The notes beneath the pieces were generated by a model. That model saw nothing but the letters and a program-made list of their open reading frames with translations, was not told where the DNA came from and did not search any database. Below, one piece after another: positions 1-64,000 of a DNA stretch of 64,000 nucleotides; within the stretch, counting starts at the first letter, position 1, and every line of letters starts with the position of its first letter. A program made the position numbers and the translations under genes. Source of the DNA: Paucibacter sp. TC2R-5 (GTDB taxonomy: Bacteria > Pseudomonadota > Gammaproteobacteria > Burkholderiales > Burkholderiaceae_C); contig NZ_JAJIRQ010000002.1 in the NCBI RefSeq assembly GCF_025717605.1, positions 391,884 through 455,883 on the forward strand, in the 5' to 3' direction.

Positions 1-456
1 CAGGAGGGCTTGGTGATACCCGAGTGCTTTGTGCAGTTCGGCATCCGGTCGGCCGGCCAGCGCGAGGCGCGCGACTATGTGGCCGACCAGGGCGGCCTGA
101 TTTACACCGCCCGCGCGCTGCGGGGACTGGAAAGCCCTGCCGCCTTAGGCAGCATCTTGCAAGCCGTGCGCGAGCGGATGGCGGCGCATGGCCATCCGCC
201 GCTCTACCTGAGCCTGGACATCGACTGCCTGGATCCGGCCTTCGCGCCGGGCACCGGCACGCCCGAGCCCGGCGGCATGACGACCAACCAGGTTTTCAGC
301 ATCCTGGAAGACCTGGTGCCGCAGCTGAACTTCGTCGGCATGGACTGCGTCGAGGTGGCTCCACCCTATGACCATGCCGAGCTGAGCAGTTACGCTGCGG
401 CGCAGATGGTCTGGACTTATCTCTGCGCTCGCCTGGCTGCGGCCGGCTCGGTCTGA
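1..456 (+). CDS. Agmatinase/arginase-family ureohydrolase, 3' part
   Basis: The frame is open to the left window edge, so only the last 151 codons are seen. The product is the C-terminal half of a binuclear manganese ureohydrolase. The metal-binding stretch SLDIDCLDPAFAPGTGTPEP carries the Asp-x-Asp ligands typical of agmatinases, and the ending with MDCVEVAPPYDHAE is also agmatinase-like. The family hydrolyses agmatine, or a related guanidino compound, to putrescine and urea in the cytoplasm. Substrate cannot be fixed from this half. A hairpin with a T-run lies 14 bases after the stop, so this appears to be the last gene of its transcript. Confidence 0.88.
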   Translation, partial: QEGLVIPECFVQFGIRSAGQREARDYVADQGGLIYTARALRGLESPAALGSILQAVRERMAAHGHPPLYLSLDIDCLDPAFAPGTGTPEPGGMTTNQVFSILEDLVPQLNFVGMDCVEVAPPYDHAELSSYAAAQMVWTYLCARLAAAGSV

Positions 457-469
457 TCGATCCGCCAAG

Positions 470-491
470 TGGGCAATTGACGCCCATTTTT
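470..491 (+). terminator. Rho-independent terminator after the ureohydrolase gene
   Basis: TGGGC and GCCCA form a five-pair stem around the loop AATTGAC and are followed directly by TTTTT. It lies 14 bases after the stop codon and separates the ureohydrolase from the FIST operon. Confidence 0.65.
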
Positions 492-573
492 ACCGCCGCG
501 CAGGTGCAGCCCTCATGCAAAATGGCGCGCTCAGGCCTTGGCCTGCTCATCACCATGACAAAGGACTCGCTCC

Positions 574-1737
574 ATGAAAGTCGCACAGATCACCTTGCGT
601 GAACAGGACGATATCGATGGGGCCTTGGCCGCTTGGTCTGCTTCGCTACCGGCGCCAAGTCTGGTGTTGGCCTTCAGCGCCATTCCTTTATTGAAACGCT
701 TGAGCCCTGCTATCGCCGCGCAATTCCCCACGGCGCTGCGCATGGGTTGCTCAACAGCCGGTGAAATTTCCAGCGCCGGCGTGGGCGACGACAGCTGCGT
801 GCTGACTGCGCTGCGTTTCGAAAACGCCGGCAGCCACGCGCTGCAGGCTTCGACCAAGCTGGCCGATATGGCCGACTCCGAAGCCGCCGGCCGCCGCTTG
901 GCCGAGCAACTCCCGCAGGCCGGCCTGCGCGCCGTCTTGTTGCTGGGTCAAGGTGTCGCCGTCAACGGCAGCGCCTTGATCGCCGGCATGACAGCGGTGC
1001 TGGGTCATGGCGTCACCATCACCGGCGGCCTGGCCGGCGATGCAGCCGCGTTCAAGGAAACCTGGGTGCTGAATCAAAGCGGCGTTCACACCGACCAGCT
1101 GGTGTGCGTTGGTCTCTATGGCGAGGCCCTGGTCTTCGCCCATGGCTCCTTCGGCGGCTGGGCGCCGTTCGGGCCGGCGCGCCGCGTCACCCGCTGCGCC
1201 GGCAATGTCTTGTTCGAATTGGACGGCGAGCCCGCGCTGGACGTCTACAAACGCTACCTCGGCGACTATGCGCGCGACCTGCCGGCCTCGGGCCTGCTAT
1301 TCCCCTTCGCGATGCTGGGCAGCGACCACAACGAGATCGGTTTGATTCGCACCATCTTGGCCGTGGACGAGTCGGTCGGCAGCCTGACCTTGGCCGGCGA
1401 TATCGACCCCGACGGTTACCTCAAGCTGATGCATGCCAGCACCGACGCCCTGGTGGGCGGCGCCGAAAGCGCAGCCCAAGCCGCTGCGGCCGCGGCCGCC
1501 ATGGCCGCACAGGGCGAAGGCCAGGGCCTGGGGATCTTGGTCAGCTGCGTTGGCCGCAAGCTGGTAATGGGCGGTCGGGTCGAGGAAGAAATCGAGGCGG
1601 TGGCCGATGTGTTCGGGCGCTCGGTCGTCTTGACCGGCTTTTATTCCAACGGCGAGATCAGCCCCTTCACCGGCAACCTCGAATGCAAGCTGCACAATCA
1701 AACCATGACGATCACCTACCTCGGTGAGCGCCTCTGA
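574..1737 (+). CDS. FIST-domain sensory protein
   Basis: This 387-residue protein has the FIST N domain (roughly residues 25-220) followed by the FIST C domain (roughly 225-370). Typical features are MGCSTAGEIS, the glycine-rich GLAGDAA segment, and FYSNGEISPF near the end. FIST proteins are cytoplasmic ligand-sensing modules, often encoded beside sensor kinases or chemoreceptors; small ligands such as amino acids have been proposed. The start is an ATG with AAAGGA upstream. A multi-PAS hybrid kinase begins 68 bases downstream on the same strand and is followed by an HD-GYP response regulator. The FIST protein therefore probably supplies the input for that phosphorelay. The ligand is unknown. 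Confidence 0.85.
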   Translation: MKVAQITLREQDDIDGALAAWSASLPAPSLVLAFSAIPLLKRLSPAIAAQFPTALRMGCSTAGEISSAGVGDDSCVLTALRFENAGSHALQASTKLADMADSEAAGRRLAEQLPQAGLRAVLLLGQGVAVNGSALIAGMTAVLGHGVTITGGLAGDAAAFKETWVLNQSGVHTDQLVCVGLYGEALVFAHGSFGGWAPFGPARRVTRCAGNVLFELDGEPALDVYKRYLGDYARDLPASGLLFPFAMLGSDHNEIGLIRTILAVDESVGSLTLAGDIDPDGYLKLMHASTDALVGGAESAAQAAAAAAAMAAQGEGQGLGILVSCVGRKLVMGGRVEEEIEAVADVFGRSVVLTGFYSNGEISPFTGNLECKLHNQTMTITYLGERL

Positions 1738-1805
1738 GCCCCATGCCAAACTCGCGCTAGGCCCTAGTTTCAGACCCAACGCCCAAGCACGCAAATTCAG
1801 CCACG

Positions 1806-4800
1806 ATGCACAAGCTGCTTTCACGCCAGATCAAGCGCCTGCTGGGCAGCGACGAGGCCCAGTTGCCCGCCTTGCTGACGGAGCTGGCCGAACTGGCGCA
1901 AGAGCCCAGCTTGTCACCGGCAGCGGCCAAACTGCTCCTTGGCCTGGGCGGCATGTTCGAACGGGTTGACGGCGCTTATGAACAAAGTGATCGCGACCTC
2001 GACCTGCGCACGCGCAGCCTGGAGCTCAGCTCGGTCGAGTTGAGCGGCGCCTTCGACCGCATTCGCAAGGAGCTGGCCAGCCGCACACGCGCGATCGAGT
2101 CGCTGCGTGCCACCGCGCAAGGGCTTTTGCAGTCCACCGGCAACACGCCGGCGGCGCTGCAGGATGACAACGATCTGGAGGCCTTGTCCCAGCTGATGGC
2201 CGAGCTGGTGCGCCAGCGCGAGGACAGCCAAGAAAACTTGCAACATGCGCTGGACGAGCTGGCAGACCAGAAGTTTGCGCTTGACCAGCATGGCATCGTC
2301 AGCATCACCAATCTGGCCGGCGATATTACTTATGTCAACGACAAGTTCTGCCAAATCAGCGGCTACCGTCGGGAAAAACTGTTAGGCCAGAACCATCGCA
2401 TGATCAATTCGGGCCTGCACCCGGAGGCCTTCTTCGCCAATTTGTGGTCCACCATTTCGGCCGGCCGCGTTTGGCATGGCGATGTCTGCAATCGCGCGCA
2501 GGCTGGGCACCTCTATTGGGTGCAGGCAACCATCGTGCCGCTCAAGGGCAAGTCCGGCAAGCCCGAGCAATACATCGCCATCCGCACCGAGATCACCGAG
2601 CGCAAGAATATGGAGGCCGCCGTCAAAGCGGGCGAGGCCCGGCTGCGCCACATCACGAATACGGTGCCCGGCGTGTTGTTTCGCTGCCAAGTCAATCTGC
2701 AAAGCCGGCACATCAAGTTCAGCTACGTCAGCGACCGCCTGAAAGAGATTCGCGGCCTGGAGCCCGAGGCCTTGTTGGGCGATGGCCGGCTGGCGGTGGC
2801 GCAAATTGCACCGGAATTTCGCGAGCGCTGCGTGCAAGGCGTGTTGAACGCGGCCCGCGTGCATGGCCCCTGGCGCGATGACTACAAAATCATCCTGCCC
2901 GACGGCAGCCAACGCTGGCTGCGCTCCGAAATCCGCCCCGAGCCCGATCTGGCCGATGACGGCGCCGTCATCTACAGCGGCATCTGGCAAGACGTGACGC
3001 AGCTCAAAGAAGCCGGTGCGCGGCTCAGAGACATCACCGAGAGCATCCCGGTGGCGGTGTTCCAGGCCTACACCTCGCCCACCGGCTGGCGCTCGATGCC
3101 GTTTTGCAGCCCGGCGATCACGCGCATCTGCGGCGTGGCGCCGGACGATCTCGTCCAGGACGCGCAAAGCTTGGTCGAGCAGGTGGATGCCGATGACGCC
3201 GCCGTCCTGGCGGCCACCTTTGTCGAATCGGCGCAGAGCCTATGCGCCGTGACGATGGACTTCCGCATGCGCCACAAGGTCAGCGGCGCGCTGGTTTGGG
3301 TGCATGGCGAGGTGCAGCCCAAACGCGCCGCCGATGGCGGCATCGTCTGGAACGGTTACCTGACCGATATCAGCGAGGCCAAGCAGGTCTCCGAAGAGCT
3401 GCGCCGCGCCAAAGAGGGCGCCGAGGCGGCCAACCGCGCCAAGAGCGACTTCCTGGCCAATATGAGCCATGAGATTCGCACACCGATGAACGGCATCATC
3501 GGCATGACCGAGCTGGCTCTGGATGACGCCGTCGACACCGAACAACGCGACCATTTGCTGGTGGTCAAAGACTCCGCCGAGGCCTTGCTGCGCGTCATCA
3601 ACGACATTCTTGACTTCTCCAAGATCGAGGCGGGCAAGCTGCAGATCGAGTCGATCGCCTTTGATCTGGAGGCCACCATCCGCGACACCCTCAAGCCGCT
3701 GGCCCTGCGCGCCAATGACAAGGGCCTGGAGCTTTTGTGCAGCCTGGCCCCGGACTTGCCACGGCAGCCCTTGCTCGGCGACCCCGGGCGGCTGCGGCAA
3801 ATTTTGATCAATCTGATCGGGAACGCGATCAAGTTCACCGAGCATGGCGAGGTGGCTTTGGAGCTCAGCCTGGCCGCTGGCACCGAGGAGTCGCCCAGCG
3901 TCTTGTTCACCATTCGCGACACCGGCGTGGGCATACCGGCAGAAAACCTGAACTCCATCTTCGACGCTTTTGCCCAGGAAGATAGCTCGATCACCCGCCG
4001 CTTTGGCGGCACCGGCCTGGGCCTGACGATCTCCTCCCGCCTGGTCGAGGCGATGGGCGGCACGCTCTGGGTCGACAGCGAACTGGGCCGGGGCAGCAAC
4101 TTTCACTTTGCCCTGCCCTATGCACTGGCTGGGCAGCAACTCGCCGAGCCGCCGGCGAGCAGTCGGCCCGAGCCTGCGGCAGGCACGCCGGGCCCTCAGG
4201 CCGACGATGGGCTCGATGTGCTCCTTGTCGAAGACCACCCGGTCAACCAGCAGCTGGCCACCACCTTGCTGCAGCGCAGTGGCCACCATGTCAGCTTGGC
4301 CGAGAACGGCCAGCAAGCGCTGGATATGCTGGCGCAGCGCCGCTTCGATCTGGTCTTGATGGACATGATGATGCCGGTATTGGACGGCCTGGAGGCCACG
4401 CGCCGCTTTCGGGCCAGCGAGCCCACAGACCGCGCACGCACGCCCATCCTGGCGATGACGGCGCGCGCCACCGCGGCCGATCGCGAGCTCTGCATCGCGG
4501 CCGGTATGGACGATTACCTGTCCAAACCATTTGACGTCAAAGCCTTTCAATTGATGGTGCAACGCTATTTGCCAGCGGCCGGCGTCAAGCAGGCCCTGCC
4601 GGCCCAGACCATGCCGGCCCCGATCGAGGCCACGCCGACCTTCGACTACGCGCAGGCGCTCAAGGAGGCCGATCAAGACGTGATCTCCATCATCAGCTCT
4701 ATTTTTGTGCGTCGCTGGCCGCTTGAGGTCGAAAAGCTGGATGCCGCGCTGGCGGCGCAAGATATCAATGCGCTGCTGCATGGCGGGCATGCCTTGAAGG

Positions 4801-4970
4801 GCACTTTGGGCATGTTCAATGCCCGCCCTGCCGCCAATATGGCGCGACAAGTCGAAGAACAGGCCGAAAAAAGCAGTATGGTCGGCATGCCCGAGTTGGT
4901 GGCCGCGCTCAAACTCGAAGTCACGCGGCTGCTGAAAGCCTTGGCCCAACATCCTCAAGCCGGGAACTGA
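1806..4970 (+). CDS. Multi-PAS hybrid sensor histidine kinase with REC and Hpt domains
   Basis: This 1054-residue protein has a helical N-terminus without an obvious membrane segment. Three PAS-like domains follow (about 155-275, 280-400 and 405-525). Then come a HisKA domain with phospho-acceptor His555 in [10 protein letters not shown], an HATPase domain (about 655-780; [15 protein letters not shown]), a REC domain with Asp853 in LMDMMMP, and an Hpt domain with His995 in [10 protein letters not shown]. All phosphotransfer residues are present, so it can run a complete His-Asp-His relay. The REC-HD-GYP gene begins one base after its stop codon, which makes that protein the natural final acceptor. 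It is probably cytoplasmic and reads a soluble signal, perhaps through the upstream FIST protein. Confidence 0.93.
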
Positions 4971-4971
4971 T

Positions 4972-6054
4972 ATGCACGATGATCAAGTGAAACGGCAGGT
5001 CTTGATCGTTGACGACAACGAGATCAATCTGACCCTGTTTGAAGCGCTGGTAAGCAAGCTCGGCGAGATCGAAGCCAAGTGCTTTGCCTCGGCCACCGAA
5101 GGCCTGGCCTGGGCGCAGCAATATCAACCCGACCTGATCATCGTCGACTACATGATGCCGGAGCTCGACGGCGTGCAATTCATCGAGCGCCTGCGCGCCA
5201 CCCCCGGCAAAGACAGCGTGCCCATCTTGATGATCACCGCCAATGATCAAAAGCCGGTGCGCTACCGCGCCCTCAACGCCGGTGCCTCGGACTTCTTGAT
5301 CAAACCGATCGACAAGGTCGAATTCCTGGCGCGCAGCAGCAATCTGTTGGCCCTGAGCGAGATTCGCCGCAAGCTGGACGACCGCGCCGCCTGGCTGGCC
5401 GACGAGGTGCGCCAGGCTACCGCCAAGATCGTCGAGCGCGAACGCGAGACGGTGATCCGCTTGGCCAAGGCGGCCGAGTACCGCGACCCCGAAACCGGCG
5501 CGCATATCCTGCGCATGGCCCATTACTCACGTTTGATCGCCAAGGGCCTGGGCCTGAGCGAGGCCGAGCAAGATCTGCTGCTGCAGGCCGCTCCGTTGCA
5601 TGACATCGGCAAGGTCGGCATCAGCGACGCCATCCTGCTCAAACCCGGCCGCCTGACACCGGCCGAATTCGAGTTCATGAAACAGCACGCCGCTTATGGC
5701 GCCGAAATCCTGAAGGACAGCAACTCCAGCATCTTGCAAGCCGGCGCAGCGATTGCGCTGGGTCATCACGAAAAATTTGACGGCAGCGGCTATCCGGCCG
5801 GCTTGGGCGGCGAGGCCATCCCGATTTTCTGCCGCATCGTCGCGGTGGCCGATGTGTTCGACGCCTTGACCTCTGCGCGCCCCTACAAGGCGGCCTGGTC
5901 GCTCGACGATGCCGTCGCCCATATCCGGGCCCAGTCGGGCAGCCATTTCGACCCGGCCTGCGTGAAGGTTTTCTTTGATTTGTGGCCCGAGGTCTTAGAG
6001 ATCCGCGAGCGCTTCAGGGACGACGACTGGAGCAGCTTGTTGGCGCCTTTGTAA
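4972..6054 (+). CDS. REC-HD-GYP response regulator, cyclic di-GMP phosphodiesterase
   Basis: The 360-residue protein has a receiver domain (residues 8-125; Asp59 in VDYMMPELDG, Lys in LIKPID) and a linker. An HD-GYP domain follows (about 160-350), with the HD pair at 210-211 in HDIGKVGI, paired His at 265-266, and the GYP motif in FDGSGYPAGLGG. HD-GYP enzymes linearise cyclic di-GMP to pGpG or GMP. The metal-binding and GYP residues are intact, so activity is expected. It overlaps the end of the FIST/hybrid-kinase operon, whose Hpt domain probably phosphorylates it. It is thus the output that couples the sensed signal to lower cyclic di-GMP. Confidence 0.93.
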   Translation: MHDDQVKRQVLIVDDNEINLTLFEALVSKLGEIEAKCFASATEGLAWAQQYQPDLIIVDYMMPELDGVQFIERLRATPGKDSVPILMITANDQKPVRYRALNAGASDFLIKPIDKVEFLARSSNLLALSEIRRKLDDRAAWLADEVRQATAKIVERERETVIRLAKAAEYRDPETGAHILRMAHYSRLIAKGLGLSEAEQDLLLQAAPLHDIGKVGISDAILLKPGRLTPAEFEFMKQHAAYGAEILKDSNSSILQAGAAIALGHHEKFDGSGYPAGLGGEAIPIFCRIVAVADVFDALTSARPYKAAWSLDDAVAHIRAQSGSHFDPACVKVFFDLWPEVLEIRERFRDDDWSSLLAPL

Positions 6055-6064
6055 GCGCATCGGC

Positions 6065-6946
6065 TCAAACTGGTTTCAGGCCTTTTATAAAGGCCAAGAC
6101 CTGCGCCGCCATCGTCGCAGTCGCTTTGGGCGCTTCAATATCGCCGGCCAGCACATGCTGACCCGCGCTTTCGCTGTAATCCACTTCAATCAAGCATTTG
6201 CTCGCGCTGCCCACGCGCTTGAAGGCCGCCCGCGCATCCGCCACATTGATGACGCTGTCTCGCGGCGACAGCAGCATCAGCAAGGGCGCCGTGACCGCCT
6301 CCAGCTTGCTGGCCCGCACCTGCCTCACCAAGGCCATCATCGGGTCCAAGGCCGAGGTCGGGTACTCATGCGTCCAATAGCGCGCTTTGGTCGCATTGCC
6401 GGGCTTGTAGCGCATCACGCCGCCATGCACCCAATGGATCAGTGCGCGGCCCCAGGACCAATTGATCAGCGCAGCAAAGCGGTCTTTGGGGCCAAAGTTG
6501 GGCGACACCAACACCCAGGCCGCCACATCACGCCCCTGCGGCTGCAAGGCGGCCCAGGCCGCCAGCGTGGCGCCGGTTGAAGTGCCCATGACCAGCACGC
6601 GCTCGCCCAACTGATGACCCAGCGCCAGCGCCTCCAGGGCATCGGCCTGCCATTGCGCCACCGACATGCCGGCCATGGCAGCACCCGGCCGGCCATGGCC
6701 ACTCAGCCGGGTATAGAACACATGGCCGCCCAGGCCCTGCGCCAACAGCTCCGGCAACGGCGCCATCTCTTGGCGCGTGGCCGTAAAGCCGTGCAGATAG
6801 ACCACCGCCCAGGGCGCCCGCACGCGGCCGGCTGCACCCCAGACGATTTGTTTCTCGGCCCCCGGCGTGACGTCATGCAGGCGCGCCTCGGCAGCGGCCA
6901 GATGGGCATCGAGCTGATCGAGCTGCGAGGGCAGCTCGTCACTCAC
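6065..6946 (-). CDS. Alpha/beta hydrolase
   Basis: A serine hydrolase of the alpha/beta fold. YLHGFTATRQE resembles the oxyanion-hole HG region, and MGTSTGATLAAW holds the nucleophile Ser in a G-x-S-x-G elbow. An Asp in LLSPRDSVINVADA and a late His in ESAGQHVLAGD complete the triad. I chose the GTG at 6946, 17 bases after the stop of the upstream aminotransferase. A longer frame would run into that gene, and no strong ribosome site is seen. The protein is about 293 residues with no clear signal peptide. Substrate is unknown; carboxylesterase or lysophospholipase-like activity is possible. It lies downstream of, and probably co-transcribed with, the aminotransferase gene. Confidence 0.8.
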   Translation of the reverse strand: MSDELPSQLDQLDAHLAAAEARLHDVTPGAEKQIVWGAAGRVRAPWAVVYLHGFTATRQEMAPLPELLAQGLGGHVFYTRLSGHGRPGAAMAGMSVAQWQADALEALALGHQLGERVLVMGTSTGATLAAWAALQPQGRDVAAWVLVSPNFGPKDRFAALINWSWGRALIHWVHGGVMRYKPGNATKARYWTHEYPTSALDPMMALVRQVRASKLEAVTAPLLMLLSPRDSVINVADARAAFKRVGSASKCLIEVDYSESAGQHVLAGDIEAPKATATMAAQVLAFIKGLKPV

Positions 6947-6963
6947 TCGTGCAGGGTCTGATT

Positions 6964-8151
6964 TCAGGCCAAAACGGCTGCCATCGCGGCGGCCGTAGCC
7001 TCGACGTTCTTGCTGTTCAAGCCGGCCACGCACATGCGGCCCGAACGGACCAAATACACGGCGAACTCTTCCTTCAGGCGATCCACCTGAGCGGCCGTCA
7101 GGCCGGTGTAGCTGAACATGCCGCGCTGAGTCAAGAAGTAGTCGAAATTGCGGCCCGGCAGCTTGGCGCTGAGCACCTCGTACAAGGCGTTGCGCATTTC
7201 GTGAATGCGCTGACGCATCTCGGTGACTTCACCTTCCCACTGCGAACGCAGGGCCGGGTCGGTCAGCACGCGTGCGACCAGCTGGCCACCATGCATGGGC
7301 GGGTTGGAGTAGTTGCGACGGATCAGGAACTTCAGCTGACCCAGCACATTGACCGCCTGCGCGGCATCCGGGCAGACCACGCTCAGCGCACCGCAACGCT
7401 CGCCATACAAGCTCATGCTCTTGGAGAAGCTGTTGGCGACGAAGAAGCTCAGGCCGGCGTCGGCCATGGCGCGGATCGCGAACGCGTCCTCATCGATGCC
7501 GTCACCATAACCTTGGTAAGCCAGGTCCAGGAAGGGCAGCAGGTCGCGCTCTTTCAAGACCGGGATCAGCTCATCCCACTGCAGCGGGCTCAGGTCCACG
7601 CCGGTCGGGTTGTGGCAGCAAGCGTGCATCAAGACCACGCTCTTGGCGGGCAGTGCCTTGATGGCGGCCAGCATGTCGGCAAAACGCACGCCGCCGGTGG
7701 CCGCGTCGTAATATGGGTAAGTCTTGACCTCAATCCCGGAGCCTTCAAACACCGCACGATGGTTGTCCCAGGTAGGGTCGGACACATAGATCGCGCTGTC
7801 GGGGAAATAGCGCTTGATGAAATCGGCGCCGACCTTGAGGCCGCCGCTGGAGCCGACGCTCTGTATCGTCACCGTGCGCTCCAGCACCGGGTTGCCTTCG
7901 CCGAACAAGAGCTTTTGCACGGCGCTACGGAAATTGGCCGCGCCTTCCATAGGCAGATAAGGCCGCGCGCCGGCCTCGGCCACCACTTGCAATTCCGCCT
8001 TGCGGACCGAATCCAGCATCGGGATCTTGCCGTTGTCGTCGAAGTAAATTCCGATCGACAGATTGATCTTGCCCGCGCGGGTGTCTTTCTGGAAAGCCTC
8101 GTTGAGGCTCAGGATAGGGTCGCCGGCGTAGGCGTCAACGTGGTGAAACAT
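6964..8151 (-). CDS. Aromatic/aspartate aminotransferase
   Basis: A class I PLP-dependent aminotransferase of 395 residues, close to the size of TyrB/AspC. Diagnostic stretches are the start [16 protein letters not shown], the [10 protein letters not shown] region (Asn of the active site), [11 protein letters not shown] with the Asp that pairs with the PLP ring nitrogen, and [13 protein letters not shown] with the Schiff-base Lys. It exchanges amino groups between aspartate or aromatic amino acids and 2-oxoglutarate in the cytoplasm. The ATG at 8151 matches the family's N-terminus and is preceded by GGAG. An in-frame upstream start is less likely. Which substrate dominates (tyrB versus aspC) cannot be told from sequence. 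Confidence 0.93.
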
Positions 8152-8208
8152 GGTCAGGGCTCCAAGCAAAGTGGGTCGAAACTGGAAACATTATCGCGGG
8201 GCTTGCGT

Positions 8209-9264
8209 TTACCGATCTTGCCGCTCCAGCAGCATCGCGTCGCCATAGCTGAAAAAGCGATATTTGGCGGCGATGGCATGGCGGTATAGCGCCATGATGG
8301 GCTCGTAGCCCGCAAAGGCGCTGACCAACATCATCAGCGTGCTCTTGGGCAGATGGAAGTTGGTGACGAGCCGGTCGACGACGCGAAATTGAAAGCCGGG
8401 CGTGATGAAGATATCGGTCTCGCGCGCGCCAGCAAGAAGCTCACCGCCCACAGCCGCCGACTCCAGCGCCCGCAGCGTGGTCGTGCCTACGGCCACGACC
8501 CGACCGCCGCGCGCCTTGCACGCAGTGATCGCAGTCACTGTTTCTGGCGTCACCTCAAACCACTCGCTATGCATCTTGTGCTCATCGAGCTTTTCCACCC
8601 GCACCGGCTGAAAGGTGCCGGCGCCGACATGCAGGGTGACATGCGCGGTGGCCACGCCGCGCTCAGTCAAGCGGGCCAGCAAGGCCTCATCAAAATGCAA
8701 GGCAGCGGTCGGCGCCGCCACGGCACCCGGCTCCTTGGCGAACACCGTTTGGTAACGCCGCACATCATCGGCCTCATCGGCATGCTCGATATAAGGCGGC
8801 AACGGCACATGGCCATGCTGCTCCAGCAGCGCAAATGGGTCGCTGGGAAAGCGCAGATGGAACATGCCGTTGTCTGGGCCACAGCGGCCCAGCACCTCGG
8901 CGTCAAACGCATCATTGAAGCGCACAAAGCTGCCGGGCTTGGGGCTCTTGCTGGCGCGCACATGCGCCCAAACCTCCAAAGTGCCAGGGAGGACTCGCTC
9001 GATCAAGGCTTCCACCGAGCCGCCAGACATCTTGGCGCCATACAGACGCGCCTTGATCACCTTGGTGTTGTTGAAGACCAGCAAATCGCCGGCCATCAAC
9101 AGCTCAGGTAACTCGTAAAAAACGCGGTCCACCGGCGGCTGGCTGCGGCCGTCCAAAAGGCGGGAGCCGCTGCGCTCGGGCGCAGGATGCTGGGCAATCA
9201 GCTCGGGCGGCAGTTCGAAATCAAAGTCGCTGACGCTGTGAACGAAAACAGGTGTGGATTGCAT
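8209..9264 (-). CDS. queA: tRNA preQ1(34) S-adenosylmethionine ribosyltransferase-isomerase
   Basis: QueA transfers and rearranges the ribose of S-adenosylmethionine onto preQ1 in tRNA anticodons, giving epoxyqueuosine. The 351-residue length fits the family. Recognisable stretches are [14 protein letters not shown] at the start, [28 protein letters not shown] in the middle and [19 protein letters not shown] near the end. I chose the ATG at 9264 because it begins just before the conserved region; a longer in-frame extension has no family similarity. Its downstream partner tgt is not the next gene here, since the aminotransferase follows on the same strand. Confidence 0.96.
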
Positions 9265-9397
9265 GTGATGTTGAGGGCCGGACGGACCCGTGCCAAGCAG
9301 AAAACTGGATTTGCATTTTCCCATGCTCGCGTTTGACGCAAGTCAAGTACTCGGGAACGCCTCGGTGCGACTATTTGTCCAAGGAGCTAAGCATTCA

Positions 9398-9802
9398 ATG
9401 ACTCATTCCCAAGACCTCACCCCCGGCCAGCGCGCGCTGATCGAAGCAGGTTTGCTGCAACGCCAGCGCTCTTTGGAGCAAGAGCTGCAAACCCAGCTCG
9501 GTGCACAGGGTCGCGTCGAGCATGCGCGCGAGCAGTTGCTGCAAGACGGCGATGGCGAACAAGCCCATGCCGCCGACCGAGAAGTGGACTTGGCACGCAG
9601 CGACGCCAATCTTGAGGCCCTGCGTCAAGTCAACGGAGCCTTGCAACGCCTGCGCAGCCCCGAGTTCGGCCGCTGTGGCGATTGCGGCGAAGCGATCGCC
9701 TTCGACCGCTTGAAGGCCAATCCCCAGGCCTTGCGCTGCATCAACTGCCAAACCGCCGACGAACGCAGCCATGGCGGCGCCGCTATCCACAACAAACTCT
9801 GA
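9398..9802 (+). CDS. TraR/DksA-family zinc-finger protein
   Basis: A 134-residue protein with an N-terminal coiled-coil region (residues about 10-90) and a C-terminal four-cysteine zinc finger of form C-x2-C-x17-C-x2-C (CGDC ... CINC). This is the DksA/TraR layout. Such proteins bind in the secondary channel of RNA polymerase and modulate transcription, often with ppGpp. It is shorter than true DksA, and the coiled-coil tip (sequence DREVDLARSD) differs from the DksA DxxDxA tip, so the function may be divergent. AGGAG lies upstream of the ATG. It is transcribed away from queA. Confidence 0.85.
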   Translation: MTHSQDLTPGQRALIEAGLLQRQRSLEQELQTQLGAQGRVEHAREQLLQDGDGEQAHAADREVDLARSDANLEALRQVNGALQRLRSPEFGRCGDCGEAIAFDRLKANPQALRCINCQTADERSHGGAAIHNKL

Positions 9803-9838
9803 CTCTTTTCTCTTTCTCAACCCTTCAAAGGTAAGCAA

Positions 9839-10219
9839 ATGACAATGTTTCACGCCGTCGTATGGCTCGATCACCAAAGCGCCAAAGTCCTGCAATTTGA
9901 CGAAGCCCATGTGCAGGCCGAAAAGGTCAAGGCGCACAGCCACCACACCAAACAACATGGCAGCGCCGTGCGCAGCGAGCATGAATATTTCGGCGAAGTT
10001 TGCGACGCGCTGAACGGCATTGAAGAAGTGCTGGTCGTGGGCTCCTCCACCGCCCAAGCCGACTTCAAGCATTACGCCGACAAGCACCGCCCGCAAACCG
10101 CCAAGCACATCGTCGGCTACGAGACCGTCGACCACCCCACCGAGAACCAGCTCATCGCCATGGCCAGAAAGTACTTCCTGAAGTACGACCGCATGGCCGG
10201 GACACCGTCGCCGATGTGA
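9839..10219 (+). CDS. Small conserved protein, possibly eRF1-domain-like
   Basis: A 126-residue cytoplasmic protein beginning MTMFHAVVWLDHQSAKVLQF. The motif VVWLDHQSAKV, the many histidines, the central VLVVGSSTAQADF strand and the ending KHIVGYETVDHPTENQ match a family common in Burkholderiales. It is often labelled translational machinery protein because its fold resembles a domain of archaeal release factor eRF1. Direct function is not established. AAAGG precedes the ATG and the gene lies 36 bases behind the DksA-like gene, so the two are probably co-transcribed. Confidence 0.65.
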   Translation: MTMFHAVVWLDHQSAKVLQFDEAHVQAEKVKAHSHHTKQHGSAVRSEHEYFGEVCDALNGIEEVLVVGSSTAQADFKHYADKHRPQTAKHIVGYETVDHPTENQLIAMARKYFLKYDRMAGTPSPM

Positions 10220-10237
10220 GTTAGATCGCCAACGGAG

Positions 10238-11065
10238 CTAAGGCGTAGCGGCTTGGCAGTTCGCCGGCCGCACTTTCTTGAAGCGGCAGTCAAGCTCGAT
10301 CAAAAAGTCGCGCGAACTGCCGTAGTCGACGGCGTAGCGATCGATGATGGCCTCGGCTTGGCCATTCTGGTAGATCTCCTTGATGCCACGCTCAAACTGG
10401 TCGCGCAAGGCCTCGCTGCGAAATGCGAACCAGTATTTATTGCCCGCACTGAACAAGTCGTGAAAGGCAAAGTCGTTCAACACCGCCTGCTTGTCGCGAC
10501 GGGCCTTGTCATGCAGGAGCCAAAAGCGAAAGATGTCCGGTTGCGACACGATCACATCGGCCCGGTCCAGGCTCAGCATCGCCGTCGGCAGATGGCCCGC
10601 AACTTCGATGTAGTCCTTGTTGGCGGCCGCCATCGCGGCAAACTCAGGCCCCAGAAAACGCTTGGCATTCTGGAATGTCACGACGCGCAGCTTGGTCATG
10701 GCTTCAATGCCATCTAGGCGAGGGAATTTGGCCTTCAAGGTGATGGCTTGATTTCCAAACGTCGTGACCGGCCAATGTGAGAGCACGCCGGGCTGGCCGC
10801 TATTGGGCTTAGCGCTGGTATAGATGTCGATCCGGCCCAATTCAAACTCGCGCACCAAGCGCAGCGGCGGCATGTATTGAAAGCTACTGGCCACGGACTC
10901 GGCCGCGAAGGCGGCGCGCAGCAAGTCCACCAGCAGGCCAGAGTCCTGCACAGGCAAAGTGAAGGGTTGAATGGAACTGGTCACGCCGATGCGTACGGAC
11001 GAGCCGCCGGCACTGCAGTTCAGAGCAGACAGACAAAGCGCAAATCCGATCAAGTACCTTTGCAC
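10238..11065 (-). CDS. Periplasmic solute-binding-like protein (amino-acid ABC type)
   Basis: A 275-residue protein with a signal peptide (residues 1-20) and a type 2 periplasmic binding fold resembling family 3 amino-acid binding proteins. A central hinge region (LGRIDIYTSAKPN) and a GIKEIYQNGQAEAIIDRY tail are typical. No permease or ATPase gene is adjacent, so it may serve an unlinked transporter or act as a sensor protein. The start is a GTG with AGGGG about eight bases upstream; no ATG fits. It converges on the small eRF1-like gene and diverges from recG. Confidence 0.75.
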   Translation of the reverse strand: MQRYLIGFALCLSALNCSAGGSSVRIGVTSSIQPFTLPVQDSGLLVDLLRAAFAAESVASSFQYMPPLRLVREFELGRIDIYTSAKPNSGQPGVLSHWPVTTFGNQAITLKAKFPRLDGIEAMTKLRVVTFQNAKRFLGPEFAAMAAANKDYIEVAGHLPTAMLSLDRADVIVSQPDIFRFWLLHDKARRDKQAVLNDFAFHDLFSAGNKYWFAFRSEALRDQFERGIKEIYQNGQAEAIIDRYAVDYGSSRDFLIELDCRFKKVRPANCQAATP

Positions 11066-11151
11066 CGGGTGCCCCTATCGATGAATATGGCTTACCGCCA
11101 TGGTAGCCAGTTTTCGAGCAGCAAGAAGTCCATCACCCAAGCCAAGGCAGA

Positions 11152-13239
11152 ATGCCGCCCATGCCCGAGGCCGATAGAAAAGAATCCAGCAGCGCCACCA
11201 ACAAGCCCAAGTCCGCGCCGCAAAAGGCGATGGAGAAGCTCGGCCTGCTGCGCGACATCGACCTGGCCCTGCATCTCCCGATGCGCTATGAAGATGAGAC
11301 CCGCATCACCCCGATTGCCGAGGCGCAAGGGCATGAAGGCGAGCCGGTGCAGTGCGAGGGTGAGGTGCTGGAGTGCCGGATCGAGACGCGCGGCCGGCGC
11401 GTCTTGTTGGTCAAGCTGGCAGACGACAGCGGTGCGGAGCTGCTTTTGCGCTTCATCCATTTCTACCCATCGCATCAGAAGACCATGGCCGTGGGCGCTC
11501 GCATCCGCGTGCGTGGCGAGTTACGCCACGGCTTCTTTGGACGCGAGATGGTGCACCCAAGCTTCAAGGCGGTCGTAGAAGGTGCAGCCTTGGCCACGGC
11601 GCTGACGCCGGTCTACCCGGCCAGCAACGGCCTGCCGCAAGCCTATCTGCGCCGCGCGGTCGCCTCGGGCCTGAGTCGTGCCGATCTGAACGAGCTGCTG
11701 CCCGCAGGCGTGGTGCCGCCCACCCTGCCCGCGCTGCGCGACGCTTTGAACTTCTTGCACCACCCGCCGCCGCAAGCGCGGCTGATGACGCTGGAAGATC
11801 ACAGCCACCCGGCCTGGCAGCGCCTCAAGTTCGAAGAGTTGCTGGCCCAGCAGATCAGCCAGATGCAGGCGCAGCGCGAGCGGGCGTTATTGAAAGCACC
11901 GGCCCTCAAAGCCAAACGCGCCGGCATGCATGAGCAGTTGCTGGCGGTGCTGCCCTTCGGCCTGACCGGCGCGCAGCAGCGGGTCGGCGAAGAGATCGCG
12001 CAAGACCTGGCCCTGGCGCAACCGATGCACCGGCTCTTGCAGGGCGACGTTGGGTCCGGCAAGACGGTGGTGGCTGCGCTGGCAGCGGCCGTCGCCATCG
12101 ACGCGGGCTGGCAATGCGCGCTGATGGCGCCGACCGAAATCCTGGCCGAGCAGCATTTCAAAAAGCTGGTCGGCTGGCTGGAGCCGTTGGGGCTCAAAGT
12201 CGCTTGGCTGACCGGCAGCGTCAAGGGCAAGGCGAGGCAGAAGATGCTGGATGCGGCAGCTGATGGCTCTGCACAACTGGTGATAGGCACACATGCGGTG
12301 ATCGAGGAAAAGGTGAAGTTCGCCAAGCTGGGCCTGGCCATCATCGACGAGCAACATCGCTTCGGCGTCGCGCAGCGCCTGGCGCTGCGCAAGAAGCTCG
12401 CTTCAATGGACTTGGAGCCGCATCTCTTGATGATGAGCGCCACGCCGATTCCGCGCACGCTGGCGATGACCTATTTCGCCGACCTGGCGGTATCCACCAT
12501 CGACGAGCTGCCGCCGGGCCGCACACCGATCGTCACCAAGGTGTTCGCCGACAGCAAGCGCTTCAATGTGATCGAGAAGATCCGCGATGAGGTCGCCAAC
12601 AAGGCCGCGCAGGTCTATTGGGTCTGTCCGCTGATTGAGGAATCAGAGACCTTGGACCTGAACAATGCGACCGAGACGCACGCCGAGCTTTCCGCTGCAT
12701 TAGACGGTTACGTGGTCGGCCTGCTGCATGGCCGCATGACGCCCGCCGACAAGGCGGCGGTGATGGCCGAGTTCACGGCTGGGCGCATCAGCGTGCTGGT
12801 GGCAACGACGGTGATCGAAGTCGGCGTCGATGTGCCCAACGCCAGCCTGATGGTGATCGAACATGCCGAACGCTTTGGCCTCAGCCAGCTGCACCAGCTG
12901 CGCGGCAGAGTCGGGCGCGGCGCGGTCGCGAGTGTTTGCGTGCTGCTCTATACCGGGCCTTTGTCCGACACCGGCAAATCGCGCCTGAAGGCAATGGCCG
13001 AAACCAATGACGGCTTCGAGATCGCAAGGCGCGATCTCGATATTCGAGGCCCCGGCGAGTTCATGGGCGCACGCCAAAGCGGCGCCGAGCTCTTGCGCTT
13101 TGCCGACCTGCAGGAAGACTCGGTGCTGCTGCAAGCTGCGCGCCGCTTGGCACCGCAGTTATTGGACAAGCACCCGCAGGCGGCCAGGCGGCAAGTTGAG
13201 CGGTGGTTAGGATCAAAAGCCGAGTTCTTAAAGGCCTGA
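11152..13239 (+). CDS. recG: ATP-dependent DNA helicase RecG
   Basis: RecG reverses stalled replication forks and migrates Holliday junctions. The 695-residue length is standard. An N-terminal OB wedge domain (about 60-150) is followed by superfamily 2 helicase motifs: Walker A in QGDVGSGKT, the DEAH variant IIDEQHRFG, motif III in MSATPIPRT, and motifs V-VI in TTVIEVGVDVPNA and QLRGRVGRG. The conserved C-terminal RDLDIRGPGEF region is also present. The ATG at 11152 is preceded by AAGG; an ATG three codons downstream is an alternative. The gene stands alone between divergent and convergent neighbours. Confidence 0.97.
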   Translation: MPPMPEADRKESSSATNKPKSAPQKAMEKLGLLRDIDLALHLPMRYEDETRITPIAEAQGHEGEPVQCEGEVLECRIETRGRRVLLVKLADDSGAELLLRFIHFYPSHQKTMAVGARIRVRGELRHGFFGREMVHPSFKAVVEGAALATALTPVYPASNGLPQAYLRRAVASGLSRADLNELLPAGVVPPTLPALRDALNFLHHPPPQARLMTLEDHSHPAWQRLKFEELLAQQISQMQAQRERALLKAPALKAKRAGMHEQLLAVLPFGLTGAQQRVGEEIAQDLALAQPMHRLLQGDVGSGKTVVAALAAAVAIDAGWQCALMAPTEILAEQHFKKLVGWLEPLGLKVAWLTGSVKGKARQKMLDAAADGSAQLVIGTHAVIEEKVKFAKLGLAIIDEQHRFGVAQRLALRKKLASMDLEPHLLMMSATPIPRTLAMTYFADLAVSTIDELPPGRTPIVTKVFADSKRFNVIEKIRDEVANKAAQVYWVCPLIEESETLDLNNATETHAELSAALDGYVVGLLHGRMTPADKAAVMAEFTAGRISVLVATTVIEVGVDVPNASLMVIEHAERFGLSQLHQLRGRVGRGAVASVCVLLYTGPLSDTGKSRLKAMAETNDGFEIARRDLDIRGPGEFMGARQSGAELLRFADLQEDSVLLQAARRLAPQLLDKHPQAARRQVERWLGSKAEFLKA

Positions 13240-13267
13240 GCCGGACAGCCGGCAAGGCCTGCGGCTT

Positions 13268-13295
13268 GACGCTGCCTGCGAAGGCGTGCAGCGTC
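13268..13295. other. Hairpin between convergent recG and the U32 gene
   Basis: GACGCTGC and GCAGCGTC form a perfect eight-pair stem around a 12-base loop in the 83-base gap between two converging genes. There is no T-run on either side, so it is only a candidate bidirectional terminator or transcript-end structure. Confidence 0.4.
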
Positions 13296-13322
13296 CTCGC
13301 ACCACGCGGGCTGCCAGCCTGA

Positions 13323-14684
13323 CTAAGCCAGCAGCCGTGCGATCAAGGCGCCCTGGTAGCGTGCCTCCAGCGGTATAGCCACCGTCACGCCATTGCCGGC
13401 GGCTTCTTTGACAGACTCGCCGGACTTTCCACGCATTTCGGTCAGCTCAAGTATCTCGTTACCGCTGGGATGAATGATCTCCAGGCGGTCGCCGACCTCG
13501 AAGCGGTTCTTGACCTCGATATCGGCCCAACCCTGCGCGTCAATGCTGCGCACCTCGCCCACGTATTGGCTGCGCCGCGCCTTGGAGTGCCCGTCCAGAT
13601 AGTTCTGCGTGTCCTGGCTGCGGTGGCGCTGGTAGAAGCCGCTGGTGTAGCCACGGTTGGACAGGCCATCCAGCTCGGCCAACAGCGTTGGATCGAAGCT
13701 GCGGCCGGCCACCGCATCATCGATCGCACGCCGATAGACCTGCGCCGCACGCGAGACGTAATAGCGGCTCTTGGTGCGGCCCTCGATCTTGAGCGAATCG
13801 ACGCCGGTCTCGACCAGGCGCTGCACATGCTCGACCGCGCGCAGATCCTTGGAGTTCATGATGTAGGTGCCATGCTCGTCCTCCTGGATCGGCATCAACT
13901 CGCCGGGACGCTGCGATTCTTCGATCAGATAGGTCTGGTCGGCCAGCGGGTGGCGCTCGCCCCCACCGGCGGCGGCAAAATCTTGGTCGGCTTGCTGCAC
14001 CGCTTTGTGAAAGTCGAACTTGATCGCTTGCGCTTGACCAGCCTCGTCTTCAAACGCGTCGCCTAGCTTGTAATCCCAGCGGCAGGCGTTGGTGCAGGTG
14101 CCCTGGTTGGCATCGCGGTGGTTGAAATAGCCCGACAGCAGGCAGCGGCCCGAGTAGGCGATGCACAGCGCGCCATGCACAAACACCTCGAGCTCCATGT
14201 CCGGGCATTCCTGGCGAATCTGCGCCACCTCGTCCAGGCTCAACTCACGCGAGAGAATCACCCGCTTCAGGCCCTGCTTTTGCCAGAACTTGACGCCGGC
14301 GAAGTTGACCGTATTGGCCTGCACCGACAAGTGGATGGGTAGATCCGGCCAGCGCTCGCGCACCATCATGATCAGGCCGGGGTCGGCCATGATCAGCGCG
14401 TCGGGTTTCATCTCGACGACCGGCGCCATATCGGCCAGATAGCGCTTGAGTTTGTCGTTATGAGGCAGGATGTTGCTGGCGACGAGGAACTTCTTGCCGC
14501 GTGCATGGGCCTCGGCGATGCCGGCTCTCAGGTTCTCCAGCTTGAAGTCGTTGTTGCGGGCACGCAGCGAGTAACGCGGTTGGCCCGCGTAGACGGCGTC
14601 GGCGCCGAAGTCAAAGGCCGCACGCATGCGGTCGAGGTCACCGGCCGGCAGCAGCAGCTCCGGGGATTTGATAGATTGCGCCAT
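13323..14684 (-). CDS. trhP: Peptidase U32-family tRNA hydroxylation protein (YegQ/TrhP-like)
   Basis: The product is 453 residues, the same length as E. coli YegQ, renamed TrhP, which works in prephenate-dependent 5-hydroxylation of uridine 34 in tRNA. It carries the U32 signature ELEVFVHGALCIAYSGRC, with further Cys residues in GTCTNACRW. A C-terminal accessory domain (about 360-450) follows. The ATG at 14684, giving MAQSIKSPELLLPAGDLD, matches the family start; longer in-frame extensions lack similarity. A protease role is unlikely despite the family name. The gene is preceded by a 145-base gap that probably holds its promoter. Confidence 0.9.
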   Translation of the reverse strand: MAQSIKSPELLLPAGDLDRMRAAFDFGADAVYAGQPRYSLRARNNDFKLENLRAGIAEAHARGKKFLVASNILPHNDKLKRYLADMAPVVEMKPDALIMADPGLIMMVRERWPDLPIHLSVQANTVNFAGVKFWQKQGLKRVILSRELSLDEVAQIRQECPDMELEVFVHGALCIAYSGRCLLSGYFNHRDANQGTCTNACRWDYKLGDAFEDEAGQAQAIKFDFHKAVQQADQDFAAAGGGERHPLADQTYLIEESQRPGELMPIQEDEHGTYIMNSKDLRAVEHVQRLVETGVDSLKIEGRTKSRYYVSRAAQVYRRAIDDAVAGRSFDPTLLAELDGLSNRGYTSGFYQRHRSQDTQNYLDGHSKARRSQYVGEVRSIDAQGWADIEVKNRFEVGDRLEIIHPSGNEILELTEMRGKSGESVKEAAGNGVTVAIPLEARYQGALIARLLA

Positions 14685-14829
14685 AGTCAGACAAAGCCCG
14701 GGCTGCCCCAAAAAGCCAAGGAATAGCCGGGCGACAAAATGAAATTTCGAACCGCGCAGTCTATGCAAGCTGCGGTCAATCTGGCTTGCGACAGGTCAAG
14801 CTTGCTGAAGTGCTCGCGGGCCTATTTGC

Positions 14830-16086
14830 CTAGTTGCAGCCTACAAAAGACGGCGCGCCGAGCACATAGCCATCGCTGAGCGTGCGCAAGAAGCACTCCA
14901 GATCAGCCAACTCCTGCGCACTCAAGCGCCGAGCTTGCGCACCAAAAGGTGCGACTTGATTGATATTGCCCTGCAGCGACTGCGGCAAATCGTCATAGAG
15001 CACGGTCTGCCCATCGGCACTGCTGTACCAGCGTGCCGGCTCACGATCGCGCGTGTTGTAGAAGTCCAGCACCTGGGCCAGGCTGCTCATTACACCGTTG
15101 TGAAAGAACACTTTGCGCTCAGCGACATTGCGCAGCCCCGGGGTGCGAAAGAAGCCGCACAGCTCGGTGCGCCCGGCCAGGTCCGTGCGACTCGGGCCAC
15201 ACAAACCGAGATCCCGAAAGTTCGGATCCTGATTCACCGACAGCTTGGTATTGCGCGGCACTGCAAGCGCGGCATAGCCAAAGTTGGTGAACAGCGGTGG
15301 CTGACCGCTGCTGCTGAGGTCGGGCGAATGGCAGCTTGCGCAATTGGCGCTTTGCTTGTCGGAGAAGACCATCAGGCCGCGCCCCTCGGGCAGGCTGAAC
15401 CGAACCTTGCCGGCCAGGACAAAGTCCGACTTGCTGTCATAGGGATGAAACCGGGTGTCCTCGACTTGCAGCGCTTGCAAAGCCTCGCTGGCCTGGGTGA
15501 CCAAGGTGCTGTCGTCCGCCGCCGGTGTTGCAAAGGCCGTCAGGAATTGACTGGCGTAGGCGGCGCCGCGCAGCCTGCGCGCCAAGTCGGCCACCGAGCC
15601 GTTGTCCATCTCACGCGGATTGAACCAGGGCAGGAACGCCTGGGCGGCAAGGCTGTCGGCGCGCCCATCGGCCATCAGCCCACCGCGCAGATCTTCGACT
15701 TTGCTTGCCGGTGTGCCATTGAAGCCGCCCAGCCGCTCCAGATAGCGCAGCGAGGGCGCGGCGCGCAGGCCGGCTTGATTCGACTGGCTACCGCCTATTT
15801 GAACCGCCAGGGCATTCGGCGGTCCATGCGCGAAAGCAGGGTCATGGCAGCTGGCACAGGACAGGCGGCCCGATCCGCTGAGGCTTTGATCTAGAAAAAT
15901 CTTCTCACCTAACTGCGCTTTCGCACTCATCGCGGCCGGTCCGGGCGGAGGTGCAGTTGCTGGAGATGCCGTGGCCGACTCCGTCGCACCGCCCGAACCA
16001 CCACCGCAAGCGGATAGCGCCATGGCAAGCATAATTCCGATATAAAGCGGTATGTGAGCGAAGCTACTCTTGATCTGGATGTCCAT
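14830..16086 (-). CDS. Di-haem cytochrome c peroxidase/MauG-family lipoprotein
   Basis: A 418-residue protein with two CxxCH haem c sites, CASCH at 77-81 and CASCH at 249-253. That is the layout of bacterial di-haem peroxidases and MauG. The N-terminus is a lipoprotein signal with lipobox LSAC at 24-27, followed by a low-complexity Gly/Ala/Pro linker, so it is expected to be anchored in the envelope facing the periplasm. Likely activities are hydrogen peroxide reduction or oxidation of a protein or organic partner; the partner is not encoded nearby. It is the last gene of the minus-strand block that starts at panB. Confidence 0.88.
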   Translation of the reverse strand: MDIQIKSSFAHIPLYIGIMLAMALSACGGGSGGATESATASPATAPPPGPAAMSAKAQLGEKIFLDQSLSGSGRLSCASCHDPAFAHGPPNALAVQIGGSQSNQAGLRAAPSLRYLERLGGFNGTPASKVEDLRGGLMADGRADSLAAQAFLPWFNPREMDNGSVADLARRLRGAAYASQFLTAFATPAADDSTLVTQASEALQALQVEDTRFHPYDSKSDFVLAGKVRFSLPEGRGLMVFSDKQSANCASCHSPDLSSSGQPPLFTNFGYAALAVPRNTKLSVNQDPNFRDLGLCGPSRTDLAGRTELCGFFRTPGLRNVAERKVFFHNGVMSSLAQVLDFYNTRDREPARWYSSADGQTVLYDDLPQSLQGNINQVAPFGAQARRLSAQELADLECFLRTLSDGYVLGAPSFVGCN

Positions 16087-16121
16087 GGGCGCGGATTTTG
16101 CAGCAGGCCTCGGCGTGCTGT

Positions 16122-16751
16122 CTAGAGCTCAATGCAGGCATTGGGCGCGAGGCCCAGATCCTCATGACTGACCACCAGCAAAAGCCTTTTTTCACCTGAA
16201 TTGGCCGCTTCGCCGAGCACGCCGCGCAAATGCGCCAGCGAGACCGCATCGAGCGCATTCAAAGGTTCATCCAAGAGCAGCAGCGGCGTTTGCAAGGCCA
16301 GCGCCGCCGCCAAAGCGGCCTTGTGCTGCGTGCCGGTGGAGAGCGTGCGCAGCGGCTGATTGAGAAAGGGCTGCAGACCAAAGCCCTCGATGTGCGCTTG
16401 CCAACTGGCCCTGTCTGCATCTGGGTAGAGCCTGCTCAGAAAGCCAAAGCGCTCTGCAGGGCTGAGATGCTCGAATGGCGGCGGCTCGGCGCCGACGAAG
16501 CTGACCATGCGGCGGTACTGCAGCGGTTGGCGCAGCAGGTCTACACCGGCAAGACAGACGCTGCCATATTGCGGCTGCAGCATGCCGGCCAAAAGCTTGA
16601 GCCGGGTTGACTTGCCGCTGCCGTTGGGCCCGCGCAGCCAGACCAGACCGGGCTCAAAGGTCTGGCTCCATAGGTCGACCACGCGCCTGGCGCTATTGCT
16701 ATAGGCATAACTGAGCGCTTCGGTGTGCAAAAAGGCAGGGATGTTCGGCAT
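16122..16751 (-). CDS. ABC transporter ATP-binding protein, CcmA-like
   Basis: A compact 209-residue ABC ATPase. Walker A is GPNGSGKST, Walker B is LLLLDEP and the switch His is in VVSHEDLG. The signature motif is LSTGT rather than LSGGQ, as in haem-exporter CcmA and related short ATPases. The membrane-protein gene 18 bases upstream on the same strand is the likely permease partner. No ccm genes are nearby, so a cytochrome c role is not supported by context. The cyt c peroxidase gene follows 36 bases downstream. Confidence 0.85.
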   Translation of the reverse strand: MPNIPAFLHTEALSYAYSNSARRVVDLWSQTFEPGLVWLRGPNGSGKSTRLKLLAGMLQPQYGSVCLAGVDLLRQPLQYRRMVSFVGAEPPPFEHLSPAERFGFLSRLYPDADRASWQAHIEGFGLQPFLNQPLRTLSTGTQHKAALAAALALQTPLLLLDEPLNALDAVSLAHLRGVLGEAANSGEKRLLLVVSHEDLGLAPNACIEL

Positions 16752-16769
16752 TGTTATTTGTGATCTTGA

Positions 16770-17849
16770 TCAAGAGCTCAGCAGCGCTTCGCTGGCCAGC
16801 GCAACCCAAAGCGCCCAAGCCAAAAGCCAGCGCCCGGCGCGCGCCTCGGCGCTATCGCCCTGTTTGGCCATCATCGGCAAGGCCGGCGCCAACAACCCAT
16901 AGACCATGAACGAAGGTGCGGCCAAGGGTGCGAGCCGCCACGGGCCCAGCAAGAGCATCGCCGCCATGAAGCCCCAAGCCAATATGCTCGGCGCCAAGGC
17001 CAGCAGCAAAAGTCGGCGCGGCCAAAAGCCGGCGGCAAGCGGCAAGGCCTGCGATGCAGCAATCAGCGGCGCATAGCAGCGCGTGGCTTGGGCATGCAGG
17101 CGCGCACTCAGCCCCATGACCAGCAAGGTGTGGGCCGCCAGCACCCACGAAGCCTGCGCCGGCCAGATCAGCGCAGCCATGAGATTTGCGCCGAGCAGCA
17201 AACAGGATAGGGCCCATAAATGCAAAACCGGCCGGGCGGGGCCGCGCCACAGGGCCAAGCCCAGTAGCGGCCAGTGCACGCCAAACAGGCGATACAAACC
17301 AGAAGCAAGGCGGCGGCCAGAGCCGCTTGTGCCCTGCGGCCTAGCTGCCGACTGCGCCACACCCTGCGGCAGGCGTCTGCCCTGCATCAGCAGCGCCGCC
17401 GCGCCTGCGGCCAGCGCGAGCGACAGGCCGAAATAGACCATCGCTCTTGGCCACAAACCCCTCATCCAAGCGGGGTCGGCATGCTGCCAGGCCGCCATTG
17501 AGATCAGGTTGAGCAGGGCCAGCGGCAGCAAGGCCAGGCCGATCACGGCCAGATCGGCGCGCAGCAATTCGATACGCCGCAATGGCAGCGCGCGCTCGGC
17601 ATCCAGCCAATGGGCAGGGAGCAGTTGCTCGCGCAAACCCCAGCACAGCAACAGGCCCGGCAGCGCGTGCAGCACCACGGCCCCCAGCGCCAGCGGCCAA
17701 GGCTGTTCGCTGGCCCAGAACAGCGGCAGCGCGGGCCAGCCGATCAGCGTCGCAAAGAATTGCCCCAAGACGGCCGCCACCACCGCGATGAAGGCGGCCC
17801 AGCGACGCAACAAGGCCTTCAACTCGGCCGCACTCCAGCGCAGCCGCAT
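16770..17849 (-). CDS. Polytopic membrane protein, probable partner of the adjacent ABC ATPase
   Basis: About 359 residues and strongly hydrophobic, with roughly eight to ten predicted membrane segments rich in Leu and Ala, for example in FIAVVAAVLGQFFATLIGW and LALGAVVLHALPGLLLC. No permease family is recognised by motif. The gene directly precedes the ATP-binding gene, so it is probably the transmembrane subunit of a small export-type ABC system. The ATG at 17849 is my choice. The frame extends upstream to a TTG that overlaps the preceding cyclophilin gene, and no convincing ribosome site decides between them. Confidence 0.7.
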   Translation of the reverse strand: MRLRWSAAELKALLRRWAAFIAVVAAVLGQFFATLIGWPALPLFWASEQPWPLALGAVVLHALPGLLLCWGLREQLLPAHWLDAERALPLRRIELLRADLAVIGLALLPLALLNLISMAAWQHADPAWMRGLWPRAMVYFGLSLALAAGAAALLMQGRRLPQGVAQSAARPQGTSGSGRRLASGLYRLFGVHWPLLGLALWRGPARPVLHLWALSCLLLGANLMAALIWPAQASWVLAAHTLLVMGLSARLHAQATRCYAPLIAASQALPLAAGFWPRRLLLLALAPSILAWGFMAAMLLLGPWRLAPLAAPSFMVYGLLAPALPMMAKQGDSAEARAGRWLLAWALWVALASEALLSS

Positions 17850-17881
17850 TTGCAGCAGACTGCAAGAGACTGCCCCCGCGG

Positions 17882-18559
17882 CTATTTCAGACGTTGCACC
17901 CAATAGATCAAGACCTCTTGCCTTGGCCGCAGGTCGGCATCGCTGTAAACATAGACGGGCACTGCATTGATCGCCTCCACGGTGGCCATGCCGGAAATCA
18001 CCCGGCCGAAGACCGCATAACCCGGTTTTGCGGCGGACTGATAGTCCAGCTCCTTATTGTCCTTCACGTTGATGAAGAACTGGTTGGTGGCGCTGTTGGG
18101 ATCGCTGCGGCGAGCCATCGCGATGGTGCCGGGCAGGTTGTACTCGCGCGATTCCAGCGGTATGGGCGCATAGGCGGGCGGACGCTCGACCATGCCGCTG
18201 GTGTAGCCGCCGCCCTGGATGACGAAGTCGCGGTCCACCTGATGGAACAAGGTGTTCTTGTAAGCGCCGTCGGCCACATAGCGCAGGAAGTTATTGACCG
18301 TATTGGGGACGGTGTCCGAATAAAGCTCGAAGACGATCTCGCCGCTGCTGGTCAACATGCAGACGGTCGGCAAGCTGCTGAGCGCGGACTTGATCAAGCC
18401 CTCGTTGCTGCAGCTATAGGTATTCGGATAGGGGTAAGGGTTGGGTGTGGGAACGGGCAGCGGCGGCGGCCGGTAGCCATCGTCGGGGCTGCCACCACCA
18501 CAGGCCGTTAGGAGAACCACCGCTGCGACCATGGCCGCGCGCAAAGCAAAAAAGCGCAT
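17882..18559 (-). CDS. Secreted lipoprotein peptidyl-prolyl isomerase (cyclophilin type), copy 1
   Basis: A 225-residue protein with a lipoprotein signal peptide (lipobox LTAC, Cys20), a Pro-rich spacer (about 25-48), and a cyclophilin domain from about 60 to the end. Cyclophilin marks include NTLFHQVDRDFVIQGGGY, GTIAMARRSDPNSATNQFFI and GYAVFGRVISGM. It catalyses cis-trans isomerisation of Xaa-Pro bonds in the periplasm. A close paralogue lies 109 bases upstream on the same strand. It has only the lipoprotein anchor and no other domains. Confidence 0.9.
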   Translation of the reverse strand: MRFFALRAAMVAAVVLLTACGGGSPDDGYRPPPLPVPTPNPYPYPNTYSCSNEGLIKSALSSLPTVCMLTSSGEIVFELYSDTVPNTVNNFLRYVADGAYKNTLFHQVDRDFVIQGGGYTSGMVERPPAYAPIPLESREYNLPGTIAMARRSDPNSATNQFFINVKDNKELDYQSAAKPGYAVFGRVISGMATVEAINAVPVYVYSDADLRPRQEVLIYWVQRLK

Positions 18560-18617
18560 TGAGCTGACTCCAAAATGAGTAATGTCTCAACGCGCTCTTG
18601 CACCGGTAGTTGACGGA

Positions 18618-18641
18618 CCGAACTTTCGCTTACAAGTTCGG
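18618..18641 (-). other. Hairpin between the two cyclophilin genes
   Basis: CCGAACTT and AAGTTCGG form an eight-pair stem around an eight-base loop in the spacer after the upstream cyclophilin gene. There is no T-run. It could attenuate read-through between the paralogues or protect the first transcript's 3' end. Confidence 0.4.
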
Positions 18642-18668
18642 CCGCAACATGAATGTCAACAAATCAAA

Positions 18669-19334
18669 TCACAAAACGATGACCTCGACCTTGGTGATCG
18701 TCACATCCGTTGTCGGAACGTCGCTCGAAGTGGCCACGGCGTTGATCTGATCCACCACGTCCATACCGCTGGTCACTTTGCCGAAGACGGCGTAACCATT
18801 GGGATCTTGTGCCTTGGGATCTTGGTAGTTCAAAAATGCATTGTCCACGGCGTTGATGAAGAACTGGGCCGTGGCCGAATCAGGAACGCCGGTGCGCGCC
18901 ATGGCCAAAGTGCCGCGCTGATTGCGCAAGCCCACATTGCTTTCAAGCTTGATCGCTGCGGCGGTGCCGGTTTTCTCGGTCAGGCCCGAGGCGCCGCGCA
19001 CGAAACCGCCGCCTTGACTCATAAATCCTTTGATCACACGGTGGAACACCGTACCGTTATAGAACCCATCATTCACATACTTCAAAAAGTTGGTGGTGGT
19101 GATAGGCGCATGGGTGGCATCCAGGCCCAACTCGAACACGCCTTTACTCGTAGTGACCCGGACTTTATGGGTGAAGGTCATTGCTACTTCGGGCACCACC
19201 GCCGCTGGCGGCACAACCGGTGTGCCTGAGTCGGAACCCCCGCCACCGCAGGCGGACAACAAGGTCAGGGCGCCGAAGGCACCGCAAATAAGCAAGGGCT
19301 TAACAAGAGTTTTGAGCAAATTCATGGGCAGCAT
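18669..19334 (-). CDS. Secreted lipoprotein peptidyl-prolyl isomerase (cyclophilin type), copy 2
   Basis: A 221-residue cyclophilin with lipobox LSAC (Cys29), a short Gly/Ser/Pro spacer, and the cyclophilin domain from about 57. It shows [38 protein letters not shown] and [15 protein letters not shown]. It is a paralogue of the gene just downstream and probably sits in the same envelope compartment. An alternative ATG three codons later is possible; neither has a strong ribosome site. panC lies upstream on the same strand, with a 99-base gap. Confidence 0.9.
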
Positions 19335-19433
19335 GACAAAGGAAAAAGAGAGAAATAGGCCTTGCGGAGTATCTACGCAAAGCAGGTATTTTGACCGCGC
19401 GGCGGAGTCAGGATCTGCGCCTAGCGCCCGGTC

Positions 19434-20291
<858 letters not shown>

Positions 20292-21101
20292 TTAATAGCC
20301 GTGCAACTCGTCCTGCGGGAAGGCCTGCGCCTTGACCTCGCTGACATAGCGCCGCACCGCCTCTTGCACCGAGCCCGCGCCGCCCTGCATGAAGTTCTTG
20401 ACGAAGCGAGGCCGCCGGCCCGGCGTGACGTCGAGCATGTCATGCAGCACCAAGACCTGACCCGAGCAGCCGACACCGGCACCAATGCCTATCACCGGGA
20501 TGCCCAGCGTCTGCGTCAGCTCTGTGGCCAAGGCTGAGGGCACCATTTCCAGCACCAACATTTGTGCGCCGGCCGCGACCAATTCTTGGGCTTGCTGCTT
20601 CATCAGCGCGGCAGCCGCTTCCTCGCGGCCCTGTACCTTGTAGCCCCCCAGCATGGTGACTGTTTGTGGCGTCAGGCCTAAGTGGGCGCAGACGGGAATG
20701 CCGCGCTCGACCAAGAAACGCACCACCGGCGCGGTCCAACCGCCGCCTTCAAGCTTGACCATATGTGCGCCAGCCTTGAACAGGGCCGCCGCACTCTTCC
20801 AGGCTTCTTGTAGCGAAGCTTGATAGCTGTCGAAAGGCAGGTCGCCAATGATCCAGGCGCTCTTGCGGCCGCGCGCCACGCAACGGGTGTGATAAACCAT
20901 CTCGTCCAGGCTCACAGGCACGGTACTGGTCTGGCCCTGCAAGACATTGCCGAGCGAATCACCGACCAACATCACATCGACACCGGCATCGTCCAGCAAG
21001 CTGGCAAAAGCAGCGTCATAGCAGGTCAGCATGGCGATCTTGTCGCCGCTGGCATGCATGTCCAGCAGGCGCTGCAGGCTCATCGGTTTGCGTTCGGTCA
21101 T
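20292..21101 (-). CDS. panB: 3-methyl-2-oxobutanoate hydroxymethyltransferase
   Basis: PanB makes ketopantoate from 2-oxoisovalerate using methylene-tetrahydrofolate, the first committed step to pantothenate. The 269-residue product carries the metal-binding DSLGNVLQG and the conserved [15 protein letters not shown] and [19 protein letters not shown] precedes the ATG at 21101. It is the first gene of the panBC operon and diverges from oxyR over a 162-base spacer. Confidence 0.97.
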
Positions 21102-21263
21102 GTGGGCACCTCGGTCATCAAGTCTTGTTCAAGAGGCGTGTCCGCTAGGACTTGACGCACACCGCCCCCAAGTTTGGCCGCAGTGTAGCCGGGCCTCCAA
21201 GGGTTTGCTCTAGGGGGCTGAATCCAAAGCCAAGCACAATGCAAACCCTGGAGGAAGCCCCGC

Positions 21264-22184
21264 ATGACCTTGACCGAGTTGCGCTACATCGTTGCCGTTG
21301 CCCGCGAACGCCACTTCGGCCGCGCCGCCGAGGCCTGCCATGTGTCACAGCCTACGCTCAGCGTGGCGATCAAGAAGCTCGAGGAAGAGCTGGATGTGCG
21401 CATCTTCGAGCGCGGGGCCAATGAGATCAGCGTCACGCCGCTGGGCGACGAGATCGTGCGCCAGGCGCAGTCGGTGATCGAGCAGGCCAGCGCTATCAAG
21501 GAGATTGCCAAGCGCGGCAAAGACCCCTTGGCAGGCACCTTGCGGCTGGGGCTGATCTACACCATCGCCCCCTACTTGCTGCCGGCGCTGGTCAAGGGCG
21601 TGATCGAGCGCTACCCGCAGATGCCGCTGATGTTGCAGGAGAACTTCACCTCCAAGCTGCTGGAGATGCTGCGCACCGGCGAGCTGGACTGCGCGGTGCT
21701 GGCCGAGCCCTTCCCCGATGCGGGCCTGGCGATCGCGCCGCTGTATGACGAAGACTTCATGATTGCTGTGCCGGCCGGCCACCGCTTGGCCGAGCGCAGC
21801 GAAGTCAGCGCCGAGGAGTTGAAGCAAGAAACCATGTTGCTGCTGGGCGCCGGCCACTGCTTTCGCGACCATGTGCTCGAGGTCTGCCCTGAGTTCGCGC
21901 GCTTCTCCAGCGATGCCGAAGGCATACGCAAGAGCTTCGAGGGCAGCTCACTGGAGACCATCAAACATATGGTCGCCTCGGGCATGGGCGTGACCGTGGT
22001 GCCCAGCTTGAGCGTGCCCAAGGAAGCGCAGCCGCATCTGCGCTACATCCGCTTTGCCGCGCCGGTGCCGACGCGCCGCGTTGTGCTGGCCTGGCGCAAG
22101 ACCTTCACCCGCTACGAGGCGATTGCCGCGCTGCGCAATGCGGTCTATGGCTGCGAGCTGGCCGGTGTGAAACGGCTCTCATGA
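21264..22184 (+). CDS. oxyR: Hydrogen peroxide-sensing LysR-family regulator OxyR
   Basis: OxyR activates peroxide-defence genes when its sensor cysteines form a disulphide. The 306-residue protein has an N-terminal winged helix-turn-helix (FGRAAEACHVSQPTLSVAIK) and an effector domain. The redox pair falls exactly at Cys199 and Cys208 (GHCFRDHVLEVC), the same numbering as E. coli OxyR. GGAGG lies 10 bases before the ATG. The TPR-GAF kinase gene starts inside its stop (ATGA overlap), so the two are translationally coupled. dps, a classic OxyR target, lies 13 kb away in this window. Confidence 0.95.
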   Translation: MTLTELRYIVAVARERHFGRAAEACHVSQPTLSVAIKKLEEELDVRIFERGANEISVTPLGDEIVRQAQSVIEQASAIKEIAKRGKDPLAGTLRLGLIYTIAPYLLPALVKGVIERYPQMPLMLQENFTSKLLEMLRTGELDCAVLAEPFPDAGLAIAPLYDEDFMIAVPAGHRLAERSEVSAEELKQETMLLLGAGHCFRDHVLEVCPEFARFSSDAEGIRKSFEGSSLETIKHMVASGMGVTVVPSLSVPKEAQPHLRYIRFAAPVPTRRVVLAWRKTFTRYEAIAALRNAVYGCELAGVKRLS

Positions 22185-25015
22185 ACGAGCACGACGAGAC
22201 CCCTGCGCTGTATGCGCTGAACAGCACCGTCGAAGCGCTGGCCGCAGCCCTCCCGACGCTGCCCGCGCCTGAGCAAACTCGCCAGCTGGCGAATCTGGCC
22301 TGGCACCAGCGGGAGCGCAATTCGGCTTTGGCGCTGACCCTGGCGGACCAAGCCGAGCTGGGCTTGCAGCATTTGCCGGCCCATCAAGCCTTGCGCAGTG
22401 CTTGGCGCTTGCAGCTGACGCGTATTGACGTGCGCCGCCTGCGCAATGAAGCCGCCCAAGGCGAAGCGCTGGCCAGCGCTGTCTTGAATGCCGCCGAGGC
22501 AGCGGGTGACTGGATCAGTGCCGCCGACAGCTGCTGGGTTTTGTCGCAACTGGCCACTGCGGCCGGCAACACCCCAGGCTGCTGCACCTGGCTGGCACGC
22601 GGCGTGGGCTACGCCGCCCGAGCCGGGGACAGCAGCCGAGAGCAAATTCTGCAATGCAGCCAAGCCCGTTTCGCCGGCTTTATCGACTCCGATGCGGCGG
22701 AGCAGCAGTGGGGCGACGCCTTTAACCAAGACAGCGCGGCACAGCCGGCGCCGGTGGCCGCCGCCATGCAGCTCTACACAGCCTTGCGCGCCATGCGGGC
22801 CAGCAAGCCCAGCGAGTCGGTCCAGGCTTTCTCATCCGTGATCGAGCCGCTGCTACAAGCCGGCTACATCCGTGAGGCCATCATTGCTCAGGTCAATCTG
22901 GGCAGCATCTTCAACGATCTGAACGACCCACAGGCCGCGCTGGTTTGGATGGAGCGCGGGCTTGATCTGGCCCAAACCCATGGCTGGCCCAGTAGCATCG
23001 CGAGTTGCCAAATGCAGCTCGGCGAGACCCTGCGCCTGCTGGGCCGCCTTGATCTGGCCGAACAGCAGTTGACGGCCGCCAAAGACTGTCTGGCCGCGTG
23101 GCCCGAATCACGCAATTTCGCGGTCGTCTTGAACTATCTCGGCAAGCTGGCCCTCGCCAAGCAGCAGCCCGAGGAAGCACGGCGGCTCTTCACCGAGATG
23201 CAAGTGCTGGGCACCCATGTCGATCTGCGCCTGACCGCACAGCGCGGCCTCGCACATGCGCTGCTGGATTTGGGCGACTTGGCACAGGCCGAGCAATGCG
23301 CGCAAGACGCGCTGAACAATGCCGTCGCCCGGGGTGCGGGTGAGTCCGAGGTGGAACTCTTGCTGCTGCTGGCACGCATTGCCCAATCTCGACCCGGCGC
23401 GCCCGAAGGCGCGGGCTTGCCGCAGCTTGAACTGGCGCGGGAACGCGCCAAAACCATCGTCGGCTACAAGAACACGAGTGAGCTGCTGAACGCGCTGGCC
23501 AAAGCCTATGCCGCCGCCGGACGTTATAGCGAGGCCTTCGAAACCAGCCAGCTCGCGGCCAACTCGCGCGCCCAGTCGCTGAGCCGCGAATCTGCCAATC
23601 GGCTCGAATCGATTCAGCTGCGCAATTTGAGCGAGAGCGCACGCGCCCAGGCCGCACATTTGCAGCAACTCGCCGAGGCCGAGCGGCAAAAAGCAGCGCT
23701 GATGCAAAGCAATAACGCGACGCTGGAAAAGCTCGGCGTGATCGGCCAGCAGCTGACGCAACATCTCGATATGGCGTCGGTGTTTGCGGCCTTGAGCCAG
23801 CACATTCCGGCGCTGCTGGACGCGCGTGCCTTTGAGATCTATTTGCTCGACGAAGAAGGCCAGGGCCTGCAATCGGTGTTTGGCCTGGAGGACGGTGAGC
23901 CTATCCCGACCAGCCATATTGCACTCGATGCGCCCAGCTCCAACGCCGCCCGTTGCGCGCGCGAACGCGCCGAGCTGTCTATGCAATTGGCTGCCGACGG
24001 CAGCGACCCCAGCCAAGTGCCCGGCACCATGCGCACGCTCAGCGCCTTGTTTGCGCCGCTTTTGATCGGCGAACGCCTGCTGGGCGTGGTGACGGTGCAG
24101 TCGCCGCAGGCCGAGGCTTACGGCGAACATGAGCGCATGGTGTTCCGGACCCTGAATGCTTACGCCGCCATCGCACTCGATAACGCGCGCGCCTACCGGC
24201 ACTTGCAGCTGGCGCAAAGCCAGCTGCTGGCGCGCGAGAAGCTAGCTGCCCTGGGCGCGCTGGTGGCCGGCATCGCGCATGAGCTCAACACACCACTGGG
24301 CAACAGCCTCTTGATGGCCAGCACGCTGGAGCAGAGAACCGTCGAAGTAGAACGTGCCGCCACCAGCAAAGCGCTGAGGCGCAGTGAACTGGAGAGTTAC
24401 TTCAGCGAAGCCAAGGCGATGACGAGGCTGATCACCTTGGGCCTGGAGAATGCTGCGAGGTTGATAGGCAGTTTCAAGCAAGTGGCGGTGGACCGCACGG
24501 CCGAACAGCGCCGGCCCTTCGACTTGGCTTTGTTATGCGAGCAGGTTGCCGCGACGCTGCAGGCCAGCATACGCAAGCGCGGCCACAGTCTGACGCTGGA
24601 CATCCCACCCGACATCCTGCTCGACAGCTTCCCCGGCCCCTTCGGCCAGATCTTGAGCAATTTGATCGAGAACTCGATGGTGCACGGCTTCGGTGAGCGC
24701 CGCGACGGCGAGATGCGCTTGAGCGCGCGGCTGTTGAAGTCGGAGCAGGTCGAGCTGCGTTTCCAAGACAACGGTCTCGGCATCAGTGCCGCCCATGCCG
24801 CGCGCATTTTCGAGCCCTTTTTCACCACCAAGTTCGGCCAAGGCGGCAGCGGGCTGGGGCTCTCGGTCAGCCACAACATCGCCAGCAATCTGCTCGGCGG
24901 CAGTCTGACGCTGGACAGCTCGGCCGCTGCAGGCAGCTGCTTTGTGCTGAGTTTGCCCTTGCGGGCGCCCAGGCTGGCCGAAGAACAGGCGCAAGAAGCG
25001 GGTGGGCAAAGTTAG
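22181..25015 (+). CDS. TPR-GAF sensor histidine kinase
   Basis: This 944-residue protein has N-terminal tetratricopeptide-like helical repeats (about 20-480), a coiled coil (about 480-525), a GAF domain (about 530-670), and a HisKA-like segment with His700 in GIAHELNTPLGN. An HATPase domain follows (about 780-935; FGQILSNLIENS, FGQGGSGLGLSVS). No membrane segment or signal peptide is seen, so it is cytoplasmic. It overlaps the oxyR stop codon by four bases and is probably co-expressed with oxyR. The TPR plus GAF half is similar to that of the GGDEF protein at 30431, where the output is different. Its cognate response regulator is not adjacent. Confidence 0.9.
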   Translation: MNEHDETPALYALNSTVEALAAALPTLPAPEQTRQLANLAWHQRERNSALALTLADQAELGLQHLPAHQALRSAWRLQLTRIDVRRLRNEAAQGEALASAVLNAAEAAGDWISAADSCWVLSQLATAAGNTPGCCTWLARGVGYAARAGDSSREQILQCSQARFAGFIDSDAAEQQWGDAFNQDSAAQPAPVAAAMQLYTALRAMRASKPSESVQAFSSVIEPLLQAGYIREAIIAQVNLGSIFNDLNDPQAALVWMERGLDLAQTHGWPSSIASCQMQLGETLRLLGRLDLAEQQLTAAKDCLAAWPESRNFAVVLNYLGKLALAKQQPEEARRLFTEMQVLGTHVDLRLTAQRGLAHALLDLGDLAQAEQCAQDALNNAVARGAGESEVELLLLLARIAQSRPGAPEGAGLPQLELARERAKTIVGYKNTSELLNALAKAYAAAGRYSEAFETSQLAANSRAQSLSRESANRLESIQLRNLSESARAQAAHLQQLAEAERQKAALMQSNNATLEKLGVIGQQLTQHLDMASVFAALSQHIPALLDARAFEIYLLDEEGQGLQSVFGLEDGEPIPTSHIALDAPSSNAARCARERAELSMQLAADGSDPSQVPGTMRTLSALFAPLLIGERLLGVVTVQSPQAEAYGEHERMVFRTLNAYAAIALDNARAYRHLQLAQSQLLAREKLAALGALVAGIAHELNTPLGNSLLMASTLEQRTVEVERAATSKALRRSELESYFSEAKAMTRLITLGLENAARLIGSFKQVAVDRTAEQRRPFDLALLCEQVAATLQASIRKRGHSLTLDIPPDILLDSFPGPFGQILSNLIENSMVHGFGERRDGEMRLSARLLKSEQVELRFQDNGLGISAAHAARIFEPFFTTKFGQGGSGLGLSVSHNIASNLLGGSLTLDSSAAAGSCFVLSLPLRAPRLAEEQAQEAGGQS

Positions 25016-25062
25016 CCTTGTTTTTGACAATGCCGACACTTCAACAGCCCTGGACTTCCGCC

Positions 25063-25539
25063 ATGTCAGCTCGCCAATTCCAAATCGACGGCCTGCCCGC
25101 CGCCAACTTCTCAGCCTTGTTCGCCTTGCCCGATACAGAGCTGCAAAGCCGCCACATTCAACGCCGCATCGTTGCCGAGCTGCATGACGCACCTTGCCGT
25201 GTCAGCCTGATGGACGCCGAGCCGGGCGAGGAAGTGCTGCTGCTGCCCTTTGCCCATCACACTCTGGCCACCCCTTACCGCAGCAGCGGGCCGATCTTCG
25301 TGTGCCAAGACGCCAGCGAGGCCATGCTGCAGCCCGGCGAAGTGCCCGACTCGCTACACCGGCGCTTGCTGGCATTGCGCGCTTACGACGCGGCCGGCTG
25401 GATGCTGGCCTGCGATGTCAGCGAAGGCCAGCAGGTGGAGGCCTTGATCGAACGCCTGCTCCAACTGCCGGGCAGCGCCTTCGTCAATATCCACTATGCG
25501 CGCGCGGGCTGCTATGCCGCCCGGGCCCGTTGGGCCTGA
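25063..25539 (+). CDS. DUF1203 family protein
   Basis: A 158-residue cytoplasmic protein of the DUF1203 type. Features are the PxxxFQIDGLP-like start (SARQFQIDGLPAANFSALFA), a conserved Cys-bearing segment (APCRVSLMDAEPGEEVLLLP), SSGPIFVCQD, and a closing VNIHYARAGCYAAR. Its role is not known. The ATG at 25063 was chosen from the family's start; in-frame Met codons 33 and 45 bases upstream are possible. The gene runs directly into the alkyltransferase gene, whose ATG lies 17 bases after this stop. Confidence 0.8.
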   Translation: MSARQFQIDGLPAANFSALFALPDTELQSRHIQRRIVAELHDAPCRVSLMDAEPGEEVLLLPFAHHTLATPYRSSGPIFVCQDASEAMLQPGEVPDSLHRRLLALRAYDAAGWMLACDVSEGQQVEALIERLLQLPGSAFVNIHYARAGCYAARARWA

Positions 25540-25555
25540 ACTCAGCACCGCCATC

Positions 25556-26398
25556 ATGGACGAAACAAACAGCGGCTATCGCCGCATTCGCAGCGCCATT
25601 GAGCGTTTGGCCGGGGCCGATGAAGCGCCCCCCTTGCAGACTCTGGCCGACGAAGCCGGCCTCAGCCCTTTCCATTTCCAGCGCAGCTTCGTCAGCCTGG
25701 CGGGCGTCACGCCCAAGGAATTCAGCCAGGCGCTGGCGCTTGAGCGTGCCAAGCAAAGCTTGAGTCAAGCGGCCTCGGTGATGGAGGCAGCCTGGGGCGC
25801 GGGCTTGTCAGGCCCGTCGCGACTGCATGATTTGTTCATAGGCGCTGAGGGCATGACGCCGGGGGAGTTCAAGCAAGGCGGCGCCGGCCTGCGCCTGCGC
25901 TGGGCCATGGCCGAGACCTTGCTGGGAACAATCTGGCTGGCGGCCAGCGAGCGCGGCGTGACGTCCTTGGTATTCAGTCACGGCGCCACGGCCACGCAGC
26001 TGATCGCCTCGGCTTCCGCAAAGCTGCCGCTAGCGCAATGGAAGGAAGACGCCGCCGGGCTGGCGCCCGTCATCACCGAACTGCAGCGCCGCATGCAAGG
26101 CCTGGGCCCGAGCCGGCCCCTTGGCTTGGCCTTGTCGGGCACAGCGCTGCGTTTGAAAGTTTGGCAAGCCTTGATGACCGTGCCCGAGGGTCAGGTCTTG
26201 TCCTATGGGCAGTTGGCCCAATTGGTCGGCGCGCCCAAGGCGGTGCGCGCGGTGGCAAGCTGCGTGGCAGCCAATCCGATTGCCTATCTGATCCCCTGCC
26301 ACCGGGTGATACGCGCGAATGCGGACTTTGGCGAGTACCGCTGGGGGCCGCAGACCAAGCGGGCGCTGCTGGGGCTGGAGCTGGCAAGAGCTGGCTAG
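25556..26398 (+). CDS. AraC-type HTH fused to O6-methylguanine-DNA methyltransferase (Ada-like)
   Basis: A 280-residue protein combining an AraC-type helix-turn-helix (about 10-100) with a methylated-DNA-cysteine methyltransferase domain (about 115-270). The acceptor Cys is in NPIAYLIPCHRVIRANADFG, and the family motif SGTALRLKVWQAL is present. It repairs O6-alkylguanine by self-methylation and may also regulate transcription. It lacks the zinc-binding N-terminal domain of E. coli Ada, which senses phosphotriester damage, so Ada-style autoregulation is not expected. I start at MDETNSGYRR because upstream residues lie in the previous gene. Confidence 0.92.
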   Translation: MDETNSGYRRIRSAIERLAGADEAPPLQTLADEAGLSPFHFQRSFVSLAGVTPKEFSQALALERAKQSLSQAASVMEAAWGAGLSGPSRLHDLFIGAEGMTPGEFKQGGAGLRLRWAMAETLLGTIWLAASERGVTSLVFSHGATATQLIASASAKLPLAQWKEDAAGLAPVITELQRRMQGLGPSRPLGLALSGTALRLKVWQALMTVPEGQVLSYGQLAQLVGAPKAVRAVASCVAANPIAYLIPCHRVIRANADFGEYRWGPQTKRALLGLELARAG

Positions 26399-26522
26399 CT
26401 GAGGGCGGCGTCGGGCGCATCAAGTTCGCGCATCGAGACCGTCATCTTATGGCGTTACGTTGGTGATATGCTGAACTCGCCCCGGTACCCATAAGTGCAA
26501 ACCAGCCAGATTGGACTCAGCG

Positions 26523-27209
26523 ATGCAGCACAAAACGCGCCCCTTTACCCTCAAGGCCGGTTTGCTGGCCTGCTTGGCTGCCGGCGCAGGCAGCTTCTCA
26601 GGCTGCGCCAATATGGATCAGCAGCAGCAAAGCACGGCGCAGGGAGCGGCGATAGGCGCCGTGGCCGGCGCCATCATCGGCTCGGCCACCGGCGGCAAGG
26701 CCGGTACCGGGGCGGCAATTGGTGCAGTGGCAGGTGCAGTCGGCGGCAACCTCTGGTCCAAGCATATGGAAGACAAGCGCCGCGCGATGGAACAGGCCAC
26801 AGTAGGCACCGGCGTGCAGGTCACGCGCACACCGGACAACCAACTCAAGCTGCAAGTGCCCAGCGACATCTCCTTCGCCACCGGTAGCGCCGCACTCGAG
26901 CCCAAACTGCGCCCGGTACTCGAAGCATTTGCGAACGGACTGGAGCGCGATCGCAACAACACCAAAATCCGCATCGTGGGCCATACCGACAACACCGGCA
27001 ACGACGCCATCAATGACCCGCTGTCCTTGCGCCGCGCCGAAAGCGTGCGCAGTTTCCTGGAGGACCGCGGCATCAAGGGTGAGCGCATCGAGGTGGCCGG
27101 GCGCGGCGCGCGTGAGCCGCTGGTGTCCAACGATTCGGCCGAAGACCGAGCACGCAACCGCCGGGTTGAGATCTTCTTGCGCGAGGTCCAGCCCAGCAAC
27201 GGCTACTGA
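26523..27209 (+). CDS. OmpA-family outer-membrane lipoprotein with glycine zipper
   Basis: A 228-residue lipoprotein. Its signal ends at lipobox FSGC (Cys28), followed by a Gly-rich zipper segment (about 42-72) with repeated GAxxGA motifs and an OmpA C-terminal domain (about 110-220). Peptidoglycan-binding marks are VGHTDNTGNDAINDPLSLRR and RNRRVEIFL. It probably tethers the outer membrane to the cell wall, like the YiaD group. The ATG at 26523 is preferred over an in-frame TTG four codons earlier. Confidence 0.9.
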   Translation: MQHKTRPFTLKAGLLACLAAGAGSFSGCANMDQQQQSTAQGAAIGAVAGAIIGSATGGKAGTGAAIGAVAGAVGGNLWSKHMEDKRRAMEQATVGTGVQVTRTPDNQLKLQVPSDISFATGSAALEPKLRPVLEAFANGLERDRNNTKIRIVGHTDNTGNDAINDPLSLRRAESVRSFLEDRGIKGERIEVAGRGAREPLVSNDSAEDRARNRRVEIFLREVQPSNGY

Positions 27210-27242
27210 GGCTCGGCTGCAAACGATTCATTGGAGAGGCAG

Positions 27243-27887
27243 ATGATTCGACATTTCCTGACGCGGCCCTTGAGCGGGCTGATTTGCGTGGCGATGGTGG
27301 CGACGCCGCTGCCGGCGCGGGCCGAACAAACCATACGCTGTGAGTCGCGTGGCTACAACTACCGCTATTGCCGGGTTGACACCGATGACCGGGTCGAGCT
27401 GACGCGGCAGTTATCCAGCATCAGCTGCCGCGAAAACCGTTCATGGGGCTATGACCGTTATGGCGTGTGGGTGGATCACGGCTGCGCGGCCGAGTTCCGT
27501 GTCGGCAAGGATGATCGCCGCCACAGCCGCGACAAGGCGATTGGCATTGGCGTGGCAGTGGTGGGCTTGGCAGCCCTCGCGGCCATGGCTTCCAGCCGCA
27601 ATCAGCAAGCCACGCAAGAAGGCAGCGAGGTACAGAACTGGTCGGTCGGCAGCTTCAGCGGCTATGACGAGGTCGAGCGCACCAATGTGCAGCTGACCAT
27701 CCTGCCCGGCGGGTCGGTGAAAGGCCGCGCCGGCAACAACGAGTTCACCGGCCAGCTCAGCGGCGACCAACTGCAAGCCGGCCGCCAGCGCTTCAAGATC
27801 AGCCGTCAGGGCCAGGGCTTTCTCGCCGTTGACGTCAACAACCCCCAGCACCGCGTCCAGTTCAATCTGGCCGGCGGCGGCTACTGA
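27243..27887 (+). CDS. Secreted DUF3011 protein with hydrophobic insert
   Basis: A 214-residue protein with a signal peptide (about 1-27). A DUF3011 region (about 28-90) contains four Cys in TIRCESRGYNYRYCRV, SISCREN and DHGCAAEF. A hydrophobic helix (about 99-117; AIGIGVAVVGLAALAAMA) and a small beta-rich C-terminus follow. DUF3011 is found in exported proteins of unknown role. The ATG at 27243 has GGAGAGG upstream. It follows the OmpA gene by 33 bases and precedes a solute-binding gene by 12 bases, suggesting an envelope operon. Confidence 0.78.
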   Translation: MIRHFLTRPLSGLICVAMVATPLPARAEQTIRCESRGYNYRYCRVDTDDRVELTRQLSSISCRENRSWGYDRYGVWVDHGCAAEFRVGKDDRRHSRDKAIGIGVAVVGLAALAAMASSRNQQATQEGSEVQNWSVGSFSGYDEVERTNVQLTILPGGSVKGRAGNNEFTGQLSGDQLQAGRQRFKISRQGQGFLAVDVNNPQHRVQFNLAGGGY

Positions 27888-27899
27888 AACGAGGCCAGC

Positions 27900-28802
27900 A
27901 TGCTGAACAACTTTCTACGCAAAGCTGCCTTGCTATGCATCGGTCTGAGTCTGGCCGTTCAGGCCCACGCTCAAGCGCAAAGTCAGCCCGCAGCGTCGGC
28001 ACCCGAAGCTTCCGCCTTCTTTGACCCCACCGGCCTCGCCCCACGCCCTGCGATGCAGGAGCTGGCGCCACCCGTGATGCGCCCGCCCGCAGTCGACACC
28101 CTCGCCACCTTGCGCCTGCGCGGCGTCTTGCGTGTTGGCGTGGTGCCGGTGGTGCCCATGGTGATGCGCAATGCCAAGGGTGAATTCAGCGGCTATAGCG
28201 TCGACATCGCCCGGCGCTTGGCCGATGACATGGGTGTGGCGGTCGAGTTTGTGCCCACCACTTGGGCCGACATCATCCCGGATTTGATCGATCAGCGTTT
28301 TGATCTGATTGCGAGCGGCTTGTGGGTCACGACGCCCCGTGCGCTGGTGGTTAATTTCACCCAGCCGACGGCGACCGAGAGCGTGCATATCGTCGCCAGC
28401 AAGCGCCACGCCAACAAACTGAACAGCGTCCTCGACGTCAATCAGCCCAGCGTGACGGTCGCCGTCGGCGCGGGCACACCCGAGGTCGCGCTGGCCAAGC
28501 GTTTGTTTCCGCGCGCCAAGCTCTTGCAGGTCGAGGGCGAGCCCTTCGGCCCGGTGCTCAAGGGCCAAGCCCAGGTGGCGCTGCTGGCAACCTTGACGCC
28601 AGCAGCGATTGCGCGCGCCGTGCCCGAGCTCTATTTGCCTTTCCAGCTGCCGGTCGGCAGCACGATGGCAGCCCTGGCGGTGCGTAAGGGCGACCCCGAT
28701 TTCCTGAGCTTTCTGAACACCTGGATCGCCATCCAGCGCCAAGCCGGCTGGCTCGATGAGCGCCTGCTGCACTGGAGCCTCGCGCCCGAACCAACACCCT
28801 GA
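27900..28802 (+). CDS. Periplasmic amino-acid-type solute-binding protein
   Basis: A 300-residue binding protein with a signal peptide (about 1-24) and a type 2 periplasmic binding fold. Typical marks are LRVGVVPVVPMV, FSGYSVDIARRLADDMGV, WADIIPDLIDQRFDLIASG and MAALAVRKGDPDFL. These resemble family 3 amino-acid binding proteins. No membrane component is adjacent, so uptake by an unlinked transporter is likely. GAGG precedes the ATG. Confidence 0.85.
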   Translation: MLNNFLRKAALLCIGLSLAVQAHAQAQSQPAASAPEASAFFDPTGLAPRPAMQELAPPVMRPPAVDTLATLRLRGVLRVGVVPVVPMVMRNAKGEFSGYSVDIARRLADDMGVAVEFVPTTWADIIPDLIDQRFDLIASGLWVTTPRALVVNFTQPTATESVHIVASKRHANKLNSVLDVNQPSVTVAVGAGTPEVALAKRLFPRAKLLQVEGEPFGPVLKGQAQVALLATLTPAAIARAVPELYLPFQLPVGSTMAALAVRKGDPDFLSFLNTWIAIQRQAGWLDERLLHWSLAPEPTP

Positions 28803-28833
28803 AGACCCAATCCATTTCAAACGAGAAATTGCA

Positions 28834-29301
28834 ATGAACACGAAACCATTTGCATTGGCCATCTTGGCCCTGTCCATTCAGTCCAGCGCCTTCGCCATCA
28901 GTGCCAAGTACGCGCAGCAGCTAGATCGCTCCGGCTGCACACAGATCTCTGAAGGCCAAGGCTGCGACATCACCAAGACCAAGGCCGAGAACGCCAAAGC
29001 CGGCTTCGTCAACGAAGCTGCCGCGCCTGCACCTCAAGCCAAGCCCACTGCCGCCAACCCCTACGCCGGCCAATGGGTCGCCAAGTCGGACAGCGGCGCC
29101 ACCGTGGCCGCCATACGCATCGATGCCAAAGAGCATGTCTGGGTCAACGGCAAAAAGGTCAAAGCCAAACGCAGTGACGGTGGGCTGATGTTCAAAACCG
29201 GCACCATCACCTTCCTGATTCAGGGCGATCGCCGCTTGCAAGGCGAGGACGTCTGGAACGACTCGGATGCCGGCACCAAGGGTCAGATCGTCAGCGAGTA
29301 G
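28834..29301 (+). CDS. Small exported protein of unknown function
   Basis: A 155-residue protein with a signal peptide (about 1-21), an Ala/Pro linker (about 62-78) and a beta-rich C-terminal domain (about 80-150). It does not match a family I can name. Two Cys (in SGCTQISEGQGC) could form a disulphide. Its gene lies between the solute-binding gene and the cysteine-repeat gene, so it may belong to the same exported set. The ATG at 28834 is chosen because a signal peptide begins there. Confidence 0.72.
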   Translation: MNTKPFALAILALSIQSSAFAISAKYAQQLDRSGCTQISEGQGCDITKTKAENAKAGFVNEAAAPAPQAKPTAANPYAGQWVAKSDSGATVAAIRIDAKEHVWVNGKKVKAKRSDGGLMFKTGTITFLIQGDRRLQGEDVWNDSDAGTKGQIVSE

Positions 29302-29346
29302 ATTGAGATCAAATCAAGCCCCGCGATGGCAAATCAGGAGACTCCC

Positions 29347-30315
29347 GTGAGTTTAGAAACGCGAACCCGTGGCCTGCTTCAGGCACTTCTTTTGACCGCT
29401 GCCGCATGCGTCGGCTTTGCCGCGCCTCAAGCGGCCCAGGCCTACGAAGACGGCTGGCGCACTTGCGCCGAGGAGAATGAGACCTGCCGCGTCTCCGGCC
29501 GGGCGATGGTGCGCTACGGCGCCGATGGCCGCTGGACGAACCGCACGGTCTCCAACAATGTGGACTGCAATAACGACACCTTTGGCGACCCCGCTCCGGG
29601 CGTGCCCAAGCGCTGTCAAGTCCGCACCAGCGGCAACGACGGCAATGGCAACTACCCTGGCTCGGCCATGGGTTGGAGTTTTTGCGCCGCCGAAGGTGAG
29701 TACTGCCAGTTCAAGGGCTCGGCCGAGGTGCGATTCGGGCAGGGCAATAGGTTTGTCAGCCGCACCGCTTACGGCGGCGTTCGCTGCGATGTTTCGGATT
29801 TCGGTGACCCGGTGCGCGGCGTGACCAAGTTCTGCGAAATTCGCCGCTCCGGTAACCAAGGCCATGAAAACAGCAACCAGGGCTCCTGGGCGGGCTGGGG
29901 CTCGGGTTCATCCAGCAAGGGTTGGCGTTACTGCGCGGCGGAAAACGACACCTGCCGCATCAAGGGCAACGGCCAGGTGCGCTTCGGTGATGGCCACAAC
30001 TGGAAGATGCGCTCGGCGAGGAGCGATGTGGCCTGCAATGTGCGGAATTTTGGTGACCCGGCAGACGGCGTCTTGAAGCATTGCGAGGTGCAGGTCGGCA
30101 ACTACGGCGGCGACGGCGACAGCGACTCGGGCAGCTGGACCCGCTGCGCGGCGGAAAATGAAAACTGTGACTTCAGAGGCTTCGCGCAAGTGCGCTATGG
30201 CGCATCGGGTCGCTACGTCTACCGCGACGGAACCAACGGCATACCTTGCCGCAACAACTATTTCGGCGCCGACCCCTACCCCGGCCGCGTGAAGGCCTGC
30301 GAAATCAAGCGCTGA
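29347..30315 (+). CDS. Exported four-repeat cysteine-rich protein
   Basis: This 322-residue protein has a signal peptide (about 1-32) and four copies of a ~55-residue module (about 37-91, 110-165, 193-247, 264-321), joined by Gly/Ser/Asn-rich linkers. Each repeat runs W-x2-CA-x-E-x3-C, then a VRYG- or VRFG-type strand, C, FGDP and K-x-C, so four conserved Cys per repeat. I do not recognise a named function. The layout suggests a disulphide-stabilised, surface- or medium-exposed binding module. I chose the GTG at 29347 because AGGAG sits about seven bases upstream, although an ATG seven codons earlier is also open. Confidence 0.8.
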   Translation: MSLETRTRGLLQALLLTAAACVGFAAPQAAQAYEDGWRTCAEENETCRVSGRAMVRYGADGRWTNRTVSNNVDCNNDTFGDPAPGVPKRCQVRTSGNDGNGNYPGSAMGWSFCAAEGEYCQFKGSAEVRFGQGNRFVSRTAYGGVRCDVSDFGDPVRGVTKFCEIRRSGNQGHENSNQGSWAGWGSGSSSKGWRYCAAENDTCRIKGNGQVRFGDGHNWKMRSARSDVACNVRNFGDPADGVLKHCEVQVGNYGGDGDSDSGSWTRCAAENENCDFRGFAQVRYGASGRYVYRDGTNGIPCRNNYFGADPYPGRVKACEIKR

Positions 30316-30329
30316 AGGCTCAAGCCACC

Positions 30330-30372
30330 AAGCCCGACTTCTGCTCGCATAGCGAGGGATTTCGGGCTTTTC
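30330..30372 (+). terminator. Terminator-like structure after the cysteine-repeat gene
   Basis: AAGCCCGA and TCGGGCTT form an eight-pair outer stem, enclosing a smaller hairpin of CTCGC and GCGAG, and are followed by a short T-rich stretch. It sits between the cysteine-repeat gene and the GGDEF gene. Confidence 0.55.
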
Positions 30373-30430
30373 TTCGCGCTGCTCGGCGCCGCCAATCCGC
30401 TATGCTGATCCAGTGGAGAGGAATGCGCCG

Positions 30431-33163
30431 ATGGATCTTTTTTTAAGCGACGAAGAATACGCCAAGCTCGACGCGGCGGTCGTGAGCGCAGGCGCTCGGG
30501 CCGGCATCGCGGAGCGCGTTGCTTTGGCCTGGCATTTGCGTGAGCGCGACAGCGGCCGGGCACGCCGCTTGGCCGAGCAGGCCCTGGCTGAATTGTCTGA
30601 ATCGAACGATCAGCGAAGTGCCCGGCTGCGCCTGCGCCTGCAGCTGCTGCTGGCCGAATGTCACTGGCTGTTTGCCCAGCTAGACTTGGCCGAAGCACAG
30701 GCCCGCACCATCATTCCGGCCGCACGGACGCTGTCCGATGTCTTGATCTTGGCCGATGCCCACCTGCTGCTGGCCCATATCGCCGGCGATCGGGGCGACC
30801 TCCCGGGGCGCTGCGCCGAGCTGGATGCGACGGCCGCCATGGCGGTAGGCAGCGGCGACGACTTCCGCATGGAGTTCGCCCAGCTCTGCATCGCGCACGC
30901 CGCGCTACGGCAAAACATCGCCTCCGCCTCTGCGCAATGGGGCGCACATGTGCGCGATCTGCTGGCCAAGCCGGTGCACCCGGCCCTGCATGTGATGTGC
31001 AATGAGTTCCTGACCTTCGAAGCGCTGCAAACGTCTGACTTTGCGACCGTGTTTCGCGTCTGCAGTCACACCGTCAGCGCGCTCAAGCGGGCCGGCATGG
31101 TGCGCCAGATTGCGCTGTCGATGACGATGCTGGGCGTTGCTTTCGCCAACCTCAACGACGACACCCAGGCGCTGGAATGGATGCAACGCAGCCTGGAACT
31201 GGCACGCCCGACCGGCTGGCCATTGGTGCTGGGCAATGCGCTGCTGCAGGTCAGCAGCGTGCAGCGCTCGCTGGGCCAGTTTGAAGCGGCGCAAGCCGCC
31301 CTGGACGAAGCCCTGCCCTTGCTCGCGCCGCTGCAGAGCTCGCGCACCTATGCGCTGGGCCTGGTCTATATGGCCGAGCTGCAGCGCGACCTGAAGCAGC
31401 CCGCTGCCGCGCTGGAGGCTGCGCGGCAGTTTGATGCGCCCTCGGCCGCGCCGCGCCCGCTGGATTTGCGTCTGAATATGATGGCGGTGGAGGCGCTGTC
31501 CTTGTCCAAGCTGGGCCGGCCGCATGAGGCTTTGGTCGCCGCCCATGCGGCGCTGCAGCTGGTCCGGGAGGCCGACCTGCCCTTGCATCTGTCGGATGCG
31601 CTGCAAACCTTGGCCACGCTGTACAGCCAGCATGACTTGCCGGCGCCGCCGGACATGCAAGCAGCCAGCCCCAGCCTGCACTATTTGCTGCTGTCTTTGG
31701 CGGCTTTTTCGCCCGAGCAACAGTCCAGCGTGCCGCCCAGCGTGTTTGACGCGATCGCGGCCGAATACGCCAAGCTCGGCGACCACGCGCAAGCCTATGC
31801 CTATGCTCAAAAAGCGCGCGCCGCCAGCGAAGCCGTGCACAAACAAGACGTCAGCAAACGCCTGATCTTGCTGGAAACAAAGTTCCACACCGAGCGCGGT
31901 GAGTTGCTCAGTCAGACCAGCGCCACGCTGGAACGGCTGAGCCAGATCGGCCAAGAAATCACCGGCCACCTGCAAGAGCAGGCGGTCTACGACACGCTGG
32001 ACCACAATGTGCACGGGCTCTTGCGGGCCAATCATTTCAGCGTCTATTTGCTCGACGCGGCGGGCGAGAACCTGCTCTTGGCCTATGGTGCGGAGGATGG
32101 GCGGCGGCTGGCGAGCTTCAGCGCGCCGATGTCTCACCCGACGGCCAATATCGTTCGCTGCGCTGCGCAGCGCCGCGAGGTCTTTATCGAGGTCGATCCC
32201 TCAAGCGGCAAGAACAATCCGATTCCGGGCACGCTGCAGACGCTCAGCGCGATGTTCATGCCCTTGATTTCGGGTGAGCAGTTGCTCGGCGTGATGTCTA
32301 TCCAATCGACGCAAGCCCATGCCTATGCCGACCGCGAGCGCTTGATCTTCCGCAGCCTGGCGGCCTATGGCGCGATCGCGATCGATAACGCGCAAAACTA
32401 TCGGCGCCTGGAGGCCACGCTGGTCAGCCTGCATCAAGCGCAGGCTGAGGTGCTGGACAAGAACCAGGAGCTGGAACGCGCTTACCAGTCGCTCAAGGAC
32501 ATCAGCCTCACCGACCCGCTGACCGGCCTGCGCAACCGGCGTTTCCTGGAACAAAACCTGGCAGGCGAAATCAGCCAATGCCTGCGCCACTACGAAGACT
32601 GGCGGCGCCACCCCGAACAGCCCGCGCCGCAGGATGCCGACCTGATCTTTTTGCTGGTCGACATCGACCACTTCAAGCGCGTCAATGACGACTGGGGCCA
32701 TCCGGCAGGCGACGCGGTGCTGGTGCAGATGCGCGCACGCCTGCAACAGGCCTGCCGCGACTCGGACTATCTGGTGCGCTGGGGCGGCGAGGAGTTCTTG
32801 GTGGTGGCAAGGGCGACCAACGCCAGTGCAGCCCCGGACTTCGCCGAACGCATACGCGCGGCGGTGGCGCAGCAGCCCTTCGACATCGAGGCCGCCGCGC
32901 GCTTAGCACTGACATGCTCGGTCGGCTTTGCGACCCTGCCCTTTGTTCCCTCGCAGCCCGAACGGCTGGATTGGCAGCAAGTGGTCGGCCTGGCGGATCA
33001 GGCGCTTTATATGGCCAAGCGCAGCGGCCGCAACACCTGGGTGGGTTTAAGCGCCACGGCGCAAACCCCGACCGTGGGCGATATCAGCGAACTTTTGCTG
33101 TCACCGCAGGCCAGTGCTAACGCCGGATGGCTGCGGATCGAATCGATGCGGCCCATGGCCTGA
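30431..33163 (+). CDS. TPR-GAF diguanylate cyclase
   Basis: This 910-residue protein has TPR-like helical repeats (about 10-475), a coiled coil, a GAF domain (about 510-660), a second short coiled coil, and a GGDEF domain (about 690-860). The active motif is GGEEF at 785-789. The product-inhibition I-site RDSD ends five residues before it, so feedback control by cyclic di-GMP is expected. It makes cyclic di-GMP from GTP in the cytoplasm. The ATG at 30431 has GGAGAGG upstream and is preferred over a GTG six codons earlier. The input half resembles the kinase at 22181. Confidence 0.93.
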   Translation: MDLFLSDEEYAKLDAAVVSAGARAGIAERVALAWHLRERDSGRARRLAEQALAELSESNDQRSARLRLRLQLLLAECHWLFAQLDLAEAQARTIIPAARTLSDVLILADAHLLLAHIAGDRGDLPGRCAELDATAAMAVGSGDDFRMEFAQLCIAHAALRQNIASASAQWGAHVRDLLAKPVHPALHVMCNEFLTFEALQTSDFATVFRVCSHTVSALKRAGMVRQIALSMTMLGVAFANLNDDTQALEWMQRSLELARPTGWPLVLGNALLQVSSVQRSLGQFEAAQAALDEALPLLAPLQSSRTYALGLVYMAELQRDLKQPAAALEAARQFDAPSAAPRPLDLRLNMMAVEALSLSKLGRPHEALVAAHAALQLVREADLPLHLSDALQTLATLYSQHDLPAPPDMQAASPSLHYLLLSLAAFSPEQQSSVPPSVFDAIAAEYAKLGDHAQAYAYAQKARAASEAVHKQDVSKRLILLETKFHTERGELLSQTSATLERLSQIGQEITGHLQEQAVYDTLDHNVHGLLRANHFSVYLLDAAGENLLLAYGAEDGRRLASFSAPMSHPTANIVRCAAQRREVFIEVDPSSGKNNPIPGTLQTLSAMFMPLISGEQLLGVMSIQSTQAHAYADRERLIFRSLAAYGAIAIDNAQNYRRLEATLVSLHQAQAEVLDKNQELERAYQSLKDISLTDPLTGLRNRRFLEQNLAGEISQCLRHYEDWRRHPEQPAPQDADLIFLLVDIDHFKRVNDDWGHPAGDAVLVQMRARLQQACRDSDYLVRWGGEEFLVVARATNASAAPDFAERIRAAVAQQPFDIEAAARLALTCSVGFATLPFVPSQPERLDWQQVVGLADQALYMAKRSGRNTWVGLSATAQTPTVGDISELLLSPQASANAGWLRIESMRPMA

Positions 33164-33173
33164 GCCGCCACGA

Positions 33174-33206
33174 AAACAGCCGCCAGGATTGGCGGCTTGT
33201 TTTTTT
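33174..33206 (+). terminator. Rho-independent terminator after the GGDEF gene
   Basis: AGCCGCC and GGCGGCT form a seven-pair stem with loop AGGATT, followed by TGTTTTTTT. It ends the GGDEF transcript before the convergent metalloprotease gene. Confidence 0.85.
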
Positions 33207-33238
33207 GGCCCGTGGCCCGGCCAACGATGGGGCTCGCT

Positions 33239-34924
33239 TTACTTGAGCTTCAAGGGCGCCTTACCGCTGATGCTGTACTGGCCGATAGAGCCGTAATTGC
33301 TGTAACCCGTGGTCTTGGGGTCGCCCTTGCCGGCACCTTTGACAAAGAGGTAGTAGGTGCCTGCCGTGGCCAGCTTGGCGGAGATGTTGGCGTCCAACTT
33401 GTCCAGGGTGTTCGCCGTGGCCACGGTCTTGCCGCTGGCGTCCCTCAACTCCAATGCCACGTCCAGGTTGCCGCTCCAGTTGGAGGGTGCTACGGTCAAG
33501 CTGATGGCGCCGGCACCGGCGACAAAGCTGAACACATCGACATCCGTGGGCGTTTCGATCACGCCGGTGCGGCTGAGGTTGGCCAGGCCGTTGGCTTGGC
33601 TCAGCAACATGGCGCTGGCCGTGGCCGTGGTGTTGCCGTGATCATCGACGCGCGCCGGCAGGCCTTGCTTCTTCATCACCGCATAGGCGTCTTCGGTATT
33701 GGTCGCGCCGGCATACTCGCCCTTGGCCCATTGCGTGAGGTTTTTGTAATAGCTCACGCCCATGATCGGCGCCCAGCCAGTGTCACCGTCACCGGCGCCA
33801 CCGTAATAGGTTTGGGCGCTGGTGCTTTGGTGATGCAGGCCCAGGGTGTGGCCCAACTCATGCGACAGGCATTCGGCGATCGGCTTTTCGGCATTGGCCA
33901 GATTGTTCTGGAAGCAAAACGCCGGTGCCGGACTGGCCTTGAAGGCCGCGAAAGAATTCAGATAGGCATAGCCACCCGAAGCGCTGGTTTCACTGGTGAT
34001 GAGAATGGTCACGCCGGTCTTGCCCACAACGCTGCTGGGCGCCTCGGTGGTGATGTCGACATCGAAGCTGGCATAGTCTTCCGCGACCCGCAACCAGATC
34101 TTCTGGATCATCGCCTGCTCGACCGCGCTGAAGCTGCGCGGCAGCTTGTCCAGATCGAAGGCGGGCTTGGCGCCCTCGCCCTTGAAGTTCAGATAGATGA
34201 TGCGCGAAGCGCTGCTGCGCGAATGCAGCGCGAAGGTCTGGTCAAGCGGGAACGGTGCGCCGCCGGTCGAAGGCACGCCGATGGTGGCCTTGTCTCCCGC
34301 CTCGGTGACGCCCATATTCGCGTCGCTGACATGATGGGTGTGAGCGTCCTTGAGGCTGACATCGGCCTTGCCCGCGCCAGCGTCAATGAACAAGAGGCGG
34401 CCCCTGGTGTCAACGAACACGGTGTTGTCGCTGCGCAGCAGTGTGGTCAATTCTTCGGGGCTCTTGCCGTACCAGGCTGCAACGGCTGGCAGATTGCCAC
34501 CGAGCCCATCAATCGCCTGCTGCCCATTGCTCAGCGCCGCCAGCTTGATACGTCCAAAGGGCGCGTTCTCGGTCGAGCCTTCGCTGTTGGCGGGGATGAA
34601 ATCGGCCGGCATCTCGAAACCCTTGATCGCCTGCGGCGCCGGCGCGGCCAGCGCAGCGGTTTGAACGTCTGGGGCCGGTGCTGCAGGAGCGGCGTCAGCC
34701 TTGCCACTTGCGAGCGGCAGCGCGATGGCGGGGCTCGATGGTGCTGCGGCCTGAGCCAGCTGTACGGCCTCTCTTTGCGGCTCAGCCACCACGCTCAAGG
34801 TAACACCACCGACCAAGGCGATCACCGCGGTGCCTGTCAAGGTACGCGCCCACAGAGGCGCTTTGCGCAGCTGCACCTGCAGGGATTTGAAGGCGTTTGG
34901 CTGGCGAGTAGGCTGCTGAGACAT
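33239..34924 (-). CDS. Secreted zinc metalloprotease with C-terminal PPC domain
   Basis: This 561-residue protein has an N-terminal hydrophobic signal or anchor (about 26-47). An Ala/Pro-rich region (about 50-110) and a propeptide-like segment precede a metzincin-type catalytic domain. The zinc motif is HELGHTLGLHH at 355-365, with the later Met-turn-like WAPIMGVSYYKNLTQW. A pre-peptidase C-terminal (PPC) domain (about 420-550) follows and is usually removed after export. The gene has a c-di-GMP-I riboswitch in its leader about 150 bases upstream. Its expression is therefore tied to cyclic di-GMP; whether the nucleotide turns it on or off is not settled by sequence. Confidence 0.9.
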   Translation of the reverse strand: MSQQPTRQPNAFKSLQVQLRKAPLWARTLTGTAVIALVGGVTLSVVAEPQREAVQLAQAAAPSSPAIALPLASGKADAAPAAPAPDVQTAALAAPAPQAIKGFEMPADFIPANSEGSTENAPFGRIKLAALSNGQQAIDGLGGNLPAVAAWYGKSPEELTTLLRSDNTVFVDTRGRLLFIDAGAGKADVSLKDAHTHHVSDANMGVTEAGDKATIGVPSTGGAPFPLDQTFALHSRSSASRIIYLNFKGEGAKPAFDLDKLPRSFSAVEQAMIQKIWLRVAEDYASFDVDITTEAPSSVVGKTGVTILITSETSASGGYAYLNSFAAFKASPAPAFCFQNNLANAEKPIAECLSHELGHTLGLHHQSTSAQTYYGGAGDGDTGWAPIMGVSYYKNLTQWAKGEYAGATNTEDAYAVMKKQGLPARVDDHGNTTATASAMLLSQANGLANLSRTGVIETPTDVDVFSFVAGAGAISLTVAPSNWSGNLDVALELRDASGKTVATANTLDKLDANISAKLATAGTYYLFVKGAGKGDPKTTGYSNYGSIGQYSISGKAPLKLK

Positions 34925-35035
34925 GAGGTGAGCGCTCCGGCTTTGAGGGTAGAACTCAAGGCACAGCTTGGAGCGGCGAGGTCAGTCAAAGCGGGGAGAT
35001 CAGCAGTATTGCTGCCAGCACGGTGGAGTGGTGCT

Positions 35036-35080
35036 CAAGCCCCTCGCTGGGAGTGCAGGCTTGGTGCCCGCTTTGGCTTG
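35036..35080 (-). promoter_or_regulatory. Possible expression platform of the riboswitch
   Basis: On the minus strand, CAAGCC occurs in the 3' strand of the aptamer (35080-35075) and again just downstream (35063-35058). Either copy could pair with GGCTTG at 35041-35036. Mutually exclusive pairing is the usual logic of an expression platform, but there is no T-run, so a translational or Rho-linked mechanism is more likely than intrinsic termination. Confidence 0.35.
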
Positions 35081-35165
35081 GCAACCCCGCTGTCTTGGCT
35101 GATGAATAGCTGTAGACCGGAAGCTTTGCGACCCCGGCTTTCGCTCGGGTGTGCCCTGAATGACT
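35073..35165 (-). ncRNA. c-di-GMP-I riboswitch (GEMM motif)
   Basis: On the minus strand the leader matches the GEMM-I aptamer in order. CAGGGCACACC comes first, then the stem-loop CCCGAGC-GAAA-GCCGGG with its GAAA tetraloop. The invariant GTCGCAAAGC core follows, then CCGGTCTA, whose GTCT pairs with AGAC across a second arm with inner GCT/AGC pairs, and AGCGGGGTTGCC closes it. Compared with the well-studied Vibrio Vc2 RNA, the core blocks CAGGGCA-ACC, GACGCAAAGC, CCGGCCTA and AGCGGGGTTACC align with only a few changes. It lies about 150 bases before the metalloprotease start and should bind cyclic di-GMP. Confidence 0.85.
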
Positions 35166-35296
35166 GCAGTTTAGGGGGCGCATCGACGCCTGGATAGCGC
35201 TATTTGCGGGCAAGCTCTACAGCGCCGGGGCTGATGTGATGAATTGCTCAAAAGCCCTGGCCCTCGCGCCACGCCGGCAGGCGTTTTTGCTGGCCT

Positions 35297-35310
35297 ATAG
35301 TGCTGCCTAT
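35297..35310 (+). promoter_or_regulatory. OxyR-like half-site before dps
   Basis: ATAG-N6-CTAT lies about 40 bases upstream of the dps start and overlaps a possible -10 hexamer TATAGT. The OxyR consensus half-site is ATAG-N7-CTAT, so the spacing is one base short. OxyR is encoded in this window at 21264 and Dps is a common OxyR target. Confidence 0.35.
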
Positions 35311-35349
35311 TGCCTAAGACCTTGTACCAACCACCGAGAGGAGCCTCCT

Positions 35350-35850
35350 ATGGCCAAGAAATCTGCCGCCAAGTCTGATGCCATCAATATCGGCATCAGT
35401 GCCAAGGACCGGGAAGCCATTGCCCTGGGCCTGTCCAAGCTGCTGGCCGACACCTACACCCTCTACCTGACCACGCACAACTTCCATTGGAACGTGACCG
35501 GGCCTATGTTCAACACCCTGCATCAGATGTTCATGCTGCAGTACACCGAGCTGTGGAACGCGGTCGACCCGATCGCCGAGCGCATCCGCTCCCTCGGCCA
35601 TGTGGCGCCCGGCTCCTACGCGCAGTTCGCCGCCTTGAGCTCGCTGCCCGACGCACCGACCAAGCCGCCGAAGGCGCTGGAGATGGTGCGCATCTTGGTA
35701 GAGGGCCATGAAGGCGTGGCGCGCACCGCTCGCGCCTTGTTCGCCGTCGTTGGCGAAGCTTCGGACGAGCCGACCGCCGACCTGCTGACTCAGCGACTCA
35801 CCATTCACGAACAAACAGCCTGGATGCTCAGGAGTCTGTTGGAAGACTGA
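35350..35850 (+). CDS. dps: Dps-family ferritin-like DNA-protection protein
   Basis: Dps forms a 12-subunit shell that oxidises and stores iron with hydrogen peroxide and shields DNA in stress. The 166-residue protein has a Lys/Ala-rich N-terminal tail and the ferroxidase segment [19 protein letters not shown], followed by [26 protein letters not shown] lies before the ATG. An OxyR-like half-site lies in the 5' region, and the protein's last 13 codons recur downstream as a partial copy. Confidence 0.95.
35810..35850 (+). repeat. 3' end of dps, first copy of a 41-base direct repeat
   Basis: The last 13 codons and stop of dps (protein [12 protein letters not shown]-stop). The same 41-base segment recurs 68 bases downstream with three changes, all at third or first-synonymous positions (GCC/GCG, TTG/CTG, GAA/GAG). 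Confidence 0.8.
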
Positions 35851-35858
35851 GCATCCAA

Positions 35859-35883
35859 GCACTGCCTGCGCAGCAGGTGGTGC
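35859..35883 (+). other. Hairpin between the two dps end copies
   Basis: GCAC-TG-CCTGC and GCAGG-TG-GTGC pair in a nine-pair interrupted stem around a GCA loop, starting nine bases after the dps stop. No T-run follows; it may end or stabilise the dps transcript. Confidence 0.45.
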
Positions 35884-35895
35884 AGGCGCGCAGCG

Positions 35896-35958
35896 CCGGT
35901 CGTGTGTCGGCGCAGCCAACAAACAGCGTGGATGCTCAGGAGTCTGCTGGAGGACTGA
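35896..35958 (+). pseudogene. Remnant of a second dps copy (C-terminal 13 codons)
   Basis: Reading in frame, this segment ends [12 protein letters not shown]-stop, identical to Dps, while the DNA differs from dps at three synonymous positions within 41 bases (35918-35958). Upstream of those codons the similarity stops, so no intact gene is present. It looks like the tail of a diverged dps paralogue left after deletion or recombination. It ends eight bases before the stop codon of the convergent CHASE-kinase gene. Confidence 0.6.
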
Positions 35959-35965
35959 ATAGCAG

Positions 35966-38900
35966 CTAGCCCTGCTGCGCCAGCAAGACCTCATGCAGGC
36001 GCAGCAAGACCGGCCGCGCTGTGGTCATCAGCGCACAGCTGGCCTCGCAGACCTGCGCCGGCTCGGCGGCATCGGCGGGCGGCTGCTGGCGCCAGGCGCC
36101 CAGGCGCGCTTCGGCCTCGCCCGCCTCGCCCGCCATGCCAGTCGCACCGAGCGTGGCCGCAGTGCCCTTGAGCGTGTGCAGCAGCCGCGTGGCCGATTCA
36201 AAGTCACCCTGCTCGACTTGGCTGCGCAGCTGCTCCGGCAAGGCGGCCAAATCACGCACAAAACTGCCGAGCAAGCGGATATAGCTGGCCCGCTTGCCAC
36301 CAAGCCGGCGCAGCGCCAGCTCCAGGTCCACGCCGGCCTCCGAGGCCGCTGACTGCGCCGGGTCGATCTCGGCAGGCGCGGCCTCCACGGTCACAGCAGG
36401 GCTCGCTGGCATGGCCTCGGCCGGCCCCTGCTCCAAGCCGCCCAGTCTGCGCAGCACGCGCACCAGTTCATCCAGGTTGAAGGGCTTGCCAATATGGTCG
36501 TTCATGCCGGCGGCCAAACAGGCCTCGCGGTCGGAGCTCATCGCATTGGCGGTCATCGCAACAATGGGCAAACGGCTTAAACCCAAGTCCTGGCGAATGA
36601 AGCGCGCGGCGCTGAGGCCATCCATCACCGGCATTTGCAGGTCCATCAAGACCACATCGAAGGCCTCCGGCGTCGCCACCAGCAGCTCGACCGCCTCGCG
36701 GCCGTGGTTGGCAATCTCGACCACAGCGCCTTCGTCCGTGAGCAGCTCGGACGCGACCTGCTGATTGTTCGGGTTATCTTCCACCAACAGCAGGCGCAGC
36801 TTGGCGAGCCGCTGCTCGCCCGGCGCGGTGCCGGCACGGCGCTTGGGCTGAGCCTGGGTGCGCGCCTCGCGGGCGGCCAGCGCAGCGTCAAACAGCATGG
36901 ACGCCGTCAGCGGCTTGAGCACAAAGCCGTCCACGCTGTCTTGCTCGGTTTGGACTTGCTGCGCATAGAGGTCACGGCCCTGCGCCGTCACCATCAGCAG
37001 CACCAGCGCATCGCCCTTGAGCCCGAGATGGGCAATGCGCTGACAGGTCTGCCAGCCGTCCAGCCCCGGCATCTGCCCATCCACAAACACCAGCTGATAG
37101 GGCATGCCCGCCCGCGCTGCGGCCTGCATCAAGCTCAGAGCTTGGGCGCCGCTGGCCGCCTGCTCGACCTGCCAGCCCAAGGATTGGCCCATGCTAGCCA
37201 GCAGCACGCGCGCATGCGTGTTGTCTTCAACAATCAGGGTGCGCCACGCCGCCCCCTTCGCCGGGGCGTCGCCCTGCTGCTGATCGGGCGCCAGCGGCAG
37301 GCTGATGGTGAAAGCGAAGCGGCTGCCACGCCCGAGTTCGCTCTCCAGCGTCAGCTCGCCGCCCATCAGCGCCACAAAGCGCTGGCTGATCGCCACACCC
37401 AGGCCCGTGCCGCCAAAGCGCCGCGTGGTGGATGACTCGGCCTGCGTAAAGCCGCTGAAAATACGTGTCTGGTTTTCGGCCGCAATGCCGATGCCGCTGT
37501 CGCGGACGCTGAATTGCAGCGTCACTTCCGCCGCGCTGCGCTGCAGGAGCTGCACTCGCAACAGTACCTCGCCGCTGGGCGTGAACTTGATCGCATTGCC
37601 GCCCAGATTGATCAACACTTGCTGCAAGCGCATCGCGTCACCGATCAGGCGCTGCGGCAGGGCGGGGTCAATATCGAACAAAACTTCGACCGGCTTGGCG
37701 CCCACATTGGCCGCCAAGATCACCGCCAAATCGCGCAGCAGCTGGTCGAGGCCGAAGGGCTGCGGGTCCAGCTCCATCTTGCCGGCCTCGATTTTGGAGA
37801 AGTCCAGAATCTCATTCAGCAGCCCCAAGAGCTGGCGCGCCGCGCCGTCACTCTTGGCCGCATAGTCGGCCTGGCGCGGCGTCATCTCGGTCTTGCGCAA
37901 GAGCGTCAACATGCCCAGGATGGCATTCATCGGCGTGCGGATTTCATGGCTCATATTGGCCAGGAATTGGCTCTTGGCGGTCGAGGCAGCCTCCGCCGCA
38001 GCTCTTGCATCTTGCAGCGCCAGCAAGGCCTGCTTGCGCTCGGTGACGTCTTCGAAAATAAAGAAGCGGCCGAAGTAGCGGCCGTCGTCGCCGCGAATCT
38101 GGGTCGAGAAGCGGCGTATCGTGCGGCCGTCCTTGAAGGCGATTTCGTCCTCGAACTGCGCTTGATTGCCCTCATCCTGCAAGCTCAGATACTTGCTGGT
38201 GAAGCCCGCTTCATCCACCACCAAGGCGCGCCGGGTCGGCATGGTGTCGATGTTTTTGAGCTCGCCGCGGCGTATCGGCTCGGCCAGATGCGCCATGCCC
38301 CAAAGCTCGCAAAAGCGCTGGTTGAAGTACAGGATTTTGTCGCTGCGGTTGTCCACCACAAAAAAGGCCAGCGGCGAGCTGTTCGACATCATCTCCAGCA
38401 GCGACTCATTCCAGCGCAGCGCCTCCTCGGCCTTCTTATTGGCCGTGATGTCGGTGCGGATGGCGATGTATTTTTCGATCTGCTCGTCCGCCCCCAGCAC
38501 CGGCGCGATAAAGGTGTCGACCCAGTAGAGCGAGCCGTCTTTGGCGCGGTTGCAGACCTCGCCACGCCAGGCAAAACCAGCGCTGATGGTCTGCCAGATC
38601 TCGGACCAAGTCTGCGCCGGCTGCAGGCCCGAGTTCACGATTTGGTGAGTTTGGCCGATCAACTCTTGCTGTGTGTAGCCGCTGATCTGACAAAAGGCCT
38701 CGTTGGCCATGGTGATGCGGCCGGCTCTGTCGGCCACCGAGACAATAGCGGCCAGATTCAGCGTGCTCAACAAGGCCTGGTTGTCGCGCTGCGCTGCCTC
38801 GAGTTCGACCGTCTTGGCCGCCGCCTTGGCCTCGGCCAGCTCGCGCCCATGGCCGAGTTGACGCAGCATCGCGGCCAAAAAACCGGTCGCCAAGGCACCC

Positions 38901-39892
38901 ACAGCAAACAAGAGCCAGGGCGTGCTGCGGTCCAGGCCCGCATCAAACTGCGGCGTGCTGTTCATGCGCAGCGTCATCTCGCGGTTGACAAGCTTGAGGC
39001 TGCGTTGATGGCTGAAGCGCCGCCCGACGGAATCGACCTGACCCGGCCCCAAGGCCGCGACATGTCCGTCACCATCAAAGATCGGCGCACCCAGGGGGGT
39101 GCCGGGGCGCGCGTCGTAAAGCTCAAAATCGATACGGCCCGACTTCACATCCGGCATATCGCCCAAGAGTTCGTTCAGCACGATGGGTGCGGACAGCAGG
39201 CCCAACAAGGCAGCGGTGCGCTGCTCGGCATTGTCGAGCGGCACGCCGCGCCGGTAGACCGGCACAAACAAAAGCACGCCGGCGGTCTGCTTCTGATCCT
39301 GCACCAAGGCGATAGCGCCGGTGATGGTGGGCAGGCCGGTGCCTGCGGCCAACTCGGCGCCGGCGCGGCGCAAGGCTTCGGAGCCGATATCCAGACCCAA
39401 GGCCCCGCTATTGTTGGCCGCCGGCTCGATCCGCTTGATCACGAACAGGTCGGGGTGGTGCGTGTCCGCCATCTGGCGAATCGCGAAGTCGGCGGCACCA
39501 TCGGCCCGCTCGGCGGCCACAAAGCGCTCCAGCTCGGAGCGAAACACATGCTCGACATAGCCAAAGCCGCGCACTCCGGGAAACTCGGTGGCCAGATCGC
39601 GCGAATCCACATGGGCGCGAAACTCGGCCCGTGTGAGTTGCTGACGCAGGGCTTGGCTGGACGCATAGGCGCCGCGCAAGCCCTTCAAACCGTAGATAGG
39701 TTGAGCAAAGCGACGCTCAAGCTCGCTGCCTGTACGTTCCACATTGCGCAAGAACTCGGCCTCAGCATCGGCCCGAATCGCTCGCTGCTGCCACAAGCCG
39801 CCCGCCGCCGATAAGCCCAGGCCGAGCAGCAAAACGAGCCGCGTCTGCCCTTTGCCACCGGAACGCGCCAAAAATCGCTGCCACAACGCCAT
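35966..39892 (-). CDS. CHASE-domain hybrid sensor histidine kinase with two REC domains and Hpt
   Basis: A 1308-residue membrane kinase. A first membrane segment (about 18-36), a periplasmic CHASE domain (about 70-290) and a second membrane segment (about 325-350) are followed by PAS domains (about 380-490 and 500-620). The HisKA domain has His649 in [10 protein letters not shown] and precedes an HATPase domain. Two REC domains follow, with Asp938 (VFVDGQMPG) and Asp1084 (LMDLQMPVMDG), and an Hpt domain with His1239 (LLHTLKGTA). All relay residues are intact. The CHASE domain senses a small extracellular ligand, not identifiable here. The gene converges on dps and no cognate regulator is adjacent. 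Confidence 0.93.
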   Translation of the reverse strand: MALWQRFLARSGGKGQTRLVLLLGLGLSAAGGLWQQRAIRADAEAEFLRNVERTGSELERRFAQPIYGLKGLRGAYASSQALRQQLTRAEFRAHVDSRDLATEFPGVRGFGYVEHVFRSELERFVAAERADGAADFAIRQMADTHHPDLFVIKRIEPAANNSGALGLDIGSEALRRAGAELAAGTGLPTITGAIALVQDQKQTAGVLLFVPVYRRGVPLDNAEQRTAALLGLLSAPIVLNELLGDMPDVKSGRIDFELYDARPGTPLGAPIFDGDGHVAALGPGQVDSVGRRFSHQRSLKLVNREMTLRMNSTPQFDAGLDRSTPWLLFAVGALATGFLAAMLRQLGHGRELAEAKAAAKTVELEAAQRDNQALLSTLNLAAIVSVADRAGRITMANEAFCQISGYTQQELIGQTHQIVNSGLQPAQTWSEIWQTISAGFAWRGEVCNRAKDGSLYWVDTFIAPVLGADEQIEKYIAIRTDITANKKAEEALRWNESLLEMMSNSSPLAFFVVDNRSDKILYFNQRFCELWGMAHLAEPIRRGELKNIDTMPTRRALVVDEAGFTSKYLSLQDEGNQAQFEDEIAFKDGRTIRRFSTQIRGDDGRYFGRFFIFEDVTERKQALLALQDARAAAEAASTAKSQFLANMSHEIRTPMNAILGMLTLLRKTEMTPRQADYAAKSDGAARQLLGLLNEILDFSKIEAGKMELDPQPFGLDQLLRDLAVILAANVGAKPVEVLFDIDPALPQRLIGDAMRLQQVLINLGGNAIKFTPSGEVLLRVQLLQRSAAEVTLQFSVRDSGIGIAAENQTRIFSGFTQAESSTTRRFGGTGLGVAISQRFVALMGGELTLESELGRGSRFAFTISLPLAPDQQQGDAPAKGAAWRTLIVEDNTHARVLLASMGQSLGWQVEQAASGAQALSLMQAAARAGMPYQLVFVDGQMPGLDGWQTCQRIAHLGLKGDALVLLMVTAQGRDLYAQQVQTEQDSVDGFVLKPLTASMLFDAALAAREARTQAQPKRRAGTAPGEQRLAKLRLLLVEDNPNNQQVASELLTDEGAVVEIANHGREAVELLVATPEAFDVVLMDLQMPVMDGLSAARFIRQDLGLSRLPIVAMTANAMSSDREACLAAGMNDHIGKPFNLDELVRVLRRLGGLEQGPAEAMPASPAVTVEAAPAEIDPAQSAASEAGVDLELALRRLGGKRASYIRLLGSFVRDLAALPEQLRSQVEQGDFESATRLLHTLKGTAATLGATGMAGEAGEAEARLGAWRQQPPADAAEPAQVCEASCALMTTARPVLLRLHEVLLAQQG

Positions 39893-40022
39893 GCGGGTTT
39901 CCGTTCTCGGCGATGCCGGTCGGTCAAAAGGTCATGCCTGCCAGATGCTAGCCCAAGTCGAGCTCGGCGAGCGGCTTGAAACACTTGGTTTTCGCCCAGC
40001 AAATGCCTCGGACCCCGCTGAA

Positions 40023-41012
40023 TCAGATGAGTATCTTCTCCATAAATACCCCCGTTTCGTCGGCCTCATGAGCACCATACGGGCCGCAGCGCTGGTAGCC
40101 CAGGGCGGCATACAAGGCCAAGGCCTCGGGCTGGCGGATGCCGGTCTGTAAGCGCGCGAGACCGATGCCGCGTTCGACCAAGTCCCGCTCCAGGTGCTGC
40201 ATCAGCAGCTTGGACAGGCCTAGTCCGCGCAGCTCCGGGCGCACAAAGACCCGCTTGATTTCACCGTAAGCTTGGCCGCCCTCAACCGCCGCCATGCGTT
40301 TGACCGCGCCGCAGCCGGCCAGCTCGGTGCCGACCCAAGCGCCAAGAAACAGCACGTTCGATGGCTTGAGGCCGGCCGCGCTTTCGAGGTGATTGCTATC
40401 CAGCGCCGGATACAGCTCGGCCATCAGCCGATTGGAGGCGTCCAGCAAGGCCTGAGCGGCGGCGCTGTCCGGGTCCAGCGCCTTGATCACGGTCCGCTGC
40501 GGCGCATAGCCGGGGTGACGATAGACATGCCAGGCGCTAGCGCGAAACTCGCGCCGCTGCTCCAAGCTGGCTCCGACCGCCAGCGCCAAGTTGATCGAGG
40601 CGCTGTTCTCGGCCTTGATGAAGCTGATCAGCGGCATGTCCGGGGCCTCGCGCAGCGCCATCGCCTGCACCGCACGCACCGCCTCGCTGGCGAAACCCTG
40701 GCCCCAATACGCGCGGCTCAAGGCCCATTTGATCTCGGGCTCGGGCCAATCGTTGGGATACCAAAGCCCGGCCGCGCCAAGCACTGCGCCGCTAAGCTTG
40801 TGCTCCAGCGCATAAGGTCCATAGCCGCGCAAGGCCCAATGCCCGGCCATGCTGGCCATCGCCCGCCAGCTCTCGCCCTCGCTCAAGGAGCGGCCAAAGG
40901 TGAAGCGGGTGCATTCGGGGTCGCTGTAATGGGCATGCAGCGCGGGCCAGTCGCTGTGCACAAAGGGGCGCAGGATCAGGCGCTCGGTTTCGAGTTGGGT
41001 GGGGATGTTCAA
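40023..41012 (-). CDS. Tandem GNAT acetyltransferase, RimJ/RimL-like plus GNAT
   Basis: A 329-residue protein with two acetyltransferase domains. The first (about 5-170) is RimJ/RimL-like, beginning LETERLILRPF. The second (about 180-325) has the acetyl-CoA-binding FVRPELRGLGLSKLLMQ pattern and LALYAALGYQRCGPY near the end. Each could acetylate an amine of a protein or small molecule; targets are unknown. The start is a TTG overlapping the stop of the S9 peptidase gene (TTGA), which suggests translational coupling. No better start exists, because the first domain begins within a few residues. Confidence 0.85.
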   Translation of the reverse strand: MNIPTQLETERLILRPFVHSDWPALHAHYSDPECTRFTFGRSLSEGESWRAMASMAGHWALRGYGPYALEHKLSGAVLGAAGLWYPNDWPEPEIKWALSRAYWGQGFASEAVRAVQAMALREAPDMPLISFIKAENSASINLALAVGASLEQRREFRASAWHVYRHPGYAPQRTVIKALDPDSAAAQALLDASNRLMAELYPALDSNHLESAAGLKPSNVLFLGAWVGTELAGCGAVKRMAAVEGGQAYGEIKRVFVRPELRGLGLSKLLMQHLERDLVERGIGLARLQTGIRQPEALALYAALGYQRCGPYGAHEADETGVFMEKILI

Positions 41013-43066
41013 GGCTTGTCCGCCTTTAAATGCTGACCCAGAAACTTCTCGACCCGACGGGCAAAGTCCACATGCGTCTCGACCTTGCGCCAGCTGTGAC
41101 TCTCGTTTTCATAAGTCACCCATTCGGGTGGCCGGCCGGCCTCCGTCAAGGCTGCACGCAAGCGCGTGCCGTGCACCAACGGCACGCGTTTATCGCTCTC
41201 GCCGAAGGCCAAGAGCAGCGGCGCTTTGATCTGCTTGGCTTGCACCAGCGGCGAGTTGACCTTGAGCATCTCGGCGTCTTGGTCGGCGTCGCCCACCAAC
41301 TGCGGCAACATGTGTTTACGCACCAAGCCGTTCGAATCATCGTCGACCCACCAAGAGCCTTCGAGCAACAAGAAGGGGTCGGTCACCGCCACCCAGGCGA
41401 CGCCGCAACGGTAGAGCTCGGGCTGCTTGATCAAACCCATCAGCGTGCTGTAGCCACCATAGCTTGCCCCGGCGATGCAAGCCTTGTCACTGGCCAGGCC
41501 TTGCTTTTGCGCCCACAGCAAGGCGTCGGCCACATCGTCTTGCATTGCCTGACCCCATTGCTTCCATCCGGCGTGAAAATGCGCACCCCCATAGCCAGTG
41601 CTGCCGCGGAACTCGGGGCTGATAACAAGGTAGCCGCGCGAGGCCAAAAACTGCTCCATCGCGTCCCATTGCCAATGACCACCGCGCACCCAGGGCCCGC
41701 CATGCACCAGCACCACGGCTGGCAAGGGCTGGCCCGCTTTGCTGCCTGCCGGCTGCGTCAGCCAGACCGGCAGGTCGCGTCCATCACGTGCCTTGATGCG
41801 ATGCAGGTCCACCATGGCCATCTGCTGAGCGTCAATATCATCCAACACACGGCTGACGAGCTGCCAGCGCTGGGTCTCGGCTTCATACAAGTACAGGCGC
41901 CCGGGCTCGCGGTCGGAAAAGCTGCGAACCAGGACCACCATGTCTTCGGCGCCGCAGCGACGGCAACTTAGCCGATTGGTGCGACCCGGCAAACCCTCAT
42001 CGGCCAGCGCCTGCATGCGCTTCATGCCGGCATCAAACCACACGGTCTGCTCGCCGTCGGTGTCGACCCGCACGCCCAGAGCGCGCGCACCGGCGCGGTC
42101 CATCACCAGGCTGCCGCTGAAATCAAAGCCAGGCGTGGTGACCAGCGCCGGCGTGAGAGGCACTCCCTTTTCAAAGTCAAAGCGACTCAGCACCGCATAG
42201 CCCTCGGGCCCATCGCTGGAGCTGACATAAAGGTTGCCGGCGTCGTCCACTGCCGAGGGTATGAAGGGTGCGCTGAGCACATCGCTCTCGGCCAATTGCC
42301 GCCATTTGCTTTCACCCGGTCCGCGCCAATGCAAGGCTTGGCGGCCTTGGTCCAGCGTGGCTGCGACACGGGCTTCACCCTTGCTGTCGAACATCCAGCT
42401 CACCGTATGGGGTGGTGAATTCAGCTCGATGCTGCGGGTACGGCCGCTGCGGGTGTTTAACCAGATCGGCACGATGGACACGATCTGGTCGCGGCCAAAG
42501 TTCATCTTGCCGACCACCACTTCTTCGGGCGTGACGCCGTCTTGCTGCAAGGGCACATGCAGCAAGAGATGGTTCCACTCCAAGGCGCGGCTGAGTGAAG
42601 TTCCGTTGCTGACAAAGGGCGTGCCTTGGCGCCGCACCAATTGGCGCAGGTCCTTGCCGTCCGGGTTGACCGCATACAAGCCCGGCGCATAACGCCTATC
42701 TTCCCCCCCACCGGCTTGCAGGTCATGCACGCTGAATACCAGGCGGTTCTCGCCCACCCAGTCAAACTGCGTGATGTCCGCGTCGGAGAAGGACACGGCG
42801 CGCATGGCCGAGGCCTCGCCGCCGACCAAGTTAATCACGACCAAGCCGATGCGAGTGGCGCCGCGCGAGGTCGTCACGGCGAGTTGCTTGCCTGAGGGCG
42901 AGAGCTTGGCCTCCAGCACCGCCGGGCGCTGGAAGAAGCGCTCGATCGGGATGGGCACAACAGGCGCCTCGCTTGCGGCCGCAGCCGCCATCGTTGCGCC
43001 AATCAAGGCAAGCCCGGTGAACATGCGTCGCCAGCCCAGCCCTCCTGCTATCTGTTTCTTTTGCAT
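41009..43066 (-). CDS. Secreted prolyl oligopeptidase-type (S9) peptidase
   Basis: A 685-residue exported peptidase with a signal peptide (about 1-32), an N-terminal beta-propeller region (about 40-420) and a C-terminal alpha/beta hydrolase domain. The nucleophile Ser535 is in GASYGGYSTLMGL, the likely Asp is in FGESDKRVPLVHG and the His in ENESHSWRKVETH. S9 enzymes of this kind cut short peptides or act as dipeptidyl/acylaminoacyl peptidases in the periplasm. It is translated just ahead of the tandem GNAT gene with overlapping stop/start. Confidence 0.9.
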   Translation of the reverse strand: MQKKQIAGGLGWRRMFTGLALIGATMAAAAASEAPVVPIPIERFFQRPAVLEAKLSPSGKQLAVTTSRGATRIGLVVINLVGGEASAMRAVSFSDADITQFDWVGENRLVFSVHDLQAGGGEDRRYAPGLYAVNPDGKDLRQLVRRQGTPFVSNGTSLSRALEWNHLLLHVPLQQDGVTPEEVVVGKMNFGRDQIVSIVPIWLNTRSGRTRSIELNSPPHTVSWMFDSKGEARVAATLDQGRQALHWRGPGESKWRQLAESDVLSAPFIPSAVDDAGNLYVSSSDGPEGYAVLSRFDFEKGVPLTPALVTTPGFDFSGSLVMDRAGARALGVRVDTDGEQTVWFDAGMKRMQALADEGLPGRTNRLSCRRCGAEDMVVLVRSFSDREPGRLYLYEAETQRWQLVSRVLDDIDAQQMAMVDLHRIKARDGRDLPVWLTQPAGSKAGQPLPAVVLVHGGPWVRGGHWQWDAMEQFLASRGYLVISPEFRGSTGYGGAHFHAGWKQWGQAMQDDVADALLWAQKQGLASDKACIAGASYGGYSTLMGLIKQPELYRCGVAWVAVTDPFLLLEGSWWVDDDSNGLVRKHMLPQLVGDADQDAEMLKVNSPLVQAKQIKAPLLLAFGESDKRVPLVHGTRLRAALTEAGRPPEWVTYENESHSWRKVETHVDFARRVEKFLGQHLKADKP

Positions 43067-43222
43067 CCTTGCTCCCCCTGTTTTGTCTTTGAAGCTCGTG
43101 CGCAGAATATCAAAGCAAGCGCAAAGCGGCGGGCAGCGCGGCCGCTGCGATAATCGGCGACCTCCTTTTTTCTCGACCCAAGCGTGCGGCTGCCCCAGCT
43201 GAGCGCGCCGAGCGCCGCCACC

Positions 43223-44851
43223 ATGTCAGCCGATCTGCCCAGCCAAATTCAAACCGAAGTCAAGCGCCGCCGCACTTTTGCGATCATTTCCCACCCGGAT
43301 GCCGGCAAGACCACGCTGACGGAAAAGCTCTTGCTGTTTTCGGGCGCGATCCAGATCGCCGGCTCGGTCAAGGCGCGCAAGGCCTCGCGCCACGCGACCT
43401 CGGACTGGATGGAAATCGAGAAGCAGCGCGGCATTTCTGTCGCATCCTCGGTGATGCAGATGGAGTACCGCGACTGCGTGATCAACTTGCTCGACACCCC
43501 CGGCCACCAGGACTTCTCGGAAGACACCTACCGCGTGCTGACCGCCGTGGACGCGGCGCTGATGGTGATCGACGCGGCCAACGGCGTCGAGCCGCAGACC
43601 CGCCGCCTCTTGCAGGTTTGCCGGGCCCGCAACACACCCATCCTGACCTTCGTCAACAAGATGGACCGCGAGGTGCAAGACCCGCTGGCCTTGATGGACG
43701 AGATCGAGCGCGAGCTCGGCATGACGGTCGTGCCCTTCACCTGGCCGGTCGGCATGGGTAAACACTTTCACGGCGTGATGGACTTGCGCCAACAGCAGAT
43801 GCGCGTGTTCTCGCCCGGCGAGGGCAAGGCCGGTGGCGATGACGAGATCCTGCAAGGCCTGAACAACCCGGCCTACGCCGAACGCTTCGGCATGCAGTAC
43901 GAGCAGGCCGAGGGCGAGATCGAGCTGGTGCAGGACGCGGCGGCCGAGTTCAATCTGGATGATTTCCTGAGCGGCAAACTGACACCGATGTTCTTCGGCT
44001 CGGCGGTCAACAATTTCGGCGTGCAAGAGATTCTGGACGCGCTGGTTGAGCTGGCGCCGGCCCCGGCCGAACGCGCCGCGATGCAGCGCGTGGTGCAGCC
44101 GGACGAGCCCAAGTTCACCGGCGTGGTGTTCAAGATTCAGGCCAATATGGACCCCTCGCACCGCGACCGGATTGCGTTTTTGCGCGTCGTCAGCGGCCAT
44201 TTCGAGCGCGGCATGCGGCTCAAAGTGGTGCGCTCGGGTAAGGAGTTACGCCCCAACACCGTGGTCAGCTTCCTTTCGCAGCGCCGCGAACTGCTGGATG
44301 AGGCCTATGCCGGCGACATCATCGGTATCCCCAACCATGGCGTGCTGCAACTCGGTGACACCATCACCGAAGGCGAGGCCTTGCAGTTCACCGGCCTGCC
44401 CTTCTTCGCGCCGGAAATGTTCCGCTCTGTCGAAGTGGCTGACCCCTTACGCACCAAGCAGCTCAAGGCCGGCCTGACCCAGCTCGGCGAAGAAGGCGCG
44501 ATCCAGGTCTTCCGCCCAATAGCCGGCTCGGTGCTGCTGCTCGGCGCCGTGGGCCAGCTGCAGTTTGAAGTGGTGGCACATCGGCTGGAGCATGAGTACG
44601 GTTGCAAGGCCCGCATCATGCCGAGCCGCTTCCAAGTGGCGCGCTGGGTCACTTGCGATGATGCGAATGAACTCAAGCGCTTCATCGACGCGAATGATCA
44701 CCGCATGGCCTATGACGCGGTTGACGCGCCGACCGTGCTGGTGGAATACGCGCCCGAGCTACGTGCGATCGAGGCCAACTGGCCCAAGATCAAGTTCCAT
44801 GCGCTGCGCGAGCATGCGGGCCTGGTGTTCCAGAAGCGACTGGACGGCTAA
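43223..44851 (+). CDS. prfC: Peptide chain release factor 3
   Basis: RF3 is a GTPase that recycles RF1/RF2 from the ribosome after termination. The 542-residue protein has the GTP-binding motifs HPDAGKTTLTEKLL (G1), DTPGHQDFSEDTYR (G3) and FVNKMDRE (G4), then RF3-specific C-terminal domains. I use the ATG at 43223 (MSADLPSQIQTEVKRR) because an extension upstream starts at a GTG and is not conserved. It diverges from the S9 peptidase gene over 156 bases. Confidence 0.96.
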   Translation: MSADLPSQIQTEVKRRRTFAIISHPDAGKTTLTEKLLLFSGAIQIAGSVKARKASRHATSDWMEIEKQRGISVASSVMQMEYRDCVINLLDTPGHQDFSEDTYRVLTAVDAALMVIDAANGVEPQTRRLLQVCRARNTPILTFVNKMDREVQDPLALMDEIERELGMTVVPFTWPVGMGKHFHGVMDLRQQQMRVFSPGEGKAGGDDEILQGLNNPAYAERFGMQYEQAEGEIELVQDAAAEFNLDDFLSGKLTPMFFGSAVNNFGVQEILDALVELAPAPAERAAMQRVVQPDEPKFTGVVFKIQANMDPSHRDRIAFLRVVSGHFERGMRLKVVRSGKELRPNTVVSFLSQRRELLDEAYAGDIIGIPNHGVLQLGDTITEGEALQFTGLPFFAPEMFRSVEVADPLRTKQLKAGLTQLGEEGAIQVFRPIAGSVLLLGAVGQLQFEVVAHRLEHEYGCKARIMPSRFQVARWVTCDDANELKRFIDANDHRMAYDAVDAPTVLVEYAPELRAIEANWPKIKFHALREHAGLVFQKRLDG

Positions 44852-44886
44852 AGCCACCGAACTTGATTTCATGCGATATTGAGCTC

Positions 44887-44913
44887 GGCGAACAGGCACT
44901 TTGCTTGTTCGCC
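44887..44913 (+). promoter_or_regulatory. Leader hairpin before a small gene
   Basis: GGCGAA-CAGGC and GCTTG-TTCGCC pair in an 11-pair stem with one G-T pair and a five-base loop, ending 19 bases before the small gene's ATG and just before its ribosome site. It may end prfC transcription or regulate the small gene. No T-run is present. Confidence 0.5.
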
Positions 44914-44932
44914 ATCCGAAAAGGAGCTCGTC

Positions 44933-45118
44933 ATGCAAACCCTGAACGAAATGCTGGCGCAAAAGTTCTTGACGCCGGAGCAGCACTTTGAGATTCTGAG
45001 CTGGACCACGCGCGCCAAAACCCCCGAGAAGATTCTTGAGATGCCGCCGCATCTATGGCGCTCGCTGGAACTGGCCAGCGTGCTGATGGGCTTTGAAGTC
45101 GGGCCGGTCGAGGCCTAG
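44933..45118 (+). CDS. Small conserved protein, 61 residues
   Basis: A 61-residue acidic-to-neutral helical protein beginning MQTLNEMLAQKFLTPEQHFE. AAGGAG sits upstream of the ATG and the gene lies 81 bases after prfC. I do not recognise a function. The clean ribosome site, the hairpin just upstream, and the helical pattern support a real gene. It converges on an exported-protein gene with a gap of four bases. Confidence 0.65.
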   Translation: MQTLNEMLAQKFLTPEQHFEILSWTTRAKTPEKILEMPPHLWRSLELASVLMGFEVGPVEA

Positions 45119-45122
45119 AGTT

Positions 45123-45698
45123 CTAGAATCCGCGCAACTCCATGCGCACCATCTGAAAGTGCACGTCCTTGGCATTCGCCTGCTTGAGGCTCACCAAGAG
45201 AAAGCTCTTGCCGGCGCCGGTTTTGTAGACCCGCTCGCCGGGGTCACCGCTGACCTCGGCGCAGCCTTGTTCGGCACCCTTTTTTCGTTCTGCCTTGGCG
45301 GCCAGCGCCGCCGGGCTGCCGTAACTGCAATCCAGTACGGGGCCGTGCTTGCTGAGTGCCTCGCGGTAGAAGGCCGAGATGCTGTCAATGCTGTCGCCGC
45401 TCGAGAACTTGGAGACCAGCAGTTTGAAACCAAAAGGGCCTAAGGACAGGCCAACGGTGACGCCGGGCTTGTCGTCTTTGTCATCCTGTTGCGCAACGGC
45501 GCCGGGGTAGGCCGGCAGGCCTATGTCTTGCAGCCGGGCTTGCTCCTTGACATTGATGCCAGCCACAAAGCTCTTGCCGGTGTCGGCTGCTGGGTCCGCA
45601 GCATAGGCCCAGGCGGGCGACAGCAGTGCCAGACCGAGGCCCAATGTGGCCAAGGTGCGGGGGGCAGAAAAGGGGCGCTTGATTGGGCGTGGCTTCAT
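45123..45698 (-). CDS. Exported protein of unknown function
   Basis: A 191-residue protein with a signal peptide (about 1-33). The mature part contains PAYPGAVAQQDDKDDKPG, GVTVGLSLGPFGFKLLVSKF, ISAFYREALSKHGPVLDC and a Lys-rich segment. Two Cys (in LDCSYGS and QGCAEVSG) may form a disulphide. The start is set at the ATG at 45698, where the signal peptide begins. No family is recognised. Confidence 0.72.
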   Translation of the reverse strand: MKPRPIKRPFSAPRTLATLGLGLALLSPAWAYAADPAADTGKSFVAGINVKEQARLQDIGLPAYPGAVAQQDDKDDKPGVTVGLSLGPFGFKLLVSKFSSGDSIDSISAFYREALSKHGPVLDCSYGSPAALAAKAERKKGAEQGCAEVSGDPGERVYKTGAGKSFLLVSLKQANAKDVHFQMVRMELRGF

Positions 45699-45884
45699 GG
45701 CAGGATCGCTTATAAACAAGTGATGGCTGCCAATGTAGACGCGACTGCGGGCGCGGTGCGGCACCGTTCGACCAACTGCCAAAAGCAAGGCATAGGCCGT
45801 CGCGCAAGCGGATCAGGCCGAGACGGGCAAGAACGCAAGAGCGCCCCATGCCAGCTACGATCAGCCCCTCACCGAGCCCAGCCC

Positions 45885-46106
45885 ATGCCAGAAACCACCT
45901 TTGAAATCCCCGCCCTGCAAAGCCAAGACGACGCCGATGCCGTCATGTTCGAGCTGCAGGACCTGCCTTGCGTGAACCAAGCCGATGTGGACTTGGGCAA
46001 ACATCAGGCCTGGGTCAGCCACAGCTCGATGATCGCCGCCGAAGATATCGCTGCGGCGCTGGAGGCTGCAGGTTATCCAAGCAGCGTCTTGCCTCCTGCA
46101 GCTTAG
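45885..46106 (+). CDS. Heavy-metal-associated-like domain protein lacking CXXC
   Basis: A 73-residue protein resembling the HMA (copper chaperone-like) fold by its pattern of LPCVNQADVDLGKHQAWV and EDIAAALEAAGYPSSVL. The metal-binding CxxC of true HMA domains is missing; only one Cys remains, in LPCV, so metal binding is doubtful. The stop codon (TAG) lies within the left arm of the palindromic element at 46101, so the present C-terminus may be set by that insertion. Confidence 0.6.
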   Translation: MPETTFEIPALQSQDDADAVMFELQDLPCVNQADVDLGKHQAWVSHSSMIAAEDIAAALEAAGYPSSVLPPAA

Positions 46107-46270
46107 AACTTATCCGTAAATAGTCGGGGTCGGCTGCCGGCCGCTTTGAACGCATGGCTGCGTTGCAGATCCTCGCGATACCTACGGGTATCGCTCCGGT
46201 CTGCGCCTTGCTCTGCGCTCAGATCGTCTCGCCATCCTCTGACCCGCCTATTTACGGACAAGTTCTTAAG
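46101..46270. repeat. Palindromic intergenic element, about 170 bases
   Basis: The ends are inverted repeats of about 21 bases (left 46103-46123, right 46248-46268), reading GAACTT-N-TCCGTAAATA on both sides, with mismatches at two positions. Between them are nested inverted repeats, such as GCGATACC and GGTATCGC around TACG, with GCAGA and TCTGC outside, so the whole element can fold as one long stem or cruciform. No coding frame is seen. It resembles a non-autonomous dispersed element rather than a transposon. Confidence 0.75.
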
Positions 46271-46294
46271 CGGCGACCTGGCCGTTGCGCTCCC

Positions 46295-47074
46295 TTAACG
46301 CCGTATCCGCTCAGGGTCGCGCAAATACTGTTCGCGCAAAGACTCCAGCTCGCCCGAGCTCTGCAAGTCTTCAAAACCCTTGCGGAATTGCGCCAAGAGC
46401 TGCGCATCGACCTTGGGGTTAAGGGCAAAGTAGCAGCCATAGCCTGGCTTCAAGGTGTGAAAAGCATACAGCTCCGCCACGTCATAGCCGTTGCGTTGCA
46501 CCTGGTAGAGACTGGGCAGAAACAAGCCCGCCATCATGTCCAGCCGCGCCGCGTAGAGCATGCGCACCGAGATTTCACTGCGCGGCGTTGCATAGATAAA
46601 TTGCTCCGCAACGCCGGCATCGCGCAGCAAGGCGGCCGAGGGTGAGCCCCGACTAACACCAATTTGCAGCGGCGGCGCCATCGCTGAGGGATCAAATTTC
46701 AGCTCGCTGCGGCGGCGCAACCTCATTAAGACAATGTCGCAAGCGTCGAGTGGCCCGACCCACAAGTACTGCGCCTCCCGTTCAGGCGTGCGCACCGTTA
46801 TATAGAGCACCGAGTTGGGTTCGGCCTGCGCCTCGCGCAAGGAGCGGGCCCAGGGCATGTTCCGGCGTTTGACGGCGAACCCGGCGCGCTGGGCAATGCG
46901 CTCCAGGACTTCGTTGGCCATGCCCCGATGCACGCCATTTTCCTCATATGCATACGGCGGCAGGTCCTCGCTGAAGGCATGCAGCTCAAGCGCTTGCACC
47001 GCGCCGTTGGCCAAGCAAATGCCCAGCCCCAAAGCCAAAATTCGTGCTGCCCGACCAGAATAGAACTTGACCAT
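46295..47074 (-). CDS. Periplasmic solute-binding-like protein
   Basis: A 259-residue exported protein with a signal peptide (about 1-28) and a type 2 periplasmic binding fold (family 3-like). It shows LHAFSEDLPPYAYEENG, GMANEVLERIAQRAGF, MPWARSLREAQ and PLQIGVSRGSPSA. No transporter subunit is adjacent. It shares its layout with the two other binding proteins in the window (10238, 27900) but is not a close copy. The metallo-beta-lactamase gene lies upstream on the same strand. Confidence 0.78.
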   Translation of the reverse strand: MVKFYSGRAARILALGLGICLANGAVQALELHAFSEDLPPYAYEENGVHRGMANEVLERIAQRAGFAVKRRNMPWARSLREAQAEPNSVLYITVRTPEREAQYLWVGPLDACDIVLMRLRRRSELKFDPSAMAPPLQIGVSRGSPSAALLRDAGVAEQFIYATPRSEISVRMLYAARLDMMAGLFLPSLYQVQRNGYDVAELYAFHTLKPGYGCYFALNPKVDAQLLAQFRKGFEDLQSSGELESLREQYLRDPERIRR

Positions 47075-47121
47075 ATCGGCCTCGCGATCAATAGGTCTGC
47101 CGCCATCGCCCTTCGGCAGGT

Positions 47122-48096
47122 TCAGGGCTTGCTGCTGTAGTTCAGCGGCAACCAGTCATAGCCCTTCTTGGCGTTCGGCCGCAGTTGGCCCAGACCGGGG
47201 AAGGAGACATGGGCAACGCCCAAGTAGTAGCCTTTTTCAGCGGCTTCGGCAAACACCTTCTGGCGCTGCGGCGCGGCCTCCTTGGCATCACTGTCAAACG
47301 CAATCGTGACCGCCGGGTTGGGGAACTGCACCGCTGCCACATGGATCAAGTCGCCCAGAACGAGCAGCTTCTGGCCCTGGCTTTCGACCGCATAGACGCT
47401 GTGGCCGGGCGTGTGTCCGGGCGTGGCGATGCTGCTGATACCGGGCACCAACTGGGTCGAGCCACTGAAGGTCAGAAGCTTGCCGGCGTCTTGATAGGGC
47501 TTGAGAGTGGCCATCGCGCTCTTGAAGCCGGACTGATCCTCGGCGGCCGCCTTGGCCATCTTCTCGCTGCTCAACCAATGGTCGGCCTCGGCCTTGTCCA
47601 TGCGCAGCACGGCGTTGGGAAATGCCGGCTTGCCCTCCGGCGACACCAAGCCGCCCATATGGTCGCCGTGCAGATGGGTGATGTAGACCTCATCGATCTG
47701 CTCCGGGCTGTAGCCGGCGGCCTTCAGATTGCCCATCAAGCGACCCAAGGTCGGGCCGAACAAGCCCGCCGCGCCGGTATCGATCAAAACCAGCTTCGAC
47801 CCCGTGTTGACCAAAAACGCATTGACCGATGTCTCCAGCGGCAGCTTCAAATAGGCCCGCTCCAGCGCCGCCTTGACCTCGCCCGGCGCGGCTTGCGTCA
47901 ACAGCTTGTCCATGGGCAGCGCCACCGTGCCGTCGCTGATAGCGGTGATCTCGAAGTCGCCGAGCAGCATCCGGTAGTAGCCGGGTGCCTGGGTTTTGAC
48001 TTGCGGGGCGGCGGCTTGTGCGGCCATCGGCAGCGCCGAGCTCAGTGCGACGCAAAAGGTGCTGAGGGCAAAACTGAAGGCGGCAATTCGGTTCAT
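47122..48096 (-). CDS. Exported metallo-beta-lactamase-fold hydrolase
   Basis: A 324-residue protein with a signal peptide (about 1-28) and a metallo-beta-lactamase fold. The metal site is THLHGDHMGGL, with further His in PGHTPGHSVYAVES and an Asp in VLGDLIHV. Such exported hydrolases can act on lactones, lactams or esters; the substrate is unknown. It lies 47 bases upstream of the binding-protein gene on the same strand. Confidence 0.88.
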   Translation of the reverse strand: MNRIAAFSFALSTFCVALSSALPMAAQAAAPQVKTQAPGYYRMLLGDFEITAISDGTVALPMDKLLTQAAPGEVKAALERAYLKLPLETSVNAFLVNTGSKLVLIDTGAAGLFGPTLGRLMGNLKAAGYSPEQIDEVYITHLHGDHMGGLVSPEGKPAFPNAVLRMDKAEADHWLSSEKMAKAAAEDQSGFKSAMATLKPYQDAGKLLTFSGSTQLVPGISSIATPGHTPGHSVYAVESQGQKLLVLGDLIHVAAVQFPNPAVTIAFDSDAKEAAPQRQKVFAEAAEKGYYLGVAHVSFPGLGQLRPNAKKGYDWLPLNYSSKP

Positions 48097-48210
48097 GGAT
48101 CTTCCTTAGGCTGCACAAAATCGGCTCAGCAGCATAGCAAGCACAACGACTTTTTGCTGGCGAGGTCCGACAATCCCGCTTGAGAACACGCCCGCCCAAC
48201 TGTAGACGCC

Positions 48211-48729
48211 ATGCACAAACCTAGCTGCGCCGGACAAGACGTATCACCCAGATCCAGCTTGGCCCCGGCCCTATCAAGCCGGCCGGCCACCTTGGCCGAT
48301 TTGCCCTTCTTGCTGCGATTACGGCAGCAGACTTTTCATGCCTATCTGGCCGAGGCCGGTATCCCGATAGACGCAGAAAGCGACCTGGCGCGTGTGATGT
48401 TCAAGTTCGAGGTCGCCGAGATCTTGCTGCACGGGGGCGAAGCCGCCGGGCTGCTGAAGATGAGCCGCAGCGAAGACTCATGGCTGATCCATCAACTGCA
48501 GATCGCGCCCGAGCTGCAAGGCCAGGGTTTGGGCGCGGCGCTGCTGCGAGCTTTGCAGAACGAGGCGGCAGCGGCCGGCGTAGGGCTTGAATTGGGCGTC
48601 TTGAAGCGCAACCCGGCGCAGGCGCTGTACCGACGGCTGGGCTTTGTGGACTACGGCGAAAATGAGCTGGAATACTTGCTGCGCTGGCGTGCTGCCGGCC
48701 CCACGCCCATCCCGCCCGCCCAATCGTGA
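48211..48729 (+). CDS. GNAT acetyltransferase
   Basis: A 172-residue acetyltransferase with the acetyl-CoA-binding pattern LQIAPELQGQGLGAALLRAL and the C-terminal LYRRLGFVDYGENEL. It begins with about 25 less conserved residues; a later start is possible. The donor site is intact; the acceptor is unknown. It is followed after nine bases by an unnamed gene, so the pair may be co-transcribed. Confidence 0.85.
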   Translation: MHKPSCAGQDVSPRSSLAPALSSRPATLADLPFLLRLRQQTFHAYLAEAGIPIDAESDLARVMFKFEVAEILLHGGEAAGLLKMSRSEDSWLIHQLQIAPELQGQGLGAALLRALQNEAAAAGVGLELGVLKRNPAQALYRRLGFVDYGENELEYLLRWRAAGPTPIPPAQS

Positions 48730-48738
48730 CCGACCTTG

Positions 48739-49656
48739 ATGATTGCTTTTACCCCCATGTCCGAGCCGCAAACGCCCCCCTCTTCGCCTGTGCTTGAATT
48801 CGCCAATACCCGCTGGCGCGTGCGGCGACCCAAACCCTTCGTGCTGGTGATCGAAGGCGAGGTGGGCGCCGAGGGCAAGGTCAGTGACTATCTGCATGAG
48901 CAGCTCTTGCTGCCCGAGTGGCGCGAGGCTTTTTATCAGCTGGTGGACGCTACCGGCCTGGTTGTCTGCCTGAATTTGCACACCCAACACCCGACTTACC
49001 GCGATGTGCGCGGCCGCTCCAGCAAGGGCCGGCTGAGCCAGGGCGAGTACTACCACCACGACGGCTGCTCGGGCCCGACCAAGCCGCGCTTTGTCGAGAT
49101 CCGCTGCCCCGTGCAGCCGCAAACACGCGGCGTGGCGACCGCCGTGGCGCCGCAGCACGCGGTGGTGGCGGCGATGGTGCAGGTACTGCCGGCCGATTTG
49201 GCTGCCGCACCGGCACTTGCTGAGCTATTGGGAGGGCAAGACCTGAGTCCCGCCGCCATCCAGCAGATGAGCGACGCCGCGCTCGACCAGTTGCAAGGCC
49301 TGATCACACGCACGGTGCGCAAGAAGCTGAACGCCGAGGGCGCGCGCGCCTATTTCCGCCAGGTGGATCTGGCGGCAGATGCCTACTTTGAGCCCTGGGC
49401 CTTAGGCGAGAGCCGCATCATCGCTAACGCCAACGCCGGTGTGACGATGCAGCACCGTCGCGCCTACCAAACGCCGCATACCGGCGGCGTCGCCAATGGC
49501 CATTTGGTCAAGCGCTGGCCCAACGAAGAGTTATTGCTGCCGGGCCAGGTGCTGGACCCCGCCTTCATCGCCGCGCTGTGCAGCGAAGAGGAAGGCGAGG
49601 ACGATGCGAAGGCGGAGGCGAATGGGGGCCAAGCCTGCTACTTGCGCCCCCATTGA
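48739..49656 (+). CDS. Protein of unknown function, possible 2-oxoglutarate/iron oxygenase fold
   Basis: A 305-residue cytoplasmic protein that I do not recognise by family. It contains GEYYHHDGCSGPTKPRF, in which HHD could be an H-x-D iron pair, and a later IIANANAGVTMQHRRAYQ in which His and Arg could be the distal iron ligand and 2-oxoglutarate partner. This is the order seen in TauD/CsiD-type oxygenases, but the spacing and fold are unconfirmed. The start is not fixed: ATG at 48739 or 48757, both without a clear ribosome site. Confidence 0.5.
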   Translation: MIAFTPMSEPQTPPSSPVLEFANTRWRVRRPKPFVLVIEGEVGAEGKVSDYLHEQLLLPEWREAFYQLVDATGLVVCLNLHTQHPTYRDVRGRSSKGRLSQGEYYHHDGCSGPTKPRFVEIRCPVQPQTRGVATAVAPQHAVVAAMVQVLPADLAAAPALAELLGGQDLSPAAIQQMSDAALDQLQGLITRTVRKKLNAEGARAYFRQVDLAADAYFEPWALGESRIIANANAGVTMQHRRAYQTPHTGGVANGHLVKRWPNEELLLPGQVLDPAFIAALCSEEEGEDDAKAEANGGQACYLRPH

Positions 49657-49674
49657 GCCCAGCCGAGCCTAAGC

Positions 49675-51879
49675 TTAGTCAGGGATAGTCAACACGCCGG
49701 AGGCAAAGCCGATCGCATCCGACGCGGCCGGCGTCGGTGCCCAGACCGGCACATTAGCCAAGGTCACGTTGACGCCGGCCGCACGCGGCGTGGTGTGCAC
49801 CACCTGGCTCGCCGGCAAGGCCGTGCCGTTCTTCAGATGTGCCCACATCTGATCCATCGCGCGACCGAAGTAGACATGCAGTGGCAGCAATCGACTGTCA
49901 TAGCCCAGCAGCGCACCAAAGGCGATGAAGGTGTCGAAATGCTGCGCATTGGTGACCTCGTAGTAGCGGGTCTTGGACGTCGCCGCTTCGAGCACCTGGT
50001 TCTTGCCGTAATAGGCACGCGCTGCATGATTCACCGGGATCAGCGTGTCACTGCGGCCGGCCACGATGATGGTCGGCAGGCTGCGCAGCTTGGCCGTGAG
50101 TTGCACCTCGTTCATGCCGGCGATGACACGGTCGGACCAGCTCTTTTGCGTGCCGAACAAGCCCGCGCCGCTGACCGCATCCTTGCCGGTCACCAGTGAG
50201 CGCATGCACAAAGCGCCGTCAAGCGCGAAGTCGGCCGTTCCGCTGGTGGCCGAGGTGGCCAAGAAGTCCAGCTTAGCGCCGCCGACCGAATCGTTGAAGA
50301 CGACGTTGACGCCGCCGGTTGGCGGCACGCCATTGCCGCTGGAGAACAGCCCTGCTTGCGTGATGGCGCTTTGAGCCACGACATCGCCGGTGGCGTTGGT
50401 GTTGGCATAGCTGAAGCCGCAGACGTTGTCGCTGGGCTTGAACTTGCCATAGCTGTTGACATAGGTGACCACGATGGAATTGGTGGCGAAACGGTAGTGC
50501 GACTGCTGCAGGAAGTTGTTCTCGGCCTGCCAGCCATAGGCGTTCATCTTGGCCAAGGCTTCGTCGGCCTGATCGGCCAGGGTGGCGCCGCTGAGCAAGC
50601 CCCGCGCCTTCAGCGCCGTGCAACGGTTTTGTGCGCTGGCGGTATAGGCTGCCGGCCAGAAGGCCGCGCTCACGGACAGGCCTGCCTGGGCCGACACCGC
50701 CGCGCAAGGCTGATAAATATTGGCAAAGGAGAAGTAATCGATCAAAGGCTTGCTATGCGTCGCCACCGCGGCGGCTGCGCCTTGTTTGATCGTCAGGCCG
50801 GTGTTGGCGCCGGGCTGGGCATTCGGCTCGGTCACAGCCACGCCGTCGATCAAGCTTTCCGTATCTTGTTCGGCCGCCGCCAGCGCGGCACCGCCACCAT
50901 TGGACACCGAGGACGCGATCACGATGGTCTTGGCCGGTGTGATGACAACCTCTTTTTTACCCGGTTGGGCGGGGATGTCGGTACCGTACTTCTCGTTCAA
51001 GACATAGAAAGCCAACTTGACGGCGCGCAGCGTGTCGCGGCCCCAATCCTTCTCGGGGTTCTGCTGCGAATGCGCGTGCTTGTAGGCCACCCGGTTCGGG
51101 AAGGCAGCGTTGTAGCCAATTCGCTCGGCCTCGCTCAGACCCGCATTGAAATGCGCCTTTTTACCCGCAACCGTGGCGGTGGCGATCGTGCCGTCGACTT
51201 GGATCACGTTGTCGCTGGACAGGTCATGCAGACCGTTGCCCGAGCCCTTGTCGGCATAGGCCACCGCACAACCATGCTTGAGACCCCATTCGCCGGCAGT
51301 GCCGATGGCACCGTAAACGCCGCGCGAGCCGGACGAGGTGGCGGTGACGATGCAGGGGTTCTTGACGTCAAAGCTGTTCGGCACTTGCACCATCAGCACG
51401 ACGTTCTGGCGGCCCGTGCCGTCATCGGCGACGGCGATGTATTCGGTACCGGCGACCTTGCCTTCGCCCAGCGTGTCGGCGCCGCTGATGTCAATATTGG
51501 GGCCGTACAAACGCGTGAAGCCACCGACCACCGTGTAGTCAATCAAGGCGCGGTAATTGTTGTAAATTGCGTTGCGTCGCAACTCGGCCACGGTGGGCGA
51601 GGCCGGCACGGCAAAGGCGGGCGCCGCGCCGAGCAAGCCGGTCTTACCCAGGCCGGCGGTCAAGAGGTCGTCGCTGCTGCCGTCATAACTGGCTTGCGCC
51701 ACGGTGCCGGCCACAAAGGCCGGCAGCACATTGACGACAGGTGCGGGCGGCGGTGGCGGCTCAGGGGCGGGGTCGTCGTTGCTGCTGCAGGCGCTCAGCG
51801 CCAGCAAGAGGGGCGTCAGGCCCAGCAGCGCTTTCGGGCGCAAGGGATTCTTACTTGTAAAACGGCGTGAGGTCTTCAT
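49675..51879 (-). CDS. 3-hydroxybutyrate oligomer hydrolase lipoprotein
   Basis: A 734-residue protein of the D-(-)-3-hydroxybutyrate oligomer hydrolase family, which splits short PHB oligomers. It has a lipoprotein signal (lipobox LSAC, Cys31) and a Pro-rich spacer. The mature protein holds the nucleophile region ASSVSNGGGAALAAAE, TATSSGSRGVYGAIG near the N-terminus, and MRSLVTGKDAVSG and AQHFDTFIAFGALLGYDSR later. It lets the cell use extracellular or released PHB oligomers as carbon. It diverges from the PAS-LuxR gene, which may regulate it. Confidence 0.9.
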   Translation of the reverse strand: MKTSRRFTSKNPLRPKALLGLTPLLLALSACSSNDDPAPEPPPPPAPVVNVLPAFVAGTVAQASYDGSSDDLLTAGLGKTGLLGAAPAFAVPASPTVAELRRNAIYNNYRALIDYTVVGGFTRLYGPNIDISGADTLGEGKVAGTEYIAVADDGTGRQNVVLMVQVPNSFDVKNPCIVTATSSGSRGVYGAIGTAGEWGLKHGCAVAYADKGSGNGLHDLSSDNVIQVDGTIATATVAGKKAHFNAGLSEAERIGYNAAFPNRVAYKHAHSQQNPEKDWGRDTLRAVKLAFYVLNEKYGTDIPAQPGKKEVVITPAKTIVIASSVSNGGGAALAAAEQDTESLIDGVAVTEPNAQPGANTGLTIKQGAAAAVATHSKPLIDYFSFANIYQPCAAVSAQAGLSVSAAFWPAAYTASAQNRCTALKARGLLSGATLADQADEALAKMNAYGWQAENNFLQQSHYRFATNSIVVTYVNSYGKFKPSDNVCGFSYANTNATGDVVAQSAITQAGLFSSGNGVPPTGGVNVVFNDSVGGAKLDFLATSATSGTADFALDGALCMRSLVTGKDAVSGAGLFGTQKSWSDRVIAGMNEVQLTAKLRSLPTIIVAGRSDTLIPVNHAARAYYGKNQVLEAATSKTRYYEVTNAQHFDTFIAFGALLGYDSRLLPLHVYFGRAMDQMWAHLKNGTALPASQVVHTTPRAAGVNVTLANVPVWAPTPAASDAIGFASGVLTIPD

Positions 51880-51999
51880 GGCTTTGTCTCCTTTGGAATA
51901 TCGTTGGCTTCGACTTCGAGGGGGCGAATGCCGGGCAGGCGCACGCCCTTGCGCCGCTTTTCATACTGCCGCGCGAATAATCGGTTAGCCTACGCAGCC

Positions 52000-52608
52000 A
52001 TGGAAGCAGCAACAAGCCCCAAAACTACGCCAGGGTTTTCCCCAGCAGAAGCCTTTGCGAGCTTGAGCCCGCTAGGGCTGGCTTTGACACATGAGCGCGT
52101 GCTGACCTGGGTGAACCCAAGTTTTGCGGCGATGTTTGGCTTTGAGCAGCAAGATTTGATAGGCCAGAGCTTCGCTGTCTTGTTCCCCAGCGATGTGGAG
52201 TTCAGACGCATTGGCCAACGCATACAGACCGCGATGCTGGGCTGCGGTAGTTATCAAGACGAGCGCCTGATGCGCCGCCGCGATGGCCGCTTGCAGTGGT
52301 GCCGCGTGCATGGCCATGCCCGTGACATGGCTGCGCCCTTTGTCGAAGCGGCCTGGACTTTTGAGCGTGTTTTCACTCAGCAATGCGACTCGGAAGCGCT
52401 GACGCCGCGCGAGCGCGAGGTCTTGACCGCCATGGCGGCCGGGCAAACCGCCAAGGAATCGGCCAAGCTGCTGGGCCTGTCGCCCCGCACCGTCGAAAAG
52501 CTGCGCGCCGGCCTGAGACAGCGTTATGACGTTCACAACGCCGCCGCCTTGGTGGGCCGGGTGATGGGTGCAAGCAATTCAGGCGCAGCGCAAAGCCAAT
52601 CCAGTTAA
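52000..52608 (+). CDS. PAS-LuxR transcription regulator
   Basis: A 202-residue regulator with a PAS domain (about 20-125; MFGFEQQDLIGQSF) and a LuxR-type helix-turn-helix (about 133-195; SEALTPREREVLTAMAAGQT, then SPRTVEKLRAGLRQRYDVHN). The start is the ATG at 52000, where the PAS domain begins; upstream codons are not conserved. It is divergent from the PHB oligomer hydrolase gene and may control it. It precedes the Liv operon, separated by a palindromic element. Confidence 0.85.
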   Translation: MEAATSPKTTPGFSPAEAFASLSPLGLALTHERVLTWVNPSFAAMFGFEQQDLIGQSFAVLFPSDVEFRRIGQRIQTAMLGCGSYQDERLMRRRDGRLQWCRVHGHARDMAAPFVEAAWTFERVFTQQCDSEALTPREREVLTAMAAGQTAKESAKLLGLSPRTVEKLRAGLRQRYDVHNAAALVGRVMGASNSGAAQSQSS

Positions 52609-52630
52609 ACACTTGAGATAAAGCTGAAAC

Positions 52631-52735
52631 ACGTACCTTGCGCAAAGCCCGTCCAGCTAGGCGCGCCGCCGCAGACAGTACGCCAGTACGGCAAGGCGAA
52701 GCAACGCCGCTGGGCGGGCTTTTCGCAAGGTACGT
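52631..52735. repeat. Palindromic intergenic element, 105 bases
   Basis: Arms of 27 bases (52631-52657 and 52709-52735) are inverted copies differing at two positions; the outer part begins ACGTACCTTGCG. The centre contains GC-rich inverted repeats around AGTACGCCAGTACGG. It lies between the PAS-LuxR gene and the Liv operon. The right arm ends in GCGGGCTTTTCGC, so it may also act as a terminator. It resembles dispersed palindromes found in related genera, but copy number cannot be judged from one window. Confidence 0.7.
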
Positions 52736-52852
52736 CAGTAGTTACCCTAGCGCAAAGCTACGTAGAGGAAGTTCCGGTGCCAGGTCTTGCCTTTACGCCC
52801 TATATTGGGCCCTCAACTTCAATCGCGCCCTGATCGGGTGCGCCGATGCACA

Positions 52853-53623
52853 GTGAGCGAACTCATTCTCGAGACCCGCGGACTCAGCAAGGACTTCAAG
52901 GGCTTCACCGCCGTTGACGGGGTCAACCTGCGGGTGCAGCGCGGTGCGATCCATGCTTTGATCGGCCCCAACGGCGCCGGCAAGACGACTTGCTTCAATC
53001 TGCTGACCAAGTTTTTGGAGCCGACGCGCGGCAGCATCCACTTCAACGGCGTCGACATCACCGGCGAAAAGCCCGCCGAAATTGCCCGCCGCGGCGTGAT
53101 CCGCAGCTTCCAGATTTCCGCCGTATTCCCGCATCTGACCGTGCTGGAAAACGTGCGCATCGGCTTGCAGCGCTTCACCGGTACCAGCTTTCATTTCTGG
53201 AAAGGCCTGACCGGCTTGAAGCAGCTCGATGCCCGTGTGCTTGCGCTGTTAGAACTGGTGGACCTGCGCGATATGGCGGCGCTGAAGGCGGGCGATTTGC
53301 CCTATGGCCGCAAGCGCGCGCTGGAGATCGCCACCACGATGGCGATGGAGCCCACCTTGATGCTGCTGGACGAGCCAACGCAAGGCATGGGCCACGAGGA
53401 TGTGGACCGCGTCACCGCGCTGATCAAGCGCGTCGCCGAGGGCCGCACCGTCTTGATGGTTGAACACAATATGAAGGTCGTGTCAAAAATAGCCGACCGC
53501 ATCACCGTGCTGGCGCGCGGTGCCGTACTGGCCGAGGGGGATTACGCCGAAGTCTCCAGACACCCGGCCGTGCTGGAAGCCTATATGGGCAGCGAAGCGG
53601 CCGAACTACAGGGAGCACATTGA
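52853..53623 (+). CDS. livG: Branched-chain amino-acid-type ABC ATPase, LivG-like
   Basis: A 256-residue ABC ATPase with Walker A GPNGAGKTT, Q-loop SFQISAVFPHL, signature LPYGRKRALEIA, Walker B LMLLDEPTQGM and switch His in VEHNMKVV. It is the first gene of a five-gene operon with LivF-, substrate-binding-, LivH- and LivM-like products. The start is a GTG at 52853; an ATG seven bases earlier is out of frame. It energises uptake of an amino-acid-like substrate at the inner membrane. Confidence 0.9.
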   Translation: MSELILETRGLSKDFKGFTAVDGVNLRVQRGAIHALIGPNGAGKTTCFNLLTKFLEPTRGSIHFNGVDITGEKPAEIARRGVIRSFQISAVFPHLTVLENVRIGLQRFTGTSFHFWKGLTGLKQLDARVLALLELVDLRDMAALKAGDLPYGRKRALEIATTMAMEPTLMLLDEPTQGMGHEDVDRVTALIKRVAEGRTVLMVEHNMKVVSKIADRITVLARGAVLAEGDYAEVSRHPAVLEAYMGSEAAELQGAH

Positions 53624-54336
53624 TGAGTGTTCCTGCTTTGGAGATCAGTGATCTCCACGCCTGGTACGGCGAGTCCCATATCCTCCACGGCATCAATCTG
53701 TCTGTACAAAAGGGTCAGGTCTTGACCCTGCTGGGGCGCAACGGTGCTGGCCGTACCACCACCTTGCGCGCCATCATGGGCTTGACCGGTTCGCGCAAGG
53801 GCTCCATCAAGGTGCATGGCAGCGAGACCATCGCCATGGCCACACACCGCATCGCCCATCTAGGCCTGGGCTATTGCCCGGAAGAGCGCGGCATTTTTGC
53901 CTCGCTGACGACCGAGGAAAACCTGCATCTGCCACCGCGTTTGAGCGGGGGCCGTGCCACGCCGATGAGCGATGCGCAGATCTACCAGATGTTCCCTAAC
54001 TTGGCCGAGCGCCGGCACAGCCCCGGCACGCGGCTGTCGGGCGGCGAGCAGCAAATGCTGGCGGTGGCGCGCATCCTGCGCACAGGCGCCGACATCTTGC
54101 TGCTGGACGAAATCTCCGAGGGCCTGGCTCCCGTGATCGTGCAGACCCTGGCGCGCATGATCACCACGCTCAAAGGCCAAGGCTTCACCATCGTGATGGT
54201 GGAGCAGAACTTCCGCTTTGCCGCGCCGCTGGCCGACCATTTTGTGGTGGTCGAACATGGCGAGGTGGTGGAATCCTTCGCGGCTGCCGAGTTGCCGGCC
54301 AAGCAGGCCAAGCTCGACGAGCTGCTCAGTGTTTGA
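53623..54336 (+). CDS. livF: Branched-chain amino-acid-type ABC ATPase, LivF-like
   Basis: A 237-residue ABC ATPase. It overlaps livG by one base (TGATG). Walker A reads GRNGAGRTT, with Arg in place of the usual Lys. The signature LSGGEQQMLAVARI, Walker B ILLLDEIS and the switch His-like VEQNFRF are otherwise as expected. Note that DEIS lacks the typical DEPS, and the switch position has Gln-Asn as in other LivF proteins. It pairs with LivG and the LivHM channel. Confidence 0.88.
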   Translation: MSVPALEISDLHAWYGESHILHGINLSVQKGQVLTLLGRNGAGRTTTLRAIMGLTGSRKGSIKVHGSETIAMATHRIAHLGLGYCPEERGIFASLTTEENLHLPPRLSGGRATPMSDAQIYQMFPNLAERRHSPGTRLSGGEQQMLAVARILRTGADILLLDEISEGLAPVIVQTLARMITTLKGQGFTIVMVEQNFRFAAPLADHFVVVEHGEVVESFAAAELPAKQAKLDELLSV

Positions 54337-54402
54337 TTGATTGACTTGCTGACTGATTTGTTCTTTGTTCGACCCAAAACCACCGTTCCAGGAGACAAGA
54401 CC

Positions 54403-55614
54403 ATGACCCCAATGTTCAAGCGCACCGCCCTCGCCTCCATCGCCGCCGTTGGCTTAGCCGGCGCGGCTCAGGCGCAGATCTCCGGCGACACCGTCAAGAT
54501 CGGCTTCATCACCGATATGTCCAGCGTCTACGCCGACATCGACGGCGCCGGCGGCGTCGAGGCGATCAAGATGGCGATCGCCGATATGAAGGGCATGGCT
54601 GCCGGCAAAAAGGTCGAGCTGATTTTTGCCGACCACCAAAACAAGGCCGACGTCGCCGCCAGCAAGGCGCGCGAGTGGATTGACACCCAAGGTCTGGACA
54701 TGCTGATCGGCGGCACCAACTCCGGCGCCAACCTGGCCATGGCCAAGATTGCGGCGGAAAAGAAGCGCCCCTTCATGGTGATTGGCGCCGGCTCGGCCCG
54801 CCTGACCAATGAAGACTGCACGCCCTACACCATCCACTACGCTTACGACACGGTGGCGCTGGCCAATGGCACCGGCGCTGCGGTGACCAAGGGCGGCGGC
54901 AAGAGCTGGTACTTCCTGACCGCCGACTATGCCTTCGGCGCCTCTCTGCAGAACGACACCGCAGCGGTTGTCGCCAAGACTGGCGGTCAAGTGTTGGGCA
55001 GCGTCAAGCACCCGCTCAATGCCAGCGATTTCTCGTCCTTCTTGCTGCAAGCGCAGGGCAGCAAGGCGCAAGTTCTGGGTTTGGCGAATGCGGGCGGTGA
55101 CACCATCAACGCGATCAAGGCCGCCAATGAGTTTGGCGTCACCAAGACCATGAAGTTGGCCGGCTTGCTGATGTTCATCAATGACATCCATTCTTTGGGC
55201 CTGAAGACAACCGAAGGCATGTATCTGACCGACAGCTGGTACTGGAACCAAAGCCCCGAGGCCCGCGAATGGAGCCGCCGCTTCTTCGAGAAGATGAAGC
55301 GCATGCCATCCTCGCTGCAGGCTGCCGACTACTCGGCCGCGATGCACTATCTGAAAGCTGTCGACGCCATCAAGACCGACGATGCCGACAAGGTGATGGT
55401 CAAGATGAAGTCCACGCCAATCAACGACTTCTACGTCAAGGGCAATATCCGCAAGGAAGACGGGCGCGGCATCCATGACATGTTCCTGCTGCAGGTGAAG
55501 TCACCGAAAGAGTCCAACGAGCCTTGGGATTACTTCAAGGTCACCACGCGCATCCCGGGCGAAGAAGCCTTCACCAAGCTGGCCGATTCAAAGTGCCCAC
55601 TTGTCAAGAAGTGA
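54403..55614 (+). CDS. Branched-chain amino-acid-type periplasmic substrate-binding protein
   Basis: A 403-residue type 1 periplasmic binding protein with a signal peptide (about 1-24; ending AGAAQA). Typical marks are VKIGFITDMSSVYADIDG, the Gly/Asp-rich IGGTNSGANLAMAKIAAE, FLTADYAFGASLQNDT and LNASDFSSFLLQAQ. It belongs to the broad LivJ-like group, which also takes aromatic and other organic acids, so leucine is not assured. CAGGAG precedes the ATG. It lies between livF and livH. Confidence 0.9.
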   Translation: MTPMFKRTALASIAAVGLAGAAQAQISGDTVKIGFITDMSSVYADIDGAGGVEAIKMAIADMKGMAAGKKVELIFADHQNKADVAASKAREWIDTQGLDMLIGGTNSGANLAMAKIAAEKKRPFMVIGAGSARLTNEDCTPYTIHYAYDTVALANGTGAAVTKGGGKSWYFLTADYAFGASLQNDTAAVVAKTGGQVLGSVKHPLNASDFSSFLLQAQGSKAQVLGLANAGGDTINAIKAANEFGVTKTMKLAGLLMFINDIHSLGLKTTEGMYLTDSWYWNQSPEAREWSRRFFEKMKRMPSSLQAADYSAAMHYLKAVDAIKTDDADKVMVKMKSTPINDFYVKGNIRKEDGRGIHDMFLLQVKSPKESNEPWDYFKVTTRIPGEEAFTKLADSKCPLVKK

Positions 55615-55653
55615 TCGCGGAACAGTTACTTACGGTTTGAGCAGGCCCTGAAC

Positions 55654-56541
55654 ATGACGGACTTTTTCGGCATCCCCTTGCCCGCCCTGCTGGGCCAGCT
55701 CCTGCTGGGCCTGGTGAACGGCTCGTTTTACGCGATGCTGTCGCTGGGCTTGGCCGTCATTTTCGGCATGCTCAACATCATCAACTTTGCCCATGGGGCG
55801 CTGTACATGATGGGCGCCTTTCTGGCCTGGATGGGGCTGGAGTATCTGGGCATGAATTACTGGATGATGCTCCTGCTGGCGCCGCTGATCGTCGGGGCTT
55901 TGGGCATCTTGATCGAGCGGCTGATGCTGCAGTGGCTCTACAAGCTCGACCATATCTACGGCCTGCTGCTGACCTTCGGCATCACGCTGGTGATGGAGGG
56001 CATATTCCGCAGCTTTTATGGCGTCTCGGGCCAGCAATACCAGGTGCCCGAGGCGCTGCAAGGCGCCACCAATCTGGGCTTCATGATTTTGCCCAACTAC
56101 CGCGCCTGGGTGGTGGTGGCCTCCATCACCGTCTGTCTGGCGGTCTGGGCTTTGATCGAGAAGACTACGCTGGGCGCCACCTTGCGCGCCGGCACCGAGA
56201 ACCCCAAGCTGGTGCAAGCCTTTGGCATCAATGTGCCGCGCATGATCACGCTGACCTATGCCGGCGGCGTCGCTTTGGCAGCCTTTGCCGGCGTGCTGGC
56301 TGCGCCGATCTTGCAGGTGAGCGCGCTGATGGGCAGCAACTTGATCATCGTCGTGTTCGCGGTGGTGGTGATCGGCGGCATGGGTTCCATTCTCGGCTCG
56401 ATCTTGACCGGGCTGGGCCTGGGAGTGATCGAGGGACTGACCAAGGTGTTCTACCCCGAGGCCTCAAGCACGGTGGTGTTTGTGGTGATGGCCATCGTGT
56501 TGCTGGTGCGGCCGGCCGGTCTGTTTGGCAAGGAAAAATGA
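55654..56541 (+). CDS. livH: Branched-chain amino-acid-type ABC permease, LivH-like
   Basis: A 295-residue inner-membrane permease with about eight membrane segments. Typical stretches are LLGLVNGSFYAMLSLGLAVI, NIINFAHGALYMMGAF and VFAVVVIGGMGSILGSIL. It forms the channel together with LivM. The next gene overlaps its stop (ATGA). Confidence 0.93.
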   Translation: MTDFFGIPLPALLGQLLLGLVNGSFYAMLSLGLAVIFGMLNIINFAHGALYMMGAFLAWMGLEYLGMNYWMMLLLAPLIVGALGILIERLMLQWLYKLDHIYGLLLTFGITLVMEGIFRSFYGVSGQQYQVPEALQGATNLGFMILPNYRAWVVVASITVCLAVWALIEKTTLGATLRAGTENPKLVQAFGINVPRMITLTYAGGVALAAFAGVLAAPILQVSALMGSNLIIVVFAVVVIGGMGSILGSILTGLGLGVIEGLTKVFYPEASSTVVFVVMAIVLLVRPAGLFGKEK

Positions 56542-57551
56542 ACATGACCGCGCTCGTTTCGACATCAAAAGCTTCACTCAACCCCATTTACGGCTATGCG
56601 CTGCTGTTCGGCGCCATCGCCCTGCTGCCGGCCCTGGGCGTGTATCCGATCTTCGTGATGAAGGTCTTGTGCTTTGCGCTGTTTGCCTGCGCCTTCAACT
56701 TGCTGGTCGGCTTCACGGGCCTGCTCAGCTTCGGCCATGCCGCCTTCCTGGGCACCGCAGCCTACGGCGCCGGCCATGCACTGAAGGTCTGGGGCTTCTC
56801 AGCCCCGGCCGGTTTGATTTTTGGCGCCCTGGCGGCCGGCGGCGTCGGGCTGGTCATCGGCCTGCTGGCCATCAAGCGCGCAGGCATCTACTTCTCGATG
56901 ATCACGCTGGCGCTGAGCCAGATGCTGTACTTTTTCTTCCTGCAAGCCTCGTTCACTGGCGGCGAAGACGGCCTGCAGTCGGTGCCGCGCGGCAGCTTCT
57001 TAGGCCTTGATCTCAACAACGATCTAACGCTTTACTACGTCGTGCTCGGCGTCTTCATCGCGGGCTTCTGGTTGATTTACCGCACCGTGCATTCGCCTTT
57101 CGGTCAAGTGCTGACCTCGATCCGCGAGAACGAGCCACGAGCCATTTCTCTAGGCTACGACGTCGACCGTTTCAAGCTCTTGGCCTTTGTGCTGTCGGCC
57201 ACATTGGCCGGCCTGGCCGGCGCCACCAAGACCTTGGTGCTGGGCTTTGCGACGCTGACCGACGCGGTCTGGACCACCTCGGGCCTGGTGATTCTGATGA
57301 CCCTGGTCGGCGGCATGGGCACCTTGGTCGGCCCCATGGTGGGCGCGCTGATCATCATTGCGCTGGAAAACAAGATCGGCGACCTCGGCAAGGCCTTGGC
57401 CGACCTCACCGGCGTCAACTGGTTCAACGGCCTGGGTGAATCGGTCAGCTTGGTGACCGGGCTGATCTTTATCGTTTGCGTGCTGGCCTTCCGGCGCGGC
57501 GTGGTGGGCGAGGCGATCGCCCTATGGGATAAGGCCCGGGCTAAGCCTTAG
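56538..57551 (+). CDS. livM: Branched-chain amino-acid-type ABC permease, LivM-like
   Basis: A 337-residue inner-membrane permease. It begins MNMTALVSTSKASLNP with AAGGA upstream, overlapping livH by four bases. Marks include LLSFGHAAFLGTAAYGAGHA, the EEA-like loop ENEPRAISLGYDVDRFKL, and TLVGGMGTLVGPMVGALI. It completes the transporter; no further transport gene follows. Confidence 0.93.
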   Translation: MNMTALVSTSKASLNPIYGYALLFGAIALLPALGVYPIFVMKVLCFALFACAFNLLVGFTGLLSFGHAAFLGTAAYGAGHALKVWGFSAPAGLIFGALAAGGVGLVIGLLAIKRAGIYFSMITLALSQMLYFFFLQASFTGGEDGLQSVPRGSFLGLDLNNDLTLYYVVLGVFIAGFWLIYRTVHSPFGQVLTSIRENEPRAISLGYDVDRFKLLAFVLSATLAGLAGATKTLVLGFATLTDAVWTTSGLVILMTLVGGMGTLVGPMVGALIIIALENKIGDLGKALADLTGVNWFNGLGESVSLVTGLIFIVCVLAFRRGVVGEAIALWDKARAKP

Positions 57552-57559
57552 CCACTGGG

Positions 57560-57934
57560 TCAGGCGCGGTACAAAGCCGTGATCGCCTCAACCAACTGGG
57601 CGGGGCCGAAGGGCTTGGCGATGAAGAGGTCGGCGCCGCAGGTCTTGGCATCGGCCTTGATCTGATCGACCGGCTTGGCGCTGATCAACACCACCTTGGG
57701 GGCGTTGGCGCCACCCGCCGCCTTGATGCGCCGGCAGGCCTCGACGCCGTCGAACTCGCCCGGCATCATGATGTCCATCAACACCAGGTTGGGCGCCAAT
57801 GTGTCAATCATCGCCACCGCGCTTGGGCCGTCATGCGTTTCGTGCAGCTCGAAAGCATCCGCCAGATCCAAGGTCGCATGCAGCAGGGCGCGAATCTCTT
57901 CGTTGTCATCGACGATCAGGATTTTCAGTTTCAT
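57560..57934 (-). CDS. Stand-alone CheY-like response regulator
   Basis: A 124-residue single receiver domain with the phospho-acceptor Asp in LVLMDIMMPGEFDG, acidic pair in VDDNEE, Thr/Ser-like position in KVVLISAKP and Lys in FIAKPFG. It has no output domain, so it must act by protein contact or as a phosphate sink. No kinase is adjacent; the orphan TPR-GAF and CHASE kinases in the window are possible donors. It converges on livM. Confidence 0.9.
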   Translation of the reverse strand: MKLKILIVDDNEEIRALLHATLDLADAFELHETHDGPSAVAMIDTLAPNLVLMDIMMPGEFDGVEACRRIKAAGGANAPKVVLISAKPVDQIKADAKTCGADLFIAKPFGPAQLVEAITALYRA

Positions 57935-58120
57935 GCGTTCGAACTCCGGTCTTGCGAAAATTCGGCAAATAGCGGCAACAGCCCTATGAGACGGCTGTCT
58001 GAGGGTACTCCAAAACTGGCCTGCTCGCCTAGCTAAAGCGCCGCCCCAAGCCGTCGAAGTAAGCCCCTAGCAACGCTGCCCTGCCCTGCCCAGGCCAACA
58101 AGGGTGGCTAAACTGCGGCC

Positions 58121-59026
58121 ATGCCCTCGACTCGTTTTGCCTCCGGCCTCGCCCCTTATTTCAACTTAATCCGCTGGGACCGGCCCACCGGCTGGCTCCT
58201 GCTGCTGTGGCCCACGCTGAGCGCACTATGGATCGCCGCCGACGGTTTTCCCGGCTGGCATCTCACCATCGTATTCACGCTGGGCACTGTTCTGATGCGT
58301 TCGGCCGGCTGCTGTGTCAATGACGTCGCCGACCGCGACTTCGACAAGCATGTCAAACGCACCGCCAACCGGCCCGTCACCAGCGGCGCGGTCAGCGTCA
58401 AAGCGGCCTTGTTGCTGGGGGCAGGTCTTGCCCTCACGGCCTTTGCACTGGTGCTGACGACCAATGCGCCGACGATTCTGCTGTCCTTCGGCGCGCTCTT
58501 GGTCGCTGTTCTCTACCCTTATGCGAAACGGGTGTTTGCCATGCCGCAGGCGGTGCTGGGCGTGGCCTTCAGCTTCGGCATTCCGATGGCGTTCTCGGCG
58601 GCTTTGGGTGGCACGAGCTGGAGTTTGGCGGCCATCACCGCTGCCGTGCCGCTGTCGGCCTGGGCGCTGCTGCTGGCCAATCTATTCTGGGTGCTGGCCT
58701 ATGACACCGAGTACGCCATGGTGGACAGGGACGACGATATCCGCCTGGGGATCAAGACCTCGGCGCTGACGCTGGGACGCTTCGACGTGGCGGCGGTGAT
58801 GGGGTTTTACGGCGTCTATCTTGCCGCGTGGACGGCCTTGGGCCTGCGCTTCGGACTGGGCAAGGTTTTCCTCTTGGGCATGCTGGCCGCCGCGGCGCAA
58901 GTTGTGTGGCATTTTTCCTTGATCCGCACGCGCACAAGGGAGGGTTGCTTCAAGGCCTTCCGGGTGAATCATTGGCTGGGCTTTGCAGTCTTTGCAGGCA
59001 CAGCCTTGGATCTGGCGCTGCGCTGA
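58121..59026 (+). CDS. ubiA: 4-hydroxybenzoate polyprenyltransferase
   Basis: UbiA prenylates 4-hydroxybenzoate in the inner membrane, the second step of ubiquinone synthesis. The 301-residue protein has about nine membrane segments and the two Asp-rich magnesium sites, [15 protein letters not shown] and [12 protein letters not shown]. ubiC, which makes its substrate, is 1.6 kb away on the other strand. The ATG at 58121 fits the family start. Confidence 0.95.
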
Positions 59027-59040
59027 ACAAGAAGCCAAAC

Positions 59041-60057
59041 TTACTCGAAGGGGTAGCGCACACCCAACTGCCGCCTGATTTCGTCCATCCAGGCCAAGGT
59101 CGCTAGCGTCTCGGCATGGGGCACAACCGGACTTTCGATCAGGCCGCCGCGCGCGCAGGCTTGAGTCTCCTCGATCTCGGACTCAAAGCCGTTGAAGCGC
59201 AGCGGCGCGTGAACCTGCAGCGGCGGCTCACCGTGGCGGTGCAAGAAGGCCTGCGTGGCAGAGGAGAATTCGCCGTTCAAGCTGATGTGGCCGCGCTCGC
59301 CAAAGATACGCAAGCCGTTGTCGGCAAAGCCATCTACCGCGCAAATGAATTGCGAGCTGAGGCCGCCGGGGAAGTTCAACATGCCGCAGACGCGTTGATC
59401 GACGCCCGTTGGTGCCAGCAGGCCGCTGGCCTGAATCGAGAGCGGCTCCGGGCAAGCGCCCAGCGCTTGTTGCAAGACCCAGCGCGTCATCGTCAAGTTG
59501 TAGATGCCGATGTCCAGCAAAGCGCCGCCGGCCAGGACCGGGTCGTAGACACGGCTGCTCGGGTCAAACGGCGCGTTGAAGCAAAAACTTGATTGAATAC
59601 CGCACAGGCGGCCGATGGCCTGCTCCTGCAGCCAGGCTTGCACGATCTTGTAGACGGGCAGAAAGCGCGTCCAGACCGCCTCCATCAAGAAGACTTGACG
59701 CTGCCGCGCCAGCTCGACCAAAGCCTCGGCCTGCGCCAGATTGGGCACCAGCGGCTTCTCGCACAGCACGGCCTTGTTGGCCAACAAACATTGGCGCACC
59801 AAGTCACCATGCTGGGCATGGGGAGTGGCAATGTAGACACCGTCGAGCTCGGGCTGAGCCAACAAACCGGCCAAGTCAGCCACAGCCTGCGCCGGCACAT
59901 GGCCGGGCTCGGCAGCAGCGTCGGCAAAGCCTTGAGCCCGGGCCATATCGCGGCCCAAAACCCAGCGCAACTCGGCCCCGGCAACATGAGGCAAGGCGGC
60001 GGCGAAGCGGCGAGCGATCCCGCCCGGGCCGATCACGGCCCAGCGGAAGGCACTCAT
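59041..60057 (-). CDS. Gfo/Idh/MocA-family oxidoreductase
   Basis: A 338-residue NAD(P)-dependent dehydrogenase with an N-terminal Rossmann domain (GPGGIARRFAAALPHVAGAE) and the family's catalytic-region marker AVLCEKPLVPNLAQA, then a C-terminal alpha/beta domain. Members oxidise sugars, inositols or related alcohols; the substrate is not evident. It is not obviously linked to its neighbours, and converges on ubiA. Confidence 0.88.
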   Translation of the reverse strand: MSAFRWAVIGPGGIARRFAAALPHVAGAELRWVLGRDMARAQGFADAAAEPGHVPAQAVADLAGLLAQPELDGVYIATPHAQHGDLVRQCLLANKAVLCEKPLVPNLAQAEALVELARQRQVFLMEAVWTRFLPVYKIVQAWLQEQAIGRLCGIQSSFCFNAPFDPSSRVYDPVLAGGALLDIGIYNLTMTRWVLQQALGACPEPLSIQASGLLAPTGVDQRVCGMLNFPGGLSSQFICAVDGFADNGLRIFGERGHISLNGEFSSATQAFLHRHGEPPLQVHAPLRFNGFESEIEETQACARGGLIESPVVPHAETLATLAWMDEIRRQLGVRYPFE

Positions 60058-60084
60058 GCAAATCCGCTCAAATAACCCGCCAAC

Positions 60085-60621
60085 TCAACTGCCCTTGAGC
60101 TGCGCCTTCAGAGCTTTGCCTTCGGCACGCTTGACTCTTGTGGCGGCGCGCTGATAGACCTCTTCGGCCTTGGCACGCAGCTCCACGGCCTTGGCGAGCG
60201 CGGCTTGGTACTTCTCGATCGTGTAGGTGTTCTCGGTACCGATGTAGACGCTGCGCCCACTGGGCGTCTGGCCATAACGCGGCAAAGACACGGCGAAGCT
60301 GCAATCGCGCACGCGGCTGCTGGCACGTTGCCTGACGATGGGTCCGGAGATACCAACCGGCAGGTCATTGCCCTTGTTGCCACTCGGTTTGCGCTGCAGC
60401 CTTGACGGGGCCGGCAGTTTGGCAATCCGACTCAGCAATTCCTTGGTCGCCAAGGCCAGGGCAGCAGCAGCGCCGCTACCGTCTTGCGAATGGTCGGAAT
60501 AGAGTTTTGTGCCACCGTATCGCAATTGCCAACCATGTGTGCTCTGGTGGTCAATGCGCTGGATGCACTGCGGGACGGCGAATTGTTCGCCGCTAAAAAT
60601 GACAATATCACGTGTTTTCAT
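60085..60621 (-). CDS. Protein of unknown function, possible AP2-like C-terminal part
   Basis: A 178-residue basic protein that I do not recognise firmly. The C-terminal half (RDCSFAVSLPRYGQTPSGRS, then VYIGTENTYTIEKYQAALAKA) resembles bacterial AP2-type DNA-binding domains in its strand pattern followed by a helix, but the match is weak. A Lys/Arg-rich tail follows. The ATG at 60621 is preferred over a TTG four codons earlier. The DNA around its 5' end and the ubiC 3' end is visibly poorer in G+C than its neighbours. Confidence 0.6.
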   Translation of the reverse strand: MKTRDIVIFSGEQFAVPQCIQRIDHQSTHGWQLRYGGTKLYSDHSQDGSGAAAALALATKELLSRIAKLPAPSRLQRKPSGNKGNDLPVGISGPIVRQRASSRVRDCSFAVSLPRYGQTPSGRSVYIGTENTYTIEKYQAALAKAVELRAKAEEVYQRAATRVKRAEGKALKAQLKGS

Positions 60622-60664
60622 GAGATTCCTCAAAACGGCTGATGAACCCCCCTAGTTTGTAATT

Positions 60665-61237
60665 CTACGGCCTATTGTTCATTTTTGTGCAAGTCATAAC
60701 GCGATTAATAACCGGTATATCGCGTACTAGTTCCGGAACAAACAACTCCATCACACGTAACTGAGCACCACAACGGCTGAAAACAGAGTTGCGTGACCAC
60801 AACATTTGCTTGGAGGCAGGCGTGCCGGTGGCCAGCAACCACTGCTTTTCCATCTGCCGGCGCGTGTGCCCGTAACGCGCCAAACGCCGGGGCTGCAACT
60901 CGCTGCGATGCACGCGCCTATCGCTGTAGAGCAGGTCTGCAAGTGGTCTTGGGCCAAGGCCCTTCAGAGCTCGCCAGGGGCCGGCCAGGGCGCTGGCATG
61001 CAAGCTGGAGCGCGCCCAGACCAAGGGCCGACCATCGACCCGCAGAATGACCTCGCGCACTAGGGTGCAGCCGCGCCGGGGCCGACCCAAGGCGTCAAGC
61101 TCACGCGCCCGCAAGGGAGCAATGCGTTGACTCAGGAGTTCGACCTCGAAGCGCTCGCCTAACTGAGCCAAGCGACGGCTCAGTGAACCGGGCGCACGTA
61201 GCCAGGCGCGCAGGCTGTTACGACTCGCAATACCCAT
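60665..61237 (-). CDS. ubiC: Chorismate lyase
   Basis: UbiC removes pyruvate from chorismate to give 4-hydroxybenzoate, the entry to ubiquinone synthesis. The 190-residue protein has the family pattern REVILRVDGRPLVWARS (active-site Arg region) and VMELFVPEL near the end, with the Glu that matches the catalytic Glu155 of E. coli. The ATG at 61237 is 15 bases after the stop side of proC. The last 30 or so residues are less conserved. ubiA is nearby on the other strand. Confidence 0.85.
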   Translation of the reverse strand: MGIASRNSLRAWLRAPGSLSRRLAQLGERFEVELLSQRIAPLRARELDALGRPRRGCTLVREVILRVDGRPLVWARSSLHASALAGPWRALKGLGPRPLADLLYSDRRVHRSELQPRRLARYGHTRRQMEKQWLLATGTPASKQMLWSRNSVFSRCGAQLRVMELFVPELVRDIPVINRVMTCTKMNNRP

Positions 61238-61252
61238 AGCGGAGCGGCAGAC

Positions 61253-62068
61253 TCAGGCGCCGAACTCGTCACCCAATTCGCGGGCGCGCTGACCGGCCGC
61301 CTTGACCCCGCGCTGAATCGCCTCGGCCACGCCGTCGGCCTGCATGCTGCTCAGCGCAGCGTAGGTCGTGCCGCCCTTGGACGTCACACGCTCGCGCAGC
61401 GTGGCCGGGCTTTCACTGGACTGCTGCGCAAGTGCCGCAGCCCCTGCACAGGTAGCGAGCGCTAACTGGCGAGCCTGCTCAGCGCTCAGACCCAGCTCAA
61501 CGCCTGCCGCCATCATCGCCTCGATGAAGTAGAAAAAGTAGGCCGGGCCGGAGCCGGATAAGGCGGTCACCGTATCCAGATCGGTTTCCTGCTCCACCCA
61601 CAAGACATCGCCGGTCGGGGCCAAAATCTGCTCGACCAAAACCTTGTCGGCGGCGCTGACCTCGGGGCGCGCGTAGAGGCCGGCAATGCCTTGGCCAATC
61701 AGCGCCGGCGTATTGGGCATGGCCCGCACGACCCGCGCCGCGCCGGTGGCACGCACCAGCGTCTCACTGCGTATGCCTGCCATCACCGACAGCTGCAAGG
61801 CCCGCGCCACGTAAGGGGCGCAAGGGGCGGCAGCCTCGGCAAACAACTGCGGCTTGACGGCCCACATCAGCAAATCGGCCGATGCCAGCGACGAATCCGC
61901 CGCCTCCAAGGCCTTCAATCCAAAGTCGGCCGCTAACTTGGCGCGCTGCGGCTCATAGGGCTCGACCACGATCAATCGTTCGAGAGGATGGCCGGCCTTG
62001 AGCAGGCCGCCGATGATGGCGCTGGCCATATTGCCGCCGCCGATGAAGGCAATCGCTGGCTGAGTCAT
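61253..62068 (-). CDS. proC: Pyrroline-5-carboxylate reductase
   Basis: ProC makes proline from pyrroline-5-carboxylate with NAD(P)H. The 271-residue protein begins with a Rossmann site (FIGGGNMASAIIGGLLKAG), followed by MWAVKPQLFAEAA, VRAMPNTPALIGQGI, SGSGPAYFFYFIEAM and VTSKGGTTYAALS, all family marks. The gene lies upstream of ubiC on the same strand, 15 bases apart. Confidence 0.96.
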   Translation of the reverse strand: MTQPAIAFIGGGNMASAIIGGLLKAGHPLERLIVVEPYEPQRAKLAADFGLKALEAADSSLASADLLMWAVKPQLFAEAAAPCAPYVARALQLSVMAGIRSETLVRATGAARVVRAMPNTPALIGQGIAGLYARPEVSAADKVLVEQILAPTGDVLWVEQETDLDTVTALSGSGPAYFFYFIEAMMAAGVELGLSAEQARQLALATCAGAAALAQQSSESPATLRERVTSKGGTTYAALSSMQADGVAEAIQRGVKAAGQRARELGDEFGA

Positions 62069-62086
62069 AGCGGGTCCGCTTGGCGG

Positions 62087-62536
62087 TCAGTTCGACGCAG
62101 CGGCCGATGCCGCCACAGGCGCTTCGGCCGGTGCGACGGGGTTGCGCTGCACCACCACGCCGGGCGACAGCGAGATGTCATTGGCCACTGCGACCTTGGT
62201 GACGAAATGCCGGGTCTCACCGAAGCAGCTGGTCGGCAGGCCGACCTTCTCCTCGTAATGCAGAGTGACGCGCTTGCCCATCACCTCGGTCAACTCGGCC
62301 GCGATTGCATCATCCATGGCGGTGAACTGAAACTTCTCCACCGTCGCGCTACCGGGGATGGACACCAGCGCCAGCTCGCCCTCCCAGGTCTTGCAGATCC
62401 AGCCCTTTTTGGACAGCTTTTGAATCCAGCCGGCGCGTTCACCCGAGGAGTAGCTCCAGTTCAGCGCGATATAGAAATAGCCAAAGGCCAACAGGCCGAG
62501 CAGCAGCAAGGCCAGCAAAATTCTCTTCAAGGTCAT
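62087..62536 (-). CDS. Membrane-anchored protein of unknown function
   Basis: A 149-residue protein with one N-terminal membrane segment (about 5-25) and a periplasmic domain with two Cys (GWICKTWEGELAL and PTSCFGETRHF). An Ala/Pro-rich tail ends it. The pattern is conserved in Burkholderiales, but I know no function. It lies 18 bases upstream of proC and probably shares its transcript. Confidence 0.72.
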   Translation of the reverse strand: MTLKRILLALLLLGLLAFGYFYIALNWSYSSGERAGWIQKLSKKGWICKTWEGELALVSIPGSATVEKFQFTAMDDAIAAELTEVMGKRVTLHYEEKVGLPTSCFGETRHFVTKVAVANDISLSPGVVVQRNPVAPAEAPVAASAAASN

Positions 62537-62565
62537 GGCTATTCAATCGGGGGAGGGACGGGGTT

Positions 62566-63171
62566 TCAGGGCGCCTTGGCGGCCGGAGCCGTCGAGCCGA
62601 TCGGGAATTTTACAAAAGCCGCAGCCAAGGCCCGGTTGATGGCCGCCTCGGTCTGTTCAGGTGTCAGGTGATCGGAAACGGTACCGGTCACAACACCTTC
62701 CCAGACCATTTGCTTGCGCACGGCGTCAACGACGTCGATATTGAGCGTGCCTTCGGTGTATTGGGACACGCTATTCATATCGCGGTAGTAAGGCCAGGGC
62801 GCATACAGGCCGCCGCGATAGCCGTAATAGCCGATGCCATAGCTGGGGCCGGGCGAGACGCGCAGCTTCTCACTCAGGCTCGCGTTGAAGTTGATCAGCA
62901 ACTGGGGCGCGGCAGCGTCATAGCGCAGGCCCCGAGCCTCCAGCTCACGTTGGGCCGAGGCTTTCAGCTGGCCCGAAACAATCGTCTGGTAGCCGCTGCG
63001 GTCTGTACCCAAGGGGCTGACAAAGGCGAAGGTCTTGTATTGGCCGAAGTCGGCCGACCTGTCCATTTCCACCTGCACCTGCGGGCCGGTCGCGCAGCCA
63101 CTCAGTCCGAGTCCACCAAGGCCCAGCGTTAGGGCAAAAGTAAGGCGGAGCAGGTTTTTGCAATTCTTCAT
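62566..63171 (-). CDS. DUF4136 lipoprotein
   Basis: A 201-residue lipoprotein with lipobox LSGC (Cys26) and a DUF4136 domain (about 33-190), including MDRSADFGQYKTFAFVSP, a Tyr/Gly-rich GYYGYRGGLYAPWPYY stretch and EGTLNIDVVDAVRKQMVWEG. DUF4136 proteins are envelope lipoproteins of unknown role. GGAG precedes the ATG at 63171; a TTG four codons earlier is not preferred. Confidence 0.85.
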   Translation of the reverse strand: MKNCKNLLRLTFALTLGLGGLGLSGCATGPQVQVEMDRSADFGQYKTFAFVSPLGTDRSGYQTIVSGQLKASAQRELEARGLRYDAAAPQLLINFNASLSEKLRVSPGPSYGIGYYGYRGGLYAPWPYYRDMNSVSQYTEGTLNIDVVDAVRKQMVWEGVVTGTVSDHLTPEQTEAAINRALAAAFVKFPIGSTAPAAKAP

Positions 63172-63268
63172 GGCGATCTCCAAGTGAGCGGTACACGCGC
63201 TGGCTGTGGCTCCCCTTTGTCAGGGGGCCGAACCAGCCGGTTTAGATATTAGCGCTTCGGCCAGCGCA

Positions 63269-64000
63269 TCAGAAAGCGGGCCCAAGCAGCAGATAGAAGC
63301 TGCTCGGCCCATTGAAGGCGCGGCCATAGCCAAAATAGAGCGGGCCGACAAAGGTATCCGTGCCGACGAAAACAGACGCCGACCGCTTCCAAGCATCCGA
63401 ATTGCTTTGAATCATGGGGCTGCCGATGCGCCCCATTTCAAGCGACAGGCCGCCATACAGCCCCTCCAGCAACTTGCCCTGAGAGAGGCGGCGGTAATAC
63501 ATCAGACGGCCCAGCGTCATTTCTTGACCCAAGAGCTGGCTGGGGGCGTAACCGGACAAACGCAAGAACCCGCCCAGCTTCAAGCTGTCATAGCCGGGAA
63601 TCCGCTCGCCGCTCAACTTGCCGCCGCCATACAAGCCAAGGTTGAAAGTGTCCTCTCCGAAGGAGTACGCCGCAATGACGCTGCTCTCCCATTTCGAGTA
63701 CGCAAAGTCGGCGCCGAGACTGGGATTGGAGTTGTACAGATTGGCGCGAAAATGCCAGCCATTGCGCGGAAACAGCACGCTGTCCAAGCGGTCCATGACC
63801 AAACTGGCCTGTACGCCGCCGGTCTTCACACGGCTGGGCTTAGGGCCCAGCAAATCATCGCCGGTATCGAGATCTTGCCGCAGGCGGCCGCTCACCATAC
63901 CCAGTCTGAACGTCCCGTACTGGTAAAAATTACGCCCGATGTCGAGGCCGACCTGCCCCGAAACGAGCGAATAAATGGCCCGTTTACGGTCGCCCTCGTA
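63269..64000 (-). CDS. Outer-membrane barrel end of a patatin/Omp85-type protein, partial
   Basis: The frame is open to the right window edge, so only the last 243 codons are seen. They form the C-terminal beta-barrel of an Omp85-like surface antigen. Strands alternate polar and aromatic residues, with DSVLFPRNGWHFRANLY, DTFVGPLYFGYGRAF and the terminal Phe of LLLGPAF. This C-terminus is common in patatin-like phospholipases of the type Vd secretion group. The patatin half would lie outside the window, so that is inferred. Confidence 0.75.
   Translation of the reverse strand, partial: YEGDRKRAIYSLVSGQVGLDIGRNFYQYGTFRLGMVSGRLRQDLDTGDDLLGPKPSRVKTGGVQASLVMDRLDSVLFPRNGWHFRANLYNSNPSLGADFAYSKWESSVIAAYSFGEDTFNLGLYGGGKLSGERIPGYDSLKLGGFLRLSGYAPSQLLGQEMTLGRLMYYRRLSQGKLLEGLYGGLSLEMGRIGSPMIQSNSDAWKRSASVFVGTDTFVGPLYFGYGRAFNGPSSFYLLLGPAF

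Follow-up and report, generated by a model that had tools for sequence, protein, structure and literature searches.

The leader of a predicted secreted-metalloprotease gene in Paucibacter sp. TC2R-5 raises the question of whether its RNA senses cyclic di-GMP, whether the protease gene is what it controls, and in which direction it would act. The window, by which we mean the whole 64,000-nucleotide stretch of DNA that was analysed, had been described in an earlier note as carrying a c-di-GMP-I riboswitch ahead of this gene. We conclude, with a probability of roughly three in four, that the protease mRNA carries in its 5' leader a c-di-GMP-I riboswitch through which synthesis of the protease is tied to cyclic di-GMP.

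We scanned the whole window against Rfam, and at gathering thresholds the only match was RF01051 (c-di-GMP-I), at 35165-35077 on the minus strand, with a score of 66.2 bits against a threshold of 35 and an E value of 9.4e-11. The cmscan alignment covers model positions 1-87 of 87, and the aptamer is therefore full length. This is the covariance-model check that the earlier note had proposed, and its outcome upholds both the class and the orientation given there. The sequence blocks it had named are all found on the minus strand in the order it gave: CAGGGCACACC, a GAAA-capped stem, GTCGCAAAGC, CCGGTCTA and AGCGGGGTTGCC. Its span of 35073-35165 has the aptamer start right, while the end at 35073 lies 4 nt past the end of the model. 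The features at the aptamer and around the gene are as follows.

35077 to 35165, minus strand: c-di-GMP-I (GEMM-I) aptamer with a C.U internal-loop variant beside the pocket (Rfam RF01051)
35155, minus strand: G equivalent to G20 of Vc2, which is A in the cGAMP-type GEMM-Ib (cmscan alignment)
33239 to 34924, minus strand: metzincin-like zinc metalloprotease of 561 aa with an N-terminal hydrophobic segment and a C-terminal PPC domain (open reading frame)
30413 to 33163, plus strand: TPR-GAF-GGDEF protein, probable diguanylate cyclase with RWGGEEF (open reading frame; Pfam GGDEF 136.7 bits)
33178 to 33206, no strand given: terminator-like hairpin with a T run between the ends of the protease and GGDEF genes (direct sequence reading)

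The conserved core of the aptamer is intact, comprising the GGC..ACC strand, the GAAA tetraloop, CGCAAAG and AGCGGGG..GCC, and the model alignment contains two non-standard pairs. Model position 11 is a G in the cmscan alignment, and we take it, by the Vc2 numbering, to be G20 of Vc2. The substitution G20A goes with cGAMP binding, according to the accessible part of PMC6274999; the aptamer has G rather than the A of GEMM-Ib at this position. It adds one more ordinary member to a known riboswitch class and, judged by its sequence, would bind cyclic di-GMP.

Comparison with other aptamers places its one variant feature. Positions 24 and 43 are A.A in 135 of the 175 parsed aptamers, C.U in 36, A.G in 3 and U.A in 1, with no A.U or C.A mixtures among the 175; the present aptamer is C.U. 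Such a clean exchange of A.A for C.U beside the ligand pocket offers a natural test of the role of this loop in binding. Across 196 collected aptamers, the present one included, 167 have G at position 20, 10 have C and 4 have A; the other 15 were not parsed. The aptamers with C (L024, L035, L042, L043, L044, L055, L056, L058, L256 and L257) could be a variant class, and of the 7 that remain once redundancy is removed, 6 stand before S8-like genes. The A that marks cGAMP-type members occurs in four Burkholderiales loci (L053, L054, L217 and L278).

The protease ATG lies at 34924, on the same strand as the aptamer and 152 nt past its end. Metzincins are recognized by HEXXHXXGXXH followed by a downstream Met-turn methionine. 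The zinc motif here reads HELGHTLGLHH, and neither the motif nor a later methionine, Met388, varies among the 12 homologues aligned. The PPC domain scores 28.3 bits against a Pfam cut-off of 25.9, and the Reprolysin_5 match stays below its cut-off (23 against 27 bits). A sequence search for solved structural relatives gave no confident match (best E 0.66), and one scan of viral contigs gave no viral relatives; the nearest named relative is from Paucibacter sp. B2R-40, at 82% identity. A hydrophobic segment begins after about 28 residues, which suggests that the protein is probably exported or membrane-anchored. The earlier description of a PPC-domain metalloprotease downstream of the aptamer is thus borne out. 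The same note had placed a GGDEF synthase gene beside it; the adjacency is real, but the two genes are on opposite strands, tail to tail, with the terminator-like hairpin between them. As a conserved unit the GGDEF neighbour was rejected: of 14 other protease loci, a motif search found a GGDEF ORF only in that of the sister species (L089), where it has the matching position, and none in the 13 others, several of which have little downstream DNA. On the other side, a ferritin-like (Dps-type) gene at 35266-35850 (plus strand) diverges from the riboswitch transcript, and the intergenic region is common to both.

To assign a target we rely on the company that the aptamer keeps. Among homologues of at least about 48% identity it lies upstream of the protease gene in 23 of the 33 that are assessable, the present gene included. 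The homologues came from protein searches, and scans of their loci found the aptamer in 6 of 15, 12 of 14, 1 of 13 and 5 of 14; 12 of the loci in the 13-locus scan are distant, and the last 14-locus scan repeats 9 of the first, repeats being merged. Three pairs (L061/L089, L098/L141 and L094/L137) were each counted once, as coordinates and scores identify them as the same genes. Outside the count, as not assessable, are L095, L107, L109, L143/L159, L144 and L112, the last a 63-residue match. The ten homologues without an aptamer are L068, L069, L071-L074, L078-L080 and L100. The aptamer-bearing protease loci are labelled Paucibacter, Rhizobacter, Undibacterium, Janthinobacterium and others, and the B2R-40 orthologue keeps its aptamer at 68.0 bits. 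Beside the homologues of 38-41% identity (L102, L104, L105 and L108) and beside eight paralogues of about 30% identity, no aptamer was found. Undibacterium fentianense has two tandem protease paralogues with one riboswitch copy apiece (L096:2239-6641). When eight genomes of the Undibacterium/Janthinobacterium group (G702-G709) were searched whole, five had a single class I aptamer, always before the protease, two (G702 and G706) had two each and one (G705) had none.

Since the pairing of aptamer and protease recurs in related bacteria, the switch very likely controls the protease, as the earlier note had held. We are accordingly close to certain that the riboswitch belongs to this gene, the regulation itself being predicted. 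In five loci (L067, L070, L075, L076 and L077) the sequence GGTAAG (GGAAAG in L077), some 40 nt 5' of the aptamer, keeps a constant spacing to a TA(G/C)CAT-like box that lies downstream of it and immediately precedes the aptamer; this may be a promoter or activator site. Separately, paired copies of the Betaproteobacteria toxic small RNA occur upstream of the protease locus at L097:1747-2122 and L100:3904-4756.

The protease is one of several targets of this class. Four class I aptamers of this genome score above threshold, and they lie before two curlin genes, a chemoreceptor gene with Cache domains and the protease gene. The two curlin riboswitches, near-identical duplicates scoring 82-83 bits, stand in tandem, and each is followed by a curlin-repeat gene of its own (L005:5378-6857, contig C23); one gene of the pair was tested against Pfam. 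For the RNA searches we used 250 genomes from the family of the window, 18 from the genus and 245 from the family to which G704 belongs, and retrieved a further 40 and 60 loci, broadly the better-scoring matches. At 152 non-redundant loci from these searches we assigned the gene after the aptamer to a class by phmmer comparison with seeds, and in 73 of these broadly better-scoring matches it is of protease type: 34 S8-like, 35 S53-like and 4 metalloproteases, the window's included. The remainder comprise 9 chemoreceptor, 1 curlin, 2 HlyD, 2 of another lipoprotein and 65 unclassified genes. The S8 assignment was confirmed by Pfam in three seeds. A profile of six members of the S53-like group matches kumamolisin structures (E 2.5e-21), and Pfam searches with three of its members gave no match. 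One genome (G251) has eight class I aptamers in total, five of them near-identical (L055-L059) and preceding genes that share one N-terminus, L055 being of the HlyD family by Pfam.

About half of the loci examined in these two Burkholderiales families therefore precede one of three protease types, which points to RNA-based control of exported proteolysis by cyclic di-GMP. Among the open-PMC matches listed, judged by title and start of abstract, none concerns class I c-di-GMP riboswitches of Burkholderiales, and none, in the same scope, class I riboswitches before S8 or S53 proteases; this absence from the literature is weakly supported, subscription journals being mostly outside the scope of the search. 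The interest of the locus lies in the protease regulon and in a candidate expression platform rather than in the aptamer itself.

That candidate platform consists of four elements in and beyond the aptamer.

35150 to 35161, minus strand: aptamer 5' strand AUUCAGGGCACA, with pocket and P1b residues, the proposed anti-aptamer target (duplex with 34954-34965)
34954 to 34965, minus strand: candidate anti-aptamer element UGUGCCUUGAGU (complementarity to the aptamer 5' strand)
34933 to 34975, minus strand: candidate SD-hiding hairpin with CGCUCC/GGAGCG arms and an inner UUGAG/CUCAA stem, -14.3 kcal/mol (local fold)
34935 to 34938, minus strand: Shine-Dalgarno-like GGAG (sequence)

The duplex between the first two has 12 contiguous pairs and a predicted energy of -18.0 kcal/mol, equalled by 3 of 1000 dinucleotide shuffles. 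The element sits in the 5' arm of the hairpin, of which the opposite arm holds GGAG, and in folding the hairpin appears once the aptamer helices are enforced. In a Rhizobacter MAG (L090) a comparable element stands at the matching place (4 of 1000 shuffles equal), and in Paucibacter sp. B2R-40 (L061) a weaker one, with two 5-pair blocks (128 of 1000). Ranked among all aptamer windows by pairing with the leader, the proposed target comes 3rd of 76 in the present locus, 3rd of 73 in L090 and 19th of 73 in L061, and other windows thus pair with the leader equally well or better. Enforcing the aptamer lowers the predicted accessibility of the Shine-Dalgarno (SD) sequence from 0.21 to 0.00 here and slightly in L061 (0.35 to 0.28) and L090 (0.41 to 0.25), the aptamer pairings for the latter two having been adapted by hand from the present alignment. 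Taken over its whole length, the leader has a stability no greater than that of shuffled sequences (z -1.09). Attenuation through an intrinsic terminator was set aside, a consensus scan of the gene's strand over 34800-35450 having found none.

These elements suggest a translational OFF switch. At low cyclic di-GMP, UGUGCCUUGAGU would pair with the aptamer 5' strand, breaking the aptamer and keeping the element away from the hairpin that covers the SD, and the protease would be made. At high cyclic di-GMP, the aptamer strand would be locked in the binding fold and the element freed into the SD hairpin, and translation would drop. The likely purpose would be to withhold an exported protease while cyclic di-GMP favours sessile life. 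We consider this route evenly poised between right and wrong, an estimate that was lowered because of the ranking of aptamer windows and the folds of four orthologous leaders, described below.

Those four leaders, from Oxalobacteraceae, have nearly unchanged SD accessibility when the aptamer is enforced (0.25/0.26, 0.18/0.21, 0.25/0.25 and 0.22/0.19). A hairpin with CCUUUGU/ACAAAGG arms and loops of 4-15 nt contains the SD core in 14 protease leaders of Oxalobacteraceae. The outer pair of this hairpin is U-A in 7, C-G in 4, U.G in 1 and a mismatch in 2, and an inner U-A is replaced by C-G in one paralogue; against shuffles the hairpins give z of -0.1 to -3.2. A block of the form GCGU-n-GYCC stands before the hairpin, and its last eight bases best fit the aptamer strand GGGCAAAC (mean 6.43 of 8, against 4.67 for the next-best aptamer position). 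This fit was reached by 0 of 400 column permutations, and by 8 of 120 when YCC, which is shared with the SD hairpin, was held fixed. Leader-aptamer duplexes in the 14 leaders were mostly no better than shuffles, and a duplex search allowing long bulges found no common site among them. A closing helix between the 5' flank and the leader, also considered for Oxalobacteraceae, was dropped as inconsistent on inspection by eye.

We extended the motif comparison to a larger set of leaders, in which 209 records from the RNA searches and the protease loci were merged to 196, of which 173 are non-redundant with adequate flanks; 19 loci were excluded as cut, short or from Methylomonas. Of the 173 leaders, 36 contain the motif GCGU-n(0-3)-GYCCU, compared with 1 of as many coding controls and 2 of as many reverse complements, in counts that ignore descent and gene family. 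Among leaders of A.A-type aptamers it is found in 35 of 90 having GGGC and in 0 of 39 without GGGC, a dependence that is confounded with gene family, and GCGUGCC is commoner with C.U-type leaders (9 of 36, against 3 of 129). By gene, 15 of the 36 motif leaders belong to metalloproteases and 14 to S53-like proteases. Where a start with an SD core could be assigned (109 of 173 leaders), the SD is paired in short folds of 23 of 28 motif leaders and 60 of 81 others. In several S53-like leaders the GCGU block alternatively pairs, in folds, with the start codon region. The two curlin leaders of the present genome carry a motif similar to that of the protease leaders.

A broader rule, by which the leader of any GEMM-I riboswitch would be complementary to the 5' strand of its aptamer, was rejected, since that strand is not special when all aptamer windows are compared. 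Over 159 leaders this complementarity exceeds that of the coding control weakly (t -2.0), with one other window equal; the mean difference is -0.87 to -0.97 kcal/mol over the first 150 nt of the leader and mostly -0.27 to -0.28 in later bins, but -0.69 at 350-400. One might propose that the c-di-GMP-I riboswitches of Burkholderiales make up a protease regulon and have in common a translational OFF platform, in which GCGU-n-GYCCU (GUGCC with C.U) pairs either with AGGGC or in the SD hairpin. We hold this generalization to be doubtful, the more so because the four orthologous leaders do not switch in folding. If it were true, the pocket strand AGGGC would mimic a Shine-Dalgarno sequence, and the ligand would decide which of the two is covered.

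Other readings of the locus differ in what the aptamer does once it has formed. Binding might instead expose the SD, so that protease is made at high cyclic di-GMP. Vc1 of Vibrio cholerae acts positively in this sense, lower cyclic di-GMP giving a lower reporter signal in the accessible part of PMC4744006, and the two curlin genes of the present genome, which would be expected to be ON at high cyclic di-GMP, combine aptamers with the similar leader motif; repression of curlin by cyclic di-GMP being unexpected, these leaders also count against the OFF platform. Such an ON switch is nevertheless rather unlikely here, as the predicted SD accessibility drops on enforcing the aptamer in the present leader, L061 and L090, and the class I switches of C. 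difficile, that before ZmpI among them, are described as OFF in general, with a single exception (PMC6200980, accessible part). Control might also fall on transcription, through Rho, or on RNA stability, the leader hairpins being incidental. That would suit a leader that is not unusually stable as a whole, SD pairing in motif leaders that barely exceeds that in others, and the four orthologous leaders whose folds show no switch. Against it stand the paired changes in the Oxalobacteraceae SD hairpin, the extended pairing that the leader element could form with the aptamer strand, both in the present locus and in L090, and the lack of a terminator-like site on the gene's strand in the consensus scan of 34800-35450, and we judge it unlikely.

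Two further readings question the aptamer itself. The family includes cGAMP-sensing members, and the C.U beside the pocket occupies a place where most collected aptamers have A.A, so another cyclic dinucleotide such as 3',3'-cGAMP could be the ligand; yet position 20 is G, whereas A is the mark of cGAMP binding in the accessible part of PMC6274999, and the adjacent gene encodes a GGDEF protein with a GGEEF site, which makes this very improbable. The aptamer might also be a degenerate remnant that no longer has a function, as could be argued from its 66 bits, against 82-83 for the curlin copies in the same genome, and from its two non-standard pairs. Its core blocks are intact, and the orthologous gene has kept its aptamer both in B2R-40, at 68.0 bits, and in other genera; these points speak against decay, and we give this reading the least credence of all. 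A working c-di-GMP-I riboswitch in the protease leader remains our preferred reading.

Set beside known systems, the present aptamer resembles Vc2 of Vibrio cholerae, the type example of RF01051, in all 87 positions, the GAAA tetraloop, the CGCAAAG junction, G20 and its place in a 5' leader. It differs from that type in its 3x3 internal loop, which has C.U rather than A.A at the mid-position, as do 36 of the 175 collected aptamers, and in a leader where the consensus scan found no intrinsic terminator. The GEMM-Ib 3',3'-cGAMP riboswitches are a related class with the same GEMM-I fold, and have A at position 20 where the present aptamer has G.

The earlier note had pointed to cyclic di-GMP control of such proteases in other bacteria, and this holds for Clostridioides difficile, where the class I riboswitch Cdi-1-12 goes with measured repression of the ZmpI metalloprotease (PMC6200980, accessible part). 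By analogy, and as far as that part of the source goes, this switch is the nearest functional parallel. Both place a class I aptamer before a zinc metalloprotease, and the OFF response predicted here would match; the negative effect was measured there, whereas the translational OFF route proposed here is predicted. The parallel drawn here is one of function, and the family match of the present protease is Reprolysin_5, below cut-off.

Among proteobacterial class I switches it joins Vc1, before gbpA, and Vc2, before VC1722, and like Vc1 it has no apparent intrinsic terminator (PMC4744006, accessible part). In the same part of that source no anti-Shine-Dalgarno is apparent for Vc1, and the authors call the mechanisms of Vc1 and Vc2 unclear. 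Unlike these, the present leader offers a candidate anti-SD hairpin together with a candidate anti-aptamer element. Leaders of this type thus supply a concrete, mutable model of an expression platform where the class I platforms of Vibrio are called unclear.
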